Source of the DNA: Candidatus Eremiobacter antarcticus
GTDB taxonomy: Bacteria > Vulcanimicrobiota > Vulcanimicrobiia > Eremiobacterales > Eremiobacteraceae
Assembly: GCA_003244105.1 (NCBI GenBank)
Contig: QHBK01000008.1
Coordinates: 1 to 64,000 of the forward strand
DNA: 64,000 bases
Reading direction: 5' to 3'
Below are positions 1 through 64,000 of this stretch, in pieces. Positions within the stretch are counted from its first letter, which is position 1, and each line of letters starts with the position of its first letter. The translations under genes were made by a program, and so were the position numbers. The notes under the pieces were generated by a model. The model was not told the DNA's origin. It saw nothing but the letters and a program-made list of their open reading frames with translations, and searched no databases.

Positions 1-92
1 CGCTCGAATTTTTGCTTTGCCATGTGTTCCTATAAAGGAGGACGGACGTGCTTACGCACACCACGATGGTCGCGGTGCGGAGGCCAAAAATT

Positions 93-166
93 CGCGCCCG
101 AGAGGACTTGAACCTCCAACCTACGGCTTAGGAGTCCATTGCTCTATCCAGTTGAGCTACGGGCGC
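93..166 (-). tRNA. tRNA-Arg(CCU)
   Basis: Read on the minus strand this is a 74-nt cloverleaf. The 7-bp acceptor GCGCCCG pairs with CGGGCGC, and the D-arm and T-arm (GGTTCAAGTCC) are recognisable. The anticodon loop CTCCTAA has anticodon CCT. The top pair of the anticodon stem looks mismatched. CCA is not encoded. It sits 14 nt from tRNA-Thr in the same orientation, so the pair is probably co-transcribed. Confidence 0.93.
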
Positions 167-180
167 ATGCTTGTGGTATT

Positions 181-252
181 AGCCCTCGGCGGGGATTGAA
201 CCCGCGGCCTCGTCCTTACCAAGGACGCGCTCTACCACTGAGCTACAAGGGC
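181..252 (-). tRNA. tRNA-Thr(GGU)
   Basis: This is a 72-nt minus-strand cloverleaf. The acceptor GCCCTTG pairs with CGAGGGC with one G-U pair. The anticodon stem CGTCC/GGACG encloses the loop TTGGTAA with anticodon GGT, and the T-arm is canonical (GGTTCAATCC). CCA is not encoded. It lies just upstream of tRNA-Arg in the direction of transcription. Confidence 0.95.
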
Positions 253-284
253 AAGGCAAAGGCCGGCGGCTGCGCGGGCGGCGC

Positions 285-470
285 TCAGGGCTCCCTTCGA
301 TGCAGATGGGTTTCGGCGCTGTGGATTCCCCCTTCGACTGCTCGCTCCGTTTTGAACACCAAGTTGGCTATCCACCGCACCGCCGCGATCACGCCAATGA
401 TCGCGAACAGGAAGATGAAGCCGAAGACCCAGGCCGCGGCGTGCAGCAGGTGCGCGACGAAATTTTCCAT
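285..470 (-). CDS. Small single-pass membrane protein, function unknown
   Basis: A 61-residue protein with one hydrophobic segment at about residues 12-37 (a run containing FGFIFLFAIIGVIAAV), then a charged tail rich in His and Arg. It starts at an ATG preceded by a good ribosome-binding site, GGGAGG, nine bases upstream. The composition looks like a real inner-membrane miniprotein rather than a shadow, and no longer gene overlaps it. I do not recognise a family. It ends just upstream of the two tRNA genes on the same strand. Confidence 0.6.
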   Translation of the reverse strand: MENFVAHLLHAAAWVFGFIFLFAIIGVIAAVRWIANLVFKTERAVEGGIHSAETHLHRREP

Positions 471-614
471 GACTTGTTGCCTCCCTCAGCTGTAGTCGTC
501 CCCAGTCTATCGGAGCAATATGCACGATGAACGGGTTAAGCCTGCTGCCAAACCGCTATTTTGAGAGGGTGAAGGGCCGATGACGCGCCGTTGCGCCGCG
601 AGGTGCTCCCTTGC

Positions 615-620
615 TATAAT
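615..620 (+). promoter_or_regulatory. Candidate -10 element for a leaderless transcript
   Basis: A perfect TATAAT lies six bases before the GTG at 627, which begins the signal peptide of the following gene. With normal -10 to start spacing, transcription would begin at or next to that GTG, giving an mRNA without a 5' leader. No Shine-Dalgarno sequence precedes the GTG. No convincing -35 hexamer is visible. Confidence 0.5.
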
Positions 621-626
621 CCTGCG

Positions 627-2777
627 GTGCGATTTCTAGGAGTTCTTTTCCTCAGCTCGCTTTTGACGGTCGCCTCCCTGGATGCGGTCCGCGCCGCCGT
701 CGACAAGCAGCAGAGCTTTCCGGCCGTCAAGGCGCCGCATCCACCAGATCCAAAGCTGCTCTTGCTGGATCCGCTGTGGGCGCAGGGTCTGCAAGCGCAG
801 GGCTTTCAGAACGTGACGACTCGGCGAGCGGCACAGCTTGCAACTTCGGCATACCTCCTCTACGACAAGCAATACATCTACGTCGCATTCAAGTGCGAGC
901 AGCTGGGAGTGCCGTTGGTCGCGGAACAAGCGACGAACAACGTCGGGTTCGGTCTGGATGATTATGTCGGCGTCGGCATTGACCCGAGCGGCAATGGGTC
1001 TCAAGTGTACTACTTCTTCACGACATCGCGCGGAGTGCGCTACCAGCAGGCGAGCGAATCAAGCCGCTATCAGCCGCCCTGGGGGGCTCAAACAGCCCGA
1101 GACAAGGATGCGTGGAGCGCGGTGCTCACGATCCCGCTCAAAGATCTGCGGGCGCGCAGCGGTGCCTCGCAGTGGCGCGTGAACTTTCTGCGCCATGTCG
1201 CGAAGATCAACGAGAATTTCTCATGGGCGTACGATCCGATCATGGCCGACCAAGGCCCCTGGCCGTTTTTCACAGACGCGCGTTTTTGGCCGACGCTCAG
1301 CCACCTGGAGCTGGCGACGGCGGCCGCTCGACCCCAGCCTCACGCCGAACTGTACGGCTTGGAGACGGTTGGACGCGATCGCGATGTGTTTCAGCAGACC
1401 GGCCAGACGTTTGCCGAGCAAAAAGCCCGCAACGTCGGACTGGACTTCACGTATCCGTTCACGAACACGCTGGCCTTCGTCGGCGCGCTCAACCCGGACT
1501 TCTCGAACGTCGAAGTCGATCAGCAGACCATAGCGCCCCAAGAGTTCCCGCGAGCGCTGGCAGAATACCGGCCATTCTTCGCGCAGGGCGCGCCCTTCTT
1601 GAATCCCAACGAAGCGATTATTGGCAATATCGCTACCGGTTTCAGCGATCTGGTGTTTTATTCTCCGAGCCTCGGGCCATTCGATCGCGGCGCCAAGGTC
1701 GAAGGCACCTTCGGCCTGCAAGCGCTCGGGATTCTCAACGCCAAGGGCGATGGCTTCAACGATACGGCATTCGGTTACAAGCACGCCACCACGAACAAGA
1801 ACTTCTCGTGGTGGACCGATGGAGTGCTCGCCAATCACACCGGCGGGAGGGACTCGACGGTGGAGTTCGGTTTCAAAGGCCGAAACCTTAAAAACGGATT
1901 CGTCGACGGATTCAGCTATTCGTCTGAGAAAGGTGATTTCGTTCCCAATCCCGCTCAAGCCCATTCGCTGAACGGATTTGTCGACGTCCATCAGACGCAT
2001 TACGAGATCAACTTCGCCTATCAAGACATCGGGCCATACTATCATCCCGTCGACGGCTTCACAAACTTCAACGATACTCGTGGCGGTGCAGTTTTTGTGG
2101 ATCTTCCGGGGTCAGGCACCGGCAACAGCGTCATCAAGCGTTTCGAACTCTTCGTCGCGGCCGACCGCTTCGTCGATCGTTCGGGTCACGCTCGCCAGGC
2201 AGACGTCCTCGTCGCTCCGGACATCACGTTCAAAAACCTGATCCACGTCAGCGGTGGACCGCTGATCAGCGAGCTGCGCTTTTACGATATAGGATATCCG
2301 GTCTACAGCGGCGGGGAGACGCTGCCGTTTCACACGAATGCCATGAACCTCGGCTACCGCGACGGCACCCAGGCGCCGATCGACGCAGGCTTTCTTTACG
2401 GCCCCTTCTCCACGTATTACTTGCAGCAGTACACGACGTCCACATCCCGGCAACTGGGCCCGCGGTTCAACGTCGGCGCGGAATATGACGCGACGAGGCA
2501 GCGGTTCTTCACCGGCGCCTCCGACGGTCAGATCCTGCGCCGCATCTCCTTGTCGGAGGCCTTAGGGTTGGAGTCGAACGTCTCGATCGGGTTGCGCGAT
2601 ATCAGCGGCAACGGCGGGTTCGCACAGCCGGGCCTGAACTTCACCGGCAGCTATCATCGAAAGTTTGAGAGCGGCAACGAGCTGTTCATCGCATACGGAA
2701 CCCCCGCATCGCCTGTTTCGCTCAACCGTCTGCTGGCGAAGTACGTCGTGCGCTTCGGGGGCGGCGCGGGCACTTAA
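627..2777 (+). CDS. Secreted DUF5916 protein (CBM9-like domain plus predicted outer-membrane barrel)
   Basis: About 716 residues from the GTG at 627; a TTG at 591 is in frame but would put a charged stretch before the signal peptide. The order is a signal peptide (hydrophobic run FLGVLFLSSLLTVASL), a family-9-like carbohydrate-binding domain over roughly the first 200 residues, then a long DUF5916 region rich in aromatic-ended alternating segments typical of beta barrels. The protein ends in an F-G-G-G-rich tail. Family knowledge places such proteins in the outer membrane of diderm bacteria, with no defined reaction. It converges with and overlaps by 4 bp the prolyl oligopeptidase gene. The substrate cannot be read from sequence. 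Confidence 0.8.
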   Translation: MRFLGVLFLSSLLTVASLDAVRAAVDKQQSFPAVKAPHPPDPKLLLLDPLWAQGLQAQGFQNVTTRRAAQLATSAYLLYDKQYIYVAFKCEQLGVPLVAEQATNNVGFGLDDYVGVGIDPSGNGSQVYYFFTTSRGVRYQQASESSRYQPPWGAQTARDKDAWSAVLTIPLKDLRARSGASQWRVNFLRHVAKINENFSWAYDPIMADQGPWPFFTDARFWPTLSHLELATAAARPQPHAELYGLETVGRDRDVFQQTGQTFAEQKARNVGLDFTYPFTNTLAFVGALNPDFSNVEVDQQTIAPQEFPRALAEYRPFFAQGAPFLNPNEAIIGNIATGFSDLVFYSPSLGPFDRGAKVEGTFGLQALGILNAKGDGFNDTAFGYKHATTNKNFSWWTDGVLANHTGGRDSTVEFGFKGRNLKNGFVDGFSYSSEKGDFVPNPAQAHSLNGFVDVHQTHYEINFAYQDIGPYYHPVDGFTNFNDTRGGAVFVDLPGSGTGNSVIKRFELFVAADRFVDRSGHARQADVLVAPDITFKNLIHVSGGPLISELRFYDIGYPVYSGGETLPFHTNAMNLGYRDGTQAPIDAGFLYGPFSTYYLQQYTTSTSRQLGPRFNVGAEYDATRQRFFTGASDGQILRRISLSEALGLESNVSIGLRDISGNGGFAQPGLNFTGSYHRKFESGNELFIAYGTPASPVSLNRLLAKYVVRFGGGAGT

Positions 2778-4909
2778 GGACTGACGCGAGGCTTGAACCG
2801 CAGGTTCCGCACCAAGAAGGCGTACTTGTCTGCGGTTTCCTCGATCGCTTTGGACGTCGGCGTGCCGCCGCCGTGGCCGGCGTCGTGCTCCACGCGCAAG
2901 AGAATGGGAGCAGGGCCGGCTTGCGCGCGCTGCAGCGCGGCGGCGAATTTGAACGAATGTGCGGGGAACACGCGGTCGTCGTGATCGGCCGTGAGGATCA
3001 GCGTCGGCGGATACGCTTTTCCGTCTTTGATGTTATGATAGGGCGAGTAGGCGTAGAGCGTCTTGAATTGGCCGAGGCTCGCATCCGCCGAGCCGTAGTC
3101 CCCCGTCCACGCATACCCGATGGTAAACTTCTGGAACCGCAACATATCCATGACGCCGACTTCCGGTATGCAGGCACCGAACAGCTCCGGGTGCTGCATC
3201 TCGACCGCTCCGACCAGCAGCCCGCCATTGCTGCCGCCGTTGATGGCCAGTCGTGCCGTGGACGTCCACTTCCGGTCGATGAGGTAACGCGCCGCCGCGA
3301 CGAAATCGTTGAAGACGTTCTGCTTGCGATTGAGCATGCCGGCCTCGTGCCATGTCTCGCCGTATTCGCTGCCTCCACGAATGTTGGCCACGGCGAACAC
3401 GCCGCCCATCTCCATCCAATCGATCGCAGCGACCGAGAAGAACGGGTCGATGGAGATATCGAAGCCGCCGTACCCGTAGAGCAGAGCGGGGGCGCTGCCG
3501 TCGCGGTGCACGCCCTTCTTATATGACAGGAAAATTGGGATGCGCGTGCCGTCGCTGCTTGAGTAAAAAGCTTCTTCCGTTGTGAATTTGGCGGGATCGA
3601 AATTGACTTTGGGCGAGCGGATCAGCCGGTTGCCCCCGCTGATGACATCGTATTCGTAGCCCGTCGGCGGCCTCGTGTAGCCGGTGAACGTGTAAAAGGT
3701 CTTGCGGTCGCTTTGATAGCCCCCAAAGCCCGCGACCGTGCCGATGGCCGGGAGCCGCAAGTCGTTGACATGCCGGCCGTCGAGGTCGAAGATGGTCACG
3801 ACCGAGTGCACGTCGTGTGAATAGGTGGCCACAAAGCGATGGGCCAGATAGCTGACGGCTTGCAACGCGTCTGGACGTTGGGCGACCACGGTCCTCCAAA
3901 CGTCGGGGCGGCGAACATCGATGGCGATCAGCTTGTTGCGAGGTGCGTTCTTGTTGGTTTCGATATAGAAACGCGGGCCGTCGTTGCCGACGAACGACCA
4001 CTGCGCGTCGTTCTTCGTGAACAGGCCGCGCACCGCACCGCTCTGTTCTTTAAGATCGCGGACCCAAAGCCGGTTGTTTGGGCTGGCATCGCCGGTCGTG
4101 ATCACAAGATAGCGGCCGTCCTCGGTGACCGAGCCCCCGACGATCCAGTCAGGGTGGTCGATTCTCTGATAGACGAGGAGGTCTGCCGATTGCGCCGTGC
4201 CCAGCCGGTGGAAATAGATCTTGTGGTTCTTGAACGTCGCTTTCAATACGTCTTTTTGCGGCGCAGCATAGCGCTCATAGTAGAAGCCGCTGTCGTCGGA
4301 GGCCCACGAGGCTGAGCCGAACTTGCTCCACAGCAGCGTGTCCGGCAACTGCTTCCCGCTTGGGACCATCCGGACGTGCCACGTCTCCCAGTCCGAGCCG
4401 GCGCTGCGGGTGGAATACGCCACGTACGTGCCGTCAAGCGTGAAGCTCGTGCTGCCCAATGCTATGGTGCCGTCTTTCGACAGTCTGTTGGGATCCAAGA
4501 ACACCCGGCCCGTTGCTGTCGGCGACGCCGCCATGTATAGGACTGCCTGGTTCTGCAGACCACTGTTGCGAAAATAGAAGTACCGTGCGCCCGCGCGAAA
4601 CGGCACGCCTAAGCGCTCGTAGTTGAACAGCTGCTGGAGCCGTGCGCGAATCGCGCGCCGTTGCGGAATGGCCTTCAAGTAAGAACGCGTCAGCTTTCCT
4701 TCCGCGGATACCCAAGCCCGCGTCTGCGGCGAATCGACATCTTCGAGCCAGCGATACGGATCGGCAACGCGAGTGCCGAAGTAGGTATCCATCACTGAAC
4801 CGCGAGGCGCCGGCGGATAAGCAAGCGCCATATGTTCTTGGCGGGCCCAGGCCGCGAGCGCGCTGGTTGCAAGTGCCGCGACGGCGGCGGCGACGACTCG
4901 GTTGTTCAA
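2774..4909 (-). CDS. Prolyl oligopeptidase (S9A serine peptidase), exported
   Basis: 711 residues, the usual family length. An N-terminal hydrophobic stretch (residues 5-22) looks like a signal peptide. The propeller domain opens with the family hallmark VADPYRWLED (48-57). The C-terminal alpha/beta-hydrolase domain carries the nucleophile Ser560 in GGSNGG, the acidic residue in DHDDRV (642-647) and His679 in HDAGHG. Such enzymes cut after proline in short peptides; with a signal peptide this one probably acts in the periplasm. The gene is monocistronic, divergent from aceB and convergent with the DUF5916 gene. The family call is secure; the natural peptide substrate is unknown. Confidence 0.93.
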   Translation of the reverse strand: MNNRVVAAAVAALATSALAAWARQEHMALAYPPAPRGSVMDTYFGTRVADPYRWLEDVDSPQTRAWVSAEGKLTRSYLKAIPQRRAIRARLQQLFNYERLGVPFRAGARYFYFRNSGLQNQAVLYMAASPTATGRVFLDPNRLSKDGTIALGSTSFTLDGTYVAYSTRSAGSDWETWHVRMVPSGKQLPDTLLWSKFGSASWASDDSGFYYERYAAPQKDVLKATFKNHKIYFHRLGTAQSADLLVYQRIDHPDWIVGGSVTEDGRYLVITTGDASPNNRLWVRDLKEQSGAVRGLFTKNDAQWSFVGNDGPRFYIETNKNAPRNKLIAIDVRRPDVWRTVVAQRPDALQAVSYLAHRFVATYSHDVHSVVTIFDLDGRHVNDLRLPAIGTVAGFGGYQSDRKTFYTFTGYTRPPTGYEYDVISGGNRLIRSPKVNFDPAKFTTEEAFYSSSDGTRIPIFLSYKKGVHRDGSAPALLYGYGGFDISIDPFFSVAAIDWMEMGGVFAVANIRGGSEYGETWHEAGMLNRKQNVFNDFVAAARYLIDRKWTSTARLAINGGSNGGLLVGAVEMQHPELFGACIPEVGVMDMLRFQKFTIGYAWTGDYGSADASLGQFKTLYAYSPYHNIKDGKAYPPTLILTADHDDRVFPAHSFKFAAALQRAQAGPAPILLRVEHDAGHGGGTPTSKAIEETADKYAFLVRNLRFKPRVSP

Positions 4910-5008
4910 AGTTCATTCACCCGGCTTTTTATCCAAGTACTTCCGAAGGGCGGAAGCACTATTGCGAGCTAGGACCACTGCAGACATGCCGTTGGGCTTG
5001 CGGTACTA

Positions 5009-5035
5009 TTGAGCGCGTCCCCTCGCTGATATACT
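5009..5035 (+). promoter_or_regulatory. Possible sigma-70 promoter of aceBA
   Basis: TTGAGC at 5009-5014 and TATACT at 5030-5035 are separated by 15 bp, slightly short for a standard promoter. They lie in the divergent gap between the prolyl oligopeptidase gene and aceB, about 90 bp before the preferred aceB start. The -10 match is good and the spacing is not. Confidence 0.35.
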
Positions 5036-5122
5036 GAAAAGACGGGAAGGCGGCGCCGGTTTTCGGCATGGTTGCTAGTTGCGCATTGCGCCGGACCTAC
5101 CAACTTTGGGGACACGCTCAGC

Positions 5123-6733
5123 ATGATCGCTTTCCGGACGGCTTCCGAACTGGGCGTTGCCGTCCGGGGACCCGACGTGTGGGGCACGGATGAAATCCTG
5201 ACCCCGGCTGCGCTGGAGTTTGTGGCCGACCTGTCCGGGCGTTTCGAGCCCATGCGCCAGACGCTGCTGGCGCGGCGGTCCGAGCGACAAGCGACCTTTG
5301 ATAGCGGGACGCTGCCACGTTTTCTGCCCGAAACGAGCGACATGCGCGAGGGCGAATGGCGCATCGACCCGCTGCCGCCCGCGCTCTTGGATCGCCGAGT
5401 GGAGATCACGGGACCGGTCGAGCGCAAGATGATGATCAACGCGCTCAACTCCGGAGCTCAAGTGTTCATGGCGGATTTTGAAGACGCGAACTCGCCGACG
5501 TGGGAAAACATCATCGGGGGCCAGCTCAATCTCATCGATGCAATCGACGGCACCATCGACTTCACGTCGCCGGACGGCAAAATGTATCGTCTCAACCCCG
5601 ATCCGGCAGTTATTATGGTGCGCCCGCGCGGTTGGCATCTGATCGACAAGCATGTGCTCGTCAACGATCAGCCGATGTCCGCAAGCCTGCTGGACTTCGG
5701 ACTCTTCTTCTTCCACAACGCACAACGTCTCATGGACAAAGGTGCGGCTCCGTATTTCTACCTTCCGAAGCTGGAAAGCCACTTGGAAGCGCGGCTCTGG
5801 AACGAAATCTTCATCCACGCGCAGGACGCTTTGCATGTGGCTCGCGGAACGATCAAGGCGACCGTCCTCATCGAGACGATCGTGGCTGCCTACGAGATGG
5901 ACGAAATCCTGTACGAGCTCAAAGAGCATTCTGCGGGGCTCAACGCCGGGCGCTGGGACTACCTGTTCAGCATCATCAAGAAATTTCGCTGGCGACCGGA
6001 TTTCACGCTGCCCGACCGCGCTCAGCTCGCGATGACCGTTCCCTTCATGCGGGCCTACACCGAGTTGCTCGTGAAGACGTGCCATCGCCGTCAGGCGCCG
6101 GCAATCGGAGGGATGGCCGCCGTCATCCCCAGCCGCAGAGATCCTGAGATCAACGAGGGCGCCCTCGCCAAGGTTCGCGAGGACAAGGAACGGGAGTCGA
6201 ACGACGGGTTTGACGGTACTTGGGTAGCTCACCCGGATCTCGTGCCGGTGGCATGCGCCGCGTTCGCCGCTGTGCTGGGCTCCCGGACGAACCAGATCCA
6301 GCGCCAGCGCAACGACGTCGAGGTCAACGCAGCCCAGTTGCTGGACGTGCGCGTACCCGGCGGTTTGATTTCCGAGGCGGGTTTGCGCGGCAACGTGGCG
6401 GTCACGCTGCGCTACTTGGTGTCGTGGCTGAGCGGCGTGGGCGCCGCCGCGATAGACAATCTCATGGAAGACGTCGCCACGGCTGAGATCGCGCGCTCTC
6501 AAATCTGGCAATGGGTGCATCGGGGGGCAAAGATGTCCGACGGCCGCGATATCACCCACGAACTGGTGTGCCAGATCCAGCGTGAGGAGCTTGGCAAACT
6601 GCACATGATTGCCGGGGATGATGTCCTTGCACAAAATCGCCTGAGCGATGCAACCGAGATTTTTAAAACCGTCGCTTTGGGTAATCAGTTCGTAGAATTT
6701 CTGACTCTGCCCGCGTACGACTATCTGTCATAA
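5123..6733 (+). CDS. aceB: Malate synthase A
   Basis: It condenses glyoxylate with acetyl-CoA to malate, the second step of the glyoxylate shunt. I prefer the ATG at 5123, giving 536 residues, typical for AceB. The upstream TTG at 5072 would add 17 residues with no family counterpart. Diagnostic stretches include [14 protein letters not shown] (acidic metal site), MVRPRGWHL with the active-site Arg, and [14 protein letters not shown]. The protein ends AYDYLS. It is followed 12 bp later by isocitrate lyase, so the two shunt enzymes form one operon. Expected partners are isocitrate lyase in the cytosol and acetyl-CoA from fatty-acid or leucine breakdown. Confidence 0.96.
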
Positions 6734-6745
6734 GGAGACCATAAA

Positions 6746-8047
6746 ATGATACACACGAACGGCGTGGCCAGACGACAGCAAGTCGACGCTCTGGCAAACG
6801 AATGGGCTACCGACGCTCGCTGGCAGGGCATTCGCCGCGATTACACTGCGGCTGATGTCATCCGGCTGCGAGGCTCGGTCCAGCCCGAGCACACGCTCGC
6901 GCGACTGGGCGCACAGCGGCTGCGGGAACTGCTCGAGAGCGAGACATTCGTCGCGGCCTTGGGAGCGCTGACCGGCAATCAGGCGATGCAGATGGTGAAG
7001 GGCGGTCTCAAAGCGATTTACTTGAGCGGCTGGCAGGTCGCGGGCGATAACAACCTCGCCGGGCAGATGTACCCCGATCAGAGCTTGTACCCGGCGAACA
7101 GCGTTCCATCAGTAGTCCGGCGCATCAACAACACCTTGATGCGGGCGGACCAAATCGACTGGGCTGAAGGGCGAGGCGAGACCCATTGGATGGCGCCGAT
7201 CGTAGCCGACGCCGAAGCCGGCTTCGGCGGCGTTCTCAACGCCTTCGAGCTCATGAAGGAGATGATCGAGGCCGGCGCTGCGGGCGTGCACTTCGAAGAC
7301 CAGCTGGCGTCCGAGAAAAAATGCGGTCATCTCGGCGGCAAGGTTCTGGTGCCAACTTCGCAGTTCGTGCGCACTTTGACGGCGGCTCGCCTTGCGGCGG
7401 ACATCATGGGCGTACCGACCTACGTAGTGGCCCGCACGGATGCGCTGTCAGGGGCGCTTTTGACCAGCGATATCGACGCCGCCGACCGCGAGTTCGTGTT
7501 AGGCGACCGCACGGCCGAGGGCTATTTCACGATCAGGGCGGGCTTGCAGTCGGCTATCGCCAGAGGGCTGGCCTATGCGCCCTATGCCGATCTCGTCTGG
7601 TTTGAAACCTCGAAGCCGGATATGCAACAAGCGCGCGACTTCGCAGCCGCGATCCACGCGGAGTTCCCTGGGAAGAGGCTCGCCTACAACTGTTCACCGT
7701 CCTTCCATTGGAAGGCGCACTTGGACGACGATGCGATCGCACGGTTTCAAACGGAGCTTGGAGCCTTCGGTTACAGCTTCCAGTTCATCACGCTTGCTGG
7801 TTTTCACAGCCTCAACGCTGCCATGTTTGAATTGGCCAAGCGCTATTCACAGGAAGGCATGACGGCGTACGTACGGTTGCAGAACCATGAGTTCGAATTG
7901 GAAACGGAAGGCTACACGGCGACCAAACATCAGCATGAGGTCGGCGTGGGCTACTTCGAGGACGTGACAACCGTCTGTTCGGGTGGTCGCGCCTCGACGC
8001 TTGCGACGGAAGGCTCGACGGAAAAAGAACAGTTCAGCAAGACGTAG
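6746..8047 (+). CDS. aceA: Isocitrate lyase
   Basis: It cleaves isocitrate to glyoxylate and succinate. At 433 residues it has the standard length. The catalytic signature KKCGHLGGK is present with Cys193, preceded by the metal-binding run [11 protein letters not shown] and by FEDQ. The start is an ATG with AAGGAG 8-9 bases upstream, located 12 bp after the aceB stop. Together with aceB this makes the full glyoxylate bypass, which lets the cell grow on acetyl-CoA-yielding substrates. The gene converges with the AlkB-like gene, whose stop lies 2 bp away; no terminator hairpin is evident between them. Confidence 0.97.
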
Positions 8048-8048
8048 G

Positions 8049-8708
8049 CTAGGCTTTTTCGCTCTCTGCGGGTTTGCTTGTGCGAGCTCTTGCGCCGGCG
8101 CACTGAGCGCAGGGCTGATGCGCAGCTCCGTCCGGCGCATATTGGCGCAACGCGATGCTGATGCGCGGCGACGTGGGCTCGCGCAACTTGAGTATCGCAT
8201 GCTCGTAGTGGCGCTGAGCATAGCCGCTCATCGTCAACAGGCTTCCGGGTTCTAGAGTGATGTGCCATCTCGCGCGGTGATTCGCGCGTTCGCGGATATC
8301 CATGGGGCGAGGAGCGCCGAGGCTGACCAGCACGATCGTCGGCCGATCGATCATCTCTTCTTCATGATCGCTGTGCCAGGCAACGCCGTCGTTCTGGTCG
8401 CGATAGTAGTTGAGTGAAACTCGATTAAATGTTGTGCCTTCGATGGCTTCAACTCGGGCACGAATTGCCTGCAGTGCCTCCGGGAGTTCCGCAACGTCAA
8501 GATAGCTCTTCCGCAGCCTGGGGACAGCGACCATTCGGTCGTACATCCGCACTGTGTCTTGAGACCACGGTATCTCCCGAACGAAAAGCTGGAAGAGCGT
8601 CTCGGCTTCTTCGTGCGAATACACGCCGGGCCGGTAGACGATCTTCCCCGTCTCTTCATCGGCCAAAGTCCAGTCGTTTGGCTGCAAGAATCCTAGCTGG
8701 GTTGACAT
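8049..8708 (-). CDS. AlkB-like Fe(II)/2-oxoglutarate dioxygenase
   Basis: 219 residues. The iron ligands are visible as H112-x-D114 (WHSDHEEE) and H170 (YEHAI). The oxoglutarate-binding arginine pair is R182 and R188 in PRISIALRQY. The preceding NYYRDQNDG matches the N-x-Y-x-D-rich loop of AlkB proteins. Such enzymes remove alkyl groups from DNA or RNA bases; the substrate here is inferred from the family. The C-terminal 25 residues are Cys/Ala/Arg-rich (QPCAQCAGARAR) and outside the usual fold. The ATG start has no strong ribosome-binding site. The gene stands alone, divergent from the next gene. Confidence 0.88.
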   Translation of the reverse strand: MSTQLGFLQPNDWTLADEETGKIVYRPGVYSHEEAETLFQLFVREIPWSQDTVRMYDRMVAVPRLRKSYLDVAELPEALQAIRARVEAIEGTTFNRVSLNYYRDQNDGVAWHSDHEEEMIDRPTIVLVSLGAPRPMDIRERANHRARWHITLEPGSLLTMSGYAQRHYEHAILKLREPTSPRISIALRQYAPDGAAHQPCAQCAGARARTSKPAESEKA

Positions 8709-8773
8709 GTTAAGAGATTTCGGCAGCCGTTTTGCTGAAGCCGCTAAGGGCAGGAGGCTTCTCGGCGTCCATC

Positions 8774-9820
8774 ATGTCGAAACGTATGTTTGCTATGGTC
8801 GCATCAGCTGCGGCGATTCTGGGCAGCGTGAAGCTCGGAGCCGCTGAGACCGGCGGTTTGGGCGGGCGGATCGTCTTTCAACAAGGTGGCCGGGCTTCGG
8901 GCCTCACAGCCACGATGACATATCGCCTCGTGCCGTCGGCATCGGCGGGAACACCGGCTGACGCCGGGCTTGTGGTTTCGAGCGGTGATGTGGTGATTCA
9001 ATCAGGCGGCGGGCGTCGTCGGCTTTCACTGAAGACGTTGGGCATGGCCAACCGCCATACACAATTCTTTAGTGCACAGAGGGCTGGTTGCGGAGCCGGA
9101 AGCCCATTGTCGGTGTCGCAAACCCCTAGCCGGGAGCGTTATTTGGTGATCGAAAGCGCTGAGGAGGGAAAGGGCTGCAGCCCTGAGGTGCGCATCGTCG
9201 CCTTAGCCACCCTCGCAGTGATCCCTCAGTTTTCGCTCGACCACGCATACCTTCATCGCTTCGAAGTGGTGCCGGCGTTATTCCATCCCAGGACAGCACT
9301 GAGGGTCGCCAGAGTTGAGACTTTCGCGATCCCGGTTAGCTATCCAGTGACGTCTTGGACTGTCTCAATTATCACAGGACGCAGACATGATGGACGGATT
9401 CAGAAAATCTTTTTAGTCGACGCCGCGCCGCTTGAGCGGCCCTTTCCCAATGAGCGCGTGATGATTGGGAAATTGGAGCTCGATGCGTTCTTGCGCCCCG
9501 TTAATGCGACGCTTGATGATGTGATCCGTCTTTCGACCCCCCATGAGGCGAAGTGGCTGAGAACGCAGCCGCCTTCGCCGCGCGCGCTAAACCGATCGCG
9601 TCACGACAATGAGCTCTTCTCTGCGTCGCAGCGGCTCGCGTGGAGTGGAAGGTTCACGGAGGCGCTCGCGGATTTTGAATCAGCGCTGGGCTATGTAGAT
9701 GACAAGCGGTTACGAACCTTACAAGCGGCGAGTGTTCCGAAACTGCGTCACATTATCGCTGACGTGCGCGCCAAGCGTTTGACAGTTCGAGAAGCGCGCT
9801 GGTACTGGGTTAAACCTTAG
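8774..9820 (+). CDS. Secreted protein of unknown function
   Basis: From the ATG at 8774 the protein is about 348 residues and begins with a clean signal peptide (MSKRMFAMVASAAAILGSVK, then LGAAET). An AGGAGG lies some 15-18 bases upstream, a long but possible spacing. An earlier in-frame TTG at 8732 would place a non-hydrophobic lead before the signal peptide. The mature part is beta-rich in appearance (repeated VVxS, VxFxIP stretches) with Cys residues in GCGAGS and GKGCSPE that could pair after export. The last 80 residues are helical and basic. I recognise no domain. It overlaps the remnant gene on the other strand by 11 bp at the 3' ends. Confidence 0.65.
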   Translation: MSKRMFAMVASAAAILGSVKLGAAETGGLGGRIVFQQGGRASGLTATMTYRLVPSASAGTPADAGLVVSSGDVVIQSGGGRRRLSLKTLGMANRHTQFFSAQRAGCGAGSPLSVSQTPSRERYLVIESAEEGKGCSPEVRIVALATLAVIPQFSLDHAYLHRFEVVPALFHPRTALRVARVETFAIPVSYPVTSWTVSIITGRRHDGRIQKIFLVDAAPLERPFPNERVMIGKLELDAFLRPVNATLDDVIRLSTPHEAKWLRTQPPSPRALNRSRHDNELFSASQRLAWSGRFTEALADFESALGYVDDKRLRTLQAASVPKLRHIIADVRAKRLTVREARWYWVKP

Positions 9821-10330
9821 CTGCGACGTTCATTTGTGGACAGCTTGCTTGCGGCGCCGGATAGGTCGGTGCAGTGATGGCTGAGACCATCATGGACGCC
9901 AGTATCGAATAGCCGTTGTCGTTCGGGTGAAATCCATCGATCGAAAGGTTCCCGGATTCATACGAGCGCGAAGCGCAGAGCAGATCGATGACCGGGATGC
10001 CTTGCGACGTGTCGTCACCCCGGTGAAGACCGTCTGGGCAGCTGGCGCGCGATGTCGGGCATATATCCCGTGCCACCTGGGCAATTCGCCGGCATCGGCA
10101 TGGCCGGATTTCCAGCGGCGGGGCATGGTCTACTCGCGCCTGTGCCTACGGCGCCGCTTGCCGCCAAGGGCGGTGTAATTGACGATGGCTGTCGCTGGCC
10201 GATGGCGGGGGCGCTGGCATCAGAGTGCCGCTGTGACCGCAGGACGCGATACTTAGCGCTGCGCCGATCTCAAGAGCGCATACAAGTATGCATCGGTTGC
10301 GTGTCCGCGCAGCGCGTGGGCTTGAGGCGC
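9810..10330 (-). pseudogene. Decayed SGNH/GDSL hydrolase lipoprotein
   Basis: The pieces of an SGNH hydrolase are spread over different frames. The C-terminal piece (stop at 9810) has QGIPVIDLLC and the catalytic Asp-His block DGFHPNDNGY. About 10020-10140 in another frame reads NPAMPMPANCPGGTGYMPDI, which resembles the segment after block I of such enzymes. Near 10220-10290 a third frame gives ALSIASCGHSG, a lipobox. Blocks II and III and most of the middle of the domain are missing. This is therefore an internally deleted, frameshifted remnant of a lipoprotein esterase-type gene, not a functional ORF. Confidence 0.7.
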
Positions 10331-10567
10331 GACGAGCACGGCGCTTGTCGCAAGCGCGAAGATGGCAGGCCCCCTACGCCAGGATCTCAGGGCATACCTG
10401 AGTGACGGATCAAATCAGCCACCGTGTTTTCGTCCGCGCTCATTTGGGACGCAGCGAGCGGGAGGCCACGGCGCCCAGCGTGCATCTTTGGTGGGAATCA
10501 CGCTGAGCGTCGTGGCTTGGTGGAGCTCATTGCAACGAGCGGCCGGTTTATAGCCGGCCTCGCGCCT

Positions 10568-10858
10568 TTAGTTGCGTGCTGCGCTCGTCGTCGTACCCGC
10601 CGGCAAGCCGAAAGACCCTTCGGTGTTCAGCTGTACGTACTCGTTTCGGCTGAATTGACCTGAAACAGGCTCTAGGTACTTTTTGATCTCCTCGACTGAA
10701 GGCGCTTCCCACAAGCAGGTTGCTGTTTTGCGGTCTGCGCCGGTTAGGTACTGATGCAGCTTGAGATGCGATGGGATGTTGGGTGTTGCGCTCTGCGCGG
10801 ACGACTCGAATTGGTCGGGATCGTTGATACGATGAATCACAGTTACGAACATAAACAA
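10568..10858 (-). CDS. Small conserved-looking protein, function unknown
   Basis: 96 residues starting MFMFVTVIHRINDPDQF, with a strand-helix-strand pattern, a central LHQYLTGADRKTATCLWEAP and an ending around NTEGSFGLP. This pattern resembles small ferredoxin-fold proteins of the DUF4242/Dabb type that occur widely as hypothetical proteins. The resemblance is from memory and no catalytic residue is evident. GGAAAGG nine bases before the ATG is a plausible ribosome-binding site. It lies alone in a gene-poor stretch that otherwise contains decayed genes. Confidence that it is translated is moderate; confidence in any function is low. Confidence 0.55.
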   Translation of the reverse strand: MFMFVTVIHRINDPDQFESSAQSATPNIPSHLKLHQYLTGADRKTATCLWEAPSVEEIKKYLEPVSGQFSRNEYVQLNTEGSFGLPAGTTTSAARN

Positions 10859-11847
10859 CTGCCTTTCCGTGGTGATGAAGCGCCAAAAGCAAAAGAAAAG
10901 CCGCCATAGTGAGTGGCATTTTCAAGGCTGCTATTCGCTTCCAGCGATAAGAACTCTTTAACCTTCGCGAATACCCATTAAAAATCGCGGTTTGGTTACG
11001 CTCTCGGCTCCGGGACGTGCGGTGTCAATCCTCGGAAGAAATCCTTGTCGTTATTTACGAGATTTGGGCATTGGAGGATCCTCCGTCGGCTAGCTTACGC
11101 CTTCGGAAATAGCGGCGGGCATGATCGCCGCACCGGAGTTGAGTCCGTTCGCGCTCGTCGCGCTAGGCGCTACGCAGCTTGCATCGATCGGAGAAGTCGG
11201 CGCTGTCGCCCCGGAGTGCGGTTAATGAACCACCAATTCTACCACTGCCAATCCCTGGTTCGCCCTCGTTATTCGGTGCCGTATATCATATTCGGAGCGG
11301 CTCTGTTCATAAGATGGAAACGAATAGCGAAGAGCCGGACTAGATGGGATATATTCTGGCTTTTCTGTCTCAACACGATCTTGGGATTGGGGTGCTAACA
11401 CTGGCCAGCTACGGGGACTGACGCTAGGCATAGGGGTTAGGAGAAAGGCAGTCTGAAGCTGGCCCGCATCGGTGGATAGTTTTTCATTGGGACATCACGC
11501 TGCTTGACTCCGACGCTCCAACTGGACGGGTGAATCGAAACGATCGCGGTATGTCGGCGCTGCGGATCGTACTCCACGCCGCCTCGAACTCTATTCTAAA
11601 GGTCGGATAGTCTCAGATTGTCAGGCGCCAGGTTTGCTGCCCTTCGGTAGGGTATGCTGCTTCGGGGTATGCCGGGTATTAAGATCCTCTAGGCGACCCA
11701 CGAGGGGTGATAGAATCAAAAGGCCCCAAGTAGCAGCTTGGAGCCTAATGAGGCCGATCGCGACTCGCGAGCTTGGGTGAGATCGACCGGCGTACCCTCA
11801 TCATCGGCAGCTGATTGAAAAAAAACACTCCGGGCCAAGAAATATAA
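10859..11847. other. Gene-poor stretch, about 1 kb
   Basis: I see no gene I can support here. Reading frames are short and broken. A 58-codon frame from an ATG at 11225 has GGAG eight bases upstream and a hydrophobic middle, but matches nothing I know. A minus-strand stretch near 11480-11600 reads like eroded protein without a start. A hairpin with one mismatch (GGCCCCAAG/CTTGGAGCC, about 11721-11746) is present. The stretch abuts the left tRNA-Gly repeat and may be the scar of a lost element. Confidence 0.5.
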
Positions 11848-11919
11848 GAAAAAGCCGCAATGCCTTAATTCATGCGGTTTTTTCGTGATTTGACGGAGCG
11901 GGAGACGGGTCTCGAACCC
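11848..11919 (-). repeat. Copy of the 3' end of tRNA-Gly plus its terminator (left attachment-like repeat)
   Basis: Positions 11895-11919 are identical over 25 bp to 16417-16441, the T-arm and acceptor 3' part of the tRNA-Gly gene. Positions 11848-11877 match 16371-16400 with two mismatches, the stem-loop that follows the tRNA. Between these blocks about 16 bp have diverged. Identity stops inside the T-stem, so no tRNA can form here. This is what an att duplication at a tRNA 3' end looks like. Confidence 0.8.
11849..11883 (-). terminator. Rho-independent terminator
   Basis: Read leftward, a GC-rich stem (ACCGCA/TGCGGC core extended by A-T pairs) with a loop of about 13 nt is followed by TTTTTC. 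It lies 99 bp after the permease stop and could end the transcript of the nickel operon. A run of T on the other strand makes it potentially bidirectional. Confidence 0.75.
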
Positions 11920-11981
11920 TACACAGCCTTCTTAGCGCCTTGGATCATTGCTGGCTTAGAAGCCGGGCCGCTTTGGGTTCC

Positions 11982-12836
11982 CTACTTCGGTCCCGGAGAA
12001 ACCGTCAGGGTCGACACAGCAGCACGATGGTCCGGGCCGCCCGGACTACGAGCCGACCAAGTGAATGTCCAAGCGAAGATCAGAAACAGCGAACCGACCA
12101 GCAAGACACTGACCGTCAGATCCGGCACCGGAGAACGCCAACCTAACGCCTGTGCAAGCTCGTAGCTACCCACCACAAGGGCCAGCGTCGTCACGGCAAT
12201 TATCCATACCCGGGTCGCGCGTACGAGCTCGAGAGGCTGGCGCGTGCATAGTTTGTGAACCAAAATGCTGTCGAGCGTGTCGGTAACGGTCATGCCCAAT
12301 GAGAAGACCAGACCGATGAGCAAACCCGGCACTACGCCGGCGCCACTGGTGAGTGCGAGCGCGTAGGTCGCTACTTGGCTGGAGGTGTCGAAACCGAGAC
12401 CAAAAAGCAAACCGATGGGGATCGCGGCCAGGGGGCTGGTCGCCATACGCAGTGCTCGTGGCAGCATGGCATTCTTGAAACCCGCAACAGCCCCAACGCG
12501 ATTCAGCCCGAGCTGCCTGAGATTCAGCGCGGCGATCACAAACAGCGTGACGATGCTGACCCAGGTGCCAATGCTTTCCAGCAGCGCGCCATGCATAGCG
12601 ATGCGACTGCCTAGCAATCCCGCCAGCGCCGCAATCGCCAGCACCATAATGGAATGTCCGCCCGCAAAGAGTGTCCCGACGAAGCGACTCAGGCGAGCGC
12701 GGACGCCCAGACTATTGCGTGTGAGATTGTCGATTGCGGCTAGGTGGTCGGGGTCGGCGCCGTGGCGTAAGCCGAGCACGAATACCGAAAAGGCTACCAC
12801 CCAAAACGTCGCGTGCGTGCCGGCATGGCCAATCAT
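11982..12836 (-). CDS. NiCoT-family nickel/cobalt permease (HoxN/NixA type)
   Basis: 284 residues with about eight hydrophobic segments. The family signature H-x4-D-H is intact in helix II: H25 and D30-H31 in RHGADPDH. A second family motif, GLLFGLGFDTSSQ, follows near residue 155. These proteins import Ni2+ or Co2+ across the inner membrane with high affinity; the metal cannot be told apart here. The ATG overlaps the stop of a tiny upstream ORF as ATGA, implying translational coupling. No urease or hydrogenase gene is in this window. It is the last gene of the island operon, followed by a terminator at 11849-11883. Confidence 0.92.
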   Translation of the reverse strand: MIGHAGTHATFWVVAFSVFVLGLRHGADPDHLAAIDNLTRNSLGVRARLSRFVGTLFAGGHSIMVLAIAALAGLLGSRIAMHGALLESIGTWVSIVTLFVIAALNLRQLGLNRVGAVAGFKNAMLPRALRMATSPLAAIPIGLLFGLGFDTSSQVATYALALTSGAGVVPGLLIGLVFSLGMTVTDTLDSILVHKLCTRQPLELVRATRVWIIAVTTLALVVGSYELAQALGWRSPVPDLTVSVLLVGSLFLIFAWTFTWSARSPGGPDHRAAVSTLTVSPGPK

Positions 12837-12982
12837 ATTACTTCCTTCTCCAGTGGCTTGATGGGAGTCCGGGCGTGGGTGTGATCGCCGCCATGGGAAT
12901 GCGAGTGGCCGGCGGACAACGCATATCCAGCGATCGCGACTAGTACCAACAGCATCACCGGCAAGACGGCCGCCTGCAACAT
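12833..12982 (-). CDS. 49-residue membrane protein with histidine-rich tail
   Basis: This short frame lies directly upstream of the permease. Residues 3-23 form one hydrophobic helix (AAVLPVMLLVLVAIAGYAL). They are followed by SAGHSHSHGGDHTH, with five histidines in ten residues, then a basic-acidic tail. The stop overlaps the permease start as ATGA. The frame remains open further upstream without a clear start codon, so the ATG at 12982 is a best guess and has no strong ribosome-binding site. A His-rich metal-binding accessory of the nickel/cobalt transporter is a reasonable inference. It may instead be the surviving C-terminus of a larger frameshifted gene whose signal peptide lies at 12955-13053. 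Confidence 0.5.
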   Translation of the reverse strand: MLQAAVLPVMLLVLVAIAGYALSAGHSHSHGGDHTHARTPIKPLEKEVI

Positions 12983-13053
12983 GCCTGTGCCGGCGAGATG
13001 CAAAGGCAGAGCGTCGTTGCTGCTGCCACCAAAACCGCCGCTAAGAGACGCAT
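12955..13053 (-). pseudogene. Orphan signal-peptide fragment between the TPR gene and the His-rich ORF
   Basis: The frame starts with an ATG ten bases after the TPR stop and reads MRLLAAVLVAAATTLCLCIS then PAQA, a textbook signal peptide with a cleavage site. After eight more residues it hits a stop. It overlaps the His-rich ORF in another frame. I read it as the start of an exported protein whose body has been deleted or frameshifted. A functional 32-residue peptide is possible but unsupported. Confidence 0.4.
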
Positions 13054-13062
13054 GCCATGACC

Positions 13063-14421
13063 CTAGTCGTTTTCAGAAGGCGCCCCAATAGTATCAAGCG
13101 CCTTGCGCGCAATAGACGCTTGCAATGGATCGAATTGGGGACTGAGAGTAAGCGCCTGCCGCAGATAGCCTCGGGCGGAGGTATCGTCGCCCGCGGCGCG
13201 CGAGATCATCCCTGCGTGATACAATAATCTTGCGTCGACAGTCCCCAGACGCATAGCTTTCTTTATCGAAGCCTCCGCTTCTTTGACGTTGCCGGCCTTG
13301 AGCGCCGTCCAAGCGATCGCATCGGCGCCGTAGATGTCTTGCCGCATCGCGTATTCTCGCTTGGCGTTCGCGTAAGCTTCTTGTGCTTTTATATCGTGGT
13401 CGGCGTAGAAAAGTGCGAGCGGCCGACTGTAGAGCACGCCCGCCGTTGCGCTGAGATGTCCGATCACCTCCACGAGAGCGTACTGATCAGCTGCTTTTTT
13501 GTCTTGTCCGGTGAGTTTGTACAGATCTCCAAGGGCAGCGACATACGTCGGGTCAGGCAGAACCTCAATGGCGGATTTATATTGCACAATCGCATCGTGC
13601 AGATCGCTGCGCGCGGCGCGCACTCGTCCCAGCGAAGCCAACGCGCGGTAATACCCTGGATAGGTGACGAGCGCAGATCGGTATGCTTGCTCCGCGGCCG
13701 GATAATCGCCGACGTTGAAAGCTGTTTCGCCAAGTTGCCAATATGACCATGCGACGCTCTCGCGCGCTGGCATTGAGAGATGCAAACCTAATGCTATTGC
13801 GTTGGACAGATGACGAGCAGCACCAAGGTGATCGCCATGGAGAGTGGCCAAGCGGGCTTTGCGCGTCTCCGTATTAAGGTTAACCCCCGGCGTATGGTGC
13901 AATATCTGCGCAAAGGCCCCGGCAGCCTTGTTGTAGTCGCCTAACTCGATCTCGGAATCGAAAAGTATTTCATAAGGATATTCTTTGGCGGGATCAAGAC
14001 GGGTCAGTTGCGCTGCATGGTCACGTGCGGCCTTAAACTGGTGGGAAGAATACTCGGAGAGGGCAAGGAGGCTAAGCCCGTCCATGTTCCGTACCGCGGG
14101 CACCGAGGCGAGCGATGCGTGCGCTGCCCGCGACATCAGGTCGAGGTATTGAAGAGCGCCCGTCTCGCGCAAACGTTGAAAATAGTAGCCGCCCAGTTTG
14201 TTGTATAGAAGCGCGTCGCCAGGATCACGGCGGACCTTAGTTTCCAGGAACCGAACCGTATCGGCGGTCCCCGCTTGTTCCGAACCGAACGCGATGGGCG
14301 CCGGGGCAGCGAACGCTGAGCGCGGCCGCAAGTCCGAACCTAATCGGTTAAAGCGGGTTACCGCCAGCGTGAGCGCGGCCAACAGAATCAGGGTTGTCAA
14401 GCGAAGGATGGTTAGCTGCAT
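13063..14421 (-). CDS. Membrane-anchored tetratricopeptide-repeat protein
   Basis: I take the ATG at 14421, which begins MQLTILRLTTLILLAALTLA, a signal anchor; a 21-residue upstream extension to 14484 has no such logic. The remaining roughly 430 residues are helical TPR units, visible as repeated alternations such as YNKAAGAFAQIL, YPAAEQAYRSALVTYPGYYRAL and LHDAIVQYKSAIEVLPDPTYVA. The role is protein-protein scaffolding outside the cytoplasm. It follows DUF4331 in the same direction with a gap of about 80 bp. From memory, DUF4331, a TPR protein and a nickel transporter recur together in other bacteria, suggesting one functional cassette. Its partner is unknown. Confidence 0.8.
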   Translation of the reverse strand: MQLTILRLTTLILLAALTLAVTRFNRLGSDLRPRSAFAAPAPIAFGSEQAGTADTVRFLETKVRRDPGDALLYNKLGGYYFQRLRETGALQYLDLMSRAAHASLASVPAVRNMDGLSLLALSEYSSHQFKAARDHAAQLTRLDPAKEYPYEILFDSEIELGDYNKAAGAFAQILHHTPGVNLNTETRKARLATLHGDHLGAARHLSNAIALGLHLSMPARESVAWSYWQLGETAFNVGDYPAAEQAYRSALVTYPGYYRALASLGRVRAARSDLHDAIVQYKSAIEVLPDPTYVAALGDLYKLTGQDKKAADQYALVEVIGHLSATAGVLYSRPLALFYADHDIKAQEAYANAKREYAMRQDIYGADAIAWTALKAGNVKEAEASIKKAMRLGTVDARLLYHAGMISRAAGDDTSARGYLRQALTLSPQFDPLQASIARKALDTIGAPSEND

Positions 14422-14499
14422 AGGCGACTCATATTGTGAAGCGAGGCAGGAGGCGATGGACGAGCGGCCTCGTTCATCGCCCACTCCTTCGGATCCAGC

Positions 14500-15726
14500 T
14501 TACTGGCGAGTATGGTCGTCGGGGTTGTGTCCGGGAGGGAACGGTTGCGTCGGATCGGCGACGAATGGAAAGACGTTCCTGAACGGCTTTTCATTTGCGT
14601 TCACGTGGTCGGTAAGAGGGACGCCGTTGTTGATGACGGTAAACGCGATGTCCACCACGTCATCTCTCAAGCGACGGCCGCCCATTTTTCCGAAGCCGCC
14701 ATTCGGATTGTATCCGCCTCCCGAGCCGCGGTTTGGAACGCTCGTATCGAGCCGTAGAATATCGCCTTTCGCGACTGCGATCTTCGCTAACATTGCGATA
14801 TGAGCATCATCAGTTCCCAGATTCTTGATATCTTTGACGAGGTCGGCTTTGAACTTTCCGTTTGCATCGTCCTCGGTCGTAGAGGCATTGTATTCGTCTT
14901 TGCGCGGGCCGGGGATTAGACCGTTGTTGATCAGCGGGTTACCGTCGCGGTCAACCGTCTTCCAATCGCCGCTCGCTCGTATTTCATTGTTCTCACCAAT
15001 GGTCTGGATGGCGTGCCGCTGCGTGACGGAATTGACCCCGATGACGCTGCCGGCGGGGCCACGCAGCATCGAAACAGGCACTTCGACAGCTGTGATCAGG
15101 GTATTGAAGCCCGCGTACGTATCGCGTCCGCCGCGCGCGCCCAGGAGCGATTTGTCGGGGTGGCCCGGATGCATGAGGGAAGATGCGACCAACCGATTTG
15201 CGCCCGTGTCATCCAGGAAAAACGGATCGTCCATCACGCCCGCAAAAAATCTGGCGCCAGTCGCTGGATCGGTTGTGGTCACGGGTTCGTTCGGGCTGTA
15301 ATTTTGCGTCGCAATCGTAGTCGGCGCCGTCAACGTCTTACCGTCGGGCAACCTGATCGTTGCGGTCTGACTTGTCAGCCGGCCGATCCCCCTTGAATAC
15401 GTGACATCGATGAACGCATCTGGCTTTGCATCGCCCGTGTTCTCGATTTCGAACCGGTAGCGGATATTTGGGTCAAAAATCGACATGCCGAAGTGCTCGC
15501 CGGAAACGACGAATCCCTGCGTGCTCATGATAAGCACGACTTTTGAGTTATCGTTTGGATCGAGGAAAGCGTACAGATCGGCTAAATCAGCTCCTCGGTC
15601 CTGCGTGAGGATCGGCGAGTCGATGTGATCGGAAGCGGCCGTCTTTTTTGTGGCAAATTGAACCGAAAATGCGACAATCAGTCCCAAAACGCTTAATACA
15701 AGGGCAGAACGTCTAACCAGATTCAT
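14500..15726 (-). CDS. DUF4331 family exported protein
   Basis: The ATG at 15726 is preceded by a strong GGAGGT four bases upstream and gives 408 residues; a 44-residue in-frame extension upstream lacks these features. It opens with a signal peptide (MNLVRRSALVLSVLGLIVAF). The mature N-terminus reads ASDHIDSPI then DRGADLADLYAFLDPND, the hallmark opening of DUF4331 proteins, with conserved acidic residues that may bind metal. Glycine-rich loops (GRGSGGGYNPNGGFGKMGGR, offset by one) lie near the end. The biochemical function of the family is not known. It is the first gene of the presumed DUF4331-TPR-permease operon. Confidence 0.9.
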   Translation of the reverse strand: MNLVRRSALVLSVLGLIVAFSVQFATKKTAASDHIDSPILTQDRGADLADLYAFLDPNDNSKVVLIMSTQGFVVSGEHFGMSIFDPNIRYRFEIENTGDAKPDAFIDVTYSRGIGRLTSQTATIRLPDGKTLTAPTTIATQNYSPNEPVTTTDPATGARFFAGVMDDPFFLDDTGANRLVASSLMHPGHPDKSLLGARGGRDTYAGFNTLITAVEVPVSMLRGPAGSVIGVNSVTQRHAIQTIGENNEIRASGDWKTVDRDGNPLINNGLIPGPRKDEYNASTTEDDANGKFKADLVKDIKNLGTDDAHIAMLAKIAVAKGDILRLDTSVPNRGSGGGYNPNGGFGKMGGRRLRDDVVDIAFTVINNGVPLTDHVNANEKPFRNVFPFVADPTQPFPPGHNPDDHTRQ

Positions 15727-16370
15727 GCGTACCTCCAAGGAAGCCGGCAGTATGCAGCGCCGACTAAAAGTGCAGATCGCGGAAACCGACTCTATCGATA
15801 ATTGGCATGCGCGACTGGAGAATCGTAACAGAACAATGACGCTGTGCGTCTGTTCCAAATATAAGTTGCCTCAGGACTCCTGGATCATTATTACTACCGA
15901 ACTTAGAAGCAAGTGGTTGAGCAAGTTTGTGCTTATCAAAAATAGAGACCAATCCCAACATAAGGCCCCGAGTGTGTTTGGTTGGCAGTAGCCCTGTGTC
16001 GATGGTAGAAGCGGTCTCCCCCGGTTCGCGGTCCTCTCCGTATTCCGTCGGAAAGATACGCCCTAGAAAGGGCAATTTCGGCCTCACCGAATGAAACTCG
16101 GACCGCTGCTGAACCCAACATATCCATCTAGTTTTTGCTCCGCCTATAGCCCTAACGGCGTAGAACCCCGGCTGGACTTCAACCGCCCCAAATATTTCTT
16201 CGTTTTGCGTCAATCCAGACATGCAGTTAAGGCGTACTGGTGCGACCAAGGCGATTCTAAGTGCGCAAAGACATGGAAGGGGGACCTGCAATGCACTACG
16301 GCTATTGCGCTGCCTAAATCGGTCGAGTGTCTATCATCTACCATTGCAACAGAATAGGAGAGCGTCACAC
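15727..16370. other. Non-coding stretch inside the island, about 640 bp
   Basis: This lies between the DUF4331 start and the tRNA-Gly terminator, where an integrase would be expected. No frame shows recombinase motifs. The longest minus-strand frame (15764-16291) has unconvincing composition and no recognisable fold. A GGAACA box near 15855 on the minus strand resembles an ECF -35, but the matching -10 is poor. The DUF4331 promoter presumably lies here. Confidence 0.5.
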
Positions 16371-16441
16371 GAAAAAGCCGCAATCCCCTAATTCATGCGG
16401 CTTTCTTGATCTTAATGGAGCGGGAGACGGGTCTCGAACCC
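16371..16441 (-). repeat. Right attachment-like repeat (3' end of tRNA-Gly plus terminator)
   Basis: This is the partner of 11848-11919. The 25-bp exact block covers the T-arm and acceptor 3' strand of the intact tRNA-Gly gene, and the 30-bp block with two mismatches is its terminator stem-loop. Both copies have the same orientation. Confidence 0.8.
16372..16404 (-). terminator. Rho-independent terminator of tRNA-Gly
   Basis: Reading leftward, a perfect 9-bp stem AAAGCCGCA/TGCGGCTTT with a 13-nt loop is followed by TT and further T residues. It begins 12 nt after the tRNA CCA end. Confidence 0.85.
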
Positions 16442-16491
16442 GCAACATCCAGCTTGGAAGGCTAGCGCTCTACCAATTGAGCTACTCCCGC
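16416..16491 (-). tRNA. tRNA-Gly(UCC), CCA encoded
   Basis: A 76-nt cloverleaf with acceptor GCGGGAG/CTCCCGC and anticodon loop CTTCCAA (anticodon TCC). The T-arm is GCGGG-TTCGAGA-CCCGT. Unlike the other tRNAs in this window, the 3' CCA is encoded. Its 3' 25 bases are duplicated at 11895-11919. Confidence 0.95.
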
Positions 16492-16532
16492 GCCCAATTG
16501 ACGTTACCTGTTGTGCTCCAGGGACCCTTGCT

Positions 16533-18908
16533 TTAATGCAGCGGTGTGACGGTGAGGACGTCTGCCGTTTCCCTGACAACGACGCTGTCGCTGAACGGAG
16601 TGGGCACCCAATGGACGTTGCGAAAGTCGTCGGCTTGATCCCCATAATGGGAGCTTGTGAAATGGCCCGACTCACCAAGCGTGAGCAACATCGAAGCGTC
16701 ATCCCAGTTCGATACGTCCATGGTGACGCGCTGTGATGGTCCGAATGCCGGCCGTCCAGCGTAAATCGTGAAGATATCGCCGGATTGTGGTGCCGGTTTG
16801 ATGTTGAGCAGGGTCGTAAGCGGCGACGCATGTCCGAGGGGATGATCGTAGATGGCCGCGTTGTGTTCCCCCCATGGTTGGACGCCGTCAAAAGAGCCGT
16901 TCCCATCCACGCCTACCTCGTCCGCAGCCGAGGACACAGCTTGCGCAATCGCCGCGATCAGCGATGCCCTGCTGATTCCGATGCCAGCGAGCCGACGATC
17001 GCCGTCCAGGACGCGTTCCAACGCCGCGATTGGGAAGTTGTCTTTCTCATAGCGTCGGTATAGGTCAGCGCCCAGCGCGGGCCGCAACAGCTTTGCGCTC
17101 AACAACCTGTCTTCCGCGGCCACAAATGTCGGCACGGTCGATGCCGCCGCGAATGTGCCATCCCAGCTCGCGAGATTCTTGCGGACACCAATCATTCTCG
17201 AATCTCCCGAATGTGCCAGCGCTGCAACGGTGGCCCGCGCCAATACGGCGCGCGGATAATCGTAGACATCCGACTGCACAGCGCCGATCTGTTGCGGGGT
17301 TGCCGCGTAGCGTTTTGATAACTGTTCGAATATGCGGTGGACCCGGTAAGGCGGATCGAAGAACGGGGAAAGCTTCAGTTTAGAGTTTGCGGGTACGAGC
17401 GCGTTGTTCGCCGTCGCGGCGATGCCACCGCGCGGGTTCAACGACGTGGGAAGCTCCTCAAAGGCCAAGGAGCCGCTCCACGCATAGCGATCATCTTCTC
17501 CTTCAACCGGCAAGGAGCCATCGCCGCGCACGCGTCGGGGCACCCGGCCGCAATCTTGATAGCCGACGTTGCCGTCGACGTCGGCGTACACGAAGCTCAA
17601 CGCCGGCCCCGTGATTCCACGCAGGGCATTGCGGAAGTCCGACCAGTTGCGCGCCAAATCCAATTTCCTTATGGCATTTGGTTCCCCGCCATCTCGTAGA
17701 ATCGTCCAGGCGAGCGCGTCGCCGAACAGCCCGTGTCGTTTCACGACGGGGCCATGGCGGGTGATCAAAACGTCCAATGTGGCGGGCGAGCCACCTTTGA
17801 CCAGGATGGTCTCTCGGCGGTGAGCGGCCGTCAGCCAGCGTCCGTTCGCCCGATACTCATCGGATGTCGCTGAGCGGAAATGCTCGACGAAGATATCTTG
17901 GACCGCTTCGACCGCGCTCGTGATGCCGAACGCGATGCGCTCATTGTGTCCGATGACGATGCCGGGAATCCCGGGCACCGTGAACCCCTCGACGTCGTAA
18001 CCGGCTCCCTTGAGATGAGCGATCCACCAGGTGCTCGGAAGGGAGTGCGCCAGATGGGTGTCGTTGGCAAGCACCGGTTTTCCGGTGCTGGTCCGCGCGC
18101 CTGAAACCGACCAGTTATTCGAACCCGTGCCGGCTTCGCGCTCTGCCGGCGGCTCCCAGCGTGCGAACCCGCCGGAAATCCCGACCTCGGTCGCCTCTGA
18201 TCCGGTATTCCCTTTGTGATAGCCGGGCCAGCCCGCTGTGGCGACATATTTCTCGAGCCTTGCGACCTGGTTATCGAACAGCGCGGCCGTCACAGTTTTC
18301 CCAACCTTGGTTTGCATGTCAGCGCGCACCATCGATTTCGACCAGTTGTCGTCCAGACGTTGCGCCATGAGCTTAGCCACCGCGATGCTGTCGATCGGCG
18401 TCCATGGCTGCGGCCGATAATGCATGAGGAAAAATTCGAGCGGCAGCCGGTGCGACGATGCTGCTGCATTGACGCCGTCTGCATAAGCCTGAAGGTCGCC
18501 TCGTTCGACGGCGTTCAGTCTCTTAAAGTCATGCTCCGAAGCGGCCGCAAAACCGAGCGTGCGCATATAGCGATCGTTCTCAAGCGTGGCGGCCCCTGCT
18601 ATTTCCGAGAGTTTCCCTTCCGCTTGTCTGCGCAACAGATCCATTTGCCAAAGACGGTCTTGCGCGCAGGCGAAACCTTCGGCGAAGAAGAGATCACTCT
18701 CTGTGGTCGACTGGATGTGCGGAATGCCGCGCTGATCCCGCCGTATGGTGACCGGATGGCGCAAACCCGGCAGCGCGACTTGACCGTCGACCTGCGGCAG
18801 CGGAGATCGAATCACCCACACGACAAAGATGGCTGCAAAAACCACGATGACAACAACGGCCACCGCGAGACTGCGCAGCACAATTGCTCGTGGGCTGACG
18901 TTTCTCAC
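16533..18908 (-). CDS. Penicillin acylase-family (S45) Ntn hydrolase
   Basis: 791 residues. An N-terminal membrane anchor or signal segment (residues 13-33, rich in V, A, I) sends it to the periplasm. The alpha-chain region includes AEGFACAQDRLWQMDLLRRQ (offset by one) typical of the family. The autocatalytic nucleophile is Ser263 in GSNNWSVSG, the first residue of the future beta chain. Downstream HGPVVK and NVGYQDCGRVPRR are also family marks. Members hydrolyse amide bonds of beta-lactams or acyl-homoserine lactones; the real substrate is not predictable. The start is a GTG without an evident ribosome-binding site. It is a single gene between tRNA-Tyr and tRNA-Gly. Confidence 0.92.
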   Translation of the reverse strand: MRNVSPRAIVLRSLAVAVVVIVVFAAIFVVWVIRSPLPQVDGQVALPGLRHPVTIRRDQRGIPHIQSTTESDLFFAEGFACAQDRLWQMDLLRRQAEGKLSEIAGAATLENDRYMRTLGFAAASEHDFKRLNAVERGDLQAYADGVNAAASSHRLPLEFFLMHYRPQPWTPIDSIAVAKLMAQRLDDNWSKSMVRADMQTKVGKTVTAALFDNQVARLEKYVATAGWPGYHKGNTGSEATEVGISGGFARWEPPAEREAGTGSNNWSVSGARTSTGKPVLANDTHLAHSLPSTWWIAHLKGAGYDVEGFTVPGIPGIVIGHNERIAFGITSAVEAVQDIFVEHFRSATSDEYRANGRWLTAAHRRETILVKGGSPATLDVLITRHGPVVKRHGLFGDALAWTILRDGGEPNAIRKLDLARNWSDFRNALRGITGPALSFVYADVDGNVGYQDCGRVPRRVRGDGSLPVEGEDDRYAWSGSLAFEELPTSLNPRGGIAATANNALVPANSKLKLSPFFDPPYRVHRIFEQLSKRYAATPQQIGAVQSDVYDYPRAVLARATVAALAHSGDSRMIGVRKNLASWDGTFAAASTVPTFVAAEDRLLSAKLLRPALGADLYRRYEKDNFPIAALERVLDGDRRLAGIGISRASLIAAIAQAVSSAADEVGVDGNGSFDGVQPWGEHNAAIYDHPLGHASPLTTLLNIKPAPQSGDIFTIYAGRPAFGPSQRVTMDVSNWDDASMLLTLGESGHFTSSHYGDQADDFRNVHWVPTPFSDSVVVRETADVLTVTPLH

Positions 18909-18969
18909 GACGCAGCGGCCTCGCGCATTTCGAGCGCTTTACGCTTGACCGTCATCTGAGTCGTGCGTG

Positions 18970-19053
18970 TGGGCAGGGTAGGATTCGAACCTACGTAGCG
19001 CGTCGCGCGGCAGATTTACAGTCTGCTGCCATTAACCACTCGGCCACCTGCCC
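18970..19053 (-). tRNA. tRNA-Tyr(GUA)
   Basis: An 84-nt class II tRNA with a long variable arm. The acceptor GGGCAGG pairs with CCTGCCC, the anticodon loop CTGTAAA has anticodon GTA, and the T-arm is GGTTCGAATCC. CCA is not encoded. Confidence 0.95.
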
Positions 19054-19164
19054 ATGGGTTGTGATGATGCGAACCTTGGGTTCTTCCACGTCAGCTGTCT
19101 CTCTTCTAACGACAGGTCATCCGAGTCAGTTGATTCTAAGCGCATGGCCTGTTACATTGTCTCT

Positions 19165-19584
19165 ATGAGAACGATGAGCAAACGAAAGCCGAAGAGCGCG
19201 ACGAAAAGGAAAACCGTACCGAAGAACCACGACGACTATCTGGCGAGTTTCAGAGCCAAGGCGCAGCATGTTGAAGCGGCTGAGGGCCACGATCAGGTCC
19301 GTCGTGCCACCGGAGACGACTGAGAGCATCAGCTATGGGTCCCAGCCTTCAGTTACAACGGACCGCTCGTGTACTATGCCGCCTTCAAACAGCACTGCAG
19401 TCTTTTTCCTGGCAGCTCAGCTCTGATGACCGCATTCGAGGATGAACTCAAGAGCTTCAAAACATCCAAGGGCACGATTCAGTTCCCGTTGGACAAGCCG
19501 CTGCCTACGGCCCTCATAAAAAAGATTGTGCAGGCGCGCATGTCGCAGAATGCGCGCAAGAACCGGCGCTCATTCATCAGGTAA
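19165..19584 (+). pseudogene. Frameshifted DUF1801 (YdhG-like) gene
   Basis: Three consecutive frames spell one DUF1801 protein. Frame one from the ATG at 19165 or 19174 gives a Lys-rich lead and NHDDYLASFRAKA. Just after 19265 the homology moves to another frame, reading LKRLRATIRSVVP and then ESISYG. At about 19335-19345 it moves again to PAFSYNGPLVYYAAFKQHCS and on to the stop at 19584, ending with KPLPTALIKKIV. Two indels are therefore needed. The family includes small iron-chaperone-like proteins of uncertain role. This is either a real pseudogene or two assembly errors. Confidence 0.8.
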
Positions 19585-19605
19585 GCGTGTTCTGAGCGTT
19601 GTCAC

Positions 19606-20856
19606 TCAGCGAACCTCAACTGCTTCTGCAGGTATGCTGGTCAAACGGTAAACCTCGCTGCAGCGAATCCACAGCGCGGCGGATAACGAGATCAATCCAG
19701 CGATGACGATCGTCGGCAAGACGCCGATGGCGCCTCCAAGCAGTCCCCCGATCGCGCCCCCAAGCGGCAGCGTACCCCACGCGATGGTGCGCATGGTAGC
19801 GTTCACGCGCCCCTGCAGAGCGTCGGCCACGATTGTCTGCCGCAGGCTCACTTGGTTGACGTTGTACAGCGGAATCGAAAACGAAAAGATGAGCTGGGAA
19901 GCAACCAGAAGCGACACCGGCGCCCATAACGCCGCCAGCGGAGTCACGAGAATGCCCAGGCCGCCCAAGGCTGTCGCCCCGGCGAGCGTTTTCCCTAAGC
20001 CCACTCTGCGCGCTATGCGCGACGAGAAAAACGCGCCTAACACTCCGGCATTTCCGAATGCGAGGATAACGCCAACCAGCGCCGGCGCCAAGTGCAGTTC
20101 ACGGTACGCGAAGATAAGGAATACGGCGCTCAGCAGCGAGCTGCCGAAGTTGCTAGTCGCCGTGCTCGCCGCGATGTTGCGGAGAATCGGGCTGCCGAAC
20201 ACGACCTGAGCTCCCTCACGGAGGTCAGACATGAATGTTTGCGACTGCAAGCGCGGCTGTACGGCCGATCCGCGCTTTGCGATCAACGCGAGACTGCACA
20301 CGGAGGCCAGGAATGACAGCGCATCCGCCAGGATCGCGAGAGGCGCTCCAAGCGCTTGCACGAGCACGCCGCCAAGTCCATGGCCTGCGACTTCGGACGC
20401 AGATCTGCTGATCTCCAGTTTCGCGTTGCCCTCAAGCAGAGCGCTGCGTTGAACAAGACTCGGGAGATACGATTGATAGGCAACATCGAAGAACACCGTG
20501 AGAACCCCAATCGCGAGCGCGACGACATACAACTGCCACAGCCGAAGGGCATGCAATGCCCATGCGAGCGGAATCCATGCGAGCAAGCCTGCACGCCCGA
20601 GGTCTGCGACGATCATGACGCTTTTGCGCGACAGCCGGTCCACCCAGACGCCCGCCGGCAGACCCAATATCGGAAAGGCGAGGAACTGCGCGCTTTCCAG
20701 CAGGCCAACTTGGTACGTCTTGGCTCCCAGCGTCAAGATGGCCACGCTGGGAAGCGCCAGCATCGTCACTGCGCTGCCGAACAGACTGATCGTCTGCCCG
20801 AGCCAAAGCTTGGCGAAGTCTGGATGTCGCCAGAGGCTCCGCTGGGTCGAGCTCAT
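19606..20856 (-). CDS. MFS transporter, drug/siderophore-exporter-like
   Basis: 416 residues with about twelve hydrophobic segments. After helix 2 comes the major-facilitator loop motif GVWVDRLSRKSV (G-x-x-x-D-R-x-x-R/K). The opening RHPDFAKLWLGQTISLFGSA is typical of the EntS/macrolide-efflux branch (MFS_3). The second half has SSRIARRVGLGKTLA at the equivalent loop. Energy would come from the proton gradient; the substrate is unknown. The start at 20856 is an ATG with no strong Shine-Dalgarno. It converges with the broken DUF1801 gene. Confidence 0.85.
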   Translation of the reverse strand: MSSTQRSLWRHPDFAKLWLGQTISLFGSAVTMLALPSVAILTLGAKTYQVGLLESAQFLAFPILGLPAGVWVDRLSRKSVMIVADLGRAGLLAWIPLAWALHALRLWQLYVVALAIGVLTVFFDVAYQSYLPSLVQRSALLEGNAKLEISRSASEVAGHGLGGVLVQALGAPLAILADALSFLASVCSLALIAKRGSAVQPRLQSQTFMSDLREGAQVVFGSPILRNIAASTATSNFGSSLLSAVFLIFAYRELHLAPALVGVILAFGNAGVLGAFFSSRIARRVGLGKTLAGATALGGLGILVTPLAALWAPVSLLVASQLIFSFSIPLYNVNQVSLRQTIVADALQGRVNATMRTIAWGTLPLGGAIGGLLGGAIGVLPTIVIAGLISLSAALWIRCSEVYRLTSIPAEAVEVR

Positions 20857-21043
20857 CCAGCATGCCCCGTTCGTACATAGGTCTCCCGAATACCTTATAT
20901 GCCGTGGGCGGTTATGGGCCGCAGTTCGCCTCTTTCGGAGCCCACGACGCCTTAAGCAATCGCGGTTCCTAGGGTTAGCAGCGGCGAAGCCTCAAATCGG
21001 CCGATTATGAAGGTGTGGTAAAGGCTAGCCGCGGGCGCTCTCA

Positions 21044-21982
21044 ATGCATGCGCTGATCTGCTCCGGCCTTCACGACTGGGTCGAGTGGCGATTCGGCGAA
21101 GGGATGCTCAAAGAGCTCAGGTTCTACAATCCCGCCTTTCGCAAAAAGCGGATAGGTTTGATCCCCGATCAGGACTTGTTCTCGGATTTGGATTTGTTGT
21201 CGCGCCTCAGCCACCAGCCGAAGAGTTCGCTGCTGGAAGACTTCCGCCGGTACATGGCCATACCGCTCTTGTTCGAATACCGCGCTTTGGTCCCGGCGGA
21301 GTGGACCGCCCTGGAAGTCGTGGAGCATACGGAGCCTTGCATCCATACGGCCATTCGCGATGCCGACGACGGCGCACCGCCTTTCATCCGCTGCTGGCGC
21401 ACGCCCGACAATGCCGTCCGCATCATGTACAATTCGTCGCGCCGCATGTGCGAGTTCGCGAGGGGCCTCATTCGCGGCATCGGCGACCACTATCAAGAGG
21501 ATCTGATCATCGATCAAACGCTGTGCATGAAACGCGGTGATGCCTACTGCGAGCTGTTCGTGCGCTCGACCATCGTATCCACGATTCAGGATGCGGCCGG
21601 CAGCGTCCGCAGACTGCGGCTTCATCCGTCAATCGTCAACGAGGCCGTTGATATGGTCAAGCGGCAGCTGACCAACGCATCTGTCGATAGCGACACCATC
21701 GAGGCGTTGGTGCTCTCGACGATGGAAGCTGTCGGCAACGTCGTCCGCCATGCCAAAAGCCCCGATTGCGAAGTCGCGGTCCACGTTCAGGGCAATCTGG
21801 TCAAACTGCAGGTCACAGATTACGGCCCCGGCTTCACGCTCACGAAGAGGGCGATGCCTGATCCCTTTTCGGAAGGTGGGCGCGGCATTGCGCTCATGCA
21901 GAGCGCATGCGATTCCGTGGATTATGAAGTGCGCAGATCCGGAAACTGCCTGACGTTGCTCAAGCGTCAAGCCGGCCCTTAA
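21044..21982 (+). CDS. H-NOX heme sensor fused to RsbW-like HATPase (anti-sigma kinase-type) domain
   Basis: 312 residues. Residues 1-175 look like an H-NOX domain. The YxSxR heme-propionate motif is Y129-N-S131-S-R133, and the proximal histidine is most likely H101, 28 residues before the Tyr. The domain closes with QTLCMKRGDAYCE. The position equivalent to the O2-stabilising Tyr140 of the Thermoanaerobacter (Caldanaerobacter) protein is Phe138, which predicts an NO rather than an O2 sensor. Residues 195-308 are a GHKL ATPase of the RsbW/SpoIIAB kind: N-box E228..N232..H236, G1 D259-YGPG, G2 GGRGIALM (278-285). No phosphoacceptor His domain separates them. The inferred job is NO-gated control of an anti-anti-sigma partner or another phosphorylation target. 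A downstream membrane protein may be co-transcribed. Confidence 0.8.
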   Translation: MHALICSGLHDWVEWRFGEGMLKELRFYNPAFRKKRIGLIPDQDLFSDLDLLSRLSHQPKSSLLEDFRRYMAIPLLFEYRALVPAEWTALEVVEHTEPCIHTAIRDADDGAPPFIRCWRTPDNAVRIMYNSSRRMCEFARGLIRGIGDHYQEDLIIDQTLCMKRGDAYCELFVRSTIVSTIQDAAGSVRRLRLHPSIVNEAVDMVKRQLTNASVDSDTIEALVLSTMEAVGNVVRHAKSPDCEVAVHVQGNLVKLQVTDYGPGFTLTKRAMPDPFSEGGRGIALMQSACDSVDYEVRRSGNCLTLLKRQAGP

Positions 21983-22116
21983 CGGAGTCTGCGGGCGTCG
22001 CAGTCCGCCACGGTGGCGGCAGGCGGGGCGTTCGCACCGCTCACAGGCGAAAAGCCCCACGTCCGTCAATGAGCCCGCAAACCTGAACTCGCTCACCGTC
22101 CGAGGGAACAGCAGGC

Positions 22117-22671
22117 ATGTCGTTTTTCGAAAGCATCACGCCTCTGGCGTCGCTCATCATCGCAGCGGCCACCGTCATCTTCACGACGCTCATGCTGCAC
22201 CGCCAGTCGCGGCAAATGGAACACGAGCGCAACGCGCTCGCAATTCTGGAGGCCATCGATCGGTTGACCTCATCCGAGATCGTGCGGATCTTCGTCCAGC
22301 TCAAAGGCGTCGCCGAACGCTATCCCGATGACGAAGCGCTCCGCACGCTTTACCCGGGATCGCAGGATGAGCTGGCGCTCTACATGGTCGGACAATACGT
22401 TGAGACGATCGCGTGTTTGTCACGCCGCGGCATCATCGATGCATCCCTGATCGTCGATGCGATCGGCCTCATGCTGCGAACGCGCTGGTCGATCATCAAG
22501 CGGTTCGTCTATCACCTGCGACGATACTACGGCAACGAGTACATGCTCGAAAATTTCGAGTGGCTCGCACGCTACAGCGCGTGGTGGAAGGACATTCCAA
22601 GGCCGCCAAGCGTCAATTACTCAAGCACCCAGTTCTTGCCGACTATCGACGAGGCGTTTTCCGCCAGCTAG
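22117..22671 (+). CDS. DUF4760-like membrane protein, function unknown
   Basis: 184 residues. One N-terminal transmembrane segment (about residues 6-26, ITPLASLIIAAATVIFTTLM) is followed by a basic stretch HRQSRQME and an all-helical cytoplasmic region. The layout, including the run ALAILEAIDRLTSSEIVRIF after the helix, resembles the DUF4760 group; this is a resemblance, not a proven match. It begins with an ATG 135 bp after the H-NOX gene in the same direction, with a GA-rich leader. Co-transcription with the sensor is possible, but the spacing could hold a promoter. Nothing points to an enzymatic activity. Confidence 0.65.
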   Translation: MSFFESITPLASLIIAAATVIFTTLMLHRQSRQMEHERNALAILEAIDRLTSSEIVRIFVQLKGVAERYPDDEALRTLYPGSQDELALYMVGQYVETIACLSRRGIIDASLIVDAIGLMLRTRWSIIKRFVYHLRRYYGNEYMLENFEWLARYSAWWKDIPRPPSVNYSSTQFLPTIDEAFSAS

Positions 22672-22709
22672 CTTGAGGCCGGCGGACAGACAGCGGTGAA
22701 ATCGCGGCG

Positions 22710-24122
22710 TTACGCCGCGGCGTTGGCCTTTTCTACGGCGGCCGCGATCATCTCAGCGTGCGCTTGCGGGTCTGCCCAGCGGGCTTGCGCTTCCGGTGAC
22801 AGCGCTTCGATCGGGTCGAAGTAGGTGAACCACTGACCCGGCTTTACGCTCGGCGCACTGTAGACCGCAATGCCGTTGACGCGGTCGTAATAGTCATAGC
22901 TGTGCACGTCGCGCTTGCCGCCGCCGCCCGGTGCGTCGCAGACGAACGTCGGCGTATTGAACCCGGCCGTTGAGCCCCGAACGAACTTCTCAATGTCGAC
23001 CGCAGCCTGCACCGTCGTGCGCAGATCCTCAACACCCTTGACCATGTCGTGCATATACACGTAGTAGGGGTGGACATGGACGTAGCCGAGCCGTTTGACC
23101 AGCAGCCGCATGACGTGCTTGTCGTCGTTGACGCCGCGGATCAGCACGCTTTGGTTGCGCACCATGATGCCGCGCTCGAACAGCACGTTCATCGCCTTCG
23201 CGGTGATCCATGTGATCTCGTTCGGGTGATTGAAGTGGGTGTGCAGCATGACGTCTTTGCCCATGCTGCGGCCTCGCTCGACCACCGACGTCAAGGCATC
23301 TGTCCAGGCGGCATCGCTCATGATCTTCATAGGCATGACCGCCGGCCCTTTGGAGGCGAAGCGCATGCGTCTGACGTTGGGGATGTCCAACAACGCATCG
23401 CCGATCTTCTTGAGGCTCTTCGCCGGCAATTGATAGGCGTCGCCGCCCGAGATGACGATGTCTTGCAGTTCCGGACGCGAGGCGATGTACTCGAAGGCGT
23501 GCTGCCAACGCTTTGCGTCTGTGGCGACTTCCGCTTTCTCGACCACTTCAGTATCGCCGCCGATGGCATACGAACGCGTGCAGTAGCGGCAATACACGGG
23601 GCATACGTTGGTCGGCAAGAACAGCGCCTTGTCCACATAGCGGTGGACGAGACCGGGCACCGGCGCATCCTCTTGCTCGTGCAAGGAGTCGAGTGAGAGC
23701 TTCGGATGGTCTGGCACGAGGCGCGAGGCCAACGGGATGAACTGCGTTCGGATCGGATCCGTGTACGGACGGCTCCAATCGATGCAGGCGATCATATACG
23801 GAGAGACGCGCACATTCATGGGAGCGCGGTGGAAGCCAGCGCGGACGTCATCGATGAAGTGGGCGGGCGCGAGCGCCTGAATGGTGTTCAACAACTCGTC
23901 GGGCGTCTTCACGGAATGCTGATACTGCCAGAGGTGGTTGAGAAAGGTGGCTTCGTCTATGTCCTGGTACGCGGGTATCGAACGCCAGAACTCGCCCTGC
24001 ACGAGCTGCATGTGCTCGAGCGCGTCTGGACTGGCCGGCGGTTTTAGATGACGCGGTTCCTCTAAAAGTGCGCCGTTGCTCGGCGTGATGGGTTCAGGCG
24101 ATATGAGTGTGGCTTCAGACAT
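22710..24122 (-). CDS. kamA: KamA-family radical SAM 2,3-aminomutase (lysine-type)
   Basis: 470 residues. The radical-SAM cluster is C174-x3-C178-x2-C181 in CPVYCRYC. The PLP lysine is in PGGGGKRDVHSY near residue 410, matching the P-G-G-G-K motif of lysine 2,3-aminomutase. VISGGDAYQLP and HTHFNHPNEITW are further family marks. The reaction would be L-lysine to L-beta-lysine (or glutamate to beta-glutamate), oxygen-sensitive and SAM/PLP-dependent. EpmB-type proteins are shorter. Its start overlaps the stop of an Lrp-type regulator by one base (TGATG), so amino-acid-responsive control is likely. No downstream fermentation genes (kamDE, kdd) are present; beta-lysine as osmolyte is an alternative. 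Confidence 0.85.
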   Translation of the reverse strand: MSEATLISPEPITPSNGALLEEPRHLKPPASPDALEHMQLVQGEFWRSIPAYQDIDEATFLNHLWQYQHSVKTPDELLNTIQALAPAHFIDDVRAGFHRAPMNVRVSPYMIACIDWSRPYTDPIRTQFIPLASRLVPDHPKLSLDSLHEQEDAPVPGLVHRYVDKALFLPTNVCPVYCRYCTRSYAIGGDTEVVEKAEVATDAKRWQHAFEYIASRPELQDIVISGGDAYQLPAKSLKKIGDALLDIPNVRRMRFASKGPAVMPMKIMSDAAWTDALTSVVERGRSMGKDVMLHTHFNHPNEITWITAKAMNVLFERGIMVRNQSVLIRGVNDDKHVMRLLVKRLGYVHVHPYYVYMHDMVKGVEDLRTTVQAAVDIEKFVRGSTAGFNTPTFVCDAPGGGGKRDVHSYDYYDRVNGIAVYSAPSVKPGQWFTYFDPIEALSPEAQARWADPQAHAEMIAAAVEKANAAA

Positions 24123-24628
24123 CAGCGTACGCTCCGTAAACGGCGTGACGCAGGCGCGCCGTGATCATGGATGGTAATGCCGCCCCGCTCGAAGGGGGTG
24201 GATAGGACGATCATCGTCTTGCTTCGCACGATTCCAGGGATTTTCTTGAGACGGGAAAGGAAGTCGTCCAGATCGCTCGTGGAACGAGTCATGACTTTCA
24301 CGACGAAACTCTCTTCGCCCGCGACGCTGTGAATCTCGGCAACCTCAGGCAGCGCGGAGACCGCCTCGGTGAACTCGTCATAGTCCGTCTCAGCGGACGT
24401 ATAACAGCTCACAAAGGCCGTCAATTCCAAGCCCAACAACCGGCCATCCAGCCTTGCGGTATAACCACGCACAAAGCCGCGTGTTTCTAAACGCTTGACG
24501 CGGTCGTGCACGGAGGCCGCCTTCAGGCCAACCAACGCCCCGAGTTCGGCAAAAGTCGAACGCCCGTTACGCTGCAGCGCCTCCAAAAGCTGAAGGTCGA
24601 GCTGGTCCAGGCCAACGGTGTTTATCAA
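24122..24628 (-). CDS. Lrp/AsnC-family transcriptional regulator
   Basis: 168 residues. The N-terminal winged helix-turn-helix reads LDQLDLQLLEALQRNGRSTF and then AELGALVGLKAASVHDRVKR, with the family's typical VxxRVKRLE wing at 40-50. The C-terminal RAM domain has the VAEIHSVAGEESFVVKV stretch that binds amino acids. The start is a TTG with GGAG about 13 bases upstream. It is the first gene of a two-gene operon with kamA. An inverted repeat overlapping its own promoter suggests autoregulation, and the ligand is probably the KamA substrate or a related amino acid. Confidence 0.93.
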   Translation of the reverse strand: MINTVGLDQLDLQLLEALQRNGRSTFAELGALVGLKAASVHDRVKRLETRGFVRGYTARLDGRLLGLELTAFVSCYTSAETDYDEFTEAVSALPEVAEIHSVAGEESFVVKVMTRSTSDLDDFLSRLKKIPGIVRSKTMIVLSTPFERGGITIHDHGAPASRRLRSVR

Positions 24629-24653
24629 ATCGGCTGTTTCACTCCGGTTTTAT

Positions 24654-24665
24654 TAGGTGAACCTA
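24654..24665. promoter_or_regulatory. Candidate Lrp-type operator
   Basis: A perfect inverted repeat TAGGT-GA-ACCTA sits immediately downstream of the -10 box of the lrp-kamA promoter, about 26 bp before the regulator's start. A near-duplicate AT-rich motif (GGTTTTATTAGG and GGTTTATTAGC) flanks it. Position and symmetry suit autorepression by the adjacent regulator; binding is inferred. Confidence 0.5.
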
Positions 24666-24693
24666 TCTTACTACAGTTGGTTTATTAGCGCAA
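24665..24693 (-). promoter_or_regulatory. Sigma-70 promoter of lrp-kamA
   Basis: On the minus strand TTGCGC (24688-24693) and TAAGAT (24665-24670) are separated by exactly 17 bp. They stand about 37 bp upstream of the regulator's start. Confidence 0.6.
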
Positions 24694-24715
24694 GATGGCT
24701 TCGGGCCTTATAAGC

Positions 24716-24787
24716 AGCCGACGGAGGGATTTGAACCCCCGACCCGCGGTTTACAAAACCGCCGCTCTACCCCTGAGCTACGTCGGC
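24716..24787 (-). tRNA. tRNA-Thr(UGU)
   Basis: A 72-nt minus-strand cloverleaf. The acceptor GCCGACG pairs with CGTCGGC. The anticodon stem GCGGT/ACCGC encloses TTTGTAA with anticodon TGT, and the T-arm is GGTTCAAATCC. CCA is not encoded. Confidence 0.95.
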
Positions 24788-24913
24788 CCGATCTCGTCTT
24801 GGTCATTTTCATGAGTGTTCGGCGCTTGCCCTCGACAGTCGGCCCGCGCTCAACGATGCGAAGCTCTTCCTGTTTTATCGGCGCTGCACAGCGGGAATCG
24901 CCGCGAGTCGACC

Positions 24914-26116
24914 CTACTTCGAAACCGCCTGTTGCGCCAACGGTACCGCTCCCGAGATCGCCCGTCGCCTCGTCCGGCCCAGCCGTACGATTGGCTGTTC
25001 GAACAGATATGTCACGAGTGTCGCGACGACGACTCCGGAAAGGACGGCTACAACAGAAAACGCCACCTGCCAGTGGTGGTCGGCTTGAATCTGTGACCCG
25101 ACATGGGCCGGTATATGGACGGCGATCAAGAGGCGCCCAATGACTTGGTGCCAGATGTATAAATTGTACGAGATCGCCGCCAGGAAGACCAGCACCACAT
25201 TGGCCACAGCCTTTTGCAGGAATGGCGCCGCAAAGAGCAGCCCGACCGTCGCCCAAGCAATCGTCAACCCGAACAACGTGCGGTAGTGCGCCTGCCACAG
25301 CGCGATAGCGTCGGGGTCAAAGCGGATCCGGTGACACCACACGACCATGGCGCAGACCGCAGCCACGCCGGCCAACGCTGCGCATGTCGTGACCCAGCGC
25401 CGACCCGGAAGCTGCGGCTTGCTCTTTTCCAAGTAGCGATACACGTACGAGCTCGCCATACCAAGCGCGAACAGGTCCAACACCGCAGGAAGCTGCGTGA
25501 GCAGTTGATGGAAGAAATACGAGTGGATAATGGCCGTCCGGAAAATGATCGCCGTCGCGATCATTCCGCTTGCACAGAGAATGGGCTTGCGCAAGAAGGC
25601 CCAGGCGAGCATCGGAAACACGAGGTAGAACTGCACCTCCGTTCCGAGCGACCACATCACGCCATCGATTGAGCCATACGTTTGTGAGAACCAATTATGG
25701 ATGAAGACCGCATGAAAAGTGAGATCGCGCCCGGCTTCAGCCAGGGAGCCGTAATGCTGATATCCGGTGGCGACCAGGATGATGATGGCGAGATAGTAGG
25801 ACGGTACGATCTTCAAAAACCGCTTGCGGACGAAGTCTCGGATGGTCGGCGTTGGCGCGTCGGAAAGCCAGGCACGCACATACGGATCGAAGATGACAAA
25901 ACCCGAAAGAAAAAAGAAGAGCTCGACGCCCAAAAAGCCACTGGTTCCGATCGGATTGAGCGTGAGCGGCCCCACCGACATATCGAGCCACGTCATCTCC
26001 CAGATGTGGAACAGCAGCACCATGCTGATGGCGATGCCTCGGATGCCGTCGAGCACGGGCAGGTGGCTCGCGATCGCAGGTTTGGCGTGAAGGGCCGCAG
26101 GCTGATGTACAGTCAA
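24914..26116 (-). CDS. Acyltransferase 3 family (OafA/YrhL-like) membrane protein
   Basis: 400 residues with about ten hydrophobic segments. The family signature is near the N-terminus: LPVLDGIRGIAISMVLLFHI (residues 20-39), with the catalytic His in LFH. A second mark is ELFFFLSGFVIF. These enzymes O-acylate sugars of surface polysaccharide, lipid or peptidoglycan, using acyl-CoA from the cytoplasm. No periplasmic SGNH domain is attached, so the protein is the short form. The following gene, 22 bp upstream on the same strand, is a multi-pass glycosyltransferase-like protein, consistent with surface glycan decoration. Confidence 0.9.
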   Translation of the reverse strand: MTVHQPAALHAKPAIASHLPVLDGIRGIAISMVLLFHIWEMTWLDMSVGPLTLNPIGTSGFLGVELFFFLSGFVIFDPYVRAWLSDAPTPTIRDFVRKRFLKIVPSYYLAIIILVATGYQHYGSLAEAGRDLTFHAVFIHNWFSQTYGSIDGVMWSLGTEVQFYLVFPMLAWAFLRKPILCASGMIATAIIFRTAIIHSYFFHQLLTQLPAVLDLFALGMASSYVYRYLEKSKPQLPGRRWVTTCAALAGVAAVCAMVVWCHRIRFDPDAIALWQAHYRTLFGLTIAWATVGLLFAAPFLQKAVANVVLVFLAAISYNLYIWHQVIGRLLIAVHIPAHVGSQIQADHHWQVAFSVVAVLSGVVVATLVTYLFEQPIVRLGRTRRRAISGAVPLAQQAVSK

Positions 26117-26137
26117 GCCGTTAAGCCGGCGTCTTGG

Positions 26138-27316
26138 TCAGTTGGCGGTGCGCATGAATGTGTTCCACCACCACACGCCCCAGGCGCCCATCGCCGCCGA
26201 CCACAGTATCAGCGCTGCGCCCCATCGTGGCACGCTCGAACGGCAGGCCAATGCCATAAGCAGCAAGAGAAATGGCTCGAAGTCGAGCGCGTGGCGCATC
26301 CCGAACTGATACCAGCCGTTCAGATAGTACAGAAAGGAAGGGACCGCCACCAGAGCTGCGGTGACCCATAAGGCCACGACCAGCGACCGCGGCGTTTTGG
26401 CAAAGCATCCCAAGATCAGCGCGGGGGACGTAAATGTCAGCGCCACGCCGTGTATGTCGACTTTGAAGAAGGGCCATCGCGCCTGCTGCAGCCACTCTAC
26501 TAAAATCGGCGCCTGCAAAAAGAAAGAGTAGAATTGGTAGGGCAGGTACACGATCGACAAGGGCGACCCGGACTTCTGGCCCCAAGCGTCTTGGTGGAAA
26601 TAGAGAGAATGGCCGATGTCATTCCACCTGCCCCACATCAGTTCGTTGTACGCGACCCAGACGGCCGCGCCGCAGACCAGCGTTCCCACAAACCCGGCCA
26701 AGCGCCGTTGGGGCACGACGCGAGTGGGACCGCCTTGCTCTAGCGCTGACGAGTGCAGCAGCCACCCGTAAAGCGGAACGGCCAGTGCCAGTGTGAACCG
26801 GCTTTCAAAGGCGCAAAGAGCGAACAGCCCGACAAGCCAGCCGCGGCCCCTGCCGGTGCACTCCAGCAGCGCCAGCAACGTGAACAGCACCGCGACGACG
26901 TGCGCCATGAACCACACATCGCCCAACATCCCGCACCACCACAAATCGGTGCCGGCGAAAAAAAAGAGGATGAGCCAGCAGCGCGACGTTGCGCCAACTC
27001 CGATGCGTGCGAGGAGCACCCACGCGAGGCCGACGCAGATCGCAGCAGCGACGATGCAAACCGCGGTCTGATTGGCTTGGAGTCCCTTCATAAGAACGGA
27101 TGGCAGCATGAGGACCGCCGGAAACGGTCCATCGACGCCGTACCAATGGTCGTTGTAGCGCACCGCATCCAACCACGGTCCGGGATAATCGATCCACATG
27201 CGTCCGTGCAGCCACGCATATGCGACACGCACGTAATTGTTGAACACCGTGGAACGACCGTGCGCGGCTACGATCAACGGTGCCATCGCTATGATAGAAA
27301 TGCCCGCCGCTTGCAC
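26138..27316 (-). CDS. Multi-pass membrane glycosyltransferase-like protein (GT-C fold)
   Basis: I take the GTG at 27316, preceded by GAAGG; upstream frame extension to 27514 is basic and unlike a protein start. About 392 residues remain, with ten or so hydrophobic helices. The first periplasmic loop has WIDYPGPWLDAV and HWYGVDGPFPAVLML, with the acidic and aromatic residues common in GT-C transferases that use polyprenyl-phosphate sugars. The C-terminal third has PSFLYYLNGWYQFGMRHALD. The donor and acceptor are unknown. It lies between the acyltransferase and the VOC dioxygenase, all leftward. Confidence 0.6.
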   Translation of the reverse strand: MQAAGISIIAMAPLIVAAHGRSTVFNNYVRVAYAWLHGRMWIDYPGPWLDAVRYNDHWYGVDGPFPAVLMLPSVLMKGLQANQTAVCIVAAAICVGLAWVLLARIGVGATSRCWLILFFFAGTDLWWCGMLGDVWFMAHVVAVLFTLLALLECTGRGRGWLVGLFALCAFESRFTLALAVPLYGWLLHSSALEQGGPTRVVPQRRLAGFVGTLVCGAAVWVAYNELMWGRWNDIGHSLYFHQDAWGQKSGSPLSIVYLPYQFYSFFLQAPILVEWLQQARWPFFKVDIHGVALTFTSPALILGCFAKTPRSLVVALWVTAALVAVPSFLYYLNGWYQFGMRHALDFEPFLLLLMALACRSSVPRWGAALILWSAAMGAWGVWWWNTFMRTAN

Positions 27317-27404
27317 CCACAAAGAGCCTTCGGCGAGGGAAACGCCTTCTAAAATCCAGTGCCGGAATCGAGATCCTCTAGGAGCGGCGTCAGACTGAGA
27401 AGCG

Positions 27405-27971
27405 CTACAGATCTTTGGGACCCAGCGGAGCGGACGGTTCCGCCGACTGTCCGGTGGACGGTTCCCCGAGCAACGCCTGAAGATCCAGTGGACGCGTGTA
27501 CATCGCAAGCTCACCGCCAGGCGAACGGGGCCACACGTCTTTGGGCTTGTCGCAGTAGAGCTCGACGCCGTTGCCGTCGGGATCGCTCAAGTACAGCGAC
27601 TCGCTCACTCCATGGTCGCTTGCGCCTTCCAGCGGAATGCCGGCTGAGACCAATCGCCTGAGAGCGTCTGCCAGCGCCGGCCGCGAGGGGTACAGGATGG
27701 CATGGTGATAGAGGCCTGTCGTGCCGGGGGCCGGCTGAGAACCGTTCAAGCTCTCCCACGTGTTGATCGCGATGTGATGGTGGTAGCCGCCGGCTGAGAG
27801 AAACGCGGCGCTGTCGCCCAGCCGTTGCCTGAGCGCGAAACCCAGCACGCCGCAATAGAAATCGAGAGCGCGCGCCAAGTTTGCGACTTTCAAGTGGACG
27901 TGGCCGATGCGCACCCGCGAATCGATCTCGGATTCCTTTCCAGCCTGTCGTTCCTCGCCTTGACGTGCCAT
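27405..27971 (-). CDS. VOC-superfamily extradiol dioxygenase-like protein
   Basis: 188 residues from the ATG at 27971, which overlaps the stop of the upstream gene as TGATG; a longer in-frame extension is just antisense to other sequence. Two beta-alpha-beta-beta-beta modules are visible. Metal ligands are likely the His in RIGHVHLKV, the His pair in LYHHAIL and the Glu in DGNGVELYCD. LYLSDPDGNGVELY is the hallmark of catechol 2,3-dioxygenase/glyoxalase proteins of the YfiE/CatE type. The reaction is probably ring cleavage or another iron-dependent step. The substrate is not inferable, and the co-translated secreted partner gives no hint. Confidence 0.8.
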   Translation of the reverse strand: MARQGEERQAGKESEIDSRVRIGHVHLKVANLARALDFYCGVLGFALRQRLGDSAAFLSAGGYHHHIAINTWESLNGSQPAPGTTGLYHHAILYPSRPALADALRRLVSAGIPLEGASDHGVSESLYLSDPDGNGVELYCDKPKDVWPRSPGGELAMYTRPLDLQALLGEPSTGQSAEPSAPLGPKDL

Positions 27972-28729
27972 CAAGGCATGCCGGCCGGAAACAGACGGAA
28001 ATACTTGGGCGCGATGACCCAGGTGCGGTTCTTGCGGTCGTACCGAAGGAAGGCGCTCGCCTTGGTTTTCGTCGGACAGCAAAGCGCGGCATTGTCGGCG
28101 TAGTATGGGCCCCTCAATGCCACTCCCCCTGGTTGCAGTGCGGCTTCCAGCCTGCAATAATTTTGCGCTTGCACGACGTCGTGCAGTCGCCCGTCCCTTG
28201 CGCCAAGCGCGAGGACGTGAACCGTCGCCGACCCGCAATCAGCGGCAGATGAATACACGCGGATCACCAGCTGGCTCGCGCCGGACTGCATCAGCGGCGC
28301 CGAACCGACAATGCGGACATCAACGTAGCCGGGCATCCAAACGCCCGGAGCATTCGGAATTCGCTGCATCCGCGGAACGAGTTTGAGCGGATCGCTGCCG
28401 CTGGGCGAAACGTAGACCCGCCGCAGAGGCGCCGGCCCAGCGACGCTTCGATATAAGCTGAAATACGGTTGAAACCTCGGCCGTGACGAGCGGCCCGCTG
28501 ACTGCAAGTATTCGCGGCTTACGATGGCGACGAAGTTCGCTGCGCGGCCCGGTCCCAACGTCATCGGTATCTTCTGCATGGTGTCACCGGGCGGCCGCAC
28601 GTCGAAGGCGCCGCCCTTCGCGCTTGCCCCAAGCGGCATCAGCGTCAGCAAGGCGCTGCAAACGATCAGAGCGCCCCAGTGCGTCGCGCGGCCGGTTTCC
28701 CGCCGCCATCCGAGCTGCCGGTGTACCAT
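27971..28729 (-). CDS. Exported protein of unknown function
   Basis: 252 residues. A signal peptide is visible (HWGALIVCSALLTLMPLGAS, then AKG) after a basic lead. The mature part is beta-rich with Cys residues in AADCGSATV, QNYCRLEAAL and ALCCPTKTKA that could form disulfides outside the cell. The last third (KASAFLRYDRKNRTWVIAPK) resembles lipoprotein-type beta-sandwich ends, but I recognise no family. Its stop overlaps the start of the VOC dioxygenase by one base, so the two are translationally coupled. It is divergent from the PDZ membrane protein. Confidence 0.65.
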   Translation of the reverse strand: MVHRQLGWRRETGRATHWGALIVCSALLTLMPLGASAKGGAFDVRPPGDTMQKIPMTLGPGRAANFVAIVSREYLQSAGRSSRPRFQPYFSLYRSVAGPAPLRRVYVSPSGSDPLKLVPRMQRIPNAPGVWMPGYVDVRIVGSAPLMQSGASQLVIRVYSSAADCGSATVHVLALGARDGRLHDVVQAQNYCRLEAALQPGGVALRGPYYADNAALCCPTKTKASAFLRYDRKNRTWVIAPKYFRLFPAGMP

Positions 28730-28819
28730 GAGCAGAACGCCTAATTAGCGCACCTGCCGCACCTTCCTAGTTTGCAACGCTTTCATATATAAGGAGGCAC
28801 GGGGTTCCTCGCAAAACCG

Positions 28820-30676
28820 ATGGCTGTCATGTCTCGAGCTTTGCGCAGCCACGAAGAGACGCGAGCCGCCGTGCTCAGGACGTTCATCGTGCTTGCGCTT
28901 GGCGCATGGGTGATCGCCGGCACCTTGCCGGGCTTGAGCTTGCTTTGGAACTCAGGCGACGTTTCTTGGGGCGCGAACGGGGCACTCGGCTTCGACACCG
29001 ATTACAACGGCGTCATACGATCGGTCACGCCGGGTTCTGAGGGTTTCAAGGCGGGCCTGCGGGCGGGGGACCGCATCGACCTCGGGCGCACCGCGGCCGA
29101 GGATCGCCGTTTCATCGCAGCCTCGCCGGCGCGCATTCCAGCCGGTCAACAAGTTCGCTTCTATGCGATGGGCAACGGGGGCAGCCGGCTCGTGACGCTT
29201 GTGTCGCCCCATGTCGGCATGCCGCCGGTGCCCAGGATCAACCTGGCCCTCCGAACCATCGCCGCCATCATCTTCGTCGTCGTGGGCGGAGCCCTATGCC
29301 TTTTGCGGCCTAGCAGGATGACCTGGGGCTTCTTCTTCTACTGCGTGGGCTTTAGCCCGGGCATCGCCTTTTCATCATTGTCACGCTACCCTTCGCTCGG
29401 GCCATATGCGGCCTATCTCATCATCAGCGACCTGCTCACCGCAGCGGCCACCGTCGGCATCCTCATCTTCGCGCTCGAGTTCTTACGCGAGCATCCGGGC
29501 CCATGGCGGCGCCTGCTCGAGCGCGCTGCGCCCGTGATTTTTCTCGCGTTTGCCTGGCTGATCATCTACCCGGACGTCGCCAATATCCTATTGGGAGTTC
29601 CGTCCGAGCGGTGGCAAGAGCTGATGCTGGTCTTGCAGGGAGCAGTGCTGGCGCTGAGCATCGCCATCACGATCGACACCTATATCCGGGGCGACCTCGA
29701 GAACCGCCCGCGCATCCAATGGGTCGTCGTCGGGTTGATCGTCGGTATCCTTGGATCATACGCCGGCAGCCTGTTGCTGTTCAGTTCAGTCCTTCCATAC
29801 TCCGCGCCGCACTGGGCCGCGGGCGTCTTGCTGCTTTTCAACGTCTCTCTCCCCATCACGGTCGCTTATGCCGTTGTGCGCCACCGCGTGCTGAACATAA
29901 CCTTTGTGGCAAGCCGGGCGCTCGTCTACGGCGTCATGACGTTTATGTTGGGCACGGCCTTCGCTCTGATCAGCTATTTCATCGGCCAGGAACTGGAGGC
30001 CACGCGGCTTGCCTCGCTGCTCGAGATCATCGCCGCCATCGCCCTGAGCTTTTGGCTCGAGAGCTTGCGAAACCGCATCGCGTATTTCATCGATGGCATC
30101 TTCTTCCACCAGCGCAAGATCGCGATGCGGCGCATCGCACAGACGGCGGCGTCCATGGCCCACGCCCAGAGCGAGGCGACACTTGACGCATTTCTGACGC
30201 GCGAACCGTTGGAAGCGCTCGATCTGGCATCAGCCGCGCTCTTCCGTCGCGCTGAGGACCTTTCGCTGCAACGGTCCGCGTCGATTGGATGGGCTGCAGG
30301 CTGCCTGGAAAAAGTGGAGCACGACGATCCCTTAGCTCTCGCCTTGGAAGCGGGCCAGGAACCGCTGCGGCCGTCTGATATGGGATGGCTGCCCGCGGGC
30401 CTTCCCGCTGACCGCTGCCAAGCGGCGATTGCCATGCCCCTCGTGGTGCGCAGGCAACTCGTGGGGTTTGTGCTATACGGGGCGCATCGCAACGGCGCCG
30501 ATCTCGACCCGGAGGAGGTGAAAAGTCTGTGCGATCTTGCGGTGGCCGCTGCCGCCGCGTACGATCACTTGCGCGCGGAAGCGCTCACGGATGAGGTGCA
30601 AGCGCTCAAGACGCAACTGGCGGCGATGCAGGCGGCTCAGCCGGTATTGCTGCCGCTGCGCCCCACAGCCCCGTAA
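28820..30676 (+). CDS. Orphan sensory membrane protein: PDZ, eight-TM module, GAF, no kinase
   Basis: 618 residues. After one N-terminal helix, an extracytoplasmic PDZ-like domain (about 45-135) has GVIRSVTPGSEGFKAGLRAG, the carboxylate-binding region. Seven or eight transmembrane helices follow (about 140-400), including RHRVLNITFVASRALVYGVM, which I associate with the sensor halves of ComP-like histidine kinases. A coiled stretch and a GAF-like domain (about 440-590) complete it. Where a DHp and ATPase domain would be expected, the protein ends in a coiled coil and a Pro-rich tail. It may sense peptides or envelope state and signal through an unlinked partner. AAGGAGG lies 22 bases before the ATG, too far to serve well. 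Confidence 0.75.
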   Translation: MAVMSRALRSHEETRAAVLRTFIVLALGAWVIAGTLPGLSLLWNSGDVSWGANGALGFDTDYNGVIRSVTPGSEGFKAGLRAGDRIDLGRTAAEDRRFIAASPARIPAGQQVRFYAMGNGGSRLVTLVSPHVGMPPVPRINLALRTIAAIIFVVVGGALCLLRPSRMTWGFFFYCVGFSPGIAFSSLSRYPSLGPYAAYLIISDLLTAAATVGILIFALEFLREHPGPWRRLLERAAPVIFLAFAWLIIYPDVANILLGVPSERWQELMLVLQGAVLALSIAITIDTYIRGDLENRPRIQWVVVGLIVGILGSYAGSLLLFSSVLPYSAPHWAAGVLLLFNVSLPITVAYAVVRHRVLNITFVASRALVYGVMTFMLGTAFALISYFIGQELEATRLASLLEIIAAIALSFWLESLRNRIAYFIDGIFFHQRKIAMRRIAQTAASMAHAQSEATLDAFLTREPLEALDLASAALFRRAEDLSLQRSASIGWAAGCLEKVEHDDPLALALEAGQEPLRPSDMGWLPAGLPADRCQAAIAMPLVVRRQLVGFVLYGAHRNGADLDPEEVKSLCDLAVAAAAAYDHLRAEALTDEVQALKTQLAAMQAAQPVLLPLRPTAP

Positions 30677-30678
30677 GA

Positions 30679-30972
30679 TCAGCCCAAGCCCAGAATATTC
30701 GTTTTCAACATGATGGGTATACAATCCGCGTCGCCCGCGGAGTTCGACTTGATCACGTGCAGATCTCGCGGCGAGTACAAAGCCACAGCATGACCGACCG
30801 GACAGCTCAGCTCAAATGCGCTGCGCAAATCGCGCTCTTCGATGGGGAGCTTCACGACCATGCCGTCGGGATAGACGACGTCAGAGGTCTTGCCCTGGAC
30901 GACGATGAGCTCACCGCAGTCCGGCGTGTCGCATTTGACGTCGTGGCGATATCTCACCCGTAGGTAGTGCAT
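30679..30972 (-). CDS. Small protein with possible zinc knuckle, function unknown
   Basis: 97 residues. CDTPDCGE (residues 14-21) and CPVGH (about 57-61) could form a zinc-binding Cys4 or Cys3His site. The rest alternates strands and ends ADCIPIMLKTNILGLG. The start ATG has no clear ribosome-binding site; an in-frame alternative is not better. It converges with the PDZ protein (2-bp gap) and follows sigH in the same direction, beyond a strong terminator, so it is probably not part of the sigH transcript. I recognise no family. Confidence 0.55.
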   Translation of the reverse strand: MHYLRVRYRHDVKCDTPDCGELIVVQGKTSDVVYPDGMVVKLPIEERDLRSAFELSCPVGHAVALYSPRDLHVIKSNSAGDADCIPIMLKTNILGLG

Positions 30973-31059
30973 TCAGTGTCCGTTTCGATGAGCGCTTTCC
31001 ATTGGTTATCGGATGCACGGGCGAACATCCGTAGCGGTGGCCCGGCTGCATACAGGCCG

Positions 31060-31091
31060 CACAAAGGAAAAGGCGCGAATTTCTTCGCGCC
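31060..31091 (-). terminator. Rho-independent terminator after sigH
   Basis: On the minus strand a perfect 8-bp stem GGCGCGAA/TTCGCGCC with a 4-nt loop is followed by TTTTCCTTT. It starts 28 bp after the sigH stop. Confidence 0.85.
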
Positions 31092-31118
31092 CTCTTCATC
31101 CGGCTAGTGGCGACCTGC

Positions 31119-31766
31119 CTAGTACAGGTCGACTTCGCTCAGGTTCTTCTCGATCTTGCGCTTGACGCGCTGCAGCGCGTTGTCGATCGACTTCACGTGC
31201 CGATTCAAGTCGCGAGCCATCTCCTGATACGATTTGCCTTCCAGGTAGCTCAGCAGCACTTGCGACTCAAGATCGCTGAGGTTTTCCTGGATGCGCTCCT
31301 TGATGTCCTCGGAAACCTCCTGGTTGATCACGAGCTCTTCCGGGTCGGACATCTTCGCGCTGGCCATCACGTCGAGCAGCGTACGCTCACTGTCCTCATC
31401 ATAGATGGGCTTGTTCAATGAGATGTATTGGTTGAGCGGAATGTGCTTTTGGCGCGTGGCCGTCTTGATCGCGGTGATGATCTGCCTCGTGATGCACAGC
31501 TCTGCGAAGGCGCGAAACGACGACAGCTTGTCCGCGCGGAAGTCGCGCACAGCCTTGTAGAGACCGATCATCCCTTCTTGGATGATGTCCTCGCGGTCAG
31601 CACCGATCAGGAAGTAGCTTTTCGCCTTGATGCGGACGAAGTTCTTATACTTATTGAGCAGGAACTCCATGGCGAGATTGTCGCCACATTTCGCTGCATT
31701 TACGAGTTCTTCGTCGACACGCTCACTGTAATCGAAACTGTCTTCTACTGGGTGAAGTACCCCCAA
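31119..31766 (-). CDS. sigH: RNA polymerase sigma factor, SigH (Spo0H) family
   Basis: 215 residues from a TTG start, though another start nearby cannot be excluded. Region 2 is clear: EFLLNKYKNFVRIKAKSYFL, then GADREDIIQEGMIGLYKAVR, then RAFAELCITRQIITAIKTAT. Region 4 has LSYLEGKSYQEMARDLNRHV with KSIDNALQRVKRK. In Bacillus SigH controls the transition state and sporulation entry; outside sporeformers its regulon is unknown. It lies downstream of rlmB as in Firmicutes but has its own promoter and terminator. The Firmicute neighbours rpmG, secE and nusG do not follow. The family assignment is strong. Confidence 0.93.
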   Translation of the reverse strand: MGVLHPVEDSFDYSERVDEELVNAAKCGDNLAMEFLLNKYKNFVRIKAKSYFLIGADREDIIQEGMIGLYKAVRDFRADKLSSFRAFAELCITRQIITAIKTATRQKHIPLNQYISLNKPIYDEDSERTLLDVMASAKMSDPEELVINQEVSEDIKERIQENLSDLESQVLLSYLEGKSYQEMARDLNRHVKSIDNALQRVKRKIEKNLSEVDLY

Positions 31767-31822
31767 AACGTTGATGAACCCCCAATTCTTCTCGGTTGCC
31801 GTTGTCCCGGCAATCCTTTCCG

Positions 31823-31851
31823 ATTATAGGGTTGGCGCTCGGTTTCGTCAA
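31823..31851 (-). promoter_or_regulatory. Sigma-70 promoter of sigH
   Basis: On the minus strand TTGACG (31846-31851) and TATAAT (31823-31828) have an exact 17-bp spacer. It is the best vegetative promoter in the window, overlapping the rlmB stop codon and leaving a leader of about 50 nt before the sigH start. It allows sigH to be expressed independently of the long upstream operon. Confidence 0.85.
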
Positions 31852-32651
31852 GGATTGGAGGGTGTTTTTGCCTCGCTGGCGCGTGGCGTGGCAGTAAAAG
31901 GGCCCTTGACAACGCGTCGCCGCGCGACTTCGAACAGCACGACCGCGGCCGCGCTCGCCGCGTTGAGCGACGCAACCTGGCCATGGAGCGGAATCCTCAC
32001 CAAGAGGTCGCAGCGCTCGCCGACCAAGCGCGAGAGCCCCTTGCCCTCAGCGCCCACGACAATAGCAGCCTTGTCGCCGTAGTCCGCGAGGCGATAATCG
32101 ATCGCTTGAGGCACGAGCGAGAGGCCGGCGACCCAGCAGCCATCGGCCTTGAGCGCCTCGAGCGTGGCTGCGACGTTTGCGACTCGCGCGATGGCCAAGT
32201 GCGACGCGGCCCCAGCGGCGGCTCGACGCGTAACGGCAGTCACTGATGCGTTGCGCCGGTCGGGCATGATGACGGCGTCTGCGCCCGCCCCTTCCGCGTT
32301 CCGCATCACGGCGCCCAGGTTGTGCGGGTCCTCGAGGTGATCGACGATGACGACCAAAGCGGACTTCCCCGCGCGCACTCGGGCGCGGATTTCGCCGAAC
32401 GGCGTGTACGCGAAGGGACGTACGACAGCAGCCACGTGCTGGTGACGATCGCCCGGCGCGCCACGAAAAACAGCTCCATCGGACTCGAACGAGACCGCAA
32501 TGCCGCGCGCATGGGCGTCGCTGAGCAACGGCGCCACCTTCGGGTCGCGGCGTCTGTTCGCACCGACCACGAGGCGGCTGATCGGCTCCCCGGCCCTGAT
32601 CGCCTCGGCGACCGCATGCAAACCGTAGATCATCTCTTCATGAGCTTCCAT
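31848..32651 (-). CDS. rlmB: 23S rRNA (guanosine-2'-O-)-methyltransferase
   Basis: 267 residues of the SpoU/TrmH family. The N-terminal substrate-binding domain opens with MIYGLHAVAEAIRAG (from residue 7). The catalytic domain has the three SPOUT motifs: DHLEDPHNLGAVMRNAEGAG with the active-site Asn and Arg, IVVGAEGKGLSRL, and RIPLHGQVASLNAASAAAVV. It methylates the 2'-OH of G2251 (E. coli numbering) with SAM; specificity is inferred from family and synteny. It overlaps cysS by 14 bp, as in the Bacillus cysS-(mrnC)-rlmB order, but no Mini-III gene lies between. Confidence 0.93.
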   Translation of the reverse strand: MEAHEEMIYGLHAVAEAIRAGEPISRLVVGANRRRDPKVAPLLSDAHARGIAVSFESDGAVFRGAPGDRHQHVAAVVRPFAYTPFGEIRARVRAGKSALVVIVDHLEDPHNLGAVMRNAEGAGADAVIMPDRRNASVTAVTRRAAAGAASHLAIARVANVAATLEALKADGCWVAGLSLVPQAIDYRLADYGDKAAIVVGAEGKGLSRLVGERCDLLVRIPLHGQVASLNAASAAAVVLFEVARRRVVKGPFTATPRASEAKTPSNP

Positions 32652-34122
32652 TGAAGCTCCATTCCGTTCCCGATGTCGAGTCTCTCACGACGACGCCGGC
32701 CTTGAGCAGTTCAGCGCGCAGTTTGTCCGACTCGGCGAAGTTTTTGGAGGCGCGCTCCGCATTGCGGCGGGCGACGACTCGCTCGATCAGCTTTGCATCG
32801 TCAAGCTCGAATCCGCCGGACCCATCGACCAGCGCTTGTAATGCTGCTCGTTGCGATTCAGTCAGCGCCATTGTACCCGGCGCCGCCGTCAAACCGGCCG
32901 CGTGCTCGGTAAGGGGGAGGCCCAGAATCGCAAGACAGCGGTCGGCCTTTGCGACCGTTTCCGCGGCGGCCGCTGCTTGCTCGGCGGCGCTGCGTTGCGC
33001 CGCTTGCAGGCGCTTATCTCGCACGGTCTTTTGGAGCCAGCCGACGGCGCCCGACGTGTTCAGATCATCGTCGAGATACGCGTCGAACTCGGGCGTGTTG
33101 ACCGCGTCCGCCGATGCCGCGTGCTGGGAAGCCATCGAGCGCAGCGACTCAAGGTCGGAGTACAAACCTCGCAATCCCTTGGCGGCTGCTTCCAACGCTG
33201 CCGGCGTGAAGTTGGACGGTTTTCGATAGCCGGTCTGCAGGAACAGATAGCGGATGGCGGCGGCTGAGTGCTGCTCCAAGAACGTCTTGAGCGGGATAAA
33301 GTTGCCGAGCGATTTGCTCATCTTCTGCCCGTCGACTTGCAAAAGGCCGGCATGCACCCAAAAATTTGCCATGGGATGCAGCCCCGTCACCTTTTCGGTC
33401 TGGGCGACTTCGTTCTCGTGGTGCGGGAAGACCAAGTCGGCTGCACCGCCGTGGATATCGAACTGACCGCCCAGATAATGGCGGCACATCTCAGAGCATT
33501 CGATATGCCACCCGGGCCTGCCCGGGCCCCAGGGGCTGGGCCACGTCGGCTCCTTTGGTTTCGCCTTCTTCCACAGCGCGAAGTCGAGCGGATCGCGTTT
33601 CTCTTCACGCACCGCGATGCGCTCGCCGGCTCGCAGCTCGTCGATATTGCGCCGGCTCAGTTGGCCGTATGACGGAAAGCTTTCCACGGCGAAATAGACG
33701 CCGTCTGTGGTCTCGTATGCGGCGCCTTTGTCGATCAGCTCCTGGACGAAGGCGATGATGCCATGCATCTCGTCCGTGGCGCGCGGTGACACGTCCGGCT
33801 GGGCGAGGCCCAAGCGTGTGGCGCACCATTCATACTCGCCCAAGTAGCGAGCCACCACATCGGTCCAGGGCACGCCTTCGATGTGGGAGCGGTCGATGAT
33901 GCGGTCGTCGATATCGGTGACGTTCTGGACGTAGGTGACGGCGTAGCCTTGCGCGCGCAGGTGACGGCACAGCAAGTCGAACGTGAGAAACGTGCGAGCG
34001 TGGCCAAGATGAGGGTGGAAGCTCGGCGTCATACCGCACACATACACGCTGGCCTTGCCGCGTTCGATGGGAACGAAGGGCTCGACCGCGCGCGTCCGAG
34101 TGTTATAGAGCCGAAGCGCCAT
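32638..34122 (-). CDS. cysS: Cysteinyl-tRNA synthetase
   Basis: 494 residues. The HIGH-type motif is in [10 protein letters not shown], following YVCGMTP whose Cys is a zinc ligand. The KMSKS loop is [20 protein letters not shown] and [15 protein letters not shown] supply further zinc ligands and the amino-acid pocket. It charges tRNA-Cys. The start overlaps cysE by 20 bp, giving the cysE-cysS pair seen in Firmicutes, where cysteine synthesis and its use in translation are coupled. No T-box leader is visible upstream of cysE. Confidence 0.97.
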
Positions 34123-34777
34123 GACTTGTCTCGGACGCGCGAGCGTGCGCTTCCAACGCCTCGATGCGAGCTGTCAACGCAGCGATCGCATCCACGGTCG
34201 GATCAGGCATATCCACCTGAGGGACCACCGTCTCGGCGACCTTTTTTCCGTCTTGCAACACGATGCGCCCGGGAACGCCGACGACGGTGCTGTTGGGGGG
34301 GACGGATTTCACGACCACCGCCCCCGCCGCGATCTTCGAGTTCGCTCCGATGACGATGGCCCCAAGAATCGCGGCGCCGGCCCCAACCACGACGCCGTCT
34401 TCCAGCGTCGGGTGGCGCTTGCCGTGCTGCAGGCTTGTGCCGCCCAGCGTCACGCCTTGGTACAGCGTGCAATCGCGGCCCACGTTCGCCGTCTCGCCGA
34501 TGACCACACCCATCCCGTGATCGATGAACAGTCCTCCACCTAACTCCGCCCCGGGGTGGATCTCGATGCCCGTAACCCACCTGACGAGGTGCGACAGGAG
34601 GCGGGGAACGACGGGCAGCCCCATGCGCTGCAGCGGGTGAATGAGACGATAGGCGACCACCGCATGGAAGCCTGGGTAGGCCAGCAGGACCTCGAGCTCG
34701 CTCTGAGCCGCCGGGTCTCGCTCGAAGCACGCCTGCCAGTCTGATCGGAGTTGGCGAACAATGGATTCGCGCTGCAT
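34103..34777 (-). CDS. cysE: Serine O-acetyltransferase
   Basis: 224 residues. An N-terminal helical domain ([16 protein letters not shown]) leads to the left-handed beta-helix with hexapeptide repeats. It carries the catalytic segment [20 protein letters not shown], with the His of FIDHG, and [16 protein letters not shown]. The enzyme makes O-acetylserine from serine and acetyl-CoA, the first step to cysteine. The C-terminal 40 residues are a Pro/Ala/Glu-rich extension. It is translationally coupled to cysS by overlap. The 150-bp gap before it contains an 8-bp GC hairpin (34825-34841) but no riboswitch-like structure. Confidence 0.95.
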
Positions 34778-34928
34778 GTGTCCTGCCTAGATGACGAGTG
34801 ACGAACCGAAGGGTGAAACGAAGACGGGCGCGACGCGCCCGGTCAACAGCAGCAGCGGCAGGAGCGAGGAGAGCTTCTCGGGGGCGCCGACAGCGGCACC
34901 GCATATCTCGTCATCGCGACCAATCTTC

Positions 34929-36449
34929 TTAGCCCGACCGTAACTGCTCCTGCCGCGCGTGAGCGCCGGCGGCCAACGCGGCTGCGATGCGCCGGGCGAC
35001 GCGCTTCGGACCAAGCAACCGGAGCAAGAGCGGCAACTCGATTCCATGCTCGGAACCTGTGACCGCCAAGCGGATCGGACGGAACAGCGCCCGGCCCTTC
35101 ACTCCGTAGCGATCGCCAAGCTCTTGCAGCGACTGCTTCGATATGGCGTGCTCGAAGGCGGCGGCATCCGCCGCGCTCTCGGCGGATCTCGCGATGTCGG
35201 TGAGCATCTGACGCACGCGCTCGTCGTTCAACGCGTCAGTGACTCGTTCGTCGAGCGGCGGATCGGAGAGCAAGGCGTCCAGCTCGCGCGGCACATCCGA
35301 GAGAAGCTCGACATGATCGCTCAGCGCATCGGTCATGGCGAGGCGCCAGGTCGCATCGGAAAGCTCGGGCAACGTTTCCAAACGGCCGTCGGAGCGGGCC
35401 CAGTCCGCGAAGAGCTTCGTCCGTTCGTCCGGCGACCGGGCCCGCAGATACTGCGCGTTGAACCAGCGTAGCTTCGCGAGATCGAAGACAGCCGGACTTT
35501 TGCTCACGCGCTCGAGGAAGAAGAGTTCGACGAGCTGATGCAGCGTGAAGAACTCGCGGTCGTCGCCCGGCGACCACCCCAGCAGCGCGAGATAGTTGAC
35601 GAGAGCTTCGGGCAAAAAGCCCGCCTCGCGATACTCCGCCACCGATGTCGCGCCGTGGCGTTTGGAGAGCTTGTGATGATCGGGCGCCAAAATCATCGAC
35701 ACGTGGGCGAACAGCGGCAGCGGCAGCTCCAACGCCTCGTAGACCGCCACCTGACGTGGGGTGTTCGGCAGGTGCTCGTCGCCGCGCAAAACATGCGAGA
35801 TCAGCATATCGCTGTCGTCGATGACGGCGGCAAAGTTGTACGTCGGCGTCTTGTCCGATTTCAGGATGACGAAGTCCCCGATCGCGTCTGGCGGGAAATG
35901 CACAGATCCTCGCACCAGATCTTCCACATAGATGTCGCGTTGCGGCATGGCAAAGCGCAAGGTCGGCTTGCGGCCTTCGCGTTCCAGCTGGCTACGCTCG
36001 GCTCTCGTCAGCAGTCTGCACTTGCCCGAGTACTTGGGCGCGAGTTTACGTGCTTCGGCCTGCTCCCGTTCGGCCGCGAGCTCCTCGGCGCTGCAATAAC
36101 AAGGATAGGCAGCCTCGATCTCCAGCAGCCGGGCGGCAGCCACGGCATAGCGTTCGTGCCTTTCGGTCTGACGGTACGGCGCGTACGGGCCGCCGACATC
36201 GGTGCCTTCATCCCAGTCCAGGCCCAGCCAGCGCAGATCCGACTGGATGGCGGATTCGGATTCGACCGATGACCGAGCCAGGTCTGTGTCTTCTGAGCGC
36301 AGCACAACCGCGCCGCGGTGGTGACGGGCGAAGAGGTAGTTGAAAAGCGCGGTGCGCGCGCCGCCCACATGCAGCGCACCGGTGGGAGCGGGCGCGAAGC
36401 GCACTCGAACGGCAGGCGCAGTCATGGTCGCGGCGTCCTGCTTCATCAA
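34929..36449 (-). CDS. gltX: Glutamyl-tRNA synthetase
   Basis: 506 residues. The ATP-binding motif appears as RFAPAPTGALHVGGARTALF, with HVGG where HIGH is classical. The second motif is KLSKRHG in DHHKLSKRHGATSV. A zinc-type segment CYCSAEEL lies near residue 115. Whether it is discriminating or also charges tRNA-Gln cannot be settled by eye. The start overlaps the ispF stop by 4 bp. It continues the conserved ispD-ispF-gltX-cysE order of Firmicutes. Confidence 0.97.
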   Translation of the reverse strand: MMKQDAATMTAPAVRVRFAPAPTGALHVGGARTALFNYLFARHHRGAVVLRSEDTDLARSSVESESAIQSDLRWLGLDWDEGTDVGGPYAPYRQTERHERYAVAAARLLEIEAAYPCYCSAEELAAEREQAEARKLAPKYSGKCRLLTRAERSQLEREGRKPTLRFAMPQRDIYVEDLVRGSVHFPPDAIGDFVILKSDKTPTYNFAAVIDDSDMLISHVLRGDEHLPNTPRQVAVYEALELPLPLFAHVSMILAPDHHKLSKRHGATSVAEYREAGFLPEALVNYLALLGWSPGDDREFFTLHQLVELFFLERVSKSPAVFDLAKLRWFNAQYLRARSPDERTKLFADWARSDGRLETLPELSDATWRLAMTDALSDHVELLSDVPRELDALLSDPPLDERVTDALNDERVRQMLTDIARSAESAADAAAFEHAISKQSLQELGDRYGVKGRALFRPIRLAVTGSEHGIELPLLLRLLGPKRVARRIAAALAAGAHARQEQLRSG

Positions 36450-36934
36450 CGAAGCGCGCGCTCCGACCGTACGATGAGCGCAACGGCATAGGCCGCCATG
36501 CCTTGGCCCAGTCCGGTGAATCCCAGCCCTTCCGTGCGTTTAGCCTTGACGCTGCACTCCTCCATGGCAATGCCGGCGGCGCGGGCGACATTGCGCCGCA
36601 TCTCTAAAACGAACTGCGACAGCGCCGGCTGCTCCGCGACGATCGTGCAGTCGACGTTGCCGATTTCGTATCCCGCGTCGCGCAGCATCTCGGCGGAGCG
36701 GCCGAGCAGCTGCAAACTGTCCGCACCCGCAAAGCGCGGATCGCCCGCCGGAAAGAGCGTGCCGCAGTCGCCGAGCGCGCCTGCTCCCAACAGGGCGTCG
36801 ATGAGCGCATGCGCCGCAACGTCCGCGTCGGAAAAACCCTCGAGACCGCGTTCAAAAGGAATGCGGCAGCCCGCGATGATGAGCGGCCTGCCTTCCACGA
36901 GCGGATGAGCATCGAAACCGAAACCGATCCTCAC
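36446..36934 (-). CDS. ispF: 2-C-methyl-D-erythritol 2,4-cyclodiphosphate synthase
   Basis: 162 residues, standard length. The metal-binding start is GFGFDAHPL (Asp and His ligands), followed by GLEGFSDADVAAHALIDALL (third His ligand) and GDCGTLFP. The end has EGLGFTGLGQGMAAYAVALI. It cyclises CDP-ME-2-phosphate in the MEP pathway of isoprenoid synthesis. It overlaps ispD by 4 bp and gltX by 4 bp, so the three are translationally coupled. With ispD and ispH nearby, the MEP route, not mevalonate, supplies isoprenoids here. Confidence 0.97.
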   Translation of the reverse strand: MRIGFGFDAHPLVEGRPLIIAGCRIPFERGLEGFSDADVAAHALIDALLGAGALGDCGTLFPAGDPRFAGADSLQLLGRSAEMLRDAGYEIGNVDCTIVAEQPALSQFVLEMRRNVARAAGIAMEECSVKAKRTEGLGFTGLGQGMAAYAVALIVRSERALR

Positions 36935-37701
36935 GAGCGTTCTTGTCGCAACCGCCCCGCGCGTCGATCCTGTCTCGCGGCGGCCGATGCGGACAACCCC
37001 CCGTCGGATGGTCTCTCAAGAGCGCGTCGCGCGAGGACCCGCTCCGCGTGGATCAGATCTTCGGGGGTCGTGATCTTGAGGTTTTCGTAAGAGCCCGCAA
37101 CGATGGCGATGGGAACGGAGCCGAGGCGTTCGACGAGTTCTGCATCGTCGGTTCCGACATAGCCGTCGGCCTCGGCTTGCTCGTGCGCTTCGTACAGGCG
37201 TCGGCGCGAAAAGGCCTGCGGCGTTTGCGCCGCCCACAGGCGCTCGCGAGGGATCGTCTTGAGGACTGCTCCGGCGTCGTTGGACTGTTTGATCGTGTCG
37301 GTCACCGGCACGGCGCTGATGGCAGCCCCGCAGTCCACGCTCGCACGTATCACCGCGGCCACAACCGAGTGCGTCACAAACGGCCGCGCACCGTCGTGCA
37401 CGACGACGATGTCGATATGCTCAGAGACTTCCCGCAACGCCGCGAAGACCGAGTCCTGGCGGCGCTCACCGCCCAGCACGATGCGGCCCACTTTGCCGCC
37501 GCCGAAAGTGGCGGCAAGCCTTGTGAACGACGGCTGATCGTCACGTTCGCATGCGATGACCATCTCGTCGATCAGCTCGCACGACGCCAGCACCTGCAAC
37601 GACCAGGCCACGACCGGTTTTCCGCCCAACTCCATGAGCTGCTTGGGTCTGCCCATGCGCGCGCCGTGCCCGGCGGCCGCGAGGATCGCGCAGGTAGCTA
37701 T
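36931..37701 (-). CDS. ispD: 2-C-methyl-D-erythritol 4-phosphate cytidylyltransferase, start codon abnormal
   Basis: It forms CDP-ME from CTP and MEP. The first available ATG (37656) falls inside the CTP-binding loop at RMGRPKQ. Yet the bases upstream encode CAILAAAGHGA, the expected start of the nucleotide-binding fold, in the same frame. Between the upstream in-frame stop and that ATG there is no ATG, GTG or TTG; the nearest odd start would be ATA at 37701. An ATG overlapping the yacL stop (TGATG at 37707-37711) would give the normal N-terminus if one base had been lost in CGGCG. The rest is typical (VHDGARPFV, DTIKQS, AQTPQAF). It is either a non-canonical start or a one-base deletion. Confidence 0.85.
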   Translation of the reverse strand: MATCAILAAAGHGARMGRPKQLMELGGKPVVAWSLQVLASCELIDEMVIACERDDQPSFTRLAATFGGGKVGRIVLGGERRQDSVFAALREVSEHIDIVVVHDGARPFVTHSVVAAVIRASVDCGAAISAVPVTDTIKQSNDAGAVLKTIPRERLWAAQTPQAFSRRRLYEAHEQAEADGYVGTDDAELVERLGSVPIAIVAGSYENLKITTPEDLIHAERVLARRALERPSDGGLSASAAARQDRRAGRLRQERS

Positions 37702-37708
37702 CGCCGCA

Positions 37709-38761
37709 TCACCGTTTGAGTTTCGCGAAGATCATGCGCCCGGCAGCCGTCTGCAGCACAGAGGTCACCAGCACGTCAACCTCTTCCCCGATGGAACGCC
37801 TGCCGTTTTCGACCACGATCATCGTCCCGTCGTCCAGATATGCGACGCCTTGGTTCTGCTCTTTGCCGTCCTTGATGATGTTGACCGACATCTCTTCGCC
37901 CGGAAGCACGACCGGCTTGAGCGCATTGGCAAGCTCGTTGATGTTGAGCACGCTCACCCCTTGCACGCGTGCCACCCGGTTGAGATTGTAGTCATTCGTC
38001 AGCACTTGCGCGCCCAGCTGGCGCCCCAACGTCACCAGTTTCCCGTCGACGTCGCGTTCCGGGGTGTCGTGGTCTGTGATCTCTAAGCCCTTTGACGCCT
38101 CGCGCAGCTTGTTGAGGATCTCAAGCCCGCGCCTGCCTCGGCTGCGCTTGACCGGGTCGGCCGAATCTGCGATCGCTTGCAATTCCTTCAAAACGAACTT
38201 CGGCACCAACAAGCGGCCGTCCAGAAATCCGGCTTGGACGATCTCAAGGATGCGGCCGTCGATGATCACCGAGGTATCCAAAAGCTTCGCCGCCACCTCG
38301 CCGCTTTGCATGGTTCCCTTCGCCCACCAGTTGAGTCGCTGCCGCAAGCCGACGCGCACGCCGACGTAGCCGAAGAACAGCGTGATGAGCGCGTAGAGCA
38401 CGAAGGAGATGGCTGGCCCGAAATGCGGCAGCAGCACGAACGTGTTGAAGATGTCGCGGACGAGGAAGGCCAGCACGAGCCCAACGATCAGACCGATGGC
38501 GCCGGACAGCGCTTCGGCCGGGTTGCGCTTTGCGATAGCGTCCTCGATGGTCTTGACCAGGCGTTCGAAGGCTCTCAGCAATGCCGGAGAAGCGGCTACC
38601 CCGACGAGCGTGCCCAGGATGGGCAGTCCGACGAAGCGGGCGAAGGCAGACGGACTGCCGGCGCCCACCGGCCAGTGCAGGATGAGCGAAAGCCAGCGGC
38701 CGGCCAACAGACCAAGCAAACCGAACAGGATGGCGAAGACGATGCGAAAGACTAGATTCAC
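37709..38761 (-). CDS. YacL-like PIN/TRAM-domain membrane protein
   Basis: About 350 residues from the GTG at 38761; a 31-residue upstream extension lacks membrane character. Four hydrophobic helices (residues about 5-130) precede a PIN nuclease domain with the acidic residues LLDTSVIIDGRI, VLKELQ and LTNDYNLN, then a C-terminal TRAM domain (MSVNIIKDGKEQNQGVAYLD). This is the architecture of Bacillus YacL, a membrane-bound putative RNase of unknown target. It precedes ispD, as in Firmicutes. Confidence 0.9.
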   Translation of the reverse strand: MNLVFRIVFAILFGLLGLLAGRWLSLILHWPVGAGSPSAFARFVGLPILGTLVGVAASPALLRAFERLVKTIEDAIAKRNPAEALSGAIGLIVGLVLAFLVRDIFNTFVLLPHFGPAISFVLYALITLFFGYVGVRVGLRQRLNWWAKGTMQSGEVAAKLLDTSVIIDGRILEIVQAGFLDGRLLVPKFVLKELQAIADSADPVKRSRGRRGLEILNKLREASKGLEITDHDTPERDVDGKLVTLGRQLGAQVLTNDYNLNRVARVQGVSVLNINELANALKPVVLPGEEMSVNIIKDGKEQNQGVAYLDDGTMIVVENGRRSIGEEVDVLVTSVLQTAAGRMIFAKLKR

Positions 38762-38765
38762 AATG

Positions 38766-39983
38766 CTACGATGAGAGATCGGGTGCGAGAAACTCGGCAC
38801 AAACGGAGTTCGCGAGCAACCGGCCGCGCTTGCTGAGTCGAACCGACTCCCCATCCACTTCGAGCAGGTCGGCGGCCAAGCATTTTTTTACCGCGCGCGC
38901 GAACGCCCGCTCCGGATCGATTGCAAAACGGCGGCGAAAGTCGGCGTACTCGATGCCCTCTCGCAAGCGCAATGCGAGCATGGCCGCCTCTCCGACCCGG
39001 GCCGCAAAGCCAAGGCGCTCCTCTTCCTCCCGGGGCTCTTGCTCGCGCTCGACGGCGTTGCAGTACGCGTCGAAGGAACGCAGGTTTCGGTAGCGCAGGC
39101 CCGCCCGATAACCGGAGGCGGACAGACCGTACGCAATGCAGTCGCGCTGGCGCCAGTATCCGATATTGTGAGCGCACTCGAAACCGGGCCGGGCGAAATT
39201 CGACAGCTCATAATGGATGAAGCCGGCATCCGTCAGGATGTCGTCTGCGATCTCGAGTGCGGCCGCCACCGCGTCGTCGTCGGGAAACGCTCGAGGATCG
39301 CGGCCATGCCAGGCGGCATAGGGCGTATTGTCTTCAATCGCCAGCCCGTAGACGGAGACGTGATCGGCACCGCACGCAACCGCGGTGGTCACACTGCGCT
39401 TGAACGACTCGATGGTCTGGCCCGGCGAGCCCGCGATCAAATCTAGGCTGATGTTGTCGAAACCCACGGCGCGCGCCGCTTCATAGAACTTCAGTGCTTG
39501 CTCCGCGGTGTGATCGCGGCCCAACGCGTGCAGCTCGCGGTCGTCGAACGATTGCACGCCGATGGACAAGCGGTTCACCCTCGCCTGAAGCCAGGCGGAC
39601 AGATCTGAGGCGTCACGGGCGGGATTGGCTTCCATCGTGAATTCGATCGCGCCCGGATGATCGCGAAAGCTTCGTTCGGCTTCCTCCGCCGGACGGCTGC
39701 GCAACGCTGCCGCCAGTCGATCGATGTGCGAGACCGGCAGCAGCGACGGCGTGCCGCCCCCGAAATACAACGTCTGCAGCGTGGCAGGCGCGGGCATGCG
39801 GCCAATCTCGTGCAGCAGGGCGCTCAGGTAACGCACGGAGCGGCGCTCGTCGTAGACGACTACCGAGAAATCGCAGTACGGACAGATGCGATGGCAAAAC
39901 GGCAGATGCACGTAACAGCCGATGCCCGCGTCCGATGTGCGCTGTGGCCACTGAGGGGCCTTGAGCGCGCGCGCCGTCGTCAT
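38766..39983 (-). CDS. hemW: HemW-like radical SAM protein (heme chaperone family)
   Basis: 405 residues from the ATG at 39983, which overlaps the fakB stop as ATGA. The radical-SAM cysteines are C30, C34 and C37 in CYVHLPFCHRICPYCDF. GGGTPSLLP and ETIESFKRS-type segments (GQTIESFKRS) match the HemN/HemW family. The missing extra N-terminal Cys motif of true HemN favours HemW, which transfers heme rather than oxidising coproporphyrinogen. The C-terminal winged-helix domain is present (RLSKRGRLLANSV). It ends 5 bp before the yacL start. Confidence 0.88.
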   Translation of the reverse strand: MTTARALKAPQWPQRTSDAGIGCYVHLPFCHRICPYCDFSVVVYDERRSVRYLSALLHEIGRMPAPATLQTLYFGGGTPSLLPVSHIDRLAAALRSRPAEEAERSFRDHPGAIEFTMEANPARDASDLSAWLQARVNRLSIGVQSFDDRELHALGRDHTAEQALKFYEAARAVGFDNISLDLIAGSPGQTIESFKRSVTTAVACGADHVSVYGLAIEDNTPYAAWHGRDPRAFPDDDAVAAALEIADDILTDAGFIHYELSNFARPGFECAHNIGYWRQRDCIAYGLSASGYRAGLRYRNLRSFDAYCNAVEREQEPREEEERLGFAARVGEAAMLALRLREGIEYADFRRRFAIDPERAFARAVKKCLAADLLEVDGESVRLSKRGRLLANSVCAEFLAPDLSS

Positions 39984-40822
39984 GGCAAGAAGATGATCCC
40001 GACCGCTCCCGGCCCCGCATGCGTGCCGACCGTGGGTCCCACGCTTGCGACGACGAGCATCGCAGGCTCGAGCGCATTTCTGATGCGTTGCGCGATCGAA
40101 CCCGCCACGTCCGGCGCGACGGCATGAAGCACCGCAAAGCGGGCTGTGCCCTTGGAAGCTATGCGAGAGATCGCGATCTGCACGAGTCGATCGACCGCGC
40201 GCGCGAACGTGCGCACCTTGCCATATTCTGCCACTTCGCCGTCTTGCAACGTGATGATGGGGACGATTCTCAAGACGTTTCCCAGCAGTCCGCGCAGCTG
40301 CCCGATCCGTCCGCCACGGGCGATGTATGTGAGGCTCGGGACCGTCGCATAGAGCTCGACACGCAAGCTGTCGCTGCGAACTTGGTCGCAAACGGCGGAA
40401 CGGCTGGCTCCGGAGCGGGCGCTTCGGGCGGCCTCCAGCGCGAGCAGTCCTAGACCCAGCGAGACGCTGCGCGTGTCGATCACGCTGATCGACCCCTCAT
40501 CCACCTCTTTCGCCGCAATCAGCGCCGAGCCGTATGTGCCGGAAAGCGCCGCGGAAAGGTGCAGGGAGACGATGCTGTCCGCGCCTGCGTCCAGCAAGCT
40601 TTTGTACACCGCCGCAAACGCCGCCGGCGGCGGCTGTGATGTCGTCGGCGGGTGTGCATCGTGCTCCAACCGCCGGTAGAACTCTTCCGGCGTAAGATCG
40701 ACGCCGTCGAGGAACTGATCCGAACCGAAGCGCACGCCCAGCGGCACGGTCGTGACGCCGTTTTCAGCGGCGAGCGTTCCTAAGTCGGCGCTCGAGTCGG
40801 TAACGATCGCAACGCCACCCAC
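39980..40822 (-). CDS. DegV-family fatty-acid-binding protein (FakB)
   Basis: 280 residues with the DegV fold. It opens VAIVTDSSADL. The phosphate and acyl-binding marks are TSQPPPAAF (residue 62 on), LSAALSGTYGSA and LTYIARGGRIG, the same positions used by FakB proteins. FakB presents a fatty acid to the kinase FakA, which converts it to acyl-phosphate. The adjacent plsX and the FakA homologue support this role strongly. Its stop overlaps hemW and its start abuts the plsX stop, so the cluster is one operon. Confidence 0.9.
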   Translation of the reverse strand: MGGVAIVTDSSADLGTLAAENGVTTVPLGVRFGSDQFLDGVDLTPEEFYRRLEHDAHPPTTSQPPPAAFAAVYKSLLDAGADSIVSLHLSAALSGTYGSALIAAKEVDEGSISVIDTRSVSLGLGLLALEAARSARSGASRSAVCDQVRSDSLRVELYATVPSLTYIARGGRIGQLRGLLGNVLRIVPIITLQDGEVAEYGKVRTFARAVDRLVQIAISRIASKGTARFAVLHAVAPDVAGSIAQRIRNALEPAMLVVASVGPTVGTHAGPGAVGIIFLP

Positions 40823-41863
40823 TTAGGTGGCGGCCTCGACGCTCGCCGGCGGCAGCGTCGACAGCATGCTTCCGATGCTCCCTACCAGATCGAGCTGCAC
40901 GGCCCGCAAGGCGACGCGGCAGGCGTTGACGACGGTTTTTGCGTCCGCGCGCCCGTGTCCGATGATGCACACTCCCCGGACGCCAAGGAGGGGCGCGCCG
41001 CCGTGTTCGCGATGGTCGAAGCGCTTTCGCACCGCACGCAGCGACGGCTTGAGGACAAGGATGCCGAGTTTCCCGCGCAAGGTGGAGAGCGCCGTCTCCT
41101 TGACCACGCCGAAGAAGTATTCGCCGGCAGATTCCGCGAGCTTGAGGGCCACGTTGCCCACAAAGCCGTCGCACACGACCACATCGGCGTCTCCCAAAAG
41201 AAGATCGCCTCCTTCGACGTTGCCGATGAACTCGACCGGCGCTGTCGAGAGCAGACTGAATGCCGCCTCGGTCAGTGCGTTGCCCTTGCCTTCTTCCGTG
41301 CCCACCGACAACAGCCCGACTTTGGGTGAAGCGATGTTGAAGGCAACCTTCGCGTAGGCTGAGCCCATGATGGCAAACTGGAGGAGCCATTCGGCGCGAC
41401 AATCGACGTTGGCGCCCGCATCCAACAGCAGCATCGGCCCCTTGCGGGCAGGCCAAGCAGTGGCGAATGCGGGCCTCGCGATGCCCGCCAGCGTGCGCAA
41501 GCGGATGGTGGCGAGCGCCAAAAACGCCCCGCTGTTGCCGGCGCTGAAGACCCCCTGTGCAGTGCCGTCGCGCACGAGCTGTAAGCTCGCGCCCATCGAC
41601 GTCGAGGCGCCCCGGCGTATGGCAGCCGCCGGCGCTTCGTCCATCGCGACGACGCCGTCTGCGTGTACGACGGCGACGTTTGGAGGAACGCCCGTGCCAG
41701 GCAACAGCCGTTCAATGCGCTCGCGGTCGCCCACGATCACGACGCGGCATCCGAGGATTCGGGCGGCATCGCAAGAGCCCGCGACGATCTGCTCGGGCGC
41801 GTAGTCGCCGCCCATACCGTCGACTGCGATGCAGACGTCGGCGGCTCTCTTCTCGTTCGTCAC
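40823..41863 (-). CDS. plsX: Phosphate acyltransferase PlsX
   Basis: 346 residues. It opens with IAVDGMGGDYAPEQIVAGSC, the family signature, and continues with LLDAGANVDC, NAFEGGD-like FIGNVEGGDLLLGDADVVVC and GVCIIGHGRADAKTV. The enzyme swaps acyl groups between ACP and phosphate to make acyl-phosphate, the donor for the first phospholipid acylation by PlsY (not in this window). It sits between fakA and fakB, so acyl-phosphate from exogenous fatty acid and from ACP meet here. The stop is directly followed by the fakB start. Confidence 0.97.
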   Translation of the reverse strand: MTNEKRAADVCIAVDGMGGDYAPEQIVAGSCDAARILGCRVVIVGDRERIERLLPGTGVPPNVAVVHADGVVAMDEAPAAAIRRGASTSMGASLQLVRDGTAQGVFSAGNSGAFLALATIRLRTLAGIARPAFATAWPARKGPMLLLDAGANVDCRAEWLLQFAIMGSAYAKVAFNIASPKVGLLSVGTEEGKGNALTEAAFSLLSTAPVEFIGNVEGGDLLLGDADVVVCDGFVGNVALKLAESAGEYFFGVVKETALSTLRGKLGILVLKPSLRAVRKRFDHREHGGAPLLGVRGVCIIGHGRADAKTVVNACRVALRAVQLDLVGSIGSMLSTLPPASVEAAT

Positions 41864-41876
41864 CTGCTGGTTCTAG

Positions 41877-43463
41877 TCAGCGCTCGATCGAGATCAGGTA
41901 GTCCGATGACGATTGTCCTCCGTAATAAACCTCGACCGCCGTATGCGGAAACGCCGCTCGCAGCGCGTCCGCCACCCGGTCGGGTTCTTTGCCCGCTACC
42001 CGGTCGCCGTAGTAGACGGTCACGAGCGAAGCCTCCGCGTCTGCCGCTTGCCGAACGAGCGACACGGCGATCGTCTCGGCATTCTTTCCGTGCACCAGGG
42101 CCGGACGCTTGCCATCCTGACCATCGAGCGACCCGAGAAGTTCTCCGCGCTGGACCAGGGCGCCGCGGAGCGCAACGGATCGCCCGGCCCTGAAGATGGA
42201 CGCGCCGACGACCGAGCTTGCATCGGCAAGCGCTCGTTCGGCGGACACCGGCCCCTCATCTGCACGATTGAGCAGGCTGAAAAGCGCCGCAATGCCGCGC
42301 ACGACGGACGTCGTAGGAATGATCACCACCCGTTTGTCCGTGAGATGCTGGAGCTGCGACGTTGCCAACAATGCGTTTTTGTCGTTCGGCAATACGATGA
42401 CGATCGGGGCGACCGCTGCGTTGACCGCGACCAAGAGGTCTTTGACCGACGGGTTCATCGTCGCGCCGGCGAGCAGCGTGACATCCGCTCCAAGCTCTTT
42501 GCAGATCTTGGCAAAGCCCTCACCGGGCACGAGACACACGATTCCGGCGGCTTTTGATTGGGTCGCAGCGACCAGCAAGTCGTGCTGCTTTTGCATGTCG
42601 TCGACTTTGCGCTTGGACACATCTCCATACGACTGGGCGAGCGCGAAGACTTCAGTTGGCCGGTCAGTGTGGACATGGACGCGCAACGCCGCCGCGTCGC
42701 CGGCCACGATGACGGAATCTCCGACCGCGACGAGCGCAGCTTTCAGCGCATCTCCATTACGAGCCCCGGCAAGCATGAACTCCGTGCAGTAGCGGTAACG
42801 TCCAATTTTCTGCCGCGTTGCAGCGCGGCTGCGGCGCACCGGGCCTCGAGGAAAAGCCGTCGTGTACGGCGCCCTTCCCGGCAGCATGCGGATCACGCCT
42901 TCCATGAAATAAACGAAGCCCTGTCCACCGGCGTCCACGACGCCTGCTTCTCGCAGCGTGTCCAGCTGTTCCGGCGTTTTCTCCAACGCCTCGTTGGCGG
43001 CGCTCACGACTTCATGCAAGAGCGCATAGAAATCACGCTCGTGCAGCGACCCGGTGAAAGCAGCTTTGGCCGCCGCTGACGCGACGGAGAGCATCGTCCC
43101 CTCAACAGGCTTGAGCAGCGCTTGACGCGCTGCGCGCACGCCGTCGCTCAATGCGGTCGCGAATTGCGAGGTCGTCATGCTGCTCCGGTGACGCACCGCG
43201 TGCGCGAAGCCGCGGAACATCTGAGAGATGATGACGCCCGAGTTTCCGCGCGCTCCCATGAGCGAGCCGTGCGCGGCGGCCGCGGCCACTGCCGAGAGCG
43301 GCGCGGTCGAGGTCTTGCGGGCTTCGATCATCGCGCTGCGAACCGTGAGAAACATGTTCGTTCCGGTGTCGCCGTCAGGAACGGGAAAGACGTTGAGGTC
43401 GTTGATGACCGATCGGTACTTGCGCAGAAAATAAGTGCCGGCCGTCAAGAAATCCGCGAACAT
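41877..43463 (-). CDS. Fatty-acid kinase FakA homologue (DhaL/DAK2 domain protein)
   Basis: About 528 residues from the ATG at 43463. The DhaL-like kinase domain is marked by NDLNVFPVPDGDTGTNMFLT, whose Asp residues hold magnesium and ATP, and by HGSLMGARGNSGVIISQ. A middle domain and a C-terminal DegV-like/DUF1949-type part follow (VVIIPTTSVVRGIAALF, VTVYYGDRV). Homologues begin several residues before the DG that precedes this ATG, so the true start is probably upstream, but no ATG/GTG/TTG is available nearby. With fakB and plsX it forms a fatty-acid activation operon. It is divergent from rpmB, as yloV lies near rpmB in Bacillus. Confidence 0.9.
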   Translation of the reverse strand: MFADFLTAGTYFLRKYRSVINDLNVFPVPDGDTGTNMFLTVRSAMIEARKTSTAPLSAVAAAAAHGSLMGARGNSGVIISQMFRGFAHAVRHRSSMTTSQFATALSDGVRAARQALLKPVEGTMLSVASAAAKAAFTGSLHERDFYALLHEVVSAANEALEKTPEQLDTLREAGVVDAGGQGFVYFMEGVIRMLPGRAPYTTAFPRGPVRRSRAATRQKIGRYRYCTEFMLAGARNGDALKAALVAVGDSVIVAGDAAALRVHVHTDRPTEVFALAQSYGDVSKRKVDDMQKQHDLLVAATQSKAAGIVCLVPGEGFAKICKELGADVTLLAGATMNPSVKDLLVAVNAAVAPIVIVLPNDKNALLATSQLQHLTDKRVVIIPTTSVVRGIAALFSLLNRADEGPVSAERALADASSVVGASIFRAGRSVALRGALVQRGELLGSLDGQDGKRPALVHGKNAETIAVSLVRQAADAEASLVTVYYGDRVAGKEPDRVADALRAAFPHTAVEVYYGGQSSSDYLISIER

Positions 43464-43550
43464 GGCGCCGTCGCACGAGGTGATCGCGGGCGGCCGGCTC
43501 TGCTTCGTGACGGAAATTCGTCCTTGTGGGCGGTCTCTGGCGAGGCGGGC

Positions 43551-43580
43551 TTGAACGTCCGCGCGATGCTGTGTTATTAT
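43551..43580 (+). promoter_or_regulatory. Sigma-70 promoter of rpmB
   Basis: TTGAAC (43551-43556) and TATTAT (43575-43580) are separated by 18 bp and stand 42 bp before the rpmB GTG. The TATAAC overlapping at 43578 is an alternative -10. The elements lie in the divergent region above fakA. Confidence 0.6.
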
Positions 43581-43622
43581 AACAGGCTGTCGACCATCAT
43601 TTTGAGTCGGGGGTAAAGCTTC

Positions 43623-43814
43623 GTGGCTAAGCGATGCGACGTTTGCGGCAAGGGCCCAGCGTCGGGCAATAACGTCAGTCATTCAATGCACAAGACGCGC
43701 CGCCGGTGGCTGCCAAATCTGCAATCAGTGCGGATACGGGAAGCCGGAACCGTCAAGACGGCACGCGTGTGCACATCTTGCCTTCGCTCGCGCCGCGTCG
43801 CGCGTGCGGTGTAG
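43623..43814 (+). CDS. rpmB: 50S ribosomal protein L28
   Basis: 63 residues, normal for bacterial L28. It opens [20 protein letters not shown], with the Cys pair of the zinc-ribbon form (C5 and C8). A second pair follows near the end, VCTSCLRS. The start is a GTG with GGGGG nine bases upstream. It is the only plus-strand gene in the 31-54.5 kb block. The Cys-containing form suggests zinc dependence, as in other C+ L28 paralogues. Confidence 0.97.
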
Positions 43815-43826
43815 CGCCCCGCCACT

Positions 43827-44906
43827 TCACCCAGCGGCGCGGCCGCCCGTTCTCAAGAGATGATCGTACCCCTGCGGCACGCACTCCGTCCGCTTCTCGC
43901 CCCGGATCATCCACAGCTTGCCGCTTCCCGCCTCAAAGCGTCCAACCGTTTGCAGCGGTCTGCCGAAGCGGGCGCGGAATCGCCGAGCCACATAGGGCAG
44001 CGCCCGCGCTTCCACCGCCGCCAGCAGCTCGAAGTCATCGCCGCCTTGCAGCGTGAGCTCGAGCGCTTGCTGCGCAACATGCTCCTGTGCACCGCCACCC
44101 GCGGCACAAGCTTCTTCCACCGCCGGATGTGGGCGCAGTTCGTCGGCGCTCACGCACGCATCCAGGCCGGACGCTGCCCCCATGCGAGCCAAATCCAGCG
44201 ACAGCCCGTCGGAGATATCCATCATCGCGTGCGTTGCGCGGCAGGCTGACAGAAAGCGTCCCTCCTGCAATCGCGGGCTGGGCGTGTGGTATGCATCCAA
44301 GACCATTTTGACGTGCAGGGGCGAAAGAACCCCGGCGCTCGAGTTCTGCAGCACGCGCAAACCCGCGGCGGCCAATCCCAGCGCCCCGGTGACGCATGCA
44401 TAGTCTCCCGGCCGGGCACCGCTGCGCAAGCGCAGTCTGCTGTTGCTCGTTTCGCCGACGACCGTCACCGTGATGCACAGCGATGCGGCCCGGACGATGT
44501 CGCCGCCGGCGATGGCGCAATGCGAACGGATGGCTAAGGCGGCCACTCCGCGATAGAAACTCCGGGCCCACGCTTCATCGATGTCTTCGGTGACGCCGAG
44601 CGCTATTGTCGCCAACACAGGCCTTCCTCCCATGGCCGCGATATCAGAAAGGCTCTGCGCCAGACACTTATGGCCGAGCGCGTCAGGGGTCGTCCAGGCG
44701 CTGCGGAAATGGACGCCCTCAATGAGGGCATCCGTCGTGATCAATGAGAGATGTGCGGGGCGCGGCTTCCAGGCGGCGGCATCGTCTCCGATCCCCACAC
44801 GCAGGCGCGCCCCGCCGTGCGATGACGGCTTTCCGGCGGCGCCGATCGCATCGGCGATGGCACGCACGAGTTGTTCTTCGCCGAGAGCGTTCGCTACGAT
44901 CGGCAC
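43827..44906 (-). CDS. thiL: Thiamine-monophosphate kinase
   Basis: 359 residues. It has the ATP/Mg start GIGDDAAAWKP, followed by LITTDALIEGVHFR, KCLAQSLSDIAAMGG and CAIAGGDIVRA, all diagnostic of ThiL in the PurM/AIR synthetase fold. MMDISDGLSLDLARM comes later. It phosphorylates thiamine phosphate to the cofactor thiamine diphosphate. The start overlaps the rpe stop by 13 bp. It converges with rpmB. Confidence 0.95.
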   Translation of the reverse strand: MPIVANALGEEQLVRAIADAIGAAGKPSSHGGARLRVGIGDDAAAWKPRPAHLSLITTDALIEGVHFRSAWTTPDALGHKCLAQSLSDIAAMGGRPVLATIALGVTEDIDEAWARSFYRGVAALAIRSHCAIAGGDIVRAASLCITVTVVGETSNSRLRLRSGARPGDYACVTGALGLAAAGLRVLQNSSAGVLSPLHVKMVLDAYHTPSPRLQEGRFLSACRATHAMMDISDGLSLDLARMGAASGLDACVSADELRPHPAVEEACAAGGGAQEHVAQQALELTLQGGDDFELLAAVEARALPYVARRFRARFGRPLQTVGRFEAGSGKLWMIRGEKRTECVPQGYDHLLRTGGRAAG

Positions 44907-45580
44907 GCGGCGCGCGCCTGTTCGATGGCCTCACCCGGCGCGCCGGTGCCGAACAGCCCGGCTCCCATCACCACCGTGTCCGCGCCGGCGTCGACCACTT
45001 CCCTGATATTCGAGATGTGTACGCCCCCATCGACCTCCAGCTCGACGTTCAGACCGCGTTCGTCGATCAGCTTGCGGGCACCGGCGATTTTTTGCGTTGA
45101 CGTCGGTATGTACGACTGACCGCCGAAGCCCGGGTTCACGCTCATGATCAGCAAAAGGTCGATAAAAGGAAGCATCTCGGTCAGCTCGCTCAACGCAGTG
45201 GCCGGATTGATAGAGATGCCCGCGCGGGCTCCGTTCTCTTTGATCTGCTGCACGAGCCGGTTGGCATGGACGGCCGCTTCCCAGTGCACGGTGATGATGT
45301 CCGCGCCCGCTTTTGCGAACTCGGTGACGTACCGTTCGGGCTCCACGATCATGAGATGCGTGTCGAAAGGAAGCTGAGACAGCTTGCGGAGGTCCTTGAT
45401 GATCTTCGGACCCCACGTGATGTTCGGCACGAAGCGTCCGTCCATCACGTCCATGTGCAGGTAATCGGCTCCCGCTCGCTCGACGACGGAGATCTGCTCC
45501 CGGATGTTCGCGAAGTCGGCCGACAGCAGTGACGGCGCTATCTTAAGACGTTTGCGGGAACGATCCGCGGTATGCCGCAT
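44894..45580 (-). CDS. rpe: Ribulose-phosphate 3-epimerase
   Basis: 228 residues, a TIM barrel. The catalytic residues are in APSLLSADFANI, YLHMDVMDGRFVPNITWGP (His and Asp metal ligands), DTHLMIVEP, MSVNPGFGGQSY and LEVDGGVHISNI. It interconverts ribulose-5-phosphate and xylulose-5-phosphate in the pentose phosphate pathway. It lies between a PASTA protein and thiL; the Bacillus prkC-rsgA-rpe-thiN order is recalled, with rsgA absent and thiL in place of thiN. Confidence 0.97.
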   Translation of the reverse strand: MRHTADRSRKRLKIAPSLLSADFANIREQISVVERAGADYLHMDVMDGRFVPNITWGPKIIKDLRKLSQLPFDTHLMIVEPERYVTEFAKAGADIITVHWEAAVHANRLVQQIKENGARAGISINPATALSELTEMLPFIDLLLIMSVNPGFGGQSYIPTSTQKIAGARKLIDERGLNVELEVDGGVHISNIREVVDAGADTVVMGAGLFGTGAPGEAIEQARAACRS

Positions 45581-45634
45581 CAGGTCCGCCTTCTTTGAGG
45601 GCGCCCGGCTTTCCTCAAAGAGCGCGGCCCTGCG

Positions 45635-46729
45635 TCACAGGGGCGTCGCGCTCAGCAGCGTGTCGCCGGCATAGGTCTCGATCGTGCCCGCTCCCACGAC
45701 CTTGATCGTGAAGGTGAGCGTGATTCCGCCGGCCGTCGACTGTTGATACAGCGTCCGCGATCCGGTGGAATCCTGCAGCACAACGCGGATCTGCTGCTGG
45801 TTTGCGGAGCGCGGGAGGACCACCGATACTCTCAGCGTGCGCTGGCCAACTGGTGAGGGCAGCGCGCTCGAGGGCGACGGTGAGGGCTCAGCAGTCACAG
45901 TGGCAAGCGGTACCGGCGTCGGGCTGGGTGTGGGCGTCGGCGGGGCGCCGCCGCTCAAACGCAAGGCGACTTTCTGTTTCGGCAGCAACAGCACGCCGGC
46001 GGGCGGGTCTTGAGACAGCACCGTCCCCTTTACTTGCGCTCCCGGCGCAATGGGATTATAGCGCAAGTCACCGAGCGTGATGTGAGACTCCTTGGCGACC
46101 CGTTTGACGAAGTCGATCGACAGGCCGATGAAGCTGGGCGTATAGGTGAGCGGCCGGCCTTTGGCAACGGTGACATCCACCTTCGTGCCCGCCGTCACCG
46201 GTGCGAACGGCTGCGGCCGCTGGTCGAGCACGTCGCCCTCCGGCACGTCCAGGTTGGTCGCTTGGCGCACGCTTCCAAGCTCGAGCCTCGCGTTCTCAAG
46301 CGTCAACTTAGCGTCGCGCAACGACATGTTACTCACGTTCGGCGCCTTGACGATCGGCACGCCGTCCGAAACGATCACGTCGATGGAGCGCCCCTCGCGC
46401 ACGCGCTCGCCCGCGGCGGGCAGCTGCCCGACGATGACGCCCTTGGCGGCATGATAGTCGGGCTTTCGCGCGAGGACGTGCAGGGCGACGTGAATGGCAT
46501 CAGCTCGCGCTGAGGCGCGGTCCATGGACAGGCCCATGAACTGTGGCACGAGGACGGAGCCTCCGGCCGGTGACAGCCAATTGAAAGCGGTGATCGCGAC
46601 CCACCCGAAGGCGATCAGAAATATCGCCAGGGATGCGAGCGGCAGCCAGTCGGTCCAATGCCGGGACCGAACGCGCACCTTGGCCTGGGCTGACCGGCGG
46701 CTGCGGCGTCGCGGCGGCCCTTCGCTCAT
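45635..46729 (-). CDS. Membrane protein with three PASTA domains, no kinase
   Basis: 364 residues. A short Arg-rich cytoplasmic lead (SEGPPRRRSRRSAQAKVRVR) is followed by one helix (about 30-52) and three PASTA repeats. These are recognisable as VPQFMGLSMDRASARADAIH, VKAPNVSNMSLRDAKLTLEN and TYTPSFIGLSIDFVKRVAKE. A Pro/Thr-rich linker with repeated PTPSP leads to a final beta domain. This is the outer half of a PrkC-type kinase without the kinase. It probably binds peptidoglycan or muropeptides. The start overlaps the yebC stop by 4 bp. Confidence 0.85.
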   Translation of the reverse strand: MSEGPPRRRSRRSAQAKVRVRSRHWTDWLPLASLAIFLIAFGWVAITAFNWLSPAGGSVLVPQFMGLSMDRASARADAIHVALHVLARKPDYHAAKGVIVGQLPAAGERVREGRSIDVIVSDGVPIVKAPNVSNMSLRDAKLTLENARLELGSVRQATNLDVPEGDVLDQRPQPFAPVTAGTKVDVTVAKGRPLTYTPSFIGLSIDFVKRVAKESHITLGDLRYNPIAPGAQVKGTVLSQDPPAGVLLLPKQKVALRLSGGAPPTPTPSPTPVPLATVTAEPSPSPSSALPSPVGQRTLRVSVVLPRSANQQQIRVVLQDSTGSRTLYQQSTAGGITLTFTIKVVGAGTIETYAGDTLLSATPL

Positions 46730-47487
46730 GCGAGTGCTTCGAGGACCGCATCGGCGATTTCGGCGTTCGAGTACACGTGCGTGACGTCGTCATGATCTTC
46801 CAGGGCATCGAGAAAAGCCAGCACGGCGGGAGCGGCGGCGGGATCCACTTGCGTCTCTGCCTTGGCTTGCAGAACGAGGCCGGAGGAGCTGACCGATTTT
46901 CGAAGCCGAGCCAGCAGATCTCGTTCGACATGGCCGCGCACGGTGCTCAGCGCCTTGGGTTCGGTGATGATGTCGGCGCTGTCGGCGGCGAGCTGCACAT
47001 CGATGACGCCTTCCACGATCGCTGAGTCGAGCAACTGCTGCTGATCGATGCCTTGCGTCGGAATCGTGATGATGCCGCGCTCCTCGAACAGCCAGGCTAC
47101 ACAGCCTGTCTCTCCAAGGTTGCCGCCGTGCCGGGAGAAGAGAAAGCGCATCTCGGAGGCGGTGCGATTGCGGTTGTCGGTCACCGCGTCGACGATTGCG
47201 GCGATTCCATGCGGACCGTAGCCCTCATAGCGGATCTCTTCGTAGCTGTCGCCTTTGCCTTCGCCGCCGGCGCGAGCGATGGCGCGTTTAATCGTGTCCA
47301 TCGGCATGTTCGCCTCGCGCGCTCGCGCCACGGCCATCTTCAGGCGAAAGTTCGCCTCAGGGTCGGGCAGGCCGCTGCGCGCGGCGACGATGATCTCCTT
47401 GCTGATCTTCGTGAACAGCTGACCCCGCTGCGCATCCGCTTTGCCCTTTTTCAGCCGGATGTTGTGCCATTTGGAGTGGCCCGACAT
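46726..47487 (-). CDS. yebC: YebC/PmpR-family protein (translation factor or regulator)
   Basis: 253 residues. The classic opening GHSKWHNIRLKKGKADAQRG (residues 3-22) is present, followed by LFTKISKEIIVAA and NMPMDTIKRAIARAGG. The middle has GYGPHGIAAIVDAVTDNRNR and ending LEDHDDVTHVYSNAEI. The family was long listed as transcriptional regulators and is now linked to relief of ribosome stalling at proline-rich stretches. The adjacent PASTA protein has just such a Pro-rich linker. It is 3 bp from the GT2 stop upstream. Confidence 0.95.
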   Translation of the reverse strand: MSGHSKWHNIRLKKGKADAQRGQLFTKISKEIIVAARSGLPDPEANFRLKMAVARAREANMPMDTIKRAIARAGGEGKGDSYEEIRYEGYGPHGIAAIVDAVTDNRNRTASEMRFLFSRHGGNLGETGCVAWLFEERGIITIPTQGIDQQQLLDSAIVEGVIDVQLAADSADIITEPKALSTVRGHVERDLLARLRKSVSSSGLVLQAKAETQVDPAAAPAVLAFLDALEDHDDVTHVYSNAEIADAVLEALA

Positions 47488-47490
47488 GGC

Positions 47491-48234
47491 TTAGCCCTCG
47501 CCGCCGTCGCCGACGGCTTGCGCGCGCGGGTTCAACGGCAACCCGAGCTTGAGGCGGATGATATCGCGCACCGTCTTTAGGATGACCCCGACCGTGGCGC
47601 CCTTGGAGACGCCGGTCGTACGGGGATAGTGATGCACGCCGAGTTCGACCATGGCCACGCCCCGGCGGCGCAGCTTGATCAGCAGCTCGGAGCTGATGAA
47701 GGCGCCGTTGGACTCAAGGCTCACCTCACGCAGGACATCCCGCCGGAAGAGCTTGTAGGCGCAATCGATGTCACGCACGCGCAGGCCGAAGACGGCGCGG
47801 ATGATGAGGTTGTAGACCTTCGCGATGACGAGTCGATGCGGCGGATCGCTGCGCCGGATGCGATAGCCCAGCACCACGGTAGCCTTGCTCAAGAGCGCCA
47901 GCAATCCGGGAAGTTCTGCGAGATCGAATTGGCCATCTGCATCAGAAAAAAAAACCAGCTGTTTGCGTGCGCTTGCGAAACCTGAGCGCAAGGCCGCTCC
48001 GTAACCGCGGTTGCGCCCGTGGCGCACGAGTCTGACACGCTCATCGCGCGCGGCGATGCCCTCGACGATGGCCGCCGTGCGATCCGCGCTGCCATCATCG
48101 ACCACGATGATCTCGAAGTCGCCCGTGAGGCCGGCGAGGACCGTGCGAGCGCTCTCGACGGTGTCCCCGATGATGTCTTGCTCGTTGCATGCGGGGAAGA
48201 ACACGGAAAGGGATTCGGCTGACGATACGCCCAC
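47491..48234 (-). CDS. GT2 glycosyltransferase, polyprenol-phosphate mannose/glucose synthase-like
   Basis: 247 residues, soluble, with the GT-A fold. It opens LSVFFPACNEQDIIG and carries IIVVDDGSADRT and the DXD-type FFSDADGQFD for the metal-nucleotide sugar. The product-binding DIDCAYKLFRRDVL resembles DPM1/Ppm1 enzymes that load mannose or glucose on polyprenyl phosphate. No C-terminal membrane helices are attached. The next gene upstream is a GT-C transferase that uses such donors, and beyond it a polyprenyl synthase, so a donor-making role fits. The start lies 3 bp after the GT-C stop. Confidence 0.85.
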   Translation of the reverse strand: MGVSSAESLSVFFPACNEQDIIGDTVESARTVLAGLTGDFEIIVVDDGSADRTAAIVEGIAARDERVRLVRHGRNRGYGAALRSGFASARKQLVFFSDADGQFDLAELPGLLALLSKATVVLGYRIRRSDPPHRLVIAKVYNLIIRAVFGLRVRDIDCAYKLFRRDVLREVSLESNGAFISSELLIKLRRRGVAMVELGVHHYPRTTGVSKGATVGVILKTVRDIIRLKLGLPLNPRAQAVGDGGEG

Positions 48235-48237
48235 GGC

Positions 48238-51200
48238 CTAGATCCATCCGTAGGGATGCGGAACTCCGTCCTTCAGCCAGATGCGCGCGTCCCACTGCGT
48301 CCACGTGAGGTGCGTGCCGTTGAGGATGGGCAAGAAGAACACGAAGAGCGCTAGACATGCCGCCAAGTACACGACGACGACCGACTTGGCGGCCAACGGA
48401 GATTTCATCCCCTCCGCGCTGCGCCACAGCGTGTGCAGCACGTAGGCCGAGCAAAGGCAGATGATGGCGCAATCCGGATAGAAGTTGTACTGGAAGTCGA
48501 TGCGCGTAGAAGCGACCCACGGCAACCACTGGAAGAGATAGGCGGCGATGCAGAGCATCATGCCTTTATGCCGCTGGCGCCAGGCAAGCACGGCCGCAAC
48601 GGGAACGGTGAGCAGTCCAGCGAGCCATACCGCCGGGTTGGGCAGGGCGATGACTTCGGCGACGATCTGCTTGGGCGCGGCCGTGCCGCTGAAGACGTGA
48701 TAGTAATAGGAGACCGGCCGCAGCTCGAACGGCCACGTCCACCAGGCCGAGCTGTAGGGATGCGTCGCCTTGAGATCGTGATGATAATGGTACATCTGGC
48801 TTTGCAACGCGAGCAGATCGCTGAAACTATGGCGTAAGCCCAAAATGGAATTGCCCGTTTGGAAGAACGGGATGTACGTGAGCAGGTAGATCGCGCCGAC
48901 GAACACGACGCACGCCGCCGCGAACAGCGGAATGCGGAAGCCGTACGCGTTGCCCCACACGAAACGCTTCGGCGCCTGCGCCAGGTCCGTCCGAACGACA
49001 GGCGCCGCCCAAGGCCGCCGCCGCTGCAGGCTGACGACGAGCGCGACGACCCAGATGCCGGCGAGATCGAAGAGTCCGTTCCACTTGCTCGCAATGACGC
49101 ATCCGGCTGCGATTGCGGTCATGACGAGCCAGAAAGTCCACGCCTGGCGGTCGCGCACCGGATGTGCGTCCACCGTGCCCTCGATCGTAGCGTCGGCGCG
49201 CCAGCGCAGCGCCGCTTCCTCGCTCTGCACATCCACCTGGCCCTGCGACCATTTCACCGTTTGACCGCCGTCGCTGAGTTTTGCCGTCTTGAGCGGCACC
49301 CGCTCGCCGAATGGAAACTGGACGGCGCCATCGCTCACCTGGGTGCCGTCGGGATAGATCGCTCGCTCACCGACCCTGACGATCTGAGCGGCGATCCAGA
49401 ACCGGTACATGCAATAGATGGTCAGCAGCGCAAAAAAGGCGACGAAGATCTCGGGCGTCGCGATGCGTGATTGCACGTAGAAATAGCTGCTCGTCAGCAA
49501 CAGGAATACTGCCACAACCGCCGCCACGCTCGAGGAGAACAGTCGTTTGGCGAACGCGTACAGCAACGGTACCGTCAAGGTGCCGAAGAGAGCGCTCATC
49601 AGGCGAGCGCCGACCGGGTCGTCCTTATAGATCCACGCGCCGATCGTCAGGATCAGCTTGCTCAGCGGTGGATGCGTCCACTCGAACTGCGGTTGGTGGT
49701 GCAAATACTCTTGCGCCGAACGGGCGTAGTAGATCTCGTCGAAGATGCGCTCGTGGGGCTGTCCGATCTTGTAATACAGAAGACCGGCAGTGGCGGCCAT
49801 GAGGACGGTGATGATGCCGGCGTCCACTCGCGTGAGGCCGATCAGTCCTTCACCGGCCAGCAGCGGCCGGCTGCGCACCGCTTCGCCCTCTGTGAGCTTG
49901 GCGCGCCAACCGCTCAGCGCTGACTCCACGCTTTGGCCCATCTCAGGGACGAGATATGCCCCAGCGATCAAGAACAAGCACAAGACGTTGAGCAGCGAGG
50001 CGGGATGGACCAGTGCAGGCGCTAAGTCCGGTCCGGGAGCGTACAAATAGCGCAGCGCGTATTCCAAGTTGAGCAAGAACGTCACGCAGAGCGCTATGTA
50101 GACGATGCGGCTCAGCCTGCCGGCGTTCCAGATGAGCGGTCCCATAGCCAGGGCGGAGAACAGATAGCGCTCGTGCATGCGCGTCGCGAACATGAACAGC
50201 CCGAGGAGCGCGATGAACAGCGCCATGTACAGACTGCTCTCTTGCTCTTGACGCGTGTAGTCCGGCGTCGTCGTGCGCCACAGGCGCAGCCCGACGGCCA
50301 GCACGAACGCGGCCACGATGGTCACGCCCCATTCCCACTGCGGCCACCCCGGGAAGCCGGGCAGATTCGGTATGAGCTTGCTGTCAGGCTGCCAGAAATC
50401 GAGCCGCGTGGAATACAGGTTGAACGCGTTGCAGCTGTTGTACGGATACAGCACCGTGCCCGTGTGGTAGCGGTCGTACAGCCACGACACGACGTGAACC
50501 GGGTTCGCGTCCGGAGCGAAGAACACTGAGCCTGCGTATGCGACGGCGAACCCGATGACCGGGACCCACCCCAGGCGCCACAGCGCGGCATGGCGGCGCA
50601 GTTGCCAGATGAGAAAGAGCGGCGCGATGACGGCAGGCTGCGGTTTGATGAGGACGGCAAACCCGAACAAGAGCCAGCTGAGTTCGAAGCGTTCTCGCAA
50701 AGCCATGTAGACGGACCACATCACGAAAACGGCCGTCACGGAATCCGCCTGACCCCAATAGGCCGACACAAACCAGACCGCCGGATTAAAGGCGACGATC
50801 GCTAAGGCGAAGAGCCCCGCGTTCGCAGACCATGTCCTGCGGACGATGAGGAACGACAAGTAGGCGAGGCCGAGGTCCGACAGCACCGCCGGCGACTTGA
50901 CCGTGAACCGCAACAGATCGAACGGCCAGTGGAAACTCGCGAGGGCGTGATAGACGGATCCGAAAGCTGCGAGGATGAACATGTAGCCGGGCGGGTAGTC
51001 GACGAAGCCGGCATGCGCGTAGAAATTGCGTATGCCGTACTTGACGAGGCTCAGTGTCCAGGATTCAAACGTGCCGAGGTCGGTTTCATGCCCGGTTGCG
51101 GGCATGAGGATGAGCCGCACGAGCAACCCCGCGAACAAGATGCCCGCGACCGCTTTGACCTCGTTTCGCTGCAGCGGGCCGGCGTTCGGCGTGCGCGCCT

Positions 51201-51288
51201 CCCCGTCCACTGCCGCGCTGGGGTGCGCGCGTAAAGTGAGAGGGGGAACGTCGTCCGCTGACGCTGGTTTGACGGTCTGTTTAGCCAC
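48238..51288 (-). CDS. Fused double GT-C membrane glycosyltransferase (PMT-like second half)
   Basis: About 1016 residues from the GTG at 51288; the 24-residue lead from 51360 overlaps the upstream gene. Two GT-C modules follow each other. The first (about 50-480) has GHETDLGTFESW, FVDYPPGYMFIL and WGQADSVTAVFV, with loop acids typical of polyprenol-P-sugar users. The second (about 520-1016) is like protein O-mannosyltransferases: ERIFDEIYYARSAQEYL with the paired acids, FEWTHPPLSKLIL, then a large soluble insert (about 670-750) and ASKWNGLF. The two halves are normally separate proteins. It probably glycosylates exported proteins or lipids using the product of the adjacent GT2 enzyme. Confidence 0.85.
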   Translation of the reverse strand: MAKQTVKPASADDVPPLTLRAHPSAAVDGEARTPNAGPLQRNEVKAVAGILFAGLLVRLILMPATGHETDLGTFESWTLSLVKYGIRNFYAHAGFVDYPPGYMFILAAFGSVYHALASFHWPFDLLRFTVKSPAVLSDLGLAYLSFLIVRRTWSANAGLFALAIVAFNPAVWFVSAYWGQADSVTAVFVMWSVYMALRERFELSWLLFGFAVLIKPQPAVIAPLFLIWQLRRHAALWRLGWVPVIGFAVAYAGSVFFAPDANPVHVVSWLYDRYHTGTVLYPYNSCNAFNLYSTRLDFWQPDSKLIPNLPGFPGWPQWEWGVTIVAAFVLAVGLRLWRTTTPDYTRQEQESSLYMALFIALLGLFMFATRMHERYLFSALAMGPLIWNAGRLSRIVYIALCVTFLLNLEYALRYLYAPGPDLAPALVHPASLLNVLCLFLIAGAYLVPEMGQSVESALSGWRAKLTEGEAVRSRPLLAGEGLIGLTRVDAGIITVLMAATAGLLYYKIGQPHERIFDEIYYARSAQEYLHHQPQFEWTHPPLSKLILTIGAWIYKDDPVGARLMSALFGTLTVPLLYAFAKRLFSSSVAAVVAVFLLLTSSYFYVQSRIATPEIFVAFFALLTIYCMYRFWIAAQIVRVGERAIYPDGTQVSDGAVQFPFGERVPLKTAKLSDGGQTVKWSQGQVDVQSEEAALRWRADATIEGTVDAHPVRDRQAWTFWLVMTAIAAGCVIASKWNGLFDLAGIWVVALVVSLQRRRPWAAPVVRTDLAQAPKRFVWGNAYGFRIPLFAAACVVFVGAIYLLTYIPFFQTGNSILGLRHSFSDLLALQSQMYHYHHDLKATHPYSSAWWTWPFELRPVSYYYHVFSGTAAPKQIVAEVIALPNPAVWLAGLLTVPVAAVLAWRQRHKGMMLCIAAYLFQWLPWVASTRIDFQYNFYPDCAIICLCSAYVLHTLWRSAEGMKSPLAAKSVVVVYLAACLALFVFFLPILNGTHLTWTQWDARIWLKDGVPHPYGWI

Positions 51289-51290
51289 AG

Positions 51291-52361
51291 TCAGATAAGG
51301 TTCTCGCTGGGTTCTCGCGCGGACTCTTCTGTCGGCGAGGCAAAAGCGTCGGCGCGCCACTCCGAAAGGAATTGCCTGAGCGGCTCGAGGCCGGCCGCTG
51401 TTTGCAGCGCGGCGTCGAGATAGTTATCGGCAGCCTGTTGCGCAGCAGCCCTCGAGCCGCACGCTTCCAGCACGGACTGCACGCGCGCAACCGCCGGGGC
51501 GTCGAGCGGTCCGGATGTGCTGTACGTCTGCCCGATGACCCTCGCCGCCGTATCGGGATCGTTTTGCGCCGCCCAGACGATCGGGAACGTCTTCTTCTTG
51601 CGGGCCAGGTCTCCGGCCGCCGCTTTGCCCGTCCGATCCGTGCTTCCCCAAATGCCGGCCACGTCATCGAATATCTGAAACGCAAGGCCGAACGAGCATC
51701 CGATCTGACGGCAGCGTTCGACTTCCTGTGAGGACGCATCGGCGCACCGAGCGCCAAGAGCAGCCGCGCAGCCGAACAACGCAGCCGTCTTGAGCCCTAT
51801 CATCTCGATGTAGGTCTCGGTGCCTGCAGGCGCCCCCGCCTCCAATGCCAGATCCATCGCCTGGCCTTGGCACATATCCAGGTTTGCTTGCGCAAGATCC
51901 ATCAGCATGGCGAATGCGGCTTCCGGTTGCGCCGTTTCGCGCGAGGCCTTGAGCGCCAGCTGAGCGAGCGCGCCCACGGCGTCTCCGGCGTTGACGCCGT
52001 GCGCGATCCCGAACGTCGACCACAGCGTTTCGCGGCCGTGGCGCAGCATGTCGGAGTCTTCAATGTCGTCGTGGATGAGCGAATAGTTGTGGAGCAGCTC
52101 GATGGCGGCACACGCCGGAAACGCCTTGCGCTCATCGCAGCCGTACGCGGTCGCCGCCGCGAGCGTCATGCGTGGGCGCAGCCGCTTGCCCGTCCGGCGA
52201 TTCGGTTCTTCACACAATCCGAAGTGGTACAAGATATGGTGGGCGACGGGATCGACGACGGCTTGCGCTCGGACGAAATCGCAGAAGTAGGATTCGAAAG
52301 CGCAAATGCTTTCGGCGGACGCCGCCGTTAGGCCCAGACCGCTTCTGCTTCCGGAAACCAA
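51291..52361 (-). CDS. Polyprenyl/geranylgeranyl diphosphate synthase
   Basis: 356 residues. The first Asp-rich motif is LIHDDIEDSD. The second is FDDVAGIWG, the short DDxxG-IWG form seen in several actinobacterial and archaeal enzymes, with KAAAGDLARKKKTFPIV downstream. The chain-length-determining residues before the first motif (ELLHNYS) favour a C20 or longer product; this is inferred. It would make the lipid carrier precursor for the glycosyltransferases next door. The stop is two bases before the GT-C start and the gene begins 33 bases after the ispH stop on the same strand. Confidence 0.88.
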   Translation of the reverse strand: MVSGSRSGLGLTAASAESICAFESYFCDFVRAQAVVDPVAHHILYHFGLCEEPNRRTGKRLRPRMTLAAATAYGCDERKAFPACAAIELLHNYSLIHDDIEDSDMLRHGRETLWSTFGIAHGVNAGDAVGALAQLALKASRETAQPEAAFAMLMDLAQANLDMCQGQAMDLALEAGAPAGTETYIEMIGLKTAALFGCAAALGARCADASSQEVERCRQIGCSFGLAFQIFDDVAGIWGSTDRTGKAAAGDLARKKKTFPIVWAAQNDPDTAARVIGQTYSTSGPLDAPAVARVQSVLEACGSRAAAQQAADNYLDAALQTAAGLEPLRQFLSEWRADAFASPTEESAREPSENLI

Positions 52362-53239
52362 TTCAGCAGTTTGTCGATGACGTCATCCGCCAGGAATCCG
52401 GGCGTGGACGCGCCGGTGGCGATGCCCACGCTCTCGTCGCCGTTGAACCACTCGCGCTTGAGCTCGTCGGGATTCTCAACGAGATGCGCCTTGGCGCCCT
52501 CGGCTTCCGACAGCTCCGCGAGATGACGCGTGTTCGCCGATTTAGCGCCGCCGATCACGACCATGACATCGACCTCCCGCGCGAGCTCGCGAGCGGATTT
52601 CTGCCGGCCTTGCGTATCGGAGCAAATCGTGTTGTACACACGCACTTCGTAGTTCATGGCGGCGATTCGGCCCACCAGCTCGCGAAACTTGTCGCCATTG
52701 AGCGTGCTCTGTGAGACGATCGCGATGCGGCGCGCGCGCCGGATCTCCGTTTCATCTTCCGGCCATTCGTTCATGACGATCGCGCCGGGCGCATGCCCGG
52801 CGATCCCCTTCACCTCGGGGTGATTGGGATCACCGAGGATGACGACGCTGCGTCCTTCCTCGCTCAGCTTTTTGGCAAGCCGCTGCGTGCGTGTGACCAT
52901 GGGACACGTGGCATCGACGACGCGCAGACCCTTCTCTTCGGCCTCTTGTATGGTTTGAGGCGGCAGGCCGTGGGCTCGGACGAACAGCGTGCCCTCGGGG
53001 ATGTCGGCGAGCGAGTCGACGTTGCGCAAGCCTTTGTCGTCCAGCTCTTTGACGATGAGCGGGTTATGGACGATATTTCCCATCGTATACACGTCGGCGC
53101 GTTCGGCAGTCTCGGAGAGCGCTTTCTTGTATGTGAGCTCCACGCCGAAGCAAAAGCCCTGCGTGCGGGCCTTCTGGATGCGCATACCCTTCACAGCCGC
53201 AGGCTTGTGCGAACCGGGCTCTACCGTGCTGTTGTTCAT
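52328..53239 (-). CDS. ispH: 4-hydroxy-3-methylbut-2-enyl diphosphate reductase
   Basis: 303 residues from the ATG at 53239, which overlaps the plsC stop as ATGA. The three iron-sulfur cysteines are C30 (TQGFCFGV), C112 (DATCPMV) and C206 (NTICSDTQ). HNPLIVKELDDKGL and IGGAKSANTRHLAEL are further marks, with catalytic EGxG-type IATGASTPGFL near the end. It is the last MEP-pathway step, giving IPP and DMAPP for the polyprenyl synthase next in the operon. The genes overlap by 34 bp with that synthase. Confidence 0.97.
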   Translation of the reverse strand: MNNSTVEPGSHKPAAVKGMRIQKARTQGFCFGVELTYKKALSETAERADVYTMGNIVHNPLIVKELDDKGLRNVDSLADIPEGTLFVRAHGLPPQTIQEAEEKGLRVVDATCPMVTRTQRLAKKLSEEGRSVVILGDPNHPEVKGIAGHAPGAIVMNEWPEDETEIRRARRIAIVSQSTLNGDKFRELVGRIAAMNYEVRVYNTICSDTQGRQKSARELAREVDVMVVIGGAKSANTRHLAELSEAEGAKAHLVENPDELKREWFNGDESVGIATGASTPGFLADDVIDKLLNWFPEAEAVWA

Positions 53240-53856
53240 GACTCCCGCTCTGGCTTTTCGGAGCGATCGGCCTTCAGATCGTTGATCGCGATGGCGACTT
53301 GGTCCGTCCATTGCGCCAGTTCCGTTTTCGTTGGTTTTCTGTCGCTTCCCTGGAATGATATGGGTTGCCCGATGCGTACTTCGACATGGCTGCGGCGCAA
53401 CCGTCTGATCGCGAGGTTTGTGCTGATCAAAGCGACCGGCACAAGCGGGCAGCGCGCAGTCGCAGCCAGCAACACGGCGCCGCCTCGCGCTTGCGCGTCC
53501 CCCGCGACGTTGCGCCGTCCCTCGGGGAAGATGCCCACGACGCGACCGGCCTTGAGTATGCGCAATGCGCGGCGAATGGCTCCGACGTCTCCGCGCTCGC
53601 GGTCCACAGGAAACGCGTGCACCGCCGAGATCAGCGACCCCAAGACGGGTATCTTGAAGAGCTCTTGCTTCGCCATGAAATGCACCGGACGCGGAAACCA
53701 CGTCCCCAGCATTGGAGGATCGAGGTAGGACACGTGGTTGGCGGCGATCACCACGGGTCCGCTCAAAGGCACATGTCCCTCACCGGACGCTCGCGCGGCG
53801 AACAACGCGCGCGTCAAAGGGCGCAGCACGACTTTGCACGCGTCGTAGAGGTCCAT
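53236..53856 (-). CDS. plsC: 1-acyl-sn-glycerol-3-phosphate acyltransferase
   Basis: 206 residues. The acyltransferase motif H-x4-D is H41-VSYL-D46 in NHVSYLDPP, and the glycerol-phosphate motif is FPEGRRN at about residue 115. HFMAKQELFKIPVLG and FPVDRERGDVGAIRRAL are also typical. It makes phosphatidic acid from lyso-PA, the step after PlsX/PlsY. Its start meets the cmk stop and its stop overlaps ispH. The cmk-plsC order is common in Terrabacteria. Confidence 0.94.
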   Translation of the reverse strand: MDLYDACKVVLRPLTRALFAARASGEGHVPLSGPVVIAANHVSYLDPPMLGTWFPRPVHFMAKQELFKIPVLGSLISAVHAFPVDRERGDVGAIRRALRILKAGRVVGIFPEGRRNVAGDAQARGGAVLLAATARCPLVPVALISTNLAIRRLRRSHVEVRIGQPISFQGSDRKPTKTELAQWTDQVAIAINDLKADRSEKPERES

Positions 53857-54548
53857 CAGCCTGTGGACGCCCGCACCGTGCGTTCCAGCAGCGATACCAC
53901 CTCGTCGATTGAGAGGGCCGACGTGTCCACTTCGGTGGCGTCGGACGCCTTGACCAGCGGCGATACGACCCTGGTCTGATCGCGCGCGTCGCGCGCGCGG
54001 ATCTCGGCCTGCAAGGCTTTTTGTGTCAGTTCGATGCCGCGCCGCTGCAGCTGTCGCTGCCGTCGGTCCACACGTACATCCAGACCGGCCGTGAGATAGA
54101 ATTTGAAGGCGGCCTGCGGCAAGACGACGGTTCCGATGTCGCGACCCGCCATGACGACCCGCTTGTCACGGGCGAATTCGCGCTGGACGTCGATGAGCCG
54201 TTCGCGCACGTGCGGCATGGCCGCAATAGACGAAACAGCTTGCGACACTTCGCGGCTGAACAGCTCGTCGTGAAGCAGCCGGCCGTCCATCGCGATGTGA
54301 TAGCGCAAGCCGGTGCTGGCATCCATCGTCACCGCGGGCATGTGCTCTGCCACAAGGTGCGCCACGCCGTCCGCGTCGTCCGCCGCCACCCCGCGCTGCA
54401 ACACCGTATAGGCGACCGCACGATACAGCGCGCCTGTGTCCAAGAATTGGAAGCCAAGACGGTTTGCGAGCTGTAAGGCGACGGTGCTTTTCCCGGACGC
54501 AACGGGCCCGTCGATGGCGACCTGCAGCGGCGTGCTTGGCTCATGCAA
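53856..54548 (-). CDS. cmk: Cytidylate kinase
   Basis: About 230 residues from the TTG at 54548; AAGGAA lies 13 bases upstream. The P-loop is AIDGPVASGKSTV near the start. QFLDTGALYRAVAY and VMAGRDIGTVVLP are family marks, with the lid Arg-rich region VRVDRRQRQLQRRG. It phosphorylates CMP and dCMP. The longer frame reaching 54749 overlaps hutH on the other strand and is unlikely. An ATT at 54554 with better spacing from AAGGAA is a second start candidate. Confidence 0.93.
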   Translation of the reverse strand: MHEPSTPLQVAIDGPVASGKSTVALQLANRLGFQFLDTGALYRAVAYTVLQRGVAADDADGVAHLVAEHMPAVTMDASTGLRYHIAMDGRLLHDELFSREVSQAVSSIAAMPHVRERLIDVQREFARDKRVVMAGRDIGTVVLPQAAFKFYLTAGLDVRVDRRQRQLQRRGIELTQKALQAEIRARDARDQTRVVSPLVKASDATEVDTSALSIDEVVSLLERTVRASTG

Positions 54549-54633
54549 AACAATAACTGGGTTCCTTTTTTTCTCGCAGCGACCTTGGCGCCACGCTAGC
54601 GGGACCGGCCATGGGTGACGCGAACCGAAATGG

Positions 54634-56166
54634 ATGCAAACTGTATCGGCGGTCGGCATCGACGGAACGAATCTGTCGCTTGCGACCGTGCAAAGCGTCG
54701 CATGCGAGCGCCTGCGGGTCGAGCTGACGGACAAGGCGCGCGCCGCCATGCGAGCTTCGCGCGATGTCGTCGAGCAGGCCGTGGCGGCAGACGGACAGGT
54801 CTACGGCGTCACGACCGGTTTCGGGAGGCTCAAGAACGTGCGAATCGCCCCGGCCGAGGCGGCCCAGCTCCAGCGCAACCTCATCCTGAGCCATTGCGCG
54901 GGCGTCGGAGAGCCGCTCTCGCACGCGGCGGCCCGCGCCGCAATGTTGTTGCGCGCCCACTCGCTCGCGCGCGGCTACTCGGGCGTGCGCATAGAGCTCG
55001 TGCAGTTGCTGATCGACATGCTCAACGCCGGCCTCGCGGCCGTCATCCCGAGCAAGGGATCCGTGGGCTGCTCAGGCGATCTTGCGCCGCTGGCCCATAT
55101 GGCCTTGACGCTCCTGGGTGAGGGGGAAGTGTTGTCGGGCGGCGCGCGCATGCCGGCTTCCCAAGCGCTCCAGTCCGCCGGCCTGCGTCCGATGCGGCTC
55201 TCTTATAAGGAAGGCATCTCGCTCATCAACGGCACGCAGATCATGACCGCAATCGGCGGGCTGGCGCTTCTGGCCGCCCGCAGCGCGCTGAAGGCGCTGG
55301 ACATAGCGGGCGCGATGAGTTTGGAAGCGTTTTTGGGCAGCGACGCGCCCTTCGCCGAGCGCATCAACGCCTTGCGCCCTTACCGCGGACAAGCGCGATC
55401 GGCCTCGAACCTGCGGCACTTGCTCGCGGGGTCCGAGGTGATGGCGTCACACCGCGATTGCGACCGCGTTCAAGACCCCTACTCCTTCCGCTGCATGCCG
55501 GTCGTGCACGGCGCGGCGCGCGACACGCTGAACTATGCTGAGAGCGTGCTCGAGATCGAGATCAATGCCGTCACGGATAACCCGATCGTTTTCGCAGATG
55601 ACGGGGCGCTCGTGAGCAACGGCAACTTCCACGGCGGCCCGGTGGGACTGGCGCTGGATTACGCAGCTATCGCGCTCACGGACGCGTCCTCGATCTGCGA
55701 GCGCCGCTGCTATAAACTTCTGGAAGGGCTGGAAGCGCTGCCGCCGTTTTTGAGCGAGCGGTTCGGCATGTGCAGCGGCTACATGCTGGCCCAGTACACT
55801 GCCGCCGCGCTCGTCAGCGAGAACAAGACGTTGGCGGTGCCGGCGTCGACGGACTCCATTCCGACGTCGGCCGGCCAAGAGGACCACAACAGCATGGGTA
55901 CGATCTCTGCGCGGCAATGCGCGGCAGTTGTCGAGAATTTCCAAACCGTCGTCGCCATTGAGTTGCTCGAGGCTGCTCAAGCCCTCGATTTCCGCGCGCC
56001 CCTGCGCTACGGTCGGGGCACCGCCATCGCCCACCGTGTCGTGCGCGAGCGCGTGCCGCACTTGGACGACGACCGCAATCTCAGCACCGACATCGAGGCG
56101 GCGGTCGAGCTCGTGCGCAGCGGCGCGTTGGTCACAGCCGTCGAAGATGAAATGGGATCGTTGTGA
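54634..56166 (+). CDS. hutH: Histidine ammonia-lyase with Cys-Ser-Gly cofactor triad
   Basis: 510 residues. The segment [14 protein letters not shown] contains the triad that cyclises to the MIO electrophile, here C146-S147-G148 instead of the classical Ala-Ser-Gly. VYGVTTGFG supplies the catalytic Tyr loop, and [18 protein letters not shown] and the histidine-binding NHFHGGP-like [10 protein letters not shown] are intact. The enzyme deaminates histidine to urocanate. Its stop overlaps hutU as GTGA. hutI and hutG-type genes do not follow here, so the rest of the pathway is elsewhere. Confidence 0.93.
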
Positions 56167-57827
56167 CGTCGAGCACGACATTTTCGGACCGCGTCGTGCG
56201 CGCTCCCCGCGGCTCGCAGCGCACGTGCGAGGGCTGGGGCCAGGAAGCCGCCCTGCGCATGCTCATGAACAATCTGGACCCGGAGGTCGCTGAACGCCCG
56301 CATGACCTCGTGGTCTACGGCGGAAACGGCCGCGCCGCTCGCTCGTGGGAAGCGTTCGATGCGATCGTGCGCACGCTGCGGCGCTTGAAGAACGACGAGA
56401 CGCTGCTCGTGCAGTCCGGAAAGCCGGTGGCCGTCTTCCCGACCCACGAGGCCGCGCCGCGCGTATTGATCTCCAATGCGATGCTCGTGCCGGCCTGGGC
56501 GAACTGGCAGACCTTCCGCGAGCTCGAGGCCCAGGGTCTGACCATGTACGGGCAGATGACGGCGGGCTCGTGGATCTATATCGGAACGCAAGGCATCCTG
56601 CAGGGAACGTATGAGACGTTCGGAGCGGTAGCGCAGCAGCACTTCGCCGGAACGCTGCGGGGGCGCATCGTGCTGACCGCAGGGCTGGGCGGAATGGGCG
56701 GAGCGCAGCCGCTTGCCATCACGATGAATGGCGGCGTCGCAATCGTCGTGGAAGTCGACGCGGAGCGCATCCGCAGGCGCATCGAAGGACGCTACTGCGA
56801 CGAATCGGCTGCCGACGTAGATGAGGCGTTGGCCAAAGCACAAGAGGCCGCGCGCCGGGGTCAAGCGCTTTCCATCGCGCTGCTCGGAAACGCCGCCGAG
56901 ATTTTTCCGCGGTTGCTGAGCGCAGGCGTCGCGGTCGACGTCGTCACCGATCAGACGTCGGCACACGACGCCTTGAACGGCTACGTGCCCGCCGGCGTTT
57001 CTTTAGAGGGCGCCGGCGAGCTGCGCGAAGAGGACCCCGAGCGCTACGAGAAGCGGGCGCTCGAGTCCATGGCGCGACAGGTCGATGCGATGGTTGGCTT
57101 CCAGCGCTCGGGTGCGGTCGTCTTCGATTACGGCAACAATATCCGGTCACAGGCGCGTCGCGCCGGCTGCGCCGACGCGTTTGCCTTCCCCGGCTTCATT
57201 CCGGCTTACATCAGGCCGCTGTTCTGCGAGGGCAAGGGCCCGTTTCGCTGGGCGGCGCTTTCGGGCGATCCGGCGGACATCGCCGCGCTGGACGACGCGC
57301 TGCTGGAGACGTTCCCGGAGAACGCCGCGCTGCGCCGGTGGATTCACCTCGCGCGCGAGCGCGTCAAGTTCCAAGGTTTGCCCGCACGGATCTGCTGGTT
57401 GGGATACGGCGAACGGCGGGAGTTCGGCTTGCGCGTGAACGAGATGGTGAAAAGCGGCGCCCTCTCAGGTCCCATCGTCATCGGCCGAGATCACCTTGAT
57501 TGCGGATCGGTCGCATCACCCTACCGGGAGACGGAGGCGATGGCGGACGGATCAGATGCGATCGCGGATTGGCCTATCTTGAACGCGCTTCTCAACTCGG
57601 TTGCGGGAGCTCACTGGGTGAGCGTTCACCATGGCGGCGGCGTCGGCATCGGCTTTTCTATCCATGCGGGCATGGTGGTCGTCGCTGACGGCAGCCCGGA
57701 CGCGCAGGCACGTCTGAGCAGAGTCTTGACCACGGACCCTGGGATCGGCATTGTCCGCCACGCGGATGCCGGCTATCCGCAGGCGCGAGCCGCTGCCGAT
57801 CGGCACGGGATAGATTGGAAGCTGTGA
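56163..57827 (+). CDS. hutU: Urocanate hydratase
   Basis: 554 residues, normal length. It has the start [20 protein letters not shown]-type lead and [17 protein letters not shown]-binding and catalytic marks are [20 protein letters not shown] (offset by one) and [14 protein letters not shown]. The end has [15 protein letters not shown]-like [17 protein letters not shown]. It hydrates urocanate to imidazolonepropionate, using NAD as an electrophile. The GTG start overlaps the hutH stop by 4 bp, so hutHU is an operon. Confidence 0.97.
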
Positions 57828-58546
57828 CACCTTCACCGGCTTTCGTGGTCCAGCGCTCGGACGAGCGCTTTTACGGCGACCACGATTGGTTGAAGACATT
57901 CCATTCGTTCAGTTTTGCTGACTATTACGATCCGCACAACGTCAACTTCGGGGCGCTGCGCGTCTTCAACGATGACCGCGTTGCCCCGGGCAGCGGCTTT
58001 CCGACGCACCCGCATCGCGACATGGAGATACTGACCTACGTGCTCTCAGGCAAACTCGAGCATCGAGACAGTCTTGGCAACCACGGCATCGTCGGCCCCG
58101 GCGGCGTGCAATACATGAGCGCGGGAACCGGCGTGCGGCACTCAGAGCACAACCATTCGAGAGATGAGGAGCTGCACTTCATCCAGATGTGGGTTTTGCC
58201 GCGTGCAGCCGGCTTGGCGCCGAAGTACGGACAACGCGATTTCACAAGCGACGATCGGTCCGATCGCTGGTTTCATGTGGCGGCCGGAGGATCGGGGCAA
58301 CCGCCGGCGCCGATCGAACTTCGCCAGGATGCCCACTTCTACGTGAGCCGGCTACGCGGATCTGCGCTCGAACACAGCTTCAGCCCCAAGCGCCTTAGAT
58401 TTCTGTTCGTGGCAGACGGCGACGTCGCAGCCAACGGCCTAAGCCTGAGAACCGGAGACGCCGTCCGCATGTCGGGCGTCGACCGGCTGACGGTCGAGGG
58501 CAGCGGCGAACTCCTGCTTTGGGACGTTCCGCCCACACAACCCTGA
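57824..58546 (+). CDS. Pirin-family cupin protein (YhhW-like)
   Basis: About 240 residues from a GTG overlapping the hutU stop as GTGA; a TTG at 57815 is an alternative. The bicupin metal site is visible in [19 protein letters not shown], with two His, and in [12 protein letters not shown] plus a Glu in [11 protein letters not shown]. The family includes quercetin dioxygenases and iron-binding transcription cofactors. The fixed position behind hutHU suggests a link with the histidine pathway, but no such role is known to me. Confidence 0.88.
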
Positions 58547-58586
58547 ACCGCGAGCGAGCACTCATCGGCATGTCTTTCACGCCGAT

Positions 58587-59534
58587 ATGAGAGTAATGAT
58601 ACCAACGCTGCCTTATGAAGATTTCAGCGCCGCCACGGATACGGTGCTCTCGTTCTTGCGACAAAACGCCGGCGTCGAGTTCTGGATGGCCACTCGCATC
58701 GATGGCAATGACCTCATCGTGCTCCAGACGGTCGGTGAGGGTTTTCCCATCAAGAACGGCGACGCACTCGCGTGGGCAGATTCGTTGTGCTGGCGTATGG
58801 TCAACGGAGTCGGCCCGCGAGTCGCTCATGACGTGTCAGCGGTTCCCATGCTCGCGACGGCTCCATTCACTGAGCTGCTCCACGTCGCGGCGTACATCGG
58901 CGCTCCCCTCATCTTGAGTGACGGTAAGACCTACGGAACCTTATGCGGGCTCGACCGAGCGCCCAAGGGCAAGGAGCTGGACGAGCAGCGGGGTCTGATC
59001 GGGATCATGGCCGGGCTCTTGGGCGCGATCGTCTCGCGAGAAAAATCGATGGGCGCGAGCGCCGCCGACGCTTCAGACGACGGGGCAGGCGAAGTGCTGA
59101 CCGATCACCTGACACAACTCGTGAATCGCCGCGCGTGGGACCGCATTCTGTTGTCGGAAGAAAGCCGCTGCGCGCGCCATAATCATTCCGCCTGCGTCAT
59201 CGCCGTCGACATCAACGGTTTGGCTGACATCAACCAGCAGCACGGTCGCGATCACGGTGATGCCCTGCTGTGCAAGACCGCGCAAATCGTCAAGCGCGGC
59301 TGCCGCGGGTACGACGTCGTGGCACGCACCGGTGAAGACGAGTTCGGCGTCTTGGCGGTCGAGTGCGGGCTCAAGGGCGCCAAAGGCATCTTCGACCGCA
59401 TCAAAGCCGGATTGCAGCGCGAAGAAGTGCCCGCGGCTTTGGGCTTGTCGCTGCGCAACGCCGCGACCGGACTCAGCCGCACGTTCGAAGAGGCCACCAA
59501 CACGCTCGTCAACGCCAAGCGGCTGAGCAGGTAA
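58587..59534 (+). CDS. GAF-GGDEF diguanylate cyclase
   Basis: 315 residues without membrane helices. A GAF-like sensor covers about 10-150 (FWMATRIDGNDLIVL, YIGAPLILSDGKTYGTLCGL). The GGDEF domain starts at LTDHLTQLVNRRAWD (DxLT motif) and has the active-site GEDEF at 249-253. The first Gly is replaced by nothing unusual, since G-[GE]-D-E-F forms are active. The Asn-Asp GLADINQQHGRDHGDALL and R-x-GEDEFG spacing are intact. An I-site RxxD is not visible upstream. It would make cyclic di-GMP in response to a soluble signal; it stands alone, 40 bp after pirin. Confidence 0.85.
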   Translation: MRVMIPTLPYEDFSAATDTVLSFLRQNAGVEFWMATRIDGNDLIVLQTVGEGFPIKNGDALAWADSLCWRMVNGVGPRVAHDVSAVPMLATAPFTELLHVAAYIGAPLILSDGKTYGTLCGLDRAPKGKELDEQRGLIGIMAGLLGAIVSREKSMGASAADASDDGAGEVLTDHLTQLVNRRAWDRILLSEESRCARHNHSACVIAVDINGLADINQQHGRDHGDALLCKTAQIVKRGCRGYDVVARTGEDEFGVLAVECGLKGAKGIFDRIKAGLQREEVPAALGLSLRNAATGLSRTFEEATNTLVNAKRLSR

Positions 59535-59553
59535 ACCACTCGACCGTCGCCCT

Positions 59554-60462
59554 TCAGCGTTGCGAAGCCTGGAAGTACTTGCTCGTCAAGGGATGGTTGA
59601 GCTGCCCTGCGAGAGATGCGGACGCCGCGACGACCGCCGGCAGCGAAACTCCCGTTTCGATTCCCATCCCCTCCAACATGTAGAGCAGATCTTCGCTCGC
59701 CAGGTTGCCGGCCGCGCCCGGCGCGTATGGACATCCGCCAAGCCCGCCCGCGGATGAGTCAAAGATCGCGATGCCGGCTTGCATCCCTGCCAATACGTTG
59801 GCCAGAGCGGTGCCGCGCGTGTCGTGCAAGTGCAGCGCCAACCGGCCGGCCGCGATGCGTCGCAACAGGACCTCGCACAGCTCGATCACGTCGTTCGGCG
59901 TGGCGACGCCGATCGTGTCGCCGATGCTGATCTCATCCACGCCCATGTCGATGAGGTGCTGCGCGACGTCCAGCACGGCCGTCGGAGCGATCTCTCCCTC
60001 ATACGGGCAGCCGAAACTCGTCGAGATATATCCTCGAACGCCTATGTGTTCTTCCTTGGCGCACCTGACCACAGGCTGGTAGCGCTCGATCGACTCGAGG
60101 ATGCCCGCGTTGATATTGCGGCGGTTGAAGGTCTCGGATGCGGCGGTGAAAATCGCGATGTCGGTCGCTCCTGCCTCGCGTGCCCGCTCGAAGCCCTTCA
60201 TGTTCGGCACGAGCACGGGATAACGAACCCCCGCCTTTCTGGCGATGGCCCGCAGGACGTCTTGCGCATCGGCGAGTTGCGGAATCGAACGCGCGCTGAC
60301 GAACGACGTCACTTCGACAACGGGAAAGCCCGCATCTGAGAGCGCATCGATGAAGCGGACCTTGGCCTGCGTCGATATGACCGCCGCTTCATTCTGCAAG
60401 CCGTCGCGCGGCGCGACTTCGACGATCGTCACTCGCTTGGGCAGCGATGCGAAAATGGCCAC
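59554..60462 (-). CDS. mvaB: Hydroxymethylglutaryl-CoA lyase
   Basis: 302 residues, a TIM barrel. It opens with VEVAPRDGLQNEA, carrying the catalytic Arg and the metal Asp. VEVTSFVS, SIGDTIGVATP and LHLHDTRGTALANVLAG give the metal His residues. The Cys loop is GGLGGCPYAPGAAGNLAS. It cleaves HMG-CoA to acetoacetate and acetyl-CoA, the last step of leucine degradation. It is the last gene of the operon, one base after the biotin carboxylase stop. Confidence 0.96.
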   Translation of the reverse strand: MAIFASLPKRVTIVEVAPRDGLQNEAAVISTQAKVRFIDALSDAGFPVVEVTSFVSARSIPQLADAQDVLRAIARKAGVRYPVLVPNMKGFERAREAGATDIAIFTAASETFNRRNINAGILESIERYQPVVRCAKEEHIGVRGYISTSFGCPYEGEIAPTAVLDVAQHLIDMGVDEISIGDTIGVATPNDVIELCEVLLRRIAAGRLALHLHDTRGTALANVLAGMQAGIAIFDSSAGGLGGCPYAPGAAGNLASEDLLYMLEGMGIETGVSLPAVVAASASLAGQLNHPLTSKYFQASQR

Positions 60463-60463
60463 G

Positions 60464-62479
60464 TCAGCCTTCCGCTATCTCGACCAGCACATCGCCGGCC
60501 GCAACCGTGTCGCCGGCTTGAACGGCGATCGTCGAGACCGTGCCAGGATACGGGGCGACGATGCTATGCTCCATCTTCATCGCTTCCATGGCGAGCAGCG
60601 GCTCAAGAGCGGAGATCGTTTGGCCGGCTTTGACGTGGGTCTTGATGATCGTGCCGCTCATCGGAGCCTGGACGAGGCCCGTGCCTGCCTCTCCCGCATG
60701 CGGGTCGCTCGCTTCCGCCGCTGCTGCGGGTGCTTTCGCAAGCTTCATCCTGTATGTGGCGCCGCCACGCGTCACGGCCACCCCGTCGGGCGTGAGCCAC
60801 GCAGCGCACTTGCGAGCTGCGCGCGGCGGTACCTCGCTCGCGGCGGCCGCACTCTTGACGTCGAACCAGAAGAGCCCATCACGAAAGGGCACGGATGCTT
60901 CAGAGCCGCCAGCGCGGCATCGCCAGGCGCGCTCGACCTGGGACCATTCCAGCTCGACAGATGAAGGCGGCGAGGAGAAGCGCACGCTCCTTTGCGATGA
61001 GGCGTGGCGCCAGCCTCCCAAGCGCTGCCAGGCATCGTCGCCGCTCCCTTGCGCGGATGGCAGACATTGCAGTGCTACGGCGGCCACCATCGCCGCTTCC
61101 GGATCGGTGGTGCGGCCGGACAGTTGGCTCGCATCGAAGTGTCGTTGCAAGAAGTCTGTGGCGGTATCGCCGGCGGCGAACGCCTCGTGGGCGACGAGCC
61201 AGCTCAAAAACGCGATGTTGGTGGTCACGCCTGCCACCACGTAGTCGGCCAGCGCAGCCTTGAGGCGCTGGACGCACTGCGCCCGCGTCCGATCGTAGAC
61301 GATCAGCTTTGCCAGCATGGGGTCGTAGTAGGATGACACGACCGAACCAGACGCGACCGCCACGTCGTTGCGCACGCCAGGCCCTTCCGGAGGGGAGAAC
61401 GCTTCTATTCTGCCGCTCGAGGGCAAGAAACCATGCGCAGGGTCCTCAGCATAGATGCGCACTTCAATGGCATGGCCGCGCGGAGATACGGATACGGGGT
61501 CGATCGCAAGCTTTTCACCTGCGGCGATCGCGAACTGCTCGCGCACGAGATCGGTGCCCGTGACCGCCTCGGTGACCGGGTGCTCCACTTGCAGACGCGC
61601 GTTCATCTCGAGGAAGTAGAAACGGCCGCCCGGCTCGAGCATGAACTCGACCGTGCCCGCGTTGACGTAGTTGACAGCTTGCGCCGCGCTCACGGCCGCC
61701 TCTTGCAGCCGCCGCCGCAACGCGGCATCCACCGCAGGCGACGGTGCTTCTTCCAAAACTTTTTGGTAGCGCCGTTGAATCGAGCACTCGCGCTCGCCCA
61801 ATGCTAAGCACGTTCCGTGCCGGTCTGCCAATATCTGGACCTCGATGTGCCGGGGGTTGCGGATATAGCGCTCCAGGAAGACGGTTGGATCGCCGAATGC
61901 CGCTTCCGCTTCGCGTTGCGCGCTTTGCAGTTCATCTGAAAAACGGTCGAGATCCGTGACCAATCTCATGCCGCGCCCGCCGCCGCCGGCCGCCGCCTTG
62001 ATGAGCAGCGGTGCGCCGATCTCGCGCGCCGCGCGCTCCAACACGCTCGCCGATTGCGACGTCGGCGCAAATCCGGGGACGGTCGGAACGCCGCGCGCGG
62101 CGACCGTTTCTTTGGCCGCGATCTTGTCGCCCATGGCGCGCATCGCTTGCGGCGAAGGGCCGACGAAGGTTATCCCCGAGTTGGCGCAGGCCTGAGCGAA
62201 GGCGGCGTTTTCGGACAGGAAGCCGTAGCCCGGGTGGATCGCCTGCGCGCCCGTCTTAAGCGCCGCGCCCATGACGGCATCGATGTTGAGATACGAATCC
62301 CGAGCCGGAGCCGCGCCGATGCGCACCGCCTCATCGCACTCGCTGACGTGGAGCGCTTGGACGTCGGCGTCGGAATAGACGGCGATCGAGCGCATGCCCA
62401 TAGCTCGGCATGTGCGCGCGACGCGCACCGCGATCTCCCCGCGGTTCGCGATGAGGACGCTGCGGAAGGGTGGGTTCAA
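60464..62479 (-). CDS. Acyl-CoA (3-methylcrotonyl-CoA) carboxylase, biotin carboxylase-carrier subunit
   Basis: About 671 residues from the TTG at 62479, overlapping the hydratase stop as TTGA. The N-terminal carboxylase domain has SVLIANRGEIAVRVARTCRA, the ATP-grasp AAAGGGGRGMRLV and EMNARLQVEHPVTEAVTGTD. The C-terminal biotinyl domain ends with the biotin site MEAMKMEHSI. The length and the linked hydratase and HMG-CoA lyase point to 3-methylcrotonyl-CoA carboxylase; geranyl- or propionyl-CoA carboxylase is possible from the domain alone. The transferase subunit is at the window's end. Confidence 0.93.
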   Translation of the reverse strand: MNPPFRSVLIANRGEIAVRVARTCRAMGMRSIAVYSDADVQALHVSECDEAVRIGAAPARDSYLNIDAVMGAALKTGAQAIHPGYGFLSENAAFAQACANSGITFVGPSPQAMRAMGDKIAAKETVAARGVPTVPGFAPTSQSASVLERAAREIGAPLLIKAAAGGGGRGMRLVTDLDRFSDELQSAQREAEAAFGDPTVFLERYIRNPRHIEVQILADRHGTCLALGERECSIQRRYQKVLEEAPSPAVDAALRRRLQEAAVSAAQAVNYVNAGTVEFMLEPGGRFYFLEMNARLQVEHPVTEAVTGTDLVREQFAIAAGEKLAIDPVSVSPRGHAIEVRIYAEDPAHGFLPSSGRIEAFSPPEGPGVRNDVAVASGSVVSSYYDPMLAKLIVYDRTRAQCVQRLKAALADYVVAGVTTNIAFLSWLVAHEAFAAGDTATDFLQRHFDASQLSGRTTDPEAAMVAAVALQCLPSAQGSGDDAWQRLGGWRHASSQRSVRFSSPPSSVELEWSQVERAWRCRAGGSEASVPFRDGLFWFDVKSAAAASEVPPRAARKCAAWLTPDGVAVTRGGATYRMKLAKAPAAAAEASDPHAGEAGTGLVQAPMSGTIIKTHVKAGQTISALEPLLAMEAMKMEHSIVAPYPGTVSTIAVQAGDTVAAGDVLVEIAEG

Positions 62480-63252
62480 TGCCAGTCGGGCCGGCGCTTT
62501 TCGAGAAACGATCTCAGGCCTTCTTGTCCTTCCGGGCCGACCCGTTGCTGCGCGATCTGGCGGGCAGTCCACGAGCGAGCCTCATCGCGCTCGAGTTGCG
62601 CGGCCGTTTTCGCGATCTTTTTCGCCATGCGCGCAGCCGTCGGTCCGCTCGTCAGCACTTCGCGCATCTTGCCGTCCGTGCTCGCGTCGAGTTGGCTGGG
62701 CGGCACCATCTCATGGACCAAGCCGATGCGCAGCGCGCGTTCGGCGCTGAAACGTTCCGCGGTCGTGAAGAGCGCCCGGGCATGACCCGCGCCGATTTTG
62801 CGGACCACGAACGGTGAGATCACGGCGGGAACGATCCCAAGCTTCGCCTCCGTGAAGCCGAACAGTGCGTCATCCGCCGCGATGACGATGTCGCACGCAG
62901 CGACGAGGCCCGCGCCTCCTCCGAGTGCCGCGCCTTGCACCTTCGCGATCGTGGGAATGGGGCAATCGTCGATAGCTGCGAAGAGGTCCGACAAGCGCAG
63001 CGCGTCCTCGTAGTTCTGCTGCTCGTCTAAGTCGAGCGCCTTGCGCATGTACTGGATGTCGGCGCCCCCACAAAAGATGGCGCCGGCGCCTTCCAGCAAG
63101 ACCGCCCGCAACTCCGCGCGCGCGTGGAAATCCAAGAAGGCCTTCGTCAAAGCGGCGATCAGGTCGCCATCCAAGGCGTTGCGCACGATGGGGCGGTTCA
63201 GCCGAACGTTGGCGGTCGGTCCGTCGATGGAAACTGCGAGCGACTCTGACAT
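62476..63252 (-). CDS. Enoyl-CoA hydratase/isomerase, methylglutaconyl-CoA hydratase-like
   Basis: 258 residues from the ATG at 63252, which has GGAGAGA seven bases upstream; a longer extension is not protein-like. The crotonase oxyanion-hole segments are FCGGADIQYMR and AALGGGAGLVAACDIVI. FGFTEAKLGIVPAVISP contains a Glu of the active site. It ends with a helix SFLEKRRPDWH, common in LiuC-type proteins. In this operon it should hydrate 3-methylglutaconyl-CoA to HMG-CoA. Its stop overlaps the carboxylase start. Confidence 0.93.
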   Translation of the reverse strand: MSESLAVSIDGPTANVRLNRPIVRNALDGDLIAALTKAFLDFHARAELRAVLLEGAGAIFCGGADIQYMRKALDLDEQQNYEDALRLSDLFAAIDDCPIPTIAKVQGAALGGGAGLVAACDIVIAADDALFGFTEAKLGIVPAVISPFVVRKIGAGHARALFTTAERFSAERALRIGLVHEMVPPSQLDASTDGKMREVLTSGPTAARMAKKIAKTAAQLERDEARSWTARQIAQQRVGPEGQEGLRSFLEKRRPDWH

Positions 63253-63289
63253 GCTCTCTCCGTGTTGAAGTGTGGCGGGCGGCCGCCCG

Positions 63290-64000
<711 letters not shown>

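Follow-up and report, generated by a model that had tools for sequence, protein, structure and literature searches.

A predicted H-NOX sensor joined to an RsbW-type ATPase domain in Candidatus Eremiobacter antarcticus, a candidate NO/redox-gated switch kinase

We have found in a 64,000 nucleotide stretch of Candidatus Eremiobacter antarcticus (contig QHBK01000008.1, from here on the window) a gene coding for an H-NOX sensor joined directly to an RsbW-type domain, a wiring that apparently had not yet been described for an H-NOX sensor. The protein could be a soluble NO/redox-gated switch kinase in one polypeptide, acting in trans on a STAS protein or a sigma factor of an RsbV/RsbW/SigB-type network, and we give this reading an even chance. 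The gene is an ORF of 312 codons plus stop at 21044-21982 on the forward strand, and its product of 312 aa is organized as follows:

21044-21982, forward strand: whole gene of the H-NOX, linker and HATPase_c_2 fusion (ORF, translation and counterpart in a second genus)
21044-21565, forward strand: H-NOX (HNOB) sensor domain, residues 1-174 (Pfam HNOB and profile matches to H-NOX in the PDB)
21566-21613, forward strand: linker, residues 175-190 (37.5% identity between both fusions, against 86% and 90% for the domains on either side)
21614-21979, forward strand: HATPase_c_2 domain of the RsbW/SpoIIAB GHKL type, residues 191-312 (Pfam; NCBIfam RsbA, SpoIIAB and RsbW models matched below cut-off)

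Both domains and their motifs are solid as sequence features. HNOB matched residues 4-156 of the fusion protein with 47.1 bits (E 3.1e-12; Pfam curated cut-off 25.5 bits), inside the first 175 residues where the initial annotation had placed it, and HATPase_c_2 matched residues 198-306 with 64.4 bits (E 1.3e-17; cut-off 27.4 bits). Only about 16 linker residues lie between the two domains, and no Pfam family of the HisKA phosphoacceptor/dimerisation type was detected in the protein at E<=1. The identity as a two-component histidine kinase is thus ruled out, with no phosphoacceptor domain ahead of the ATPase, and the architecture proposed in the initial annotation (an H-NOX fused to an RsbW-type ATPase and devoid of a phosphoacceptor domain) stands. 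There was also a match to V4R (29.4 bits by hmmscan and 32.5 by six-frame search, with a cut-off of 31) that we rejected as the main label, since the HNOB match covered more residues with a better score and the structures matched by the family profile were all H-NOX or sGC. An AlphaFold2 model built on 2 sequences only had a pLDDT of 43.7; its low-confidence helices and strands fit an H-NOX followed by a GHKL ATPase.

The same fusion appears in a second genus of the family (genome G013, JACRUD010000153.1, L003/L057), with 85% identity over 311 aa. The dN/dS between the two genes (Nei-Gojobori) was about 0.126 for the whole gene and about 0.12 and 0.10 for the two halves, indicating that both domains are under purifying selection. 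Identity reached 86% in the H-NOX half and 90% in the ATPase half and dropped to 37.5% in residues 175-190, so that on this comparison the linker alone is unconstrained between the two genera. The genes flanking the fusion differ between the two genomes, and we found no conserved gene neighbourhood. An assembly join, against which the fusion had been sought in relatives, and a chance ORF were both rejected: because a second genus carries the same fusion, in another contig context and under purifying selection, it is not an artefact. In a survey of 149 species of the phylum we found 13 HNOB proteins in 11 genomes, 2 of them fused and the other 11 stand-alone, and in the genome of the window (a 2.6 Mb assembly) the fusion is the only one. 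A 360-residue HNOB frame in another genome (G094) was rejected as a third fusion, its extra length overlapping the frame of the upstream gene. Among plasmid records searched by tblastn none spans both halves, and the genome-wide scan with the fusion protein as query reached close relatives only. Within the phylum as sampled by these 149 species the fusion is lineage-restricted. Its presence in only two of them is what would be expected if the fusion were recent and its halves functionally uncoupled, or if it were an assembly artefact. The artefact part is already refuted, and the finding of two genera with differing contig contexts and dN/dS values of about 0.12 and 0.10 in the halves makes this whole explanation very improbable.

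For the sensor half, searches of PDB sequences gave as best match the Shewanella oneidensis H-NOX (2e-8 with the single sequence, 3e-33 with the family profile), followed by Nostoc-type H-NOX, the H-NOX domains of methyl-accepting chemotaxis proteins and guanylate cyclase beta-1. The residues expected in contact with the heme could be located by alignment, together with those of a second site that is discussed below:

21344-21346, forward strand: codon of His101, proximal heme-ligand position (alignment to Shewanella H-NOX and stand-alone relatives)
21380-21382, forward strand: codon of Pro113, the conserved heme-pocket Pro (invariant in nine aligned family members)
21428-21442, forward strand: YNSSR, residues Y129-R133, the YxSxR heme-propionate motif (Y, S and R invariant in nine aligned members)
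21455-21457, forward strand: codon of Phe138, distal-Tyr position (Y129+9)
21449-21451, forward strand: codon of Cys136, first ligand of the Zn/redox site (aligns with the first Shewanella zinc Cys; invariant in nine members)
21515-21550, forward strand: codons of Q158, C161 and C169, rest of the Zn/redox site (spacing of Shewanella H161/C164/C172; C161 and C169 invariant in nine members)

H101 had been pointed out before as the proximal His and indeed aligns with that of the Shewanella protein, as Y129-N-S131-S-R133 does with the YxSxR motif. We take the distal Tyr to be located nine residues past the YxSxR Tyr, the offset being that of the Thermoanaerobacter protein, and there the fusion has Phe138, in agreement with the initial annotation. 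According to the ligand-selectivity rule, O2-binding H-NOX have a distal Tyr (PMC8738867). With F138 there is none, and therefore the H-bond donor for O2 binding is not predicted and the rule points to NO rather than O2 as the ligand. The earlier prediction of NO sensing from F138 fits this published rule, but it had overlooked that the Cys/Zn redox site is intact. The second hinge region is kept (G141/G145). At the first one ('DFG') the Gly is Arg68 in the window protein and Gly in the relative from the second genus, and we regard Arg68 as a departure from the typical H-NOX. The H-NOX half presumably binds heme. The genome of the window contains a ferrochelatase and three heme-copper oxidase subunits (one matching a cbb3-type subunit model below cut-off), and therefore heme should be available in this organism, which is predicted to be heme-making and probably aerobic.

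Residues C136, Q158, C161 and C169 align, with the same spacing, with the zinc ligands C139, H161, C164 and C172 of the Shewanella protein. In the characterised H-NOX groups the fourth ligand is either His or Gln, and in Vibrio cholerae H-NOX the zinc site senses oxidation without heme (PMC7108781). A complete Cys/Zn redox site of the Shewanella/Vibrio type is thus predicted in the fusion, which adds a second candidate input to heme-gas sensing. The Gln158 of the fusions is Glu in the stand-alone relatives of the subtype. Across the nine family members of the Eremiobacterota that were aligned the Cys triad did not vary, and it was kept in three stand-alone ones that have Gly or Ala in place of the proximal His; of the two elements, the thiol site is thus the better conserved. 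All this would be consistent with a sensor half whose main function is that of a thiol/zinc redox switch independent of heme, a kind of sensing that has been published for such a site (PMC7108781), with heme and NO being secondary or absent as in the heme-free Vibrio cholerae protein. We find this unlikely, although by no means far-fetched: His101, Pro113 and YxSxR are kept in both fusions, something unexpected had heme been abandoned, and four stand-alone relatives of the same subtype retain the proximal His. Either NO or redox, or the two together, may be the input.

The three stand-alone proteins that have lost the proximal His (L041 801-1346, reverse strand; L039 1417-2004, reverse strand; L040 1411-2034, forward strand) keep the Cys triad and YxSxR and are candidate heme-free redox sensors. 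Such His-less, Cys-keeping sister proteins provide a natural comparison for heme-independent redox sensing.

The kinase half has the three boxes of a GHKL ATPase that had been reported as intact:

21725-21739, forward strand: N-box, E228-x3-N232 (alignment to the RsbW of the same genome and paralogues)
21818-21832, forward strand: G1 box, D259-x-G261-x-G263 (alignment)
21875-21898, forward strand: G2 box, GGRGIALM, residues 278-285, including G278-G-R-G281 (alignment)

They are intact indeed, and both the RsbW of the same genome and a solved RsbW (6m36) align with them. Among the NCBIfam models the RsbA anti-sigma regulators (NF041045) ranked first, with 33.6 bits over the C-terminal part only and a cut-off of 210. 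The equivalog cut-offs of RsbW (20.7 vs 145 bits) and SpoIIAB (21.4 vs 135 bits) were missed by far, both models giving ~21 bits. Equally weak matches, also far below cut-off, were obtained with some histidine-kinase models. The nearest relative within the genome is a stand-alone HATPase_c_2 protein of 151 residues on contig C4, with 45% identity to the kinase half. This one (L066 1420-1875, reverse strand; about 23469-23846 on C4 of genome G000) is an orphan with no obvious partner gene near. Another stand-alone paralogue on contig C7 (region L052 6107-7945, G000) shows 40% identity by blastp and 46% by six-frame search and adjoins a GAF-SpoIIE phosphatase on the same strand, a setting that we interpret as a partner-switching context.

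The immediate neighbours of the fusion in the window are an MFS transporter, a DUF4760 protein and a lysine-aminomutase-like gene, and no STAS, phosphatase or sigma gene adjoins it either here or in G013 (where the ORFs were assigned by inspection). The DUF4760 protein (22117-22671, forward strand) is located 135 bases downstream on the same strand and is not beside the fusion in G013. The lysine-2,3-aminomutase-like radical SAM protein (22710-24628, reverse strand) is next to an Lrp/AsnC-type regulator, the two being probably an ordinary two-gene unit. The genome contains in total six STAS and four SpoIIE proteins. On contig C3 (about 261214-262778) STAS, HATPase_c_2 and sigma genes are found in a row as an RsbV-RsbW-SigB-type operon, with the sigma factor above the SigB/SigF/SigG cut-off and the STAS protein above that of anti-sigma-factor antagonists. 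The partner suggested by the initial annotation, an unlinked STAS protein plus sigma factor, is possible because the genome has both, but no STAS orthogroup tracks the fusion. The RsbV of the C3 row (261214-261561 on C3 of G000) is present in 14/14 family genomes, and among these 14, with part of their STAS loci compared, no orthogroup was confined to the pair that has the fusion; a dedicated partner is therefore not indicated.

The anti-sigma/serine kinase role that had been attributed to this half remains plausible, although its scores are far below the RsbW, SpoIIAB and RsbA cut-offs and the fusion has neither a STAS nor a sigma gene next to it. The C-terminal half might instead have a target that is not a sigma factor, such as a SpoIIE phosphatase, and act on it as an RsbT-like switch kinase or as an ATP-dependent adaptor. 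Of the stand-alone paralogues whose surroundings are informative, the closest is precisely the one adjoining the GAF-SpoIIE phosphatase, the genome has its four SpoIIE proteins and the RsbW/SpoIIAB equivalog cut-offs were not reached; the top NCBIfam match to an anti-sigma family and the RsbV-RsbW-SigB-type row in the genome argue in the opposite direction. We hold this alternative as possible, somewhat short of an even chance.

Under the reading of a NO/redox-gated switch kinase, the H-NOX half would sense NO with a His101-bound heme, oxidation with a Zn(Cys)3Gln site, or both. Ligand or oxidation would shift the H-NOX subdomains, and the short flexible linker would relay the movement and alter ATP binding, dimerisation or phosphotransfer in the RsbW-type half, which in turn would phosphorylate or sequester, in trans, a STAS protein or a sigma factor. 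In this chain of events we infer heme binding, NO as ligand, the serine kinase activity, the partner and the sigma output. Counting in its favor are the two domains above the Pfam cut-offs, the heme-contact residues and the Cys/Gln zinc site aligned to Shewanella H-NOX, and the purifying selection on both domains with a free linker in two genera. To these are added, for the kinase half, the intact E-x3-N, DxGxG and GxG aligned with the RsbW of the same genome, the anti-sigma factors among its best curated relatives (RsbA first) and the paralogue beside a GAF-SpoIIE phosphatase, and for the genome, the row of RsbV, RsbW and a SigB/F/G-family sigma factor and the availability of heme indicated by ferrochelatase and heme-copper oxidases. 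Counting against it are the absence of an adjoining STAS, phosphatase or sigma gene and of a fusion-restricted STAS orthogroup, the scores far under the RsbW, SpoIIAB and RsbA cut-offs, Arg68 at the first hinge, the loss of the proximal His in some stand-alone H-NOX relatives and the unreliable structure model. A bolder version, which we consider doubtful, is that of a one-component anti-sigma factor in which NO on the heme or oxidation of the zinc-thiol site would directly switch the RsbW-type domain, so that a SigB-type sigma factor is freed or captured with no need of a histidine kinase, a response regulator or a stressosome.

If this holds, the H-NOX family would enter sigma-factor partner switching by way of a direct covalent link to an RsbW-type domain, and the fusion could tie NO or oxidative stress straight to gene control, its presumed output. 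It would besides be compact, with sensor and kinase open to joint study in one protein; in 2022 a review stated that a high-resolution structure of an H-NOX with a signalling partner did not exist.

The initial annotation knew of no described system with this fusion. We found no description of an H-NOX/HATPase_c_2 fusion in the open-access literature searched, only the stressosome paper mentioned below and one incidental mention, but the plan of a sensor plus an RsbW-like ATPase in one chain is already known. RsbA has a sensory N-terminus. In the Streptomyces RsbA family (NF041045) this region precedes, in the same chain, an RsbW-like ATPase at the C-terminus, as here, whereas the fusion reaches only 33.6 bits with that family model (cut-off 210) and has as its sensor an H-NOX, with no MEDS match. 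The PAS/GAF-SpoIIE-HATPase_c_2 regulators, found in the same bacterial family, also combine sensor and HATPase_c_2 in one chain, but have between them a SpoIIE phosphatase that is missing in the fusion. In the heme-sensing stressosome of Vibrio brasiliensis (RsbR globin plus RsbT), a heme gas sensor likewise controls an RsbT/RsbW-type kinase; there, however, the sensor is a globin rather than an H-NOX, carried by a STAS scaffold protein apart from the kinase (PMC4976288). The known H-NOX outputs, for the most part separate proteins, comprise histidine kinases, cyclic-di-GMP enzymes and chemoreceptors (PMC8738867, PMC8846402). The stand-alone Shewanella oneidensis HnoX and Vibrio cholerae H-NOX, with their partner kinase HnoK, share with the fusion the H-NOX family, the proximal His, YxSxR, the Cys/(His or Gln) zinc site and an output to a GHKL-type kinase, but theirs is a separate histidine kinase and not an RsbW-type ATPase in the same chain and without a phosphoacceptor His domain. 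The H-NOX-methyl-accepting chemotaxis fusions of anaerobes resemble it in the covalent joining of H-NOX to an output domain, and differ in being membrane-bound chemoreceptors with a distal Tyr that bind O2 (PMC8738867).
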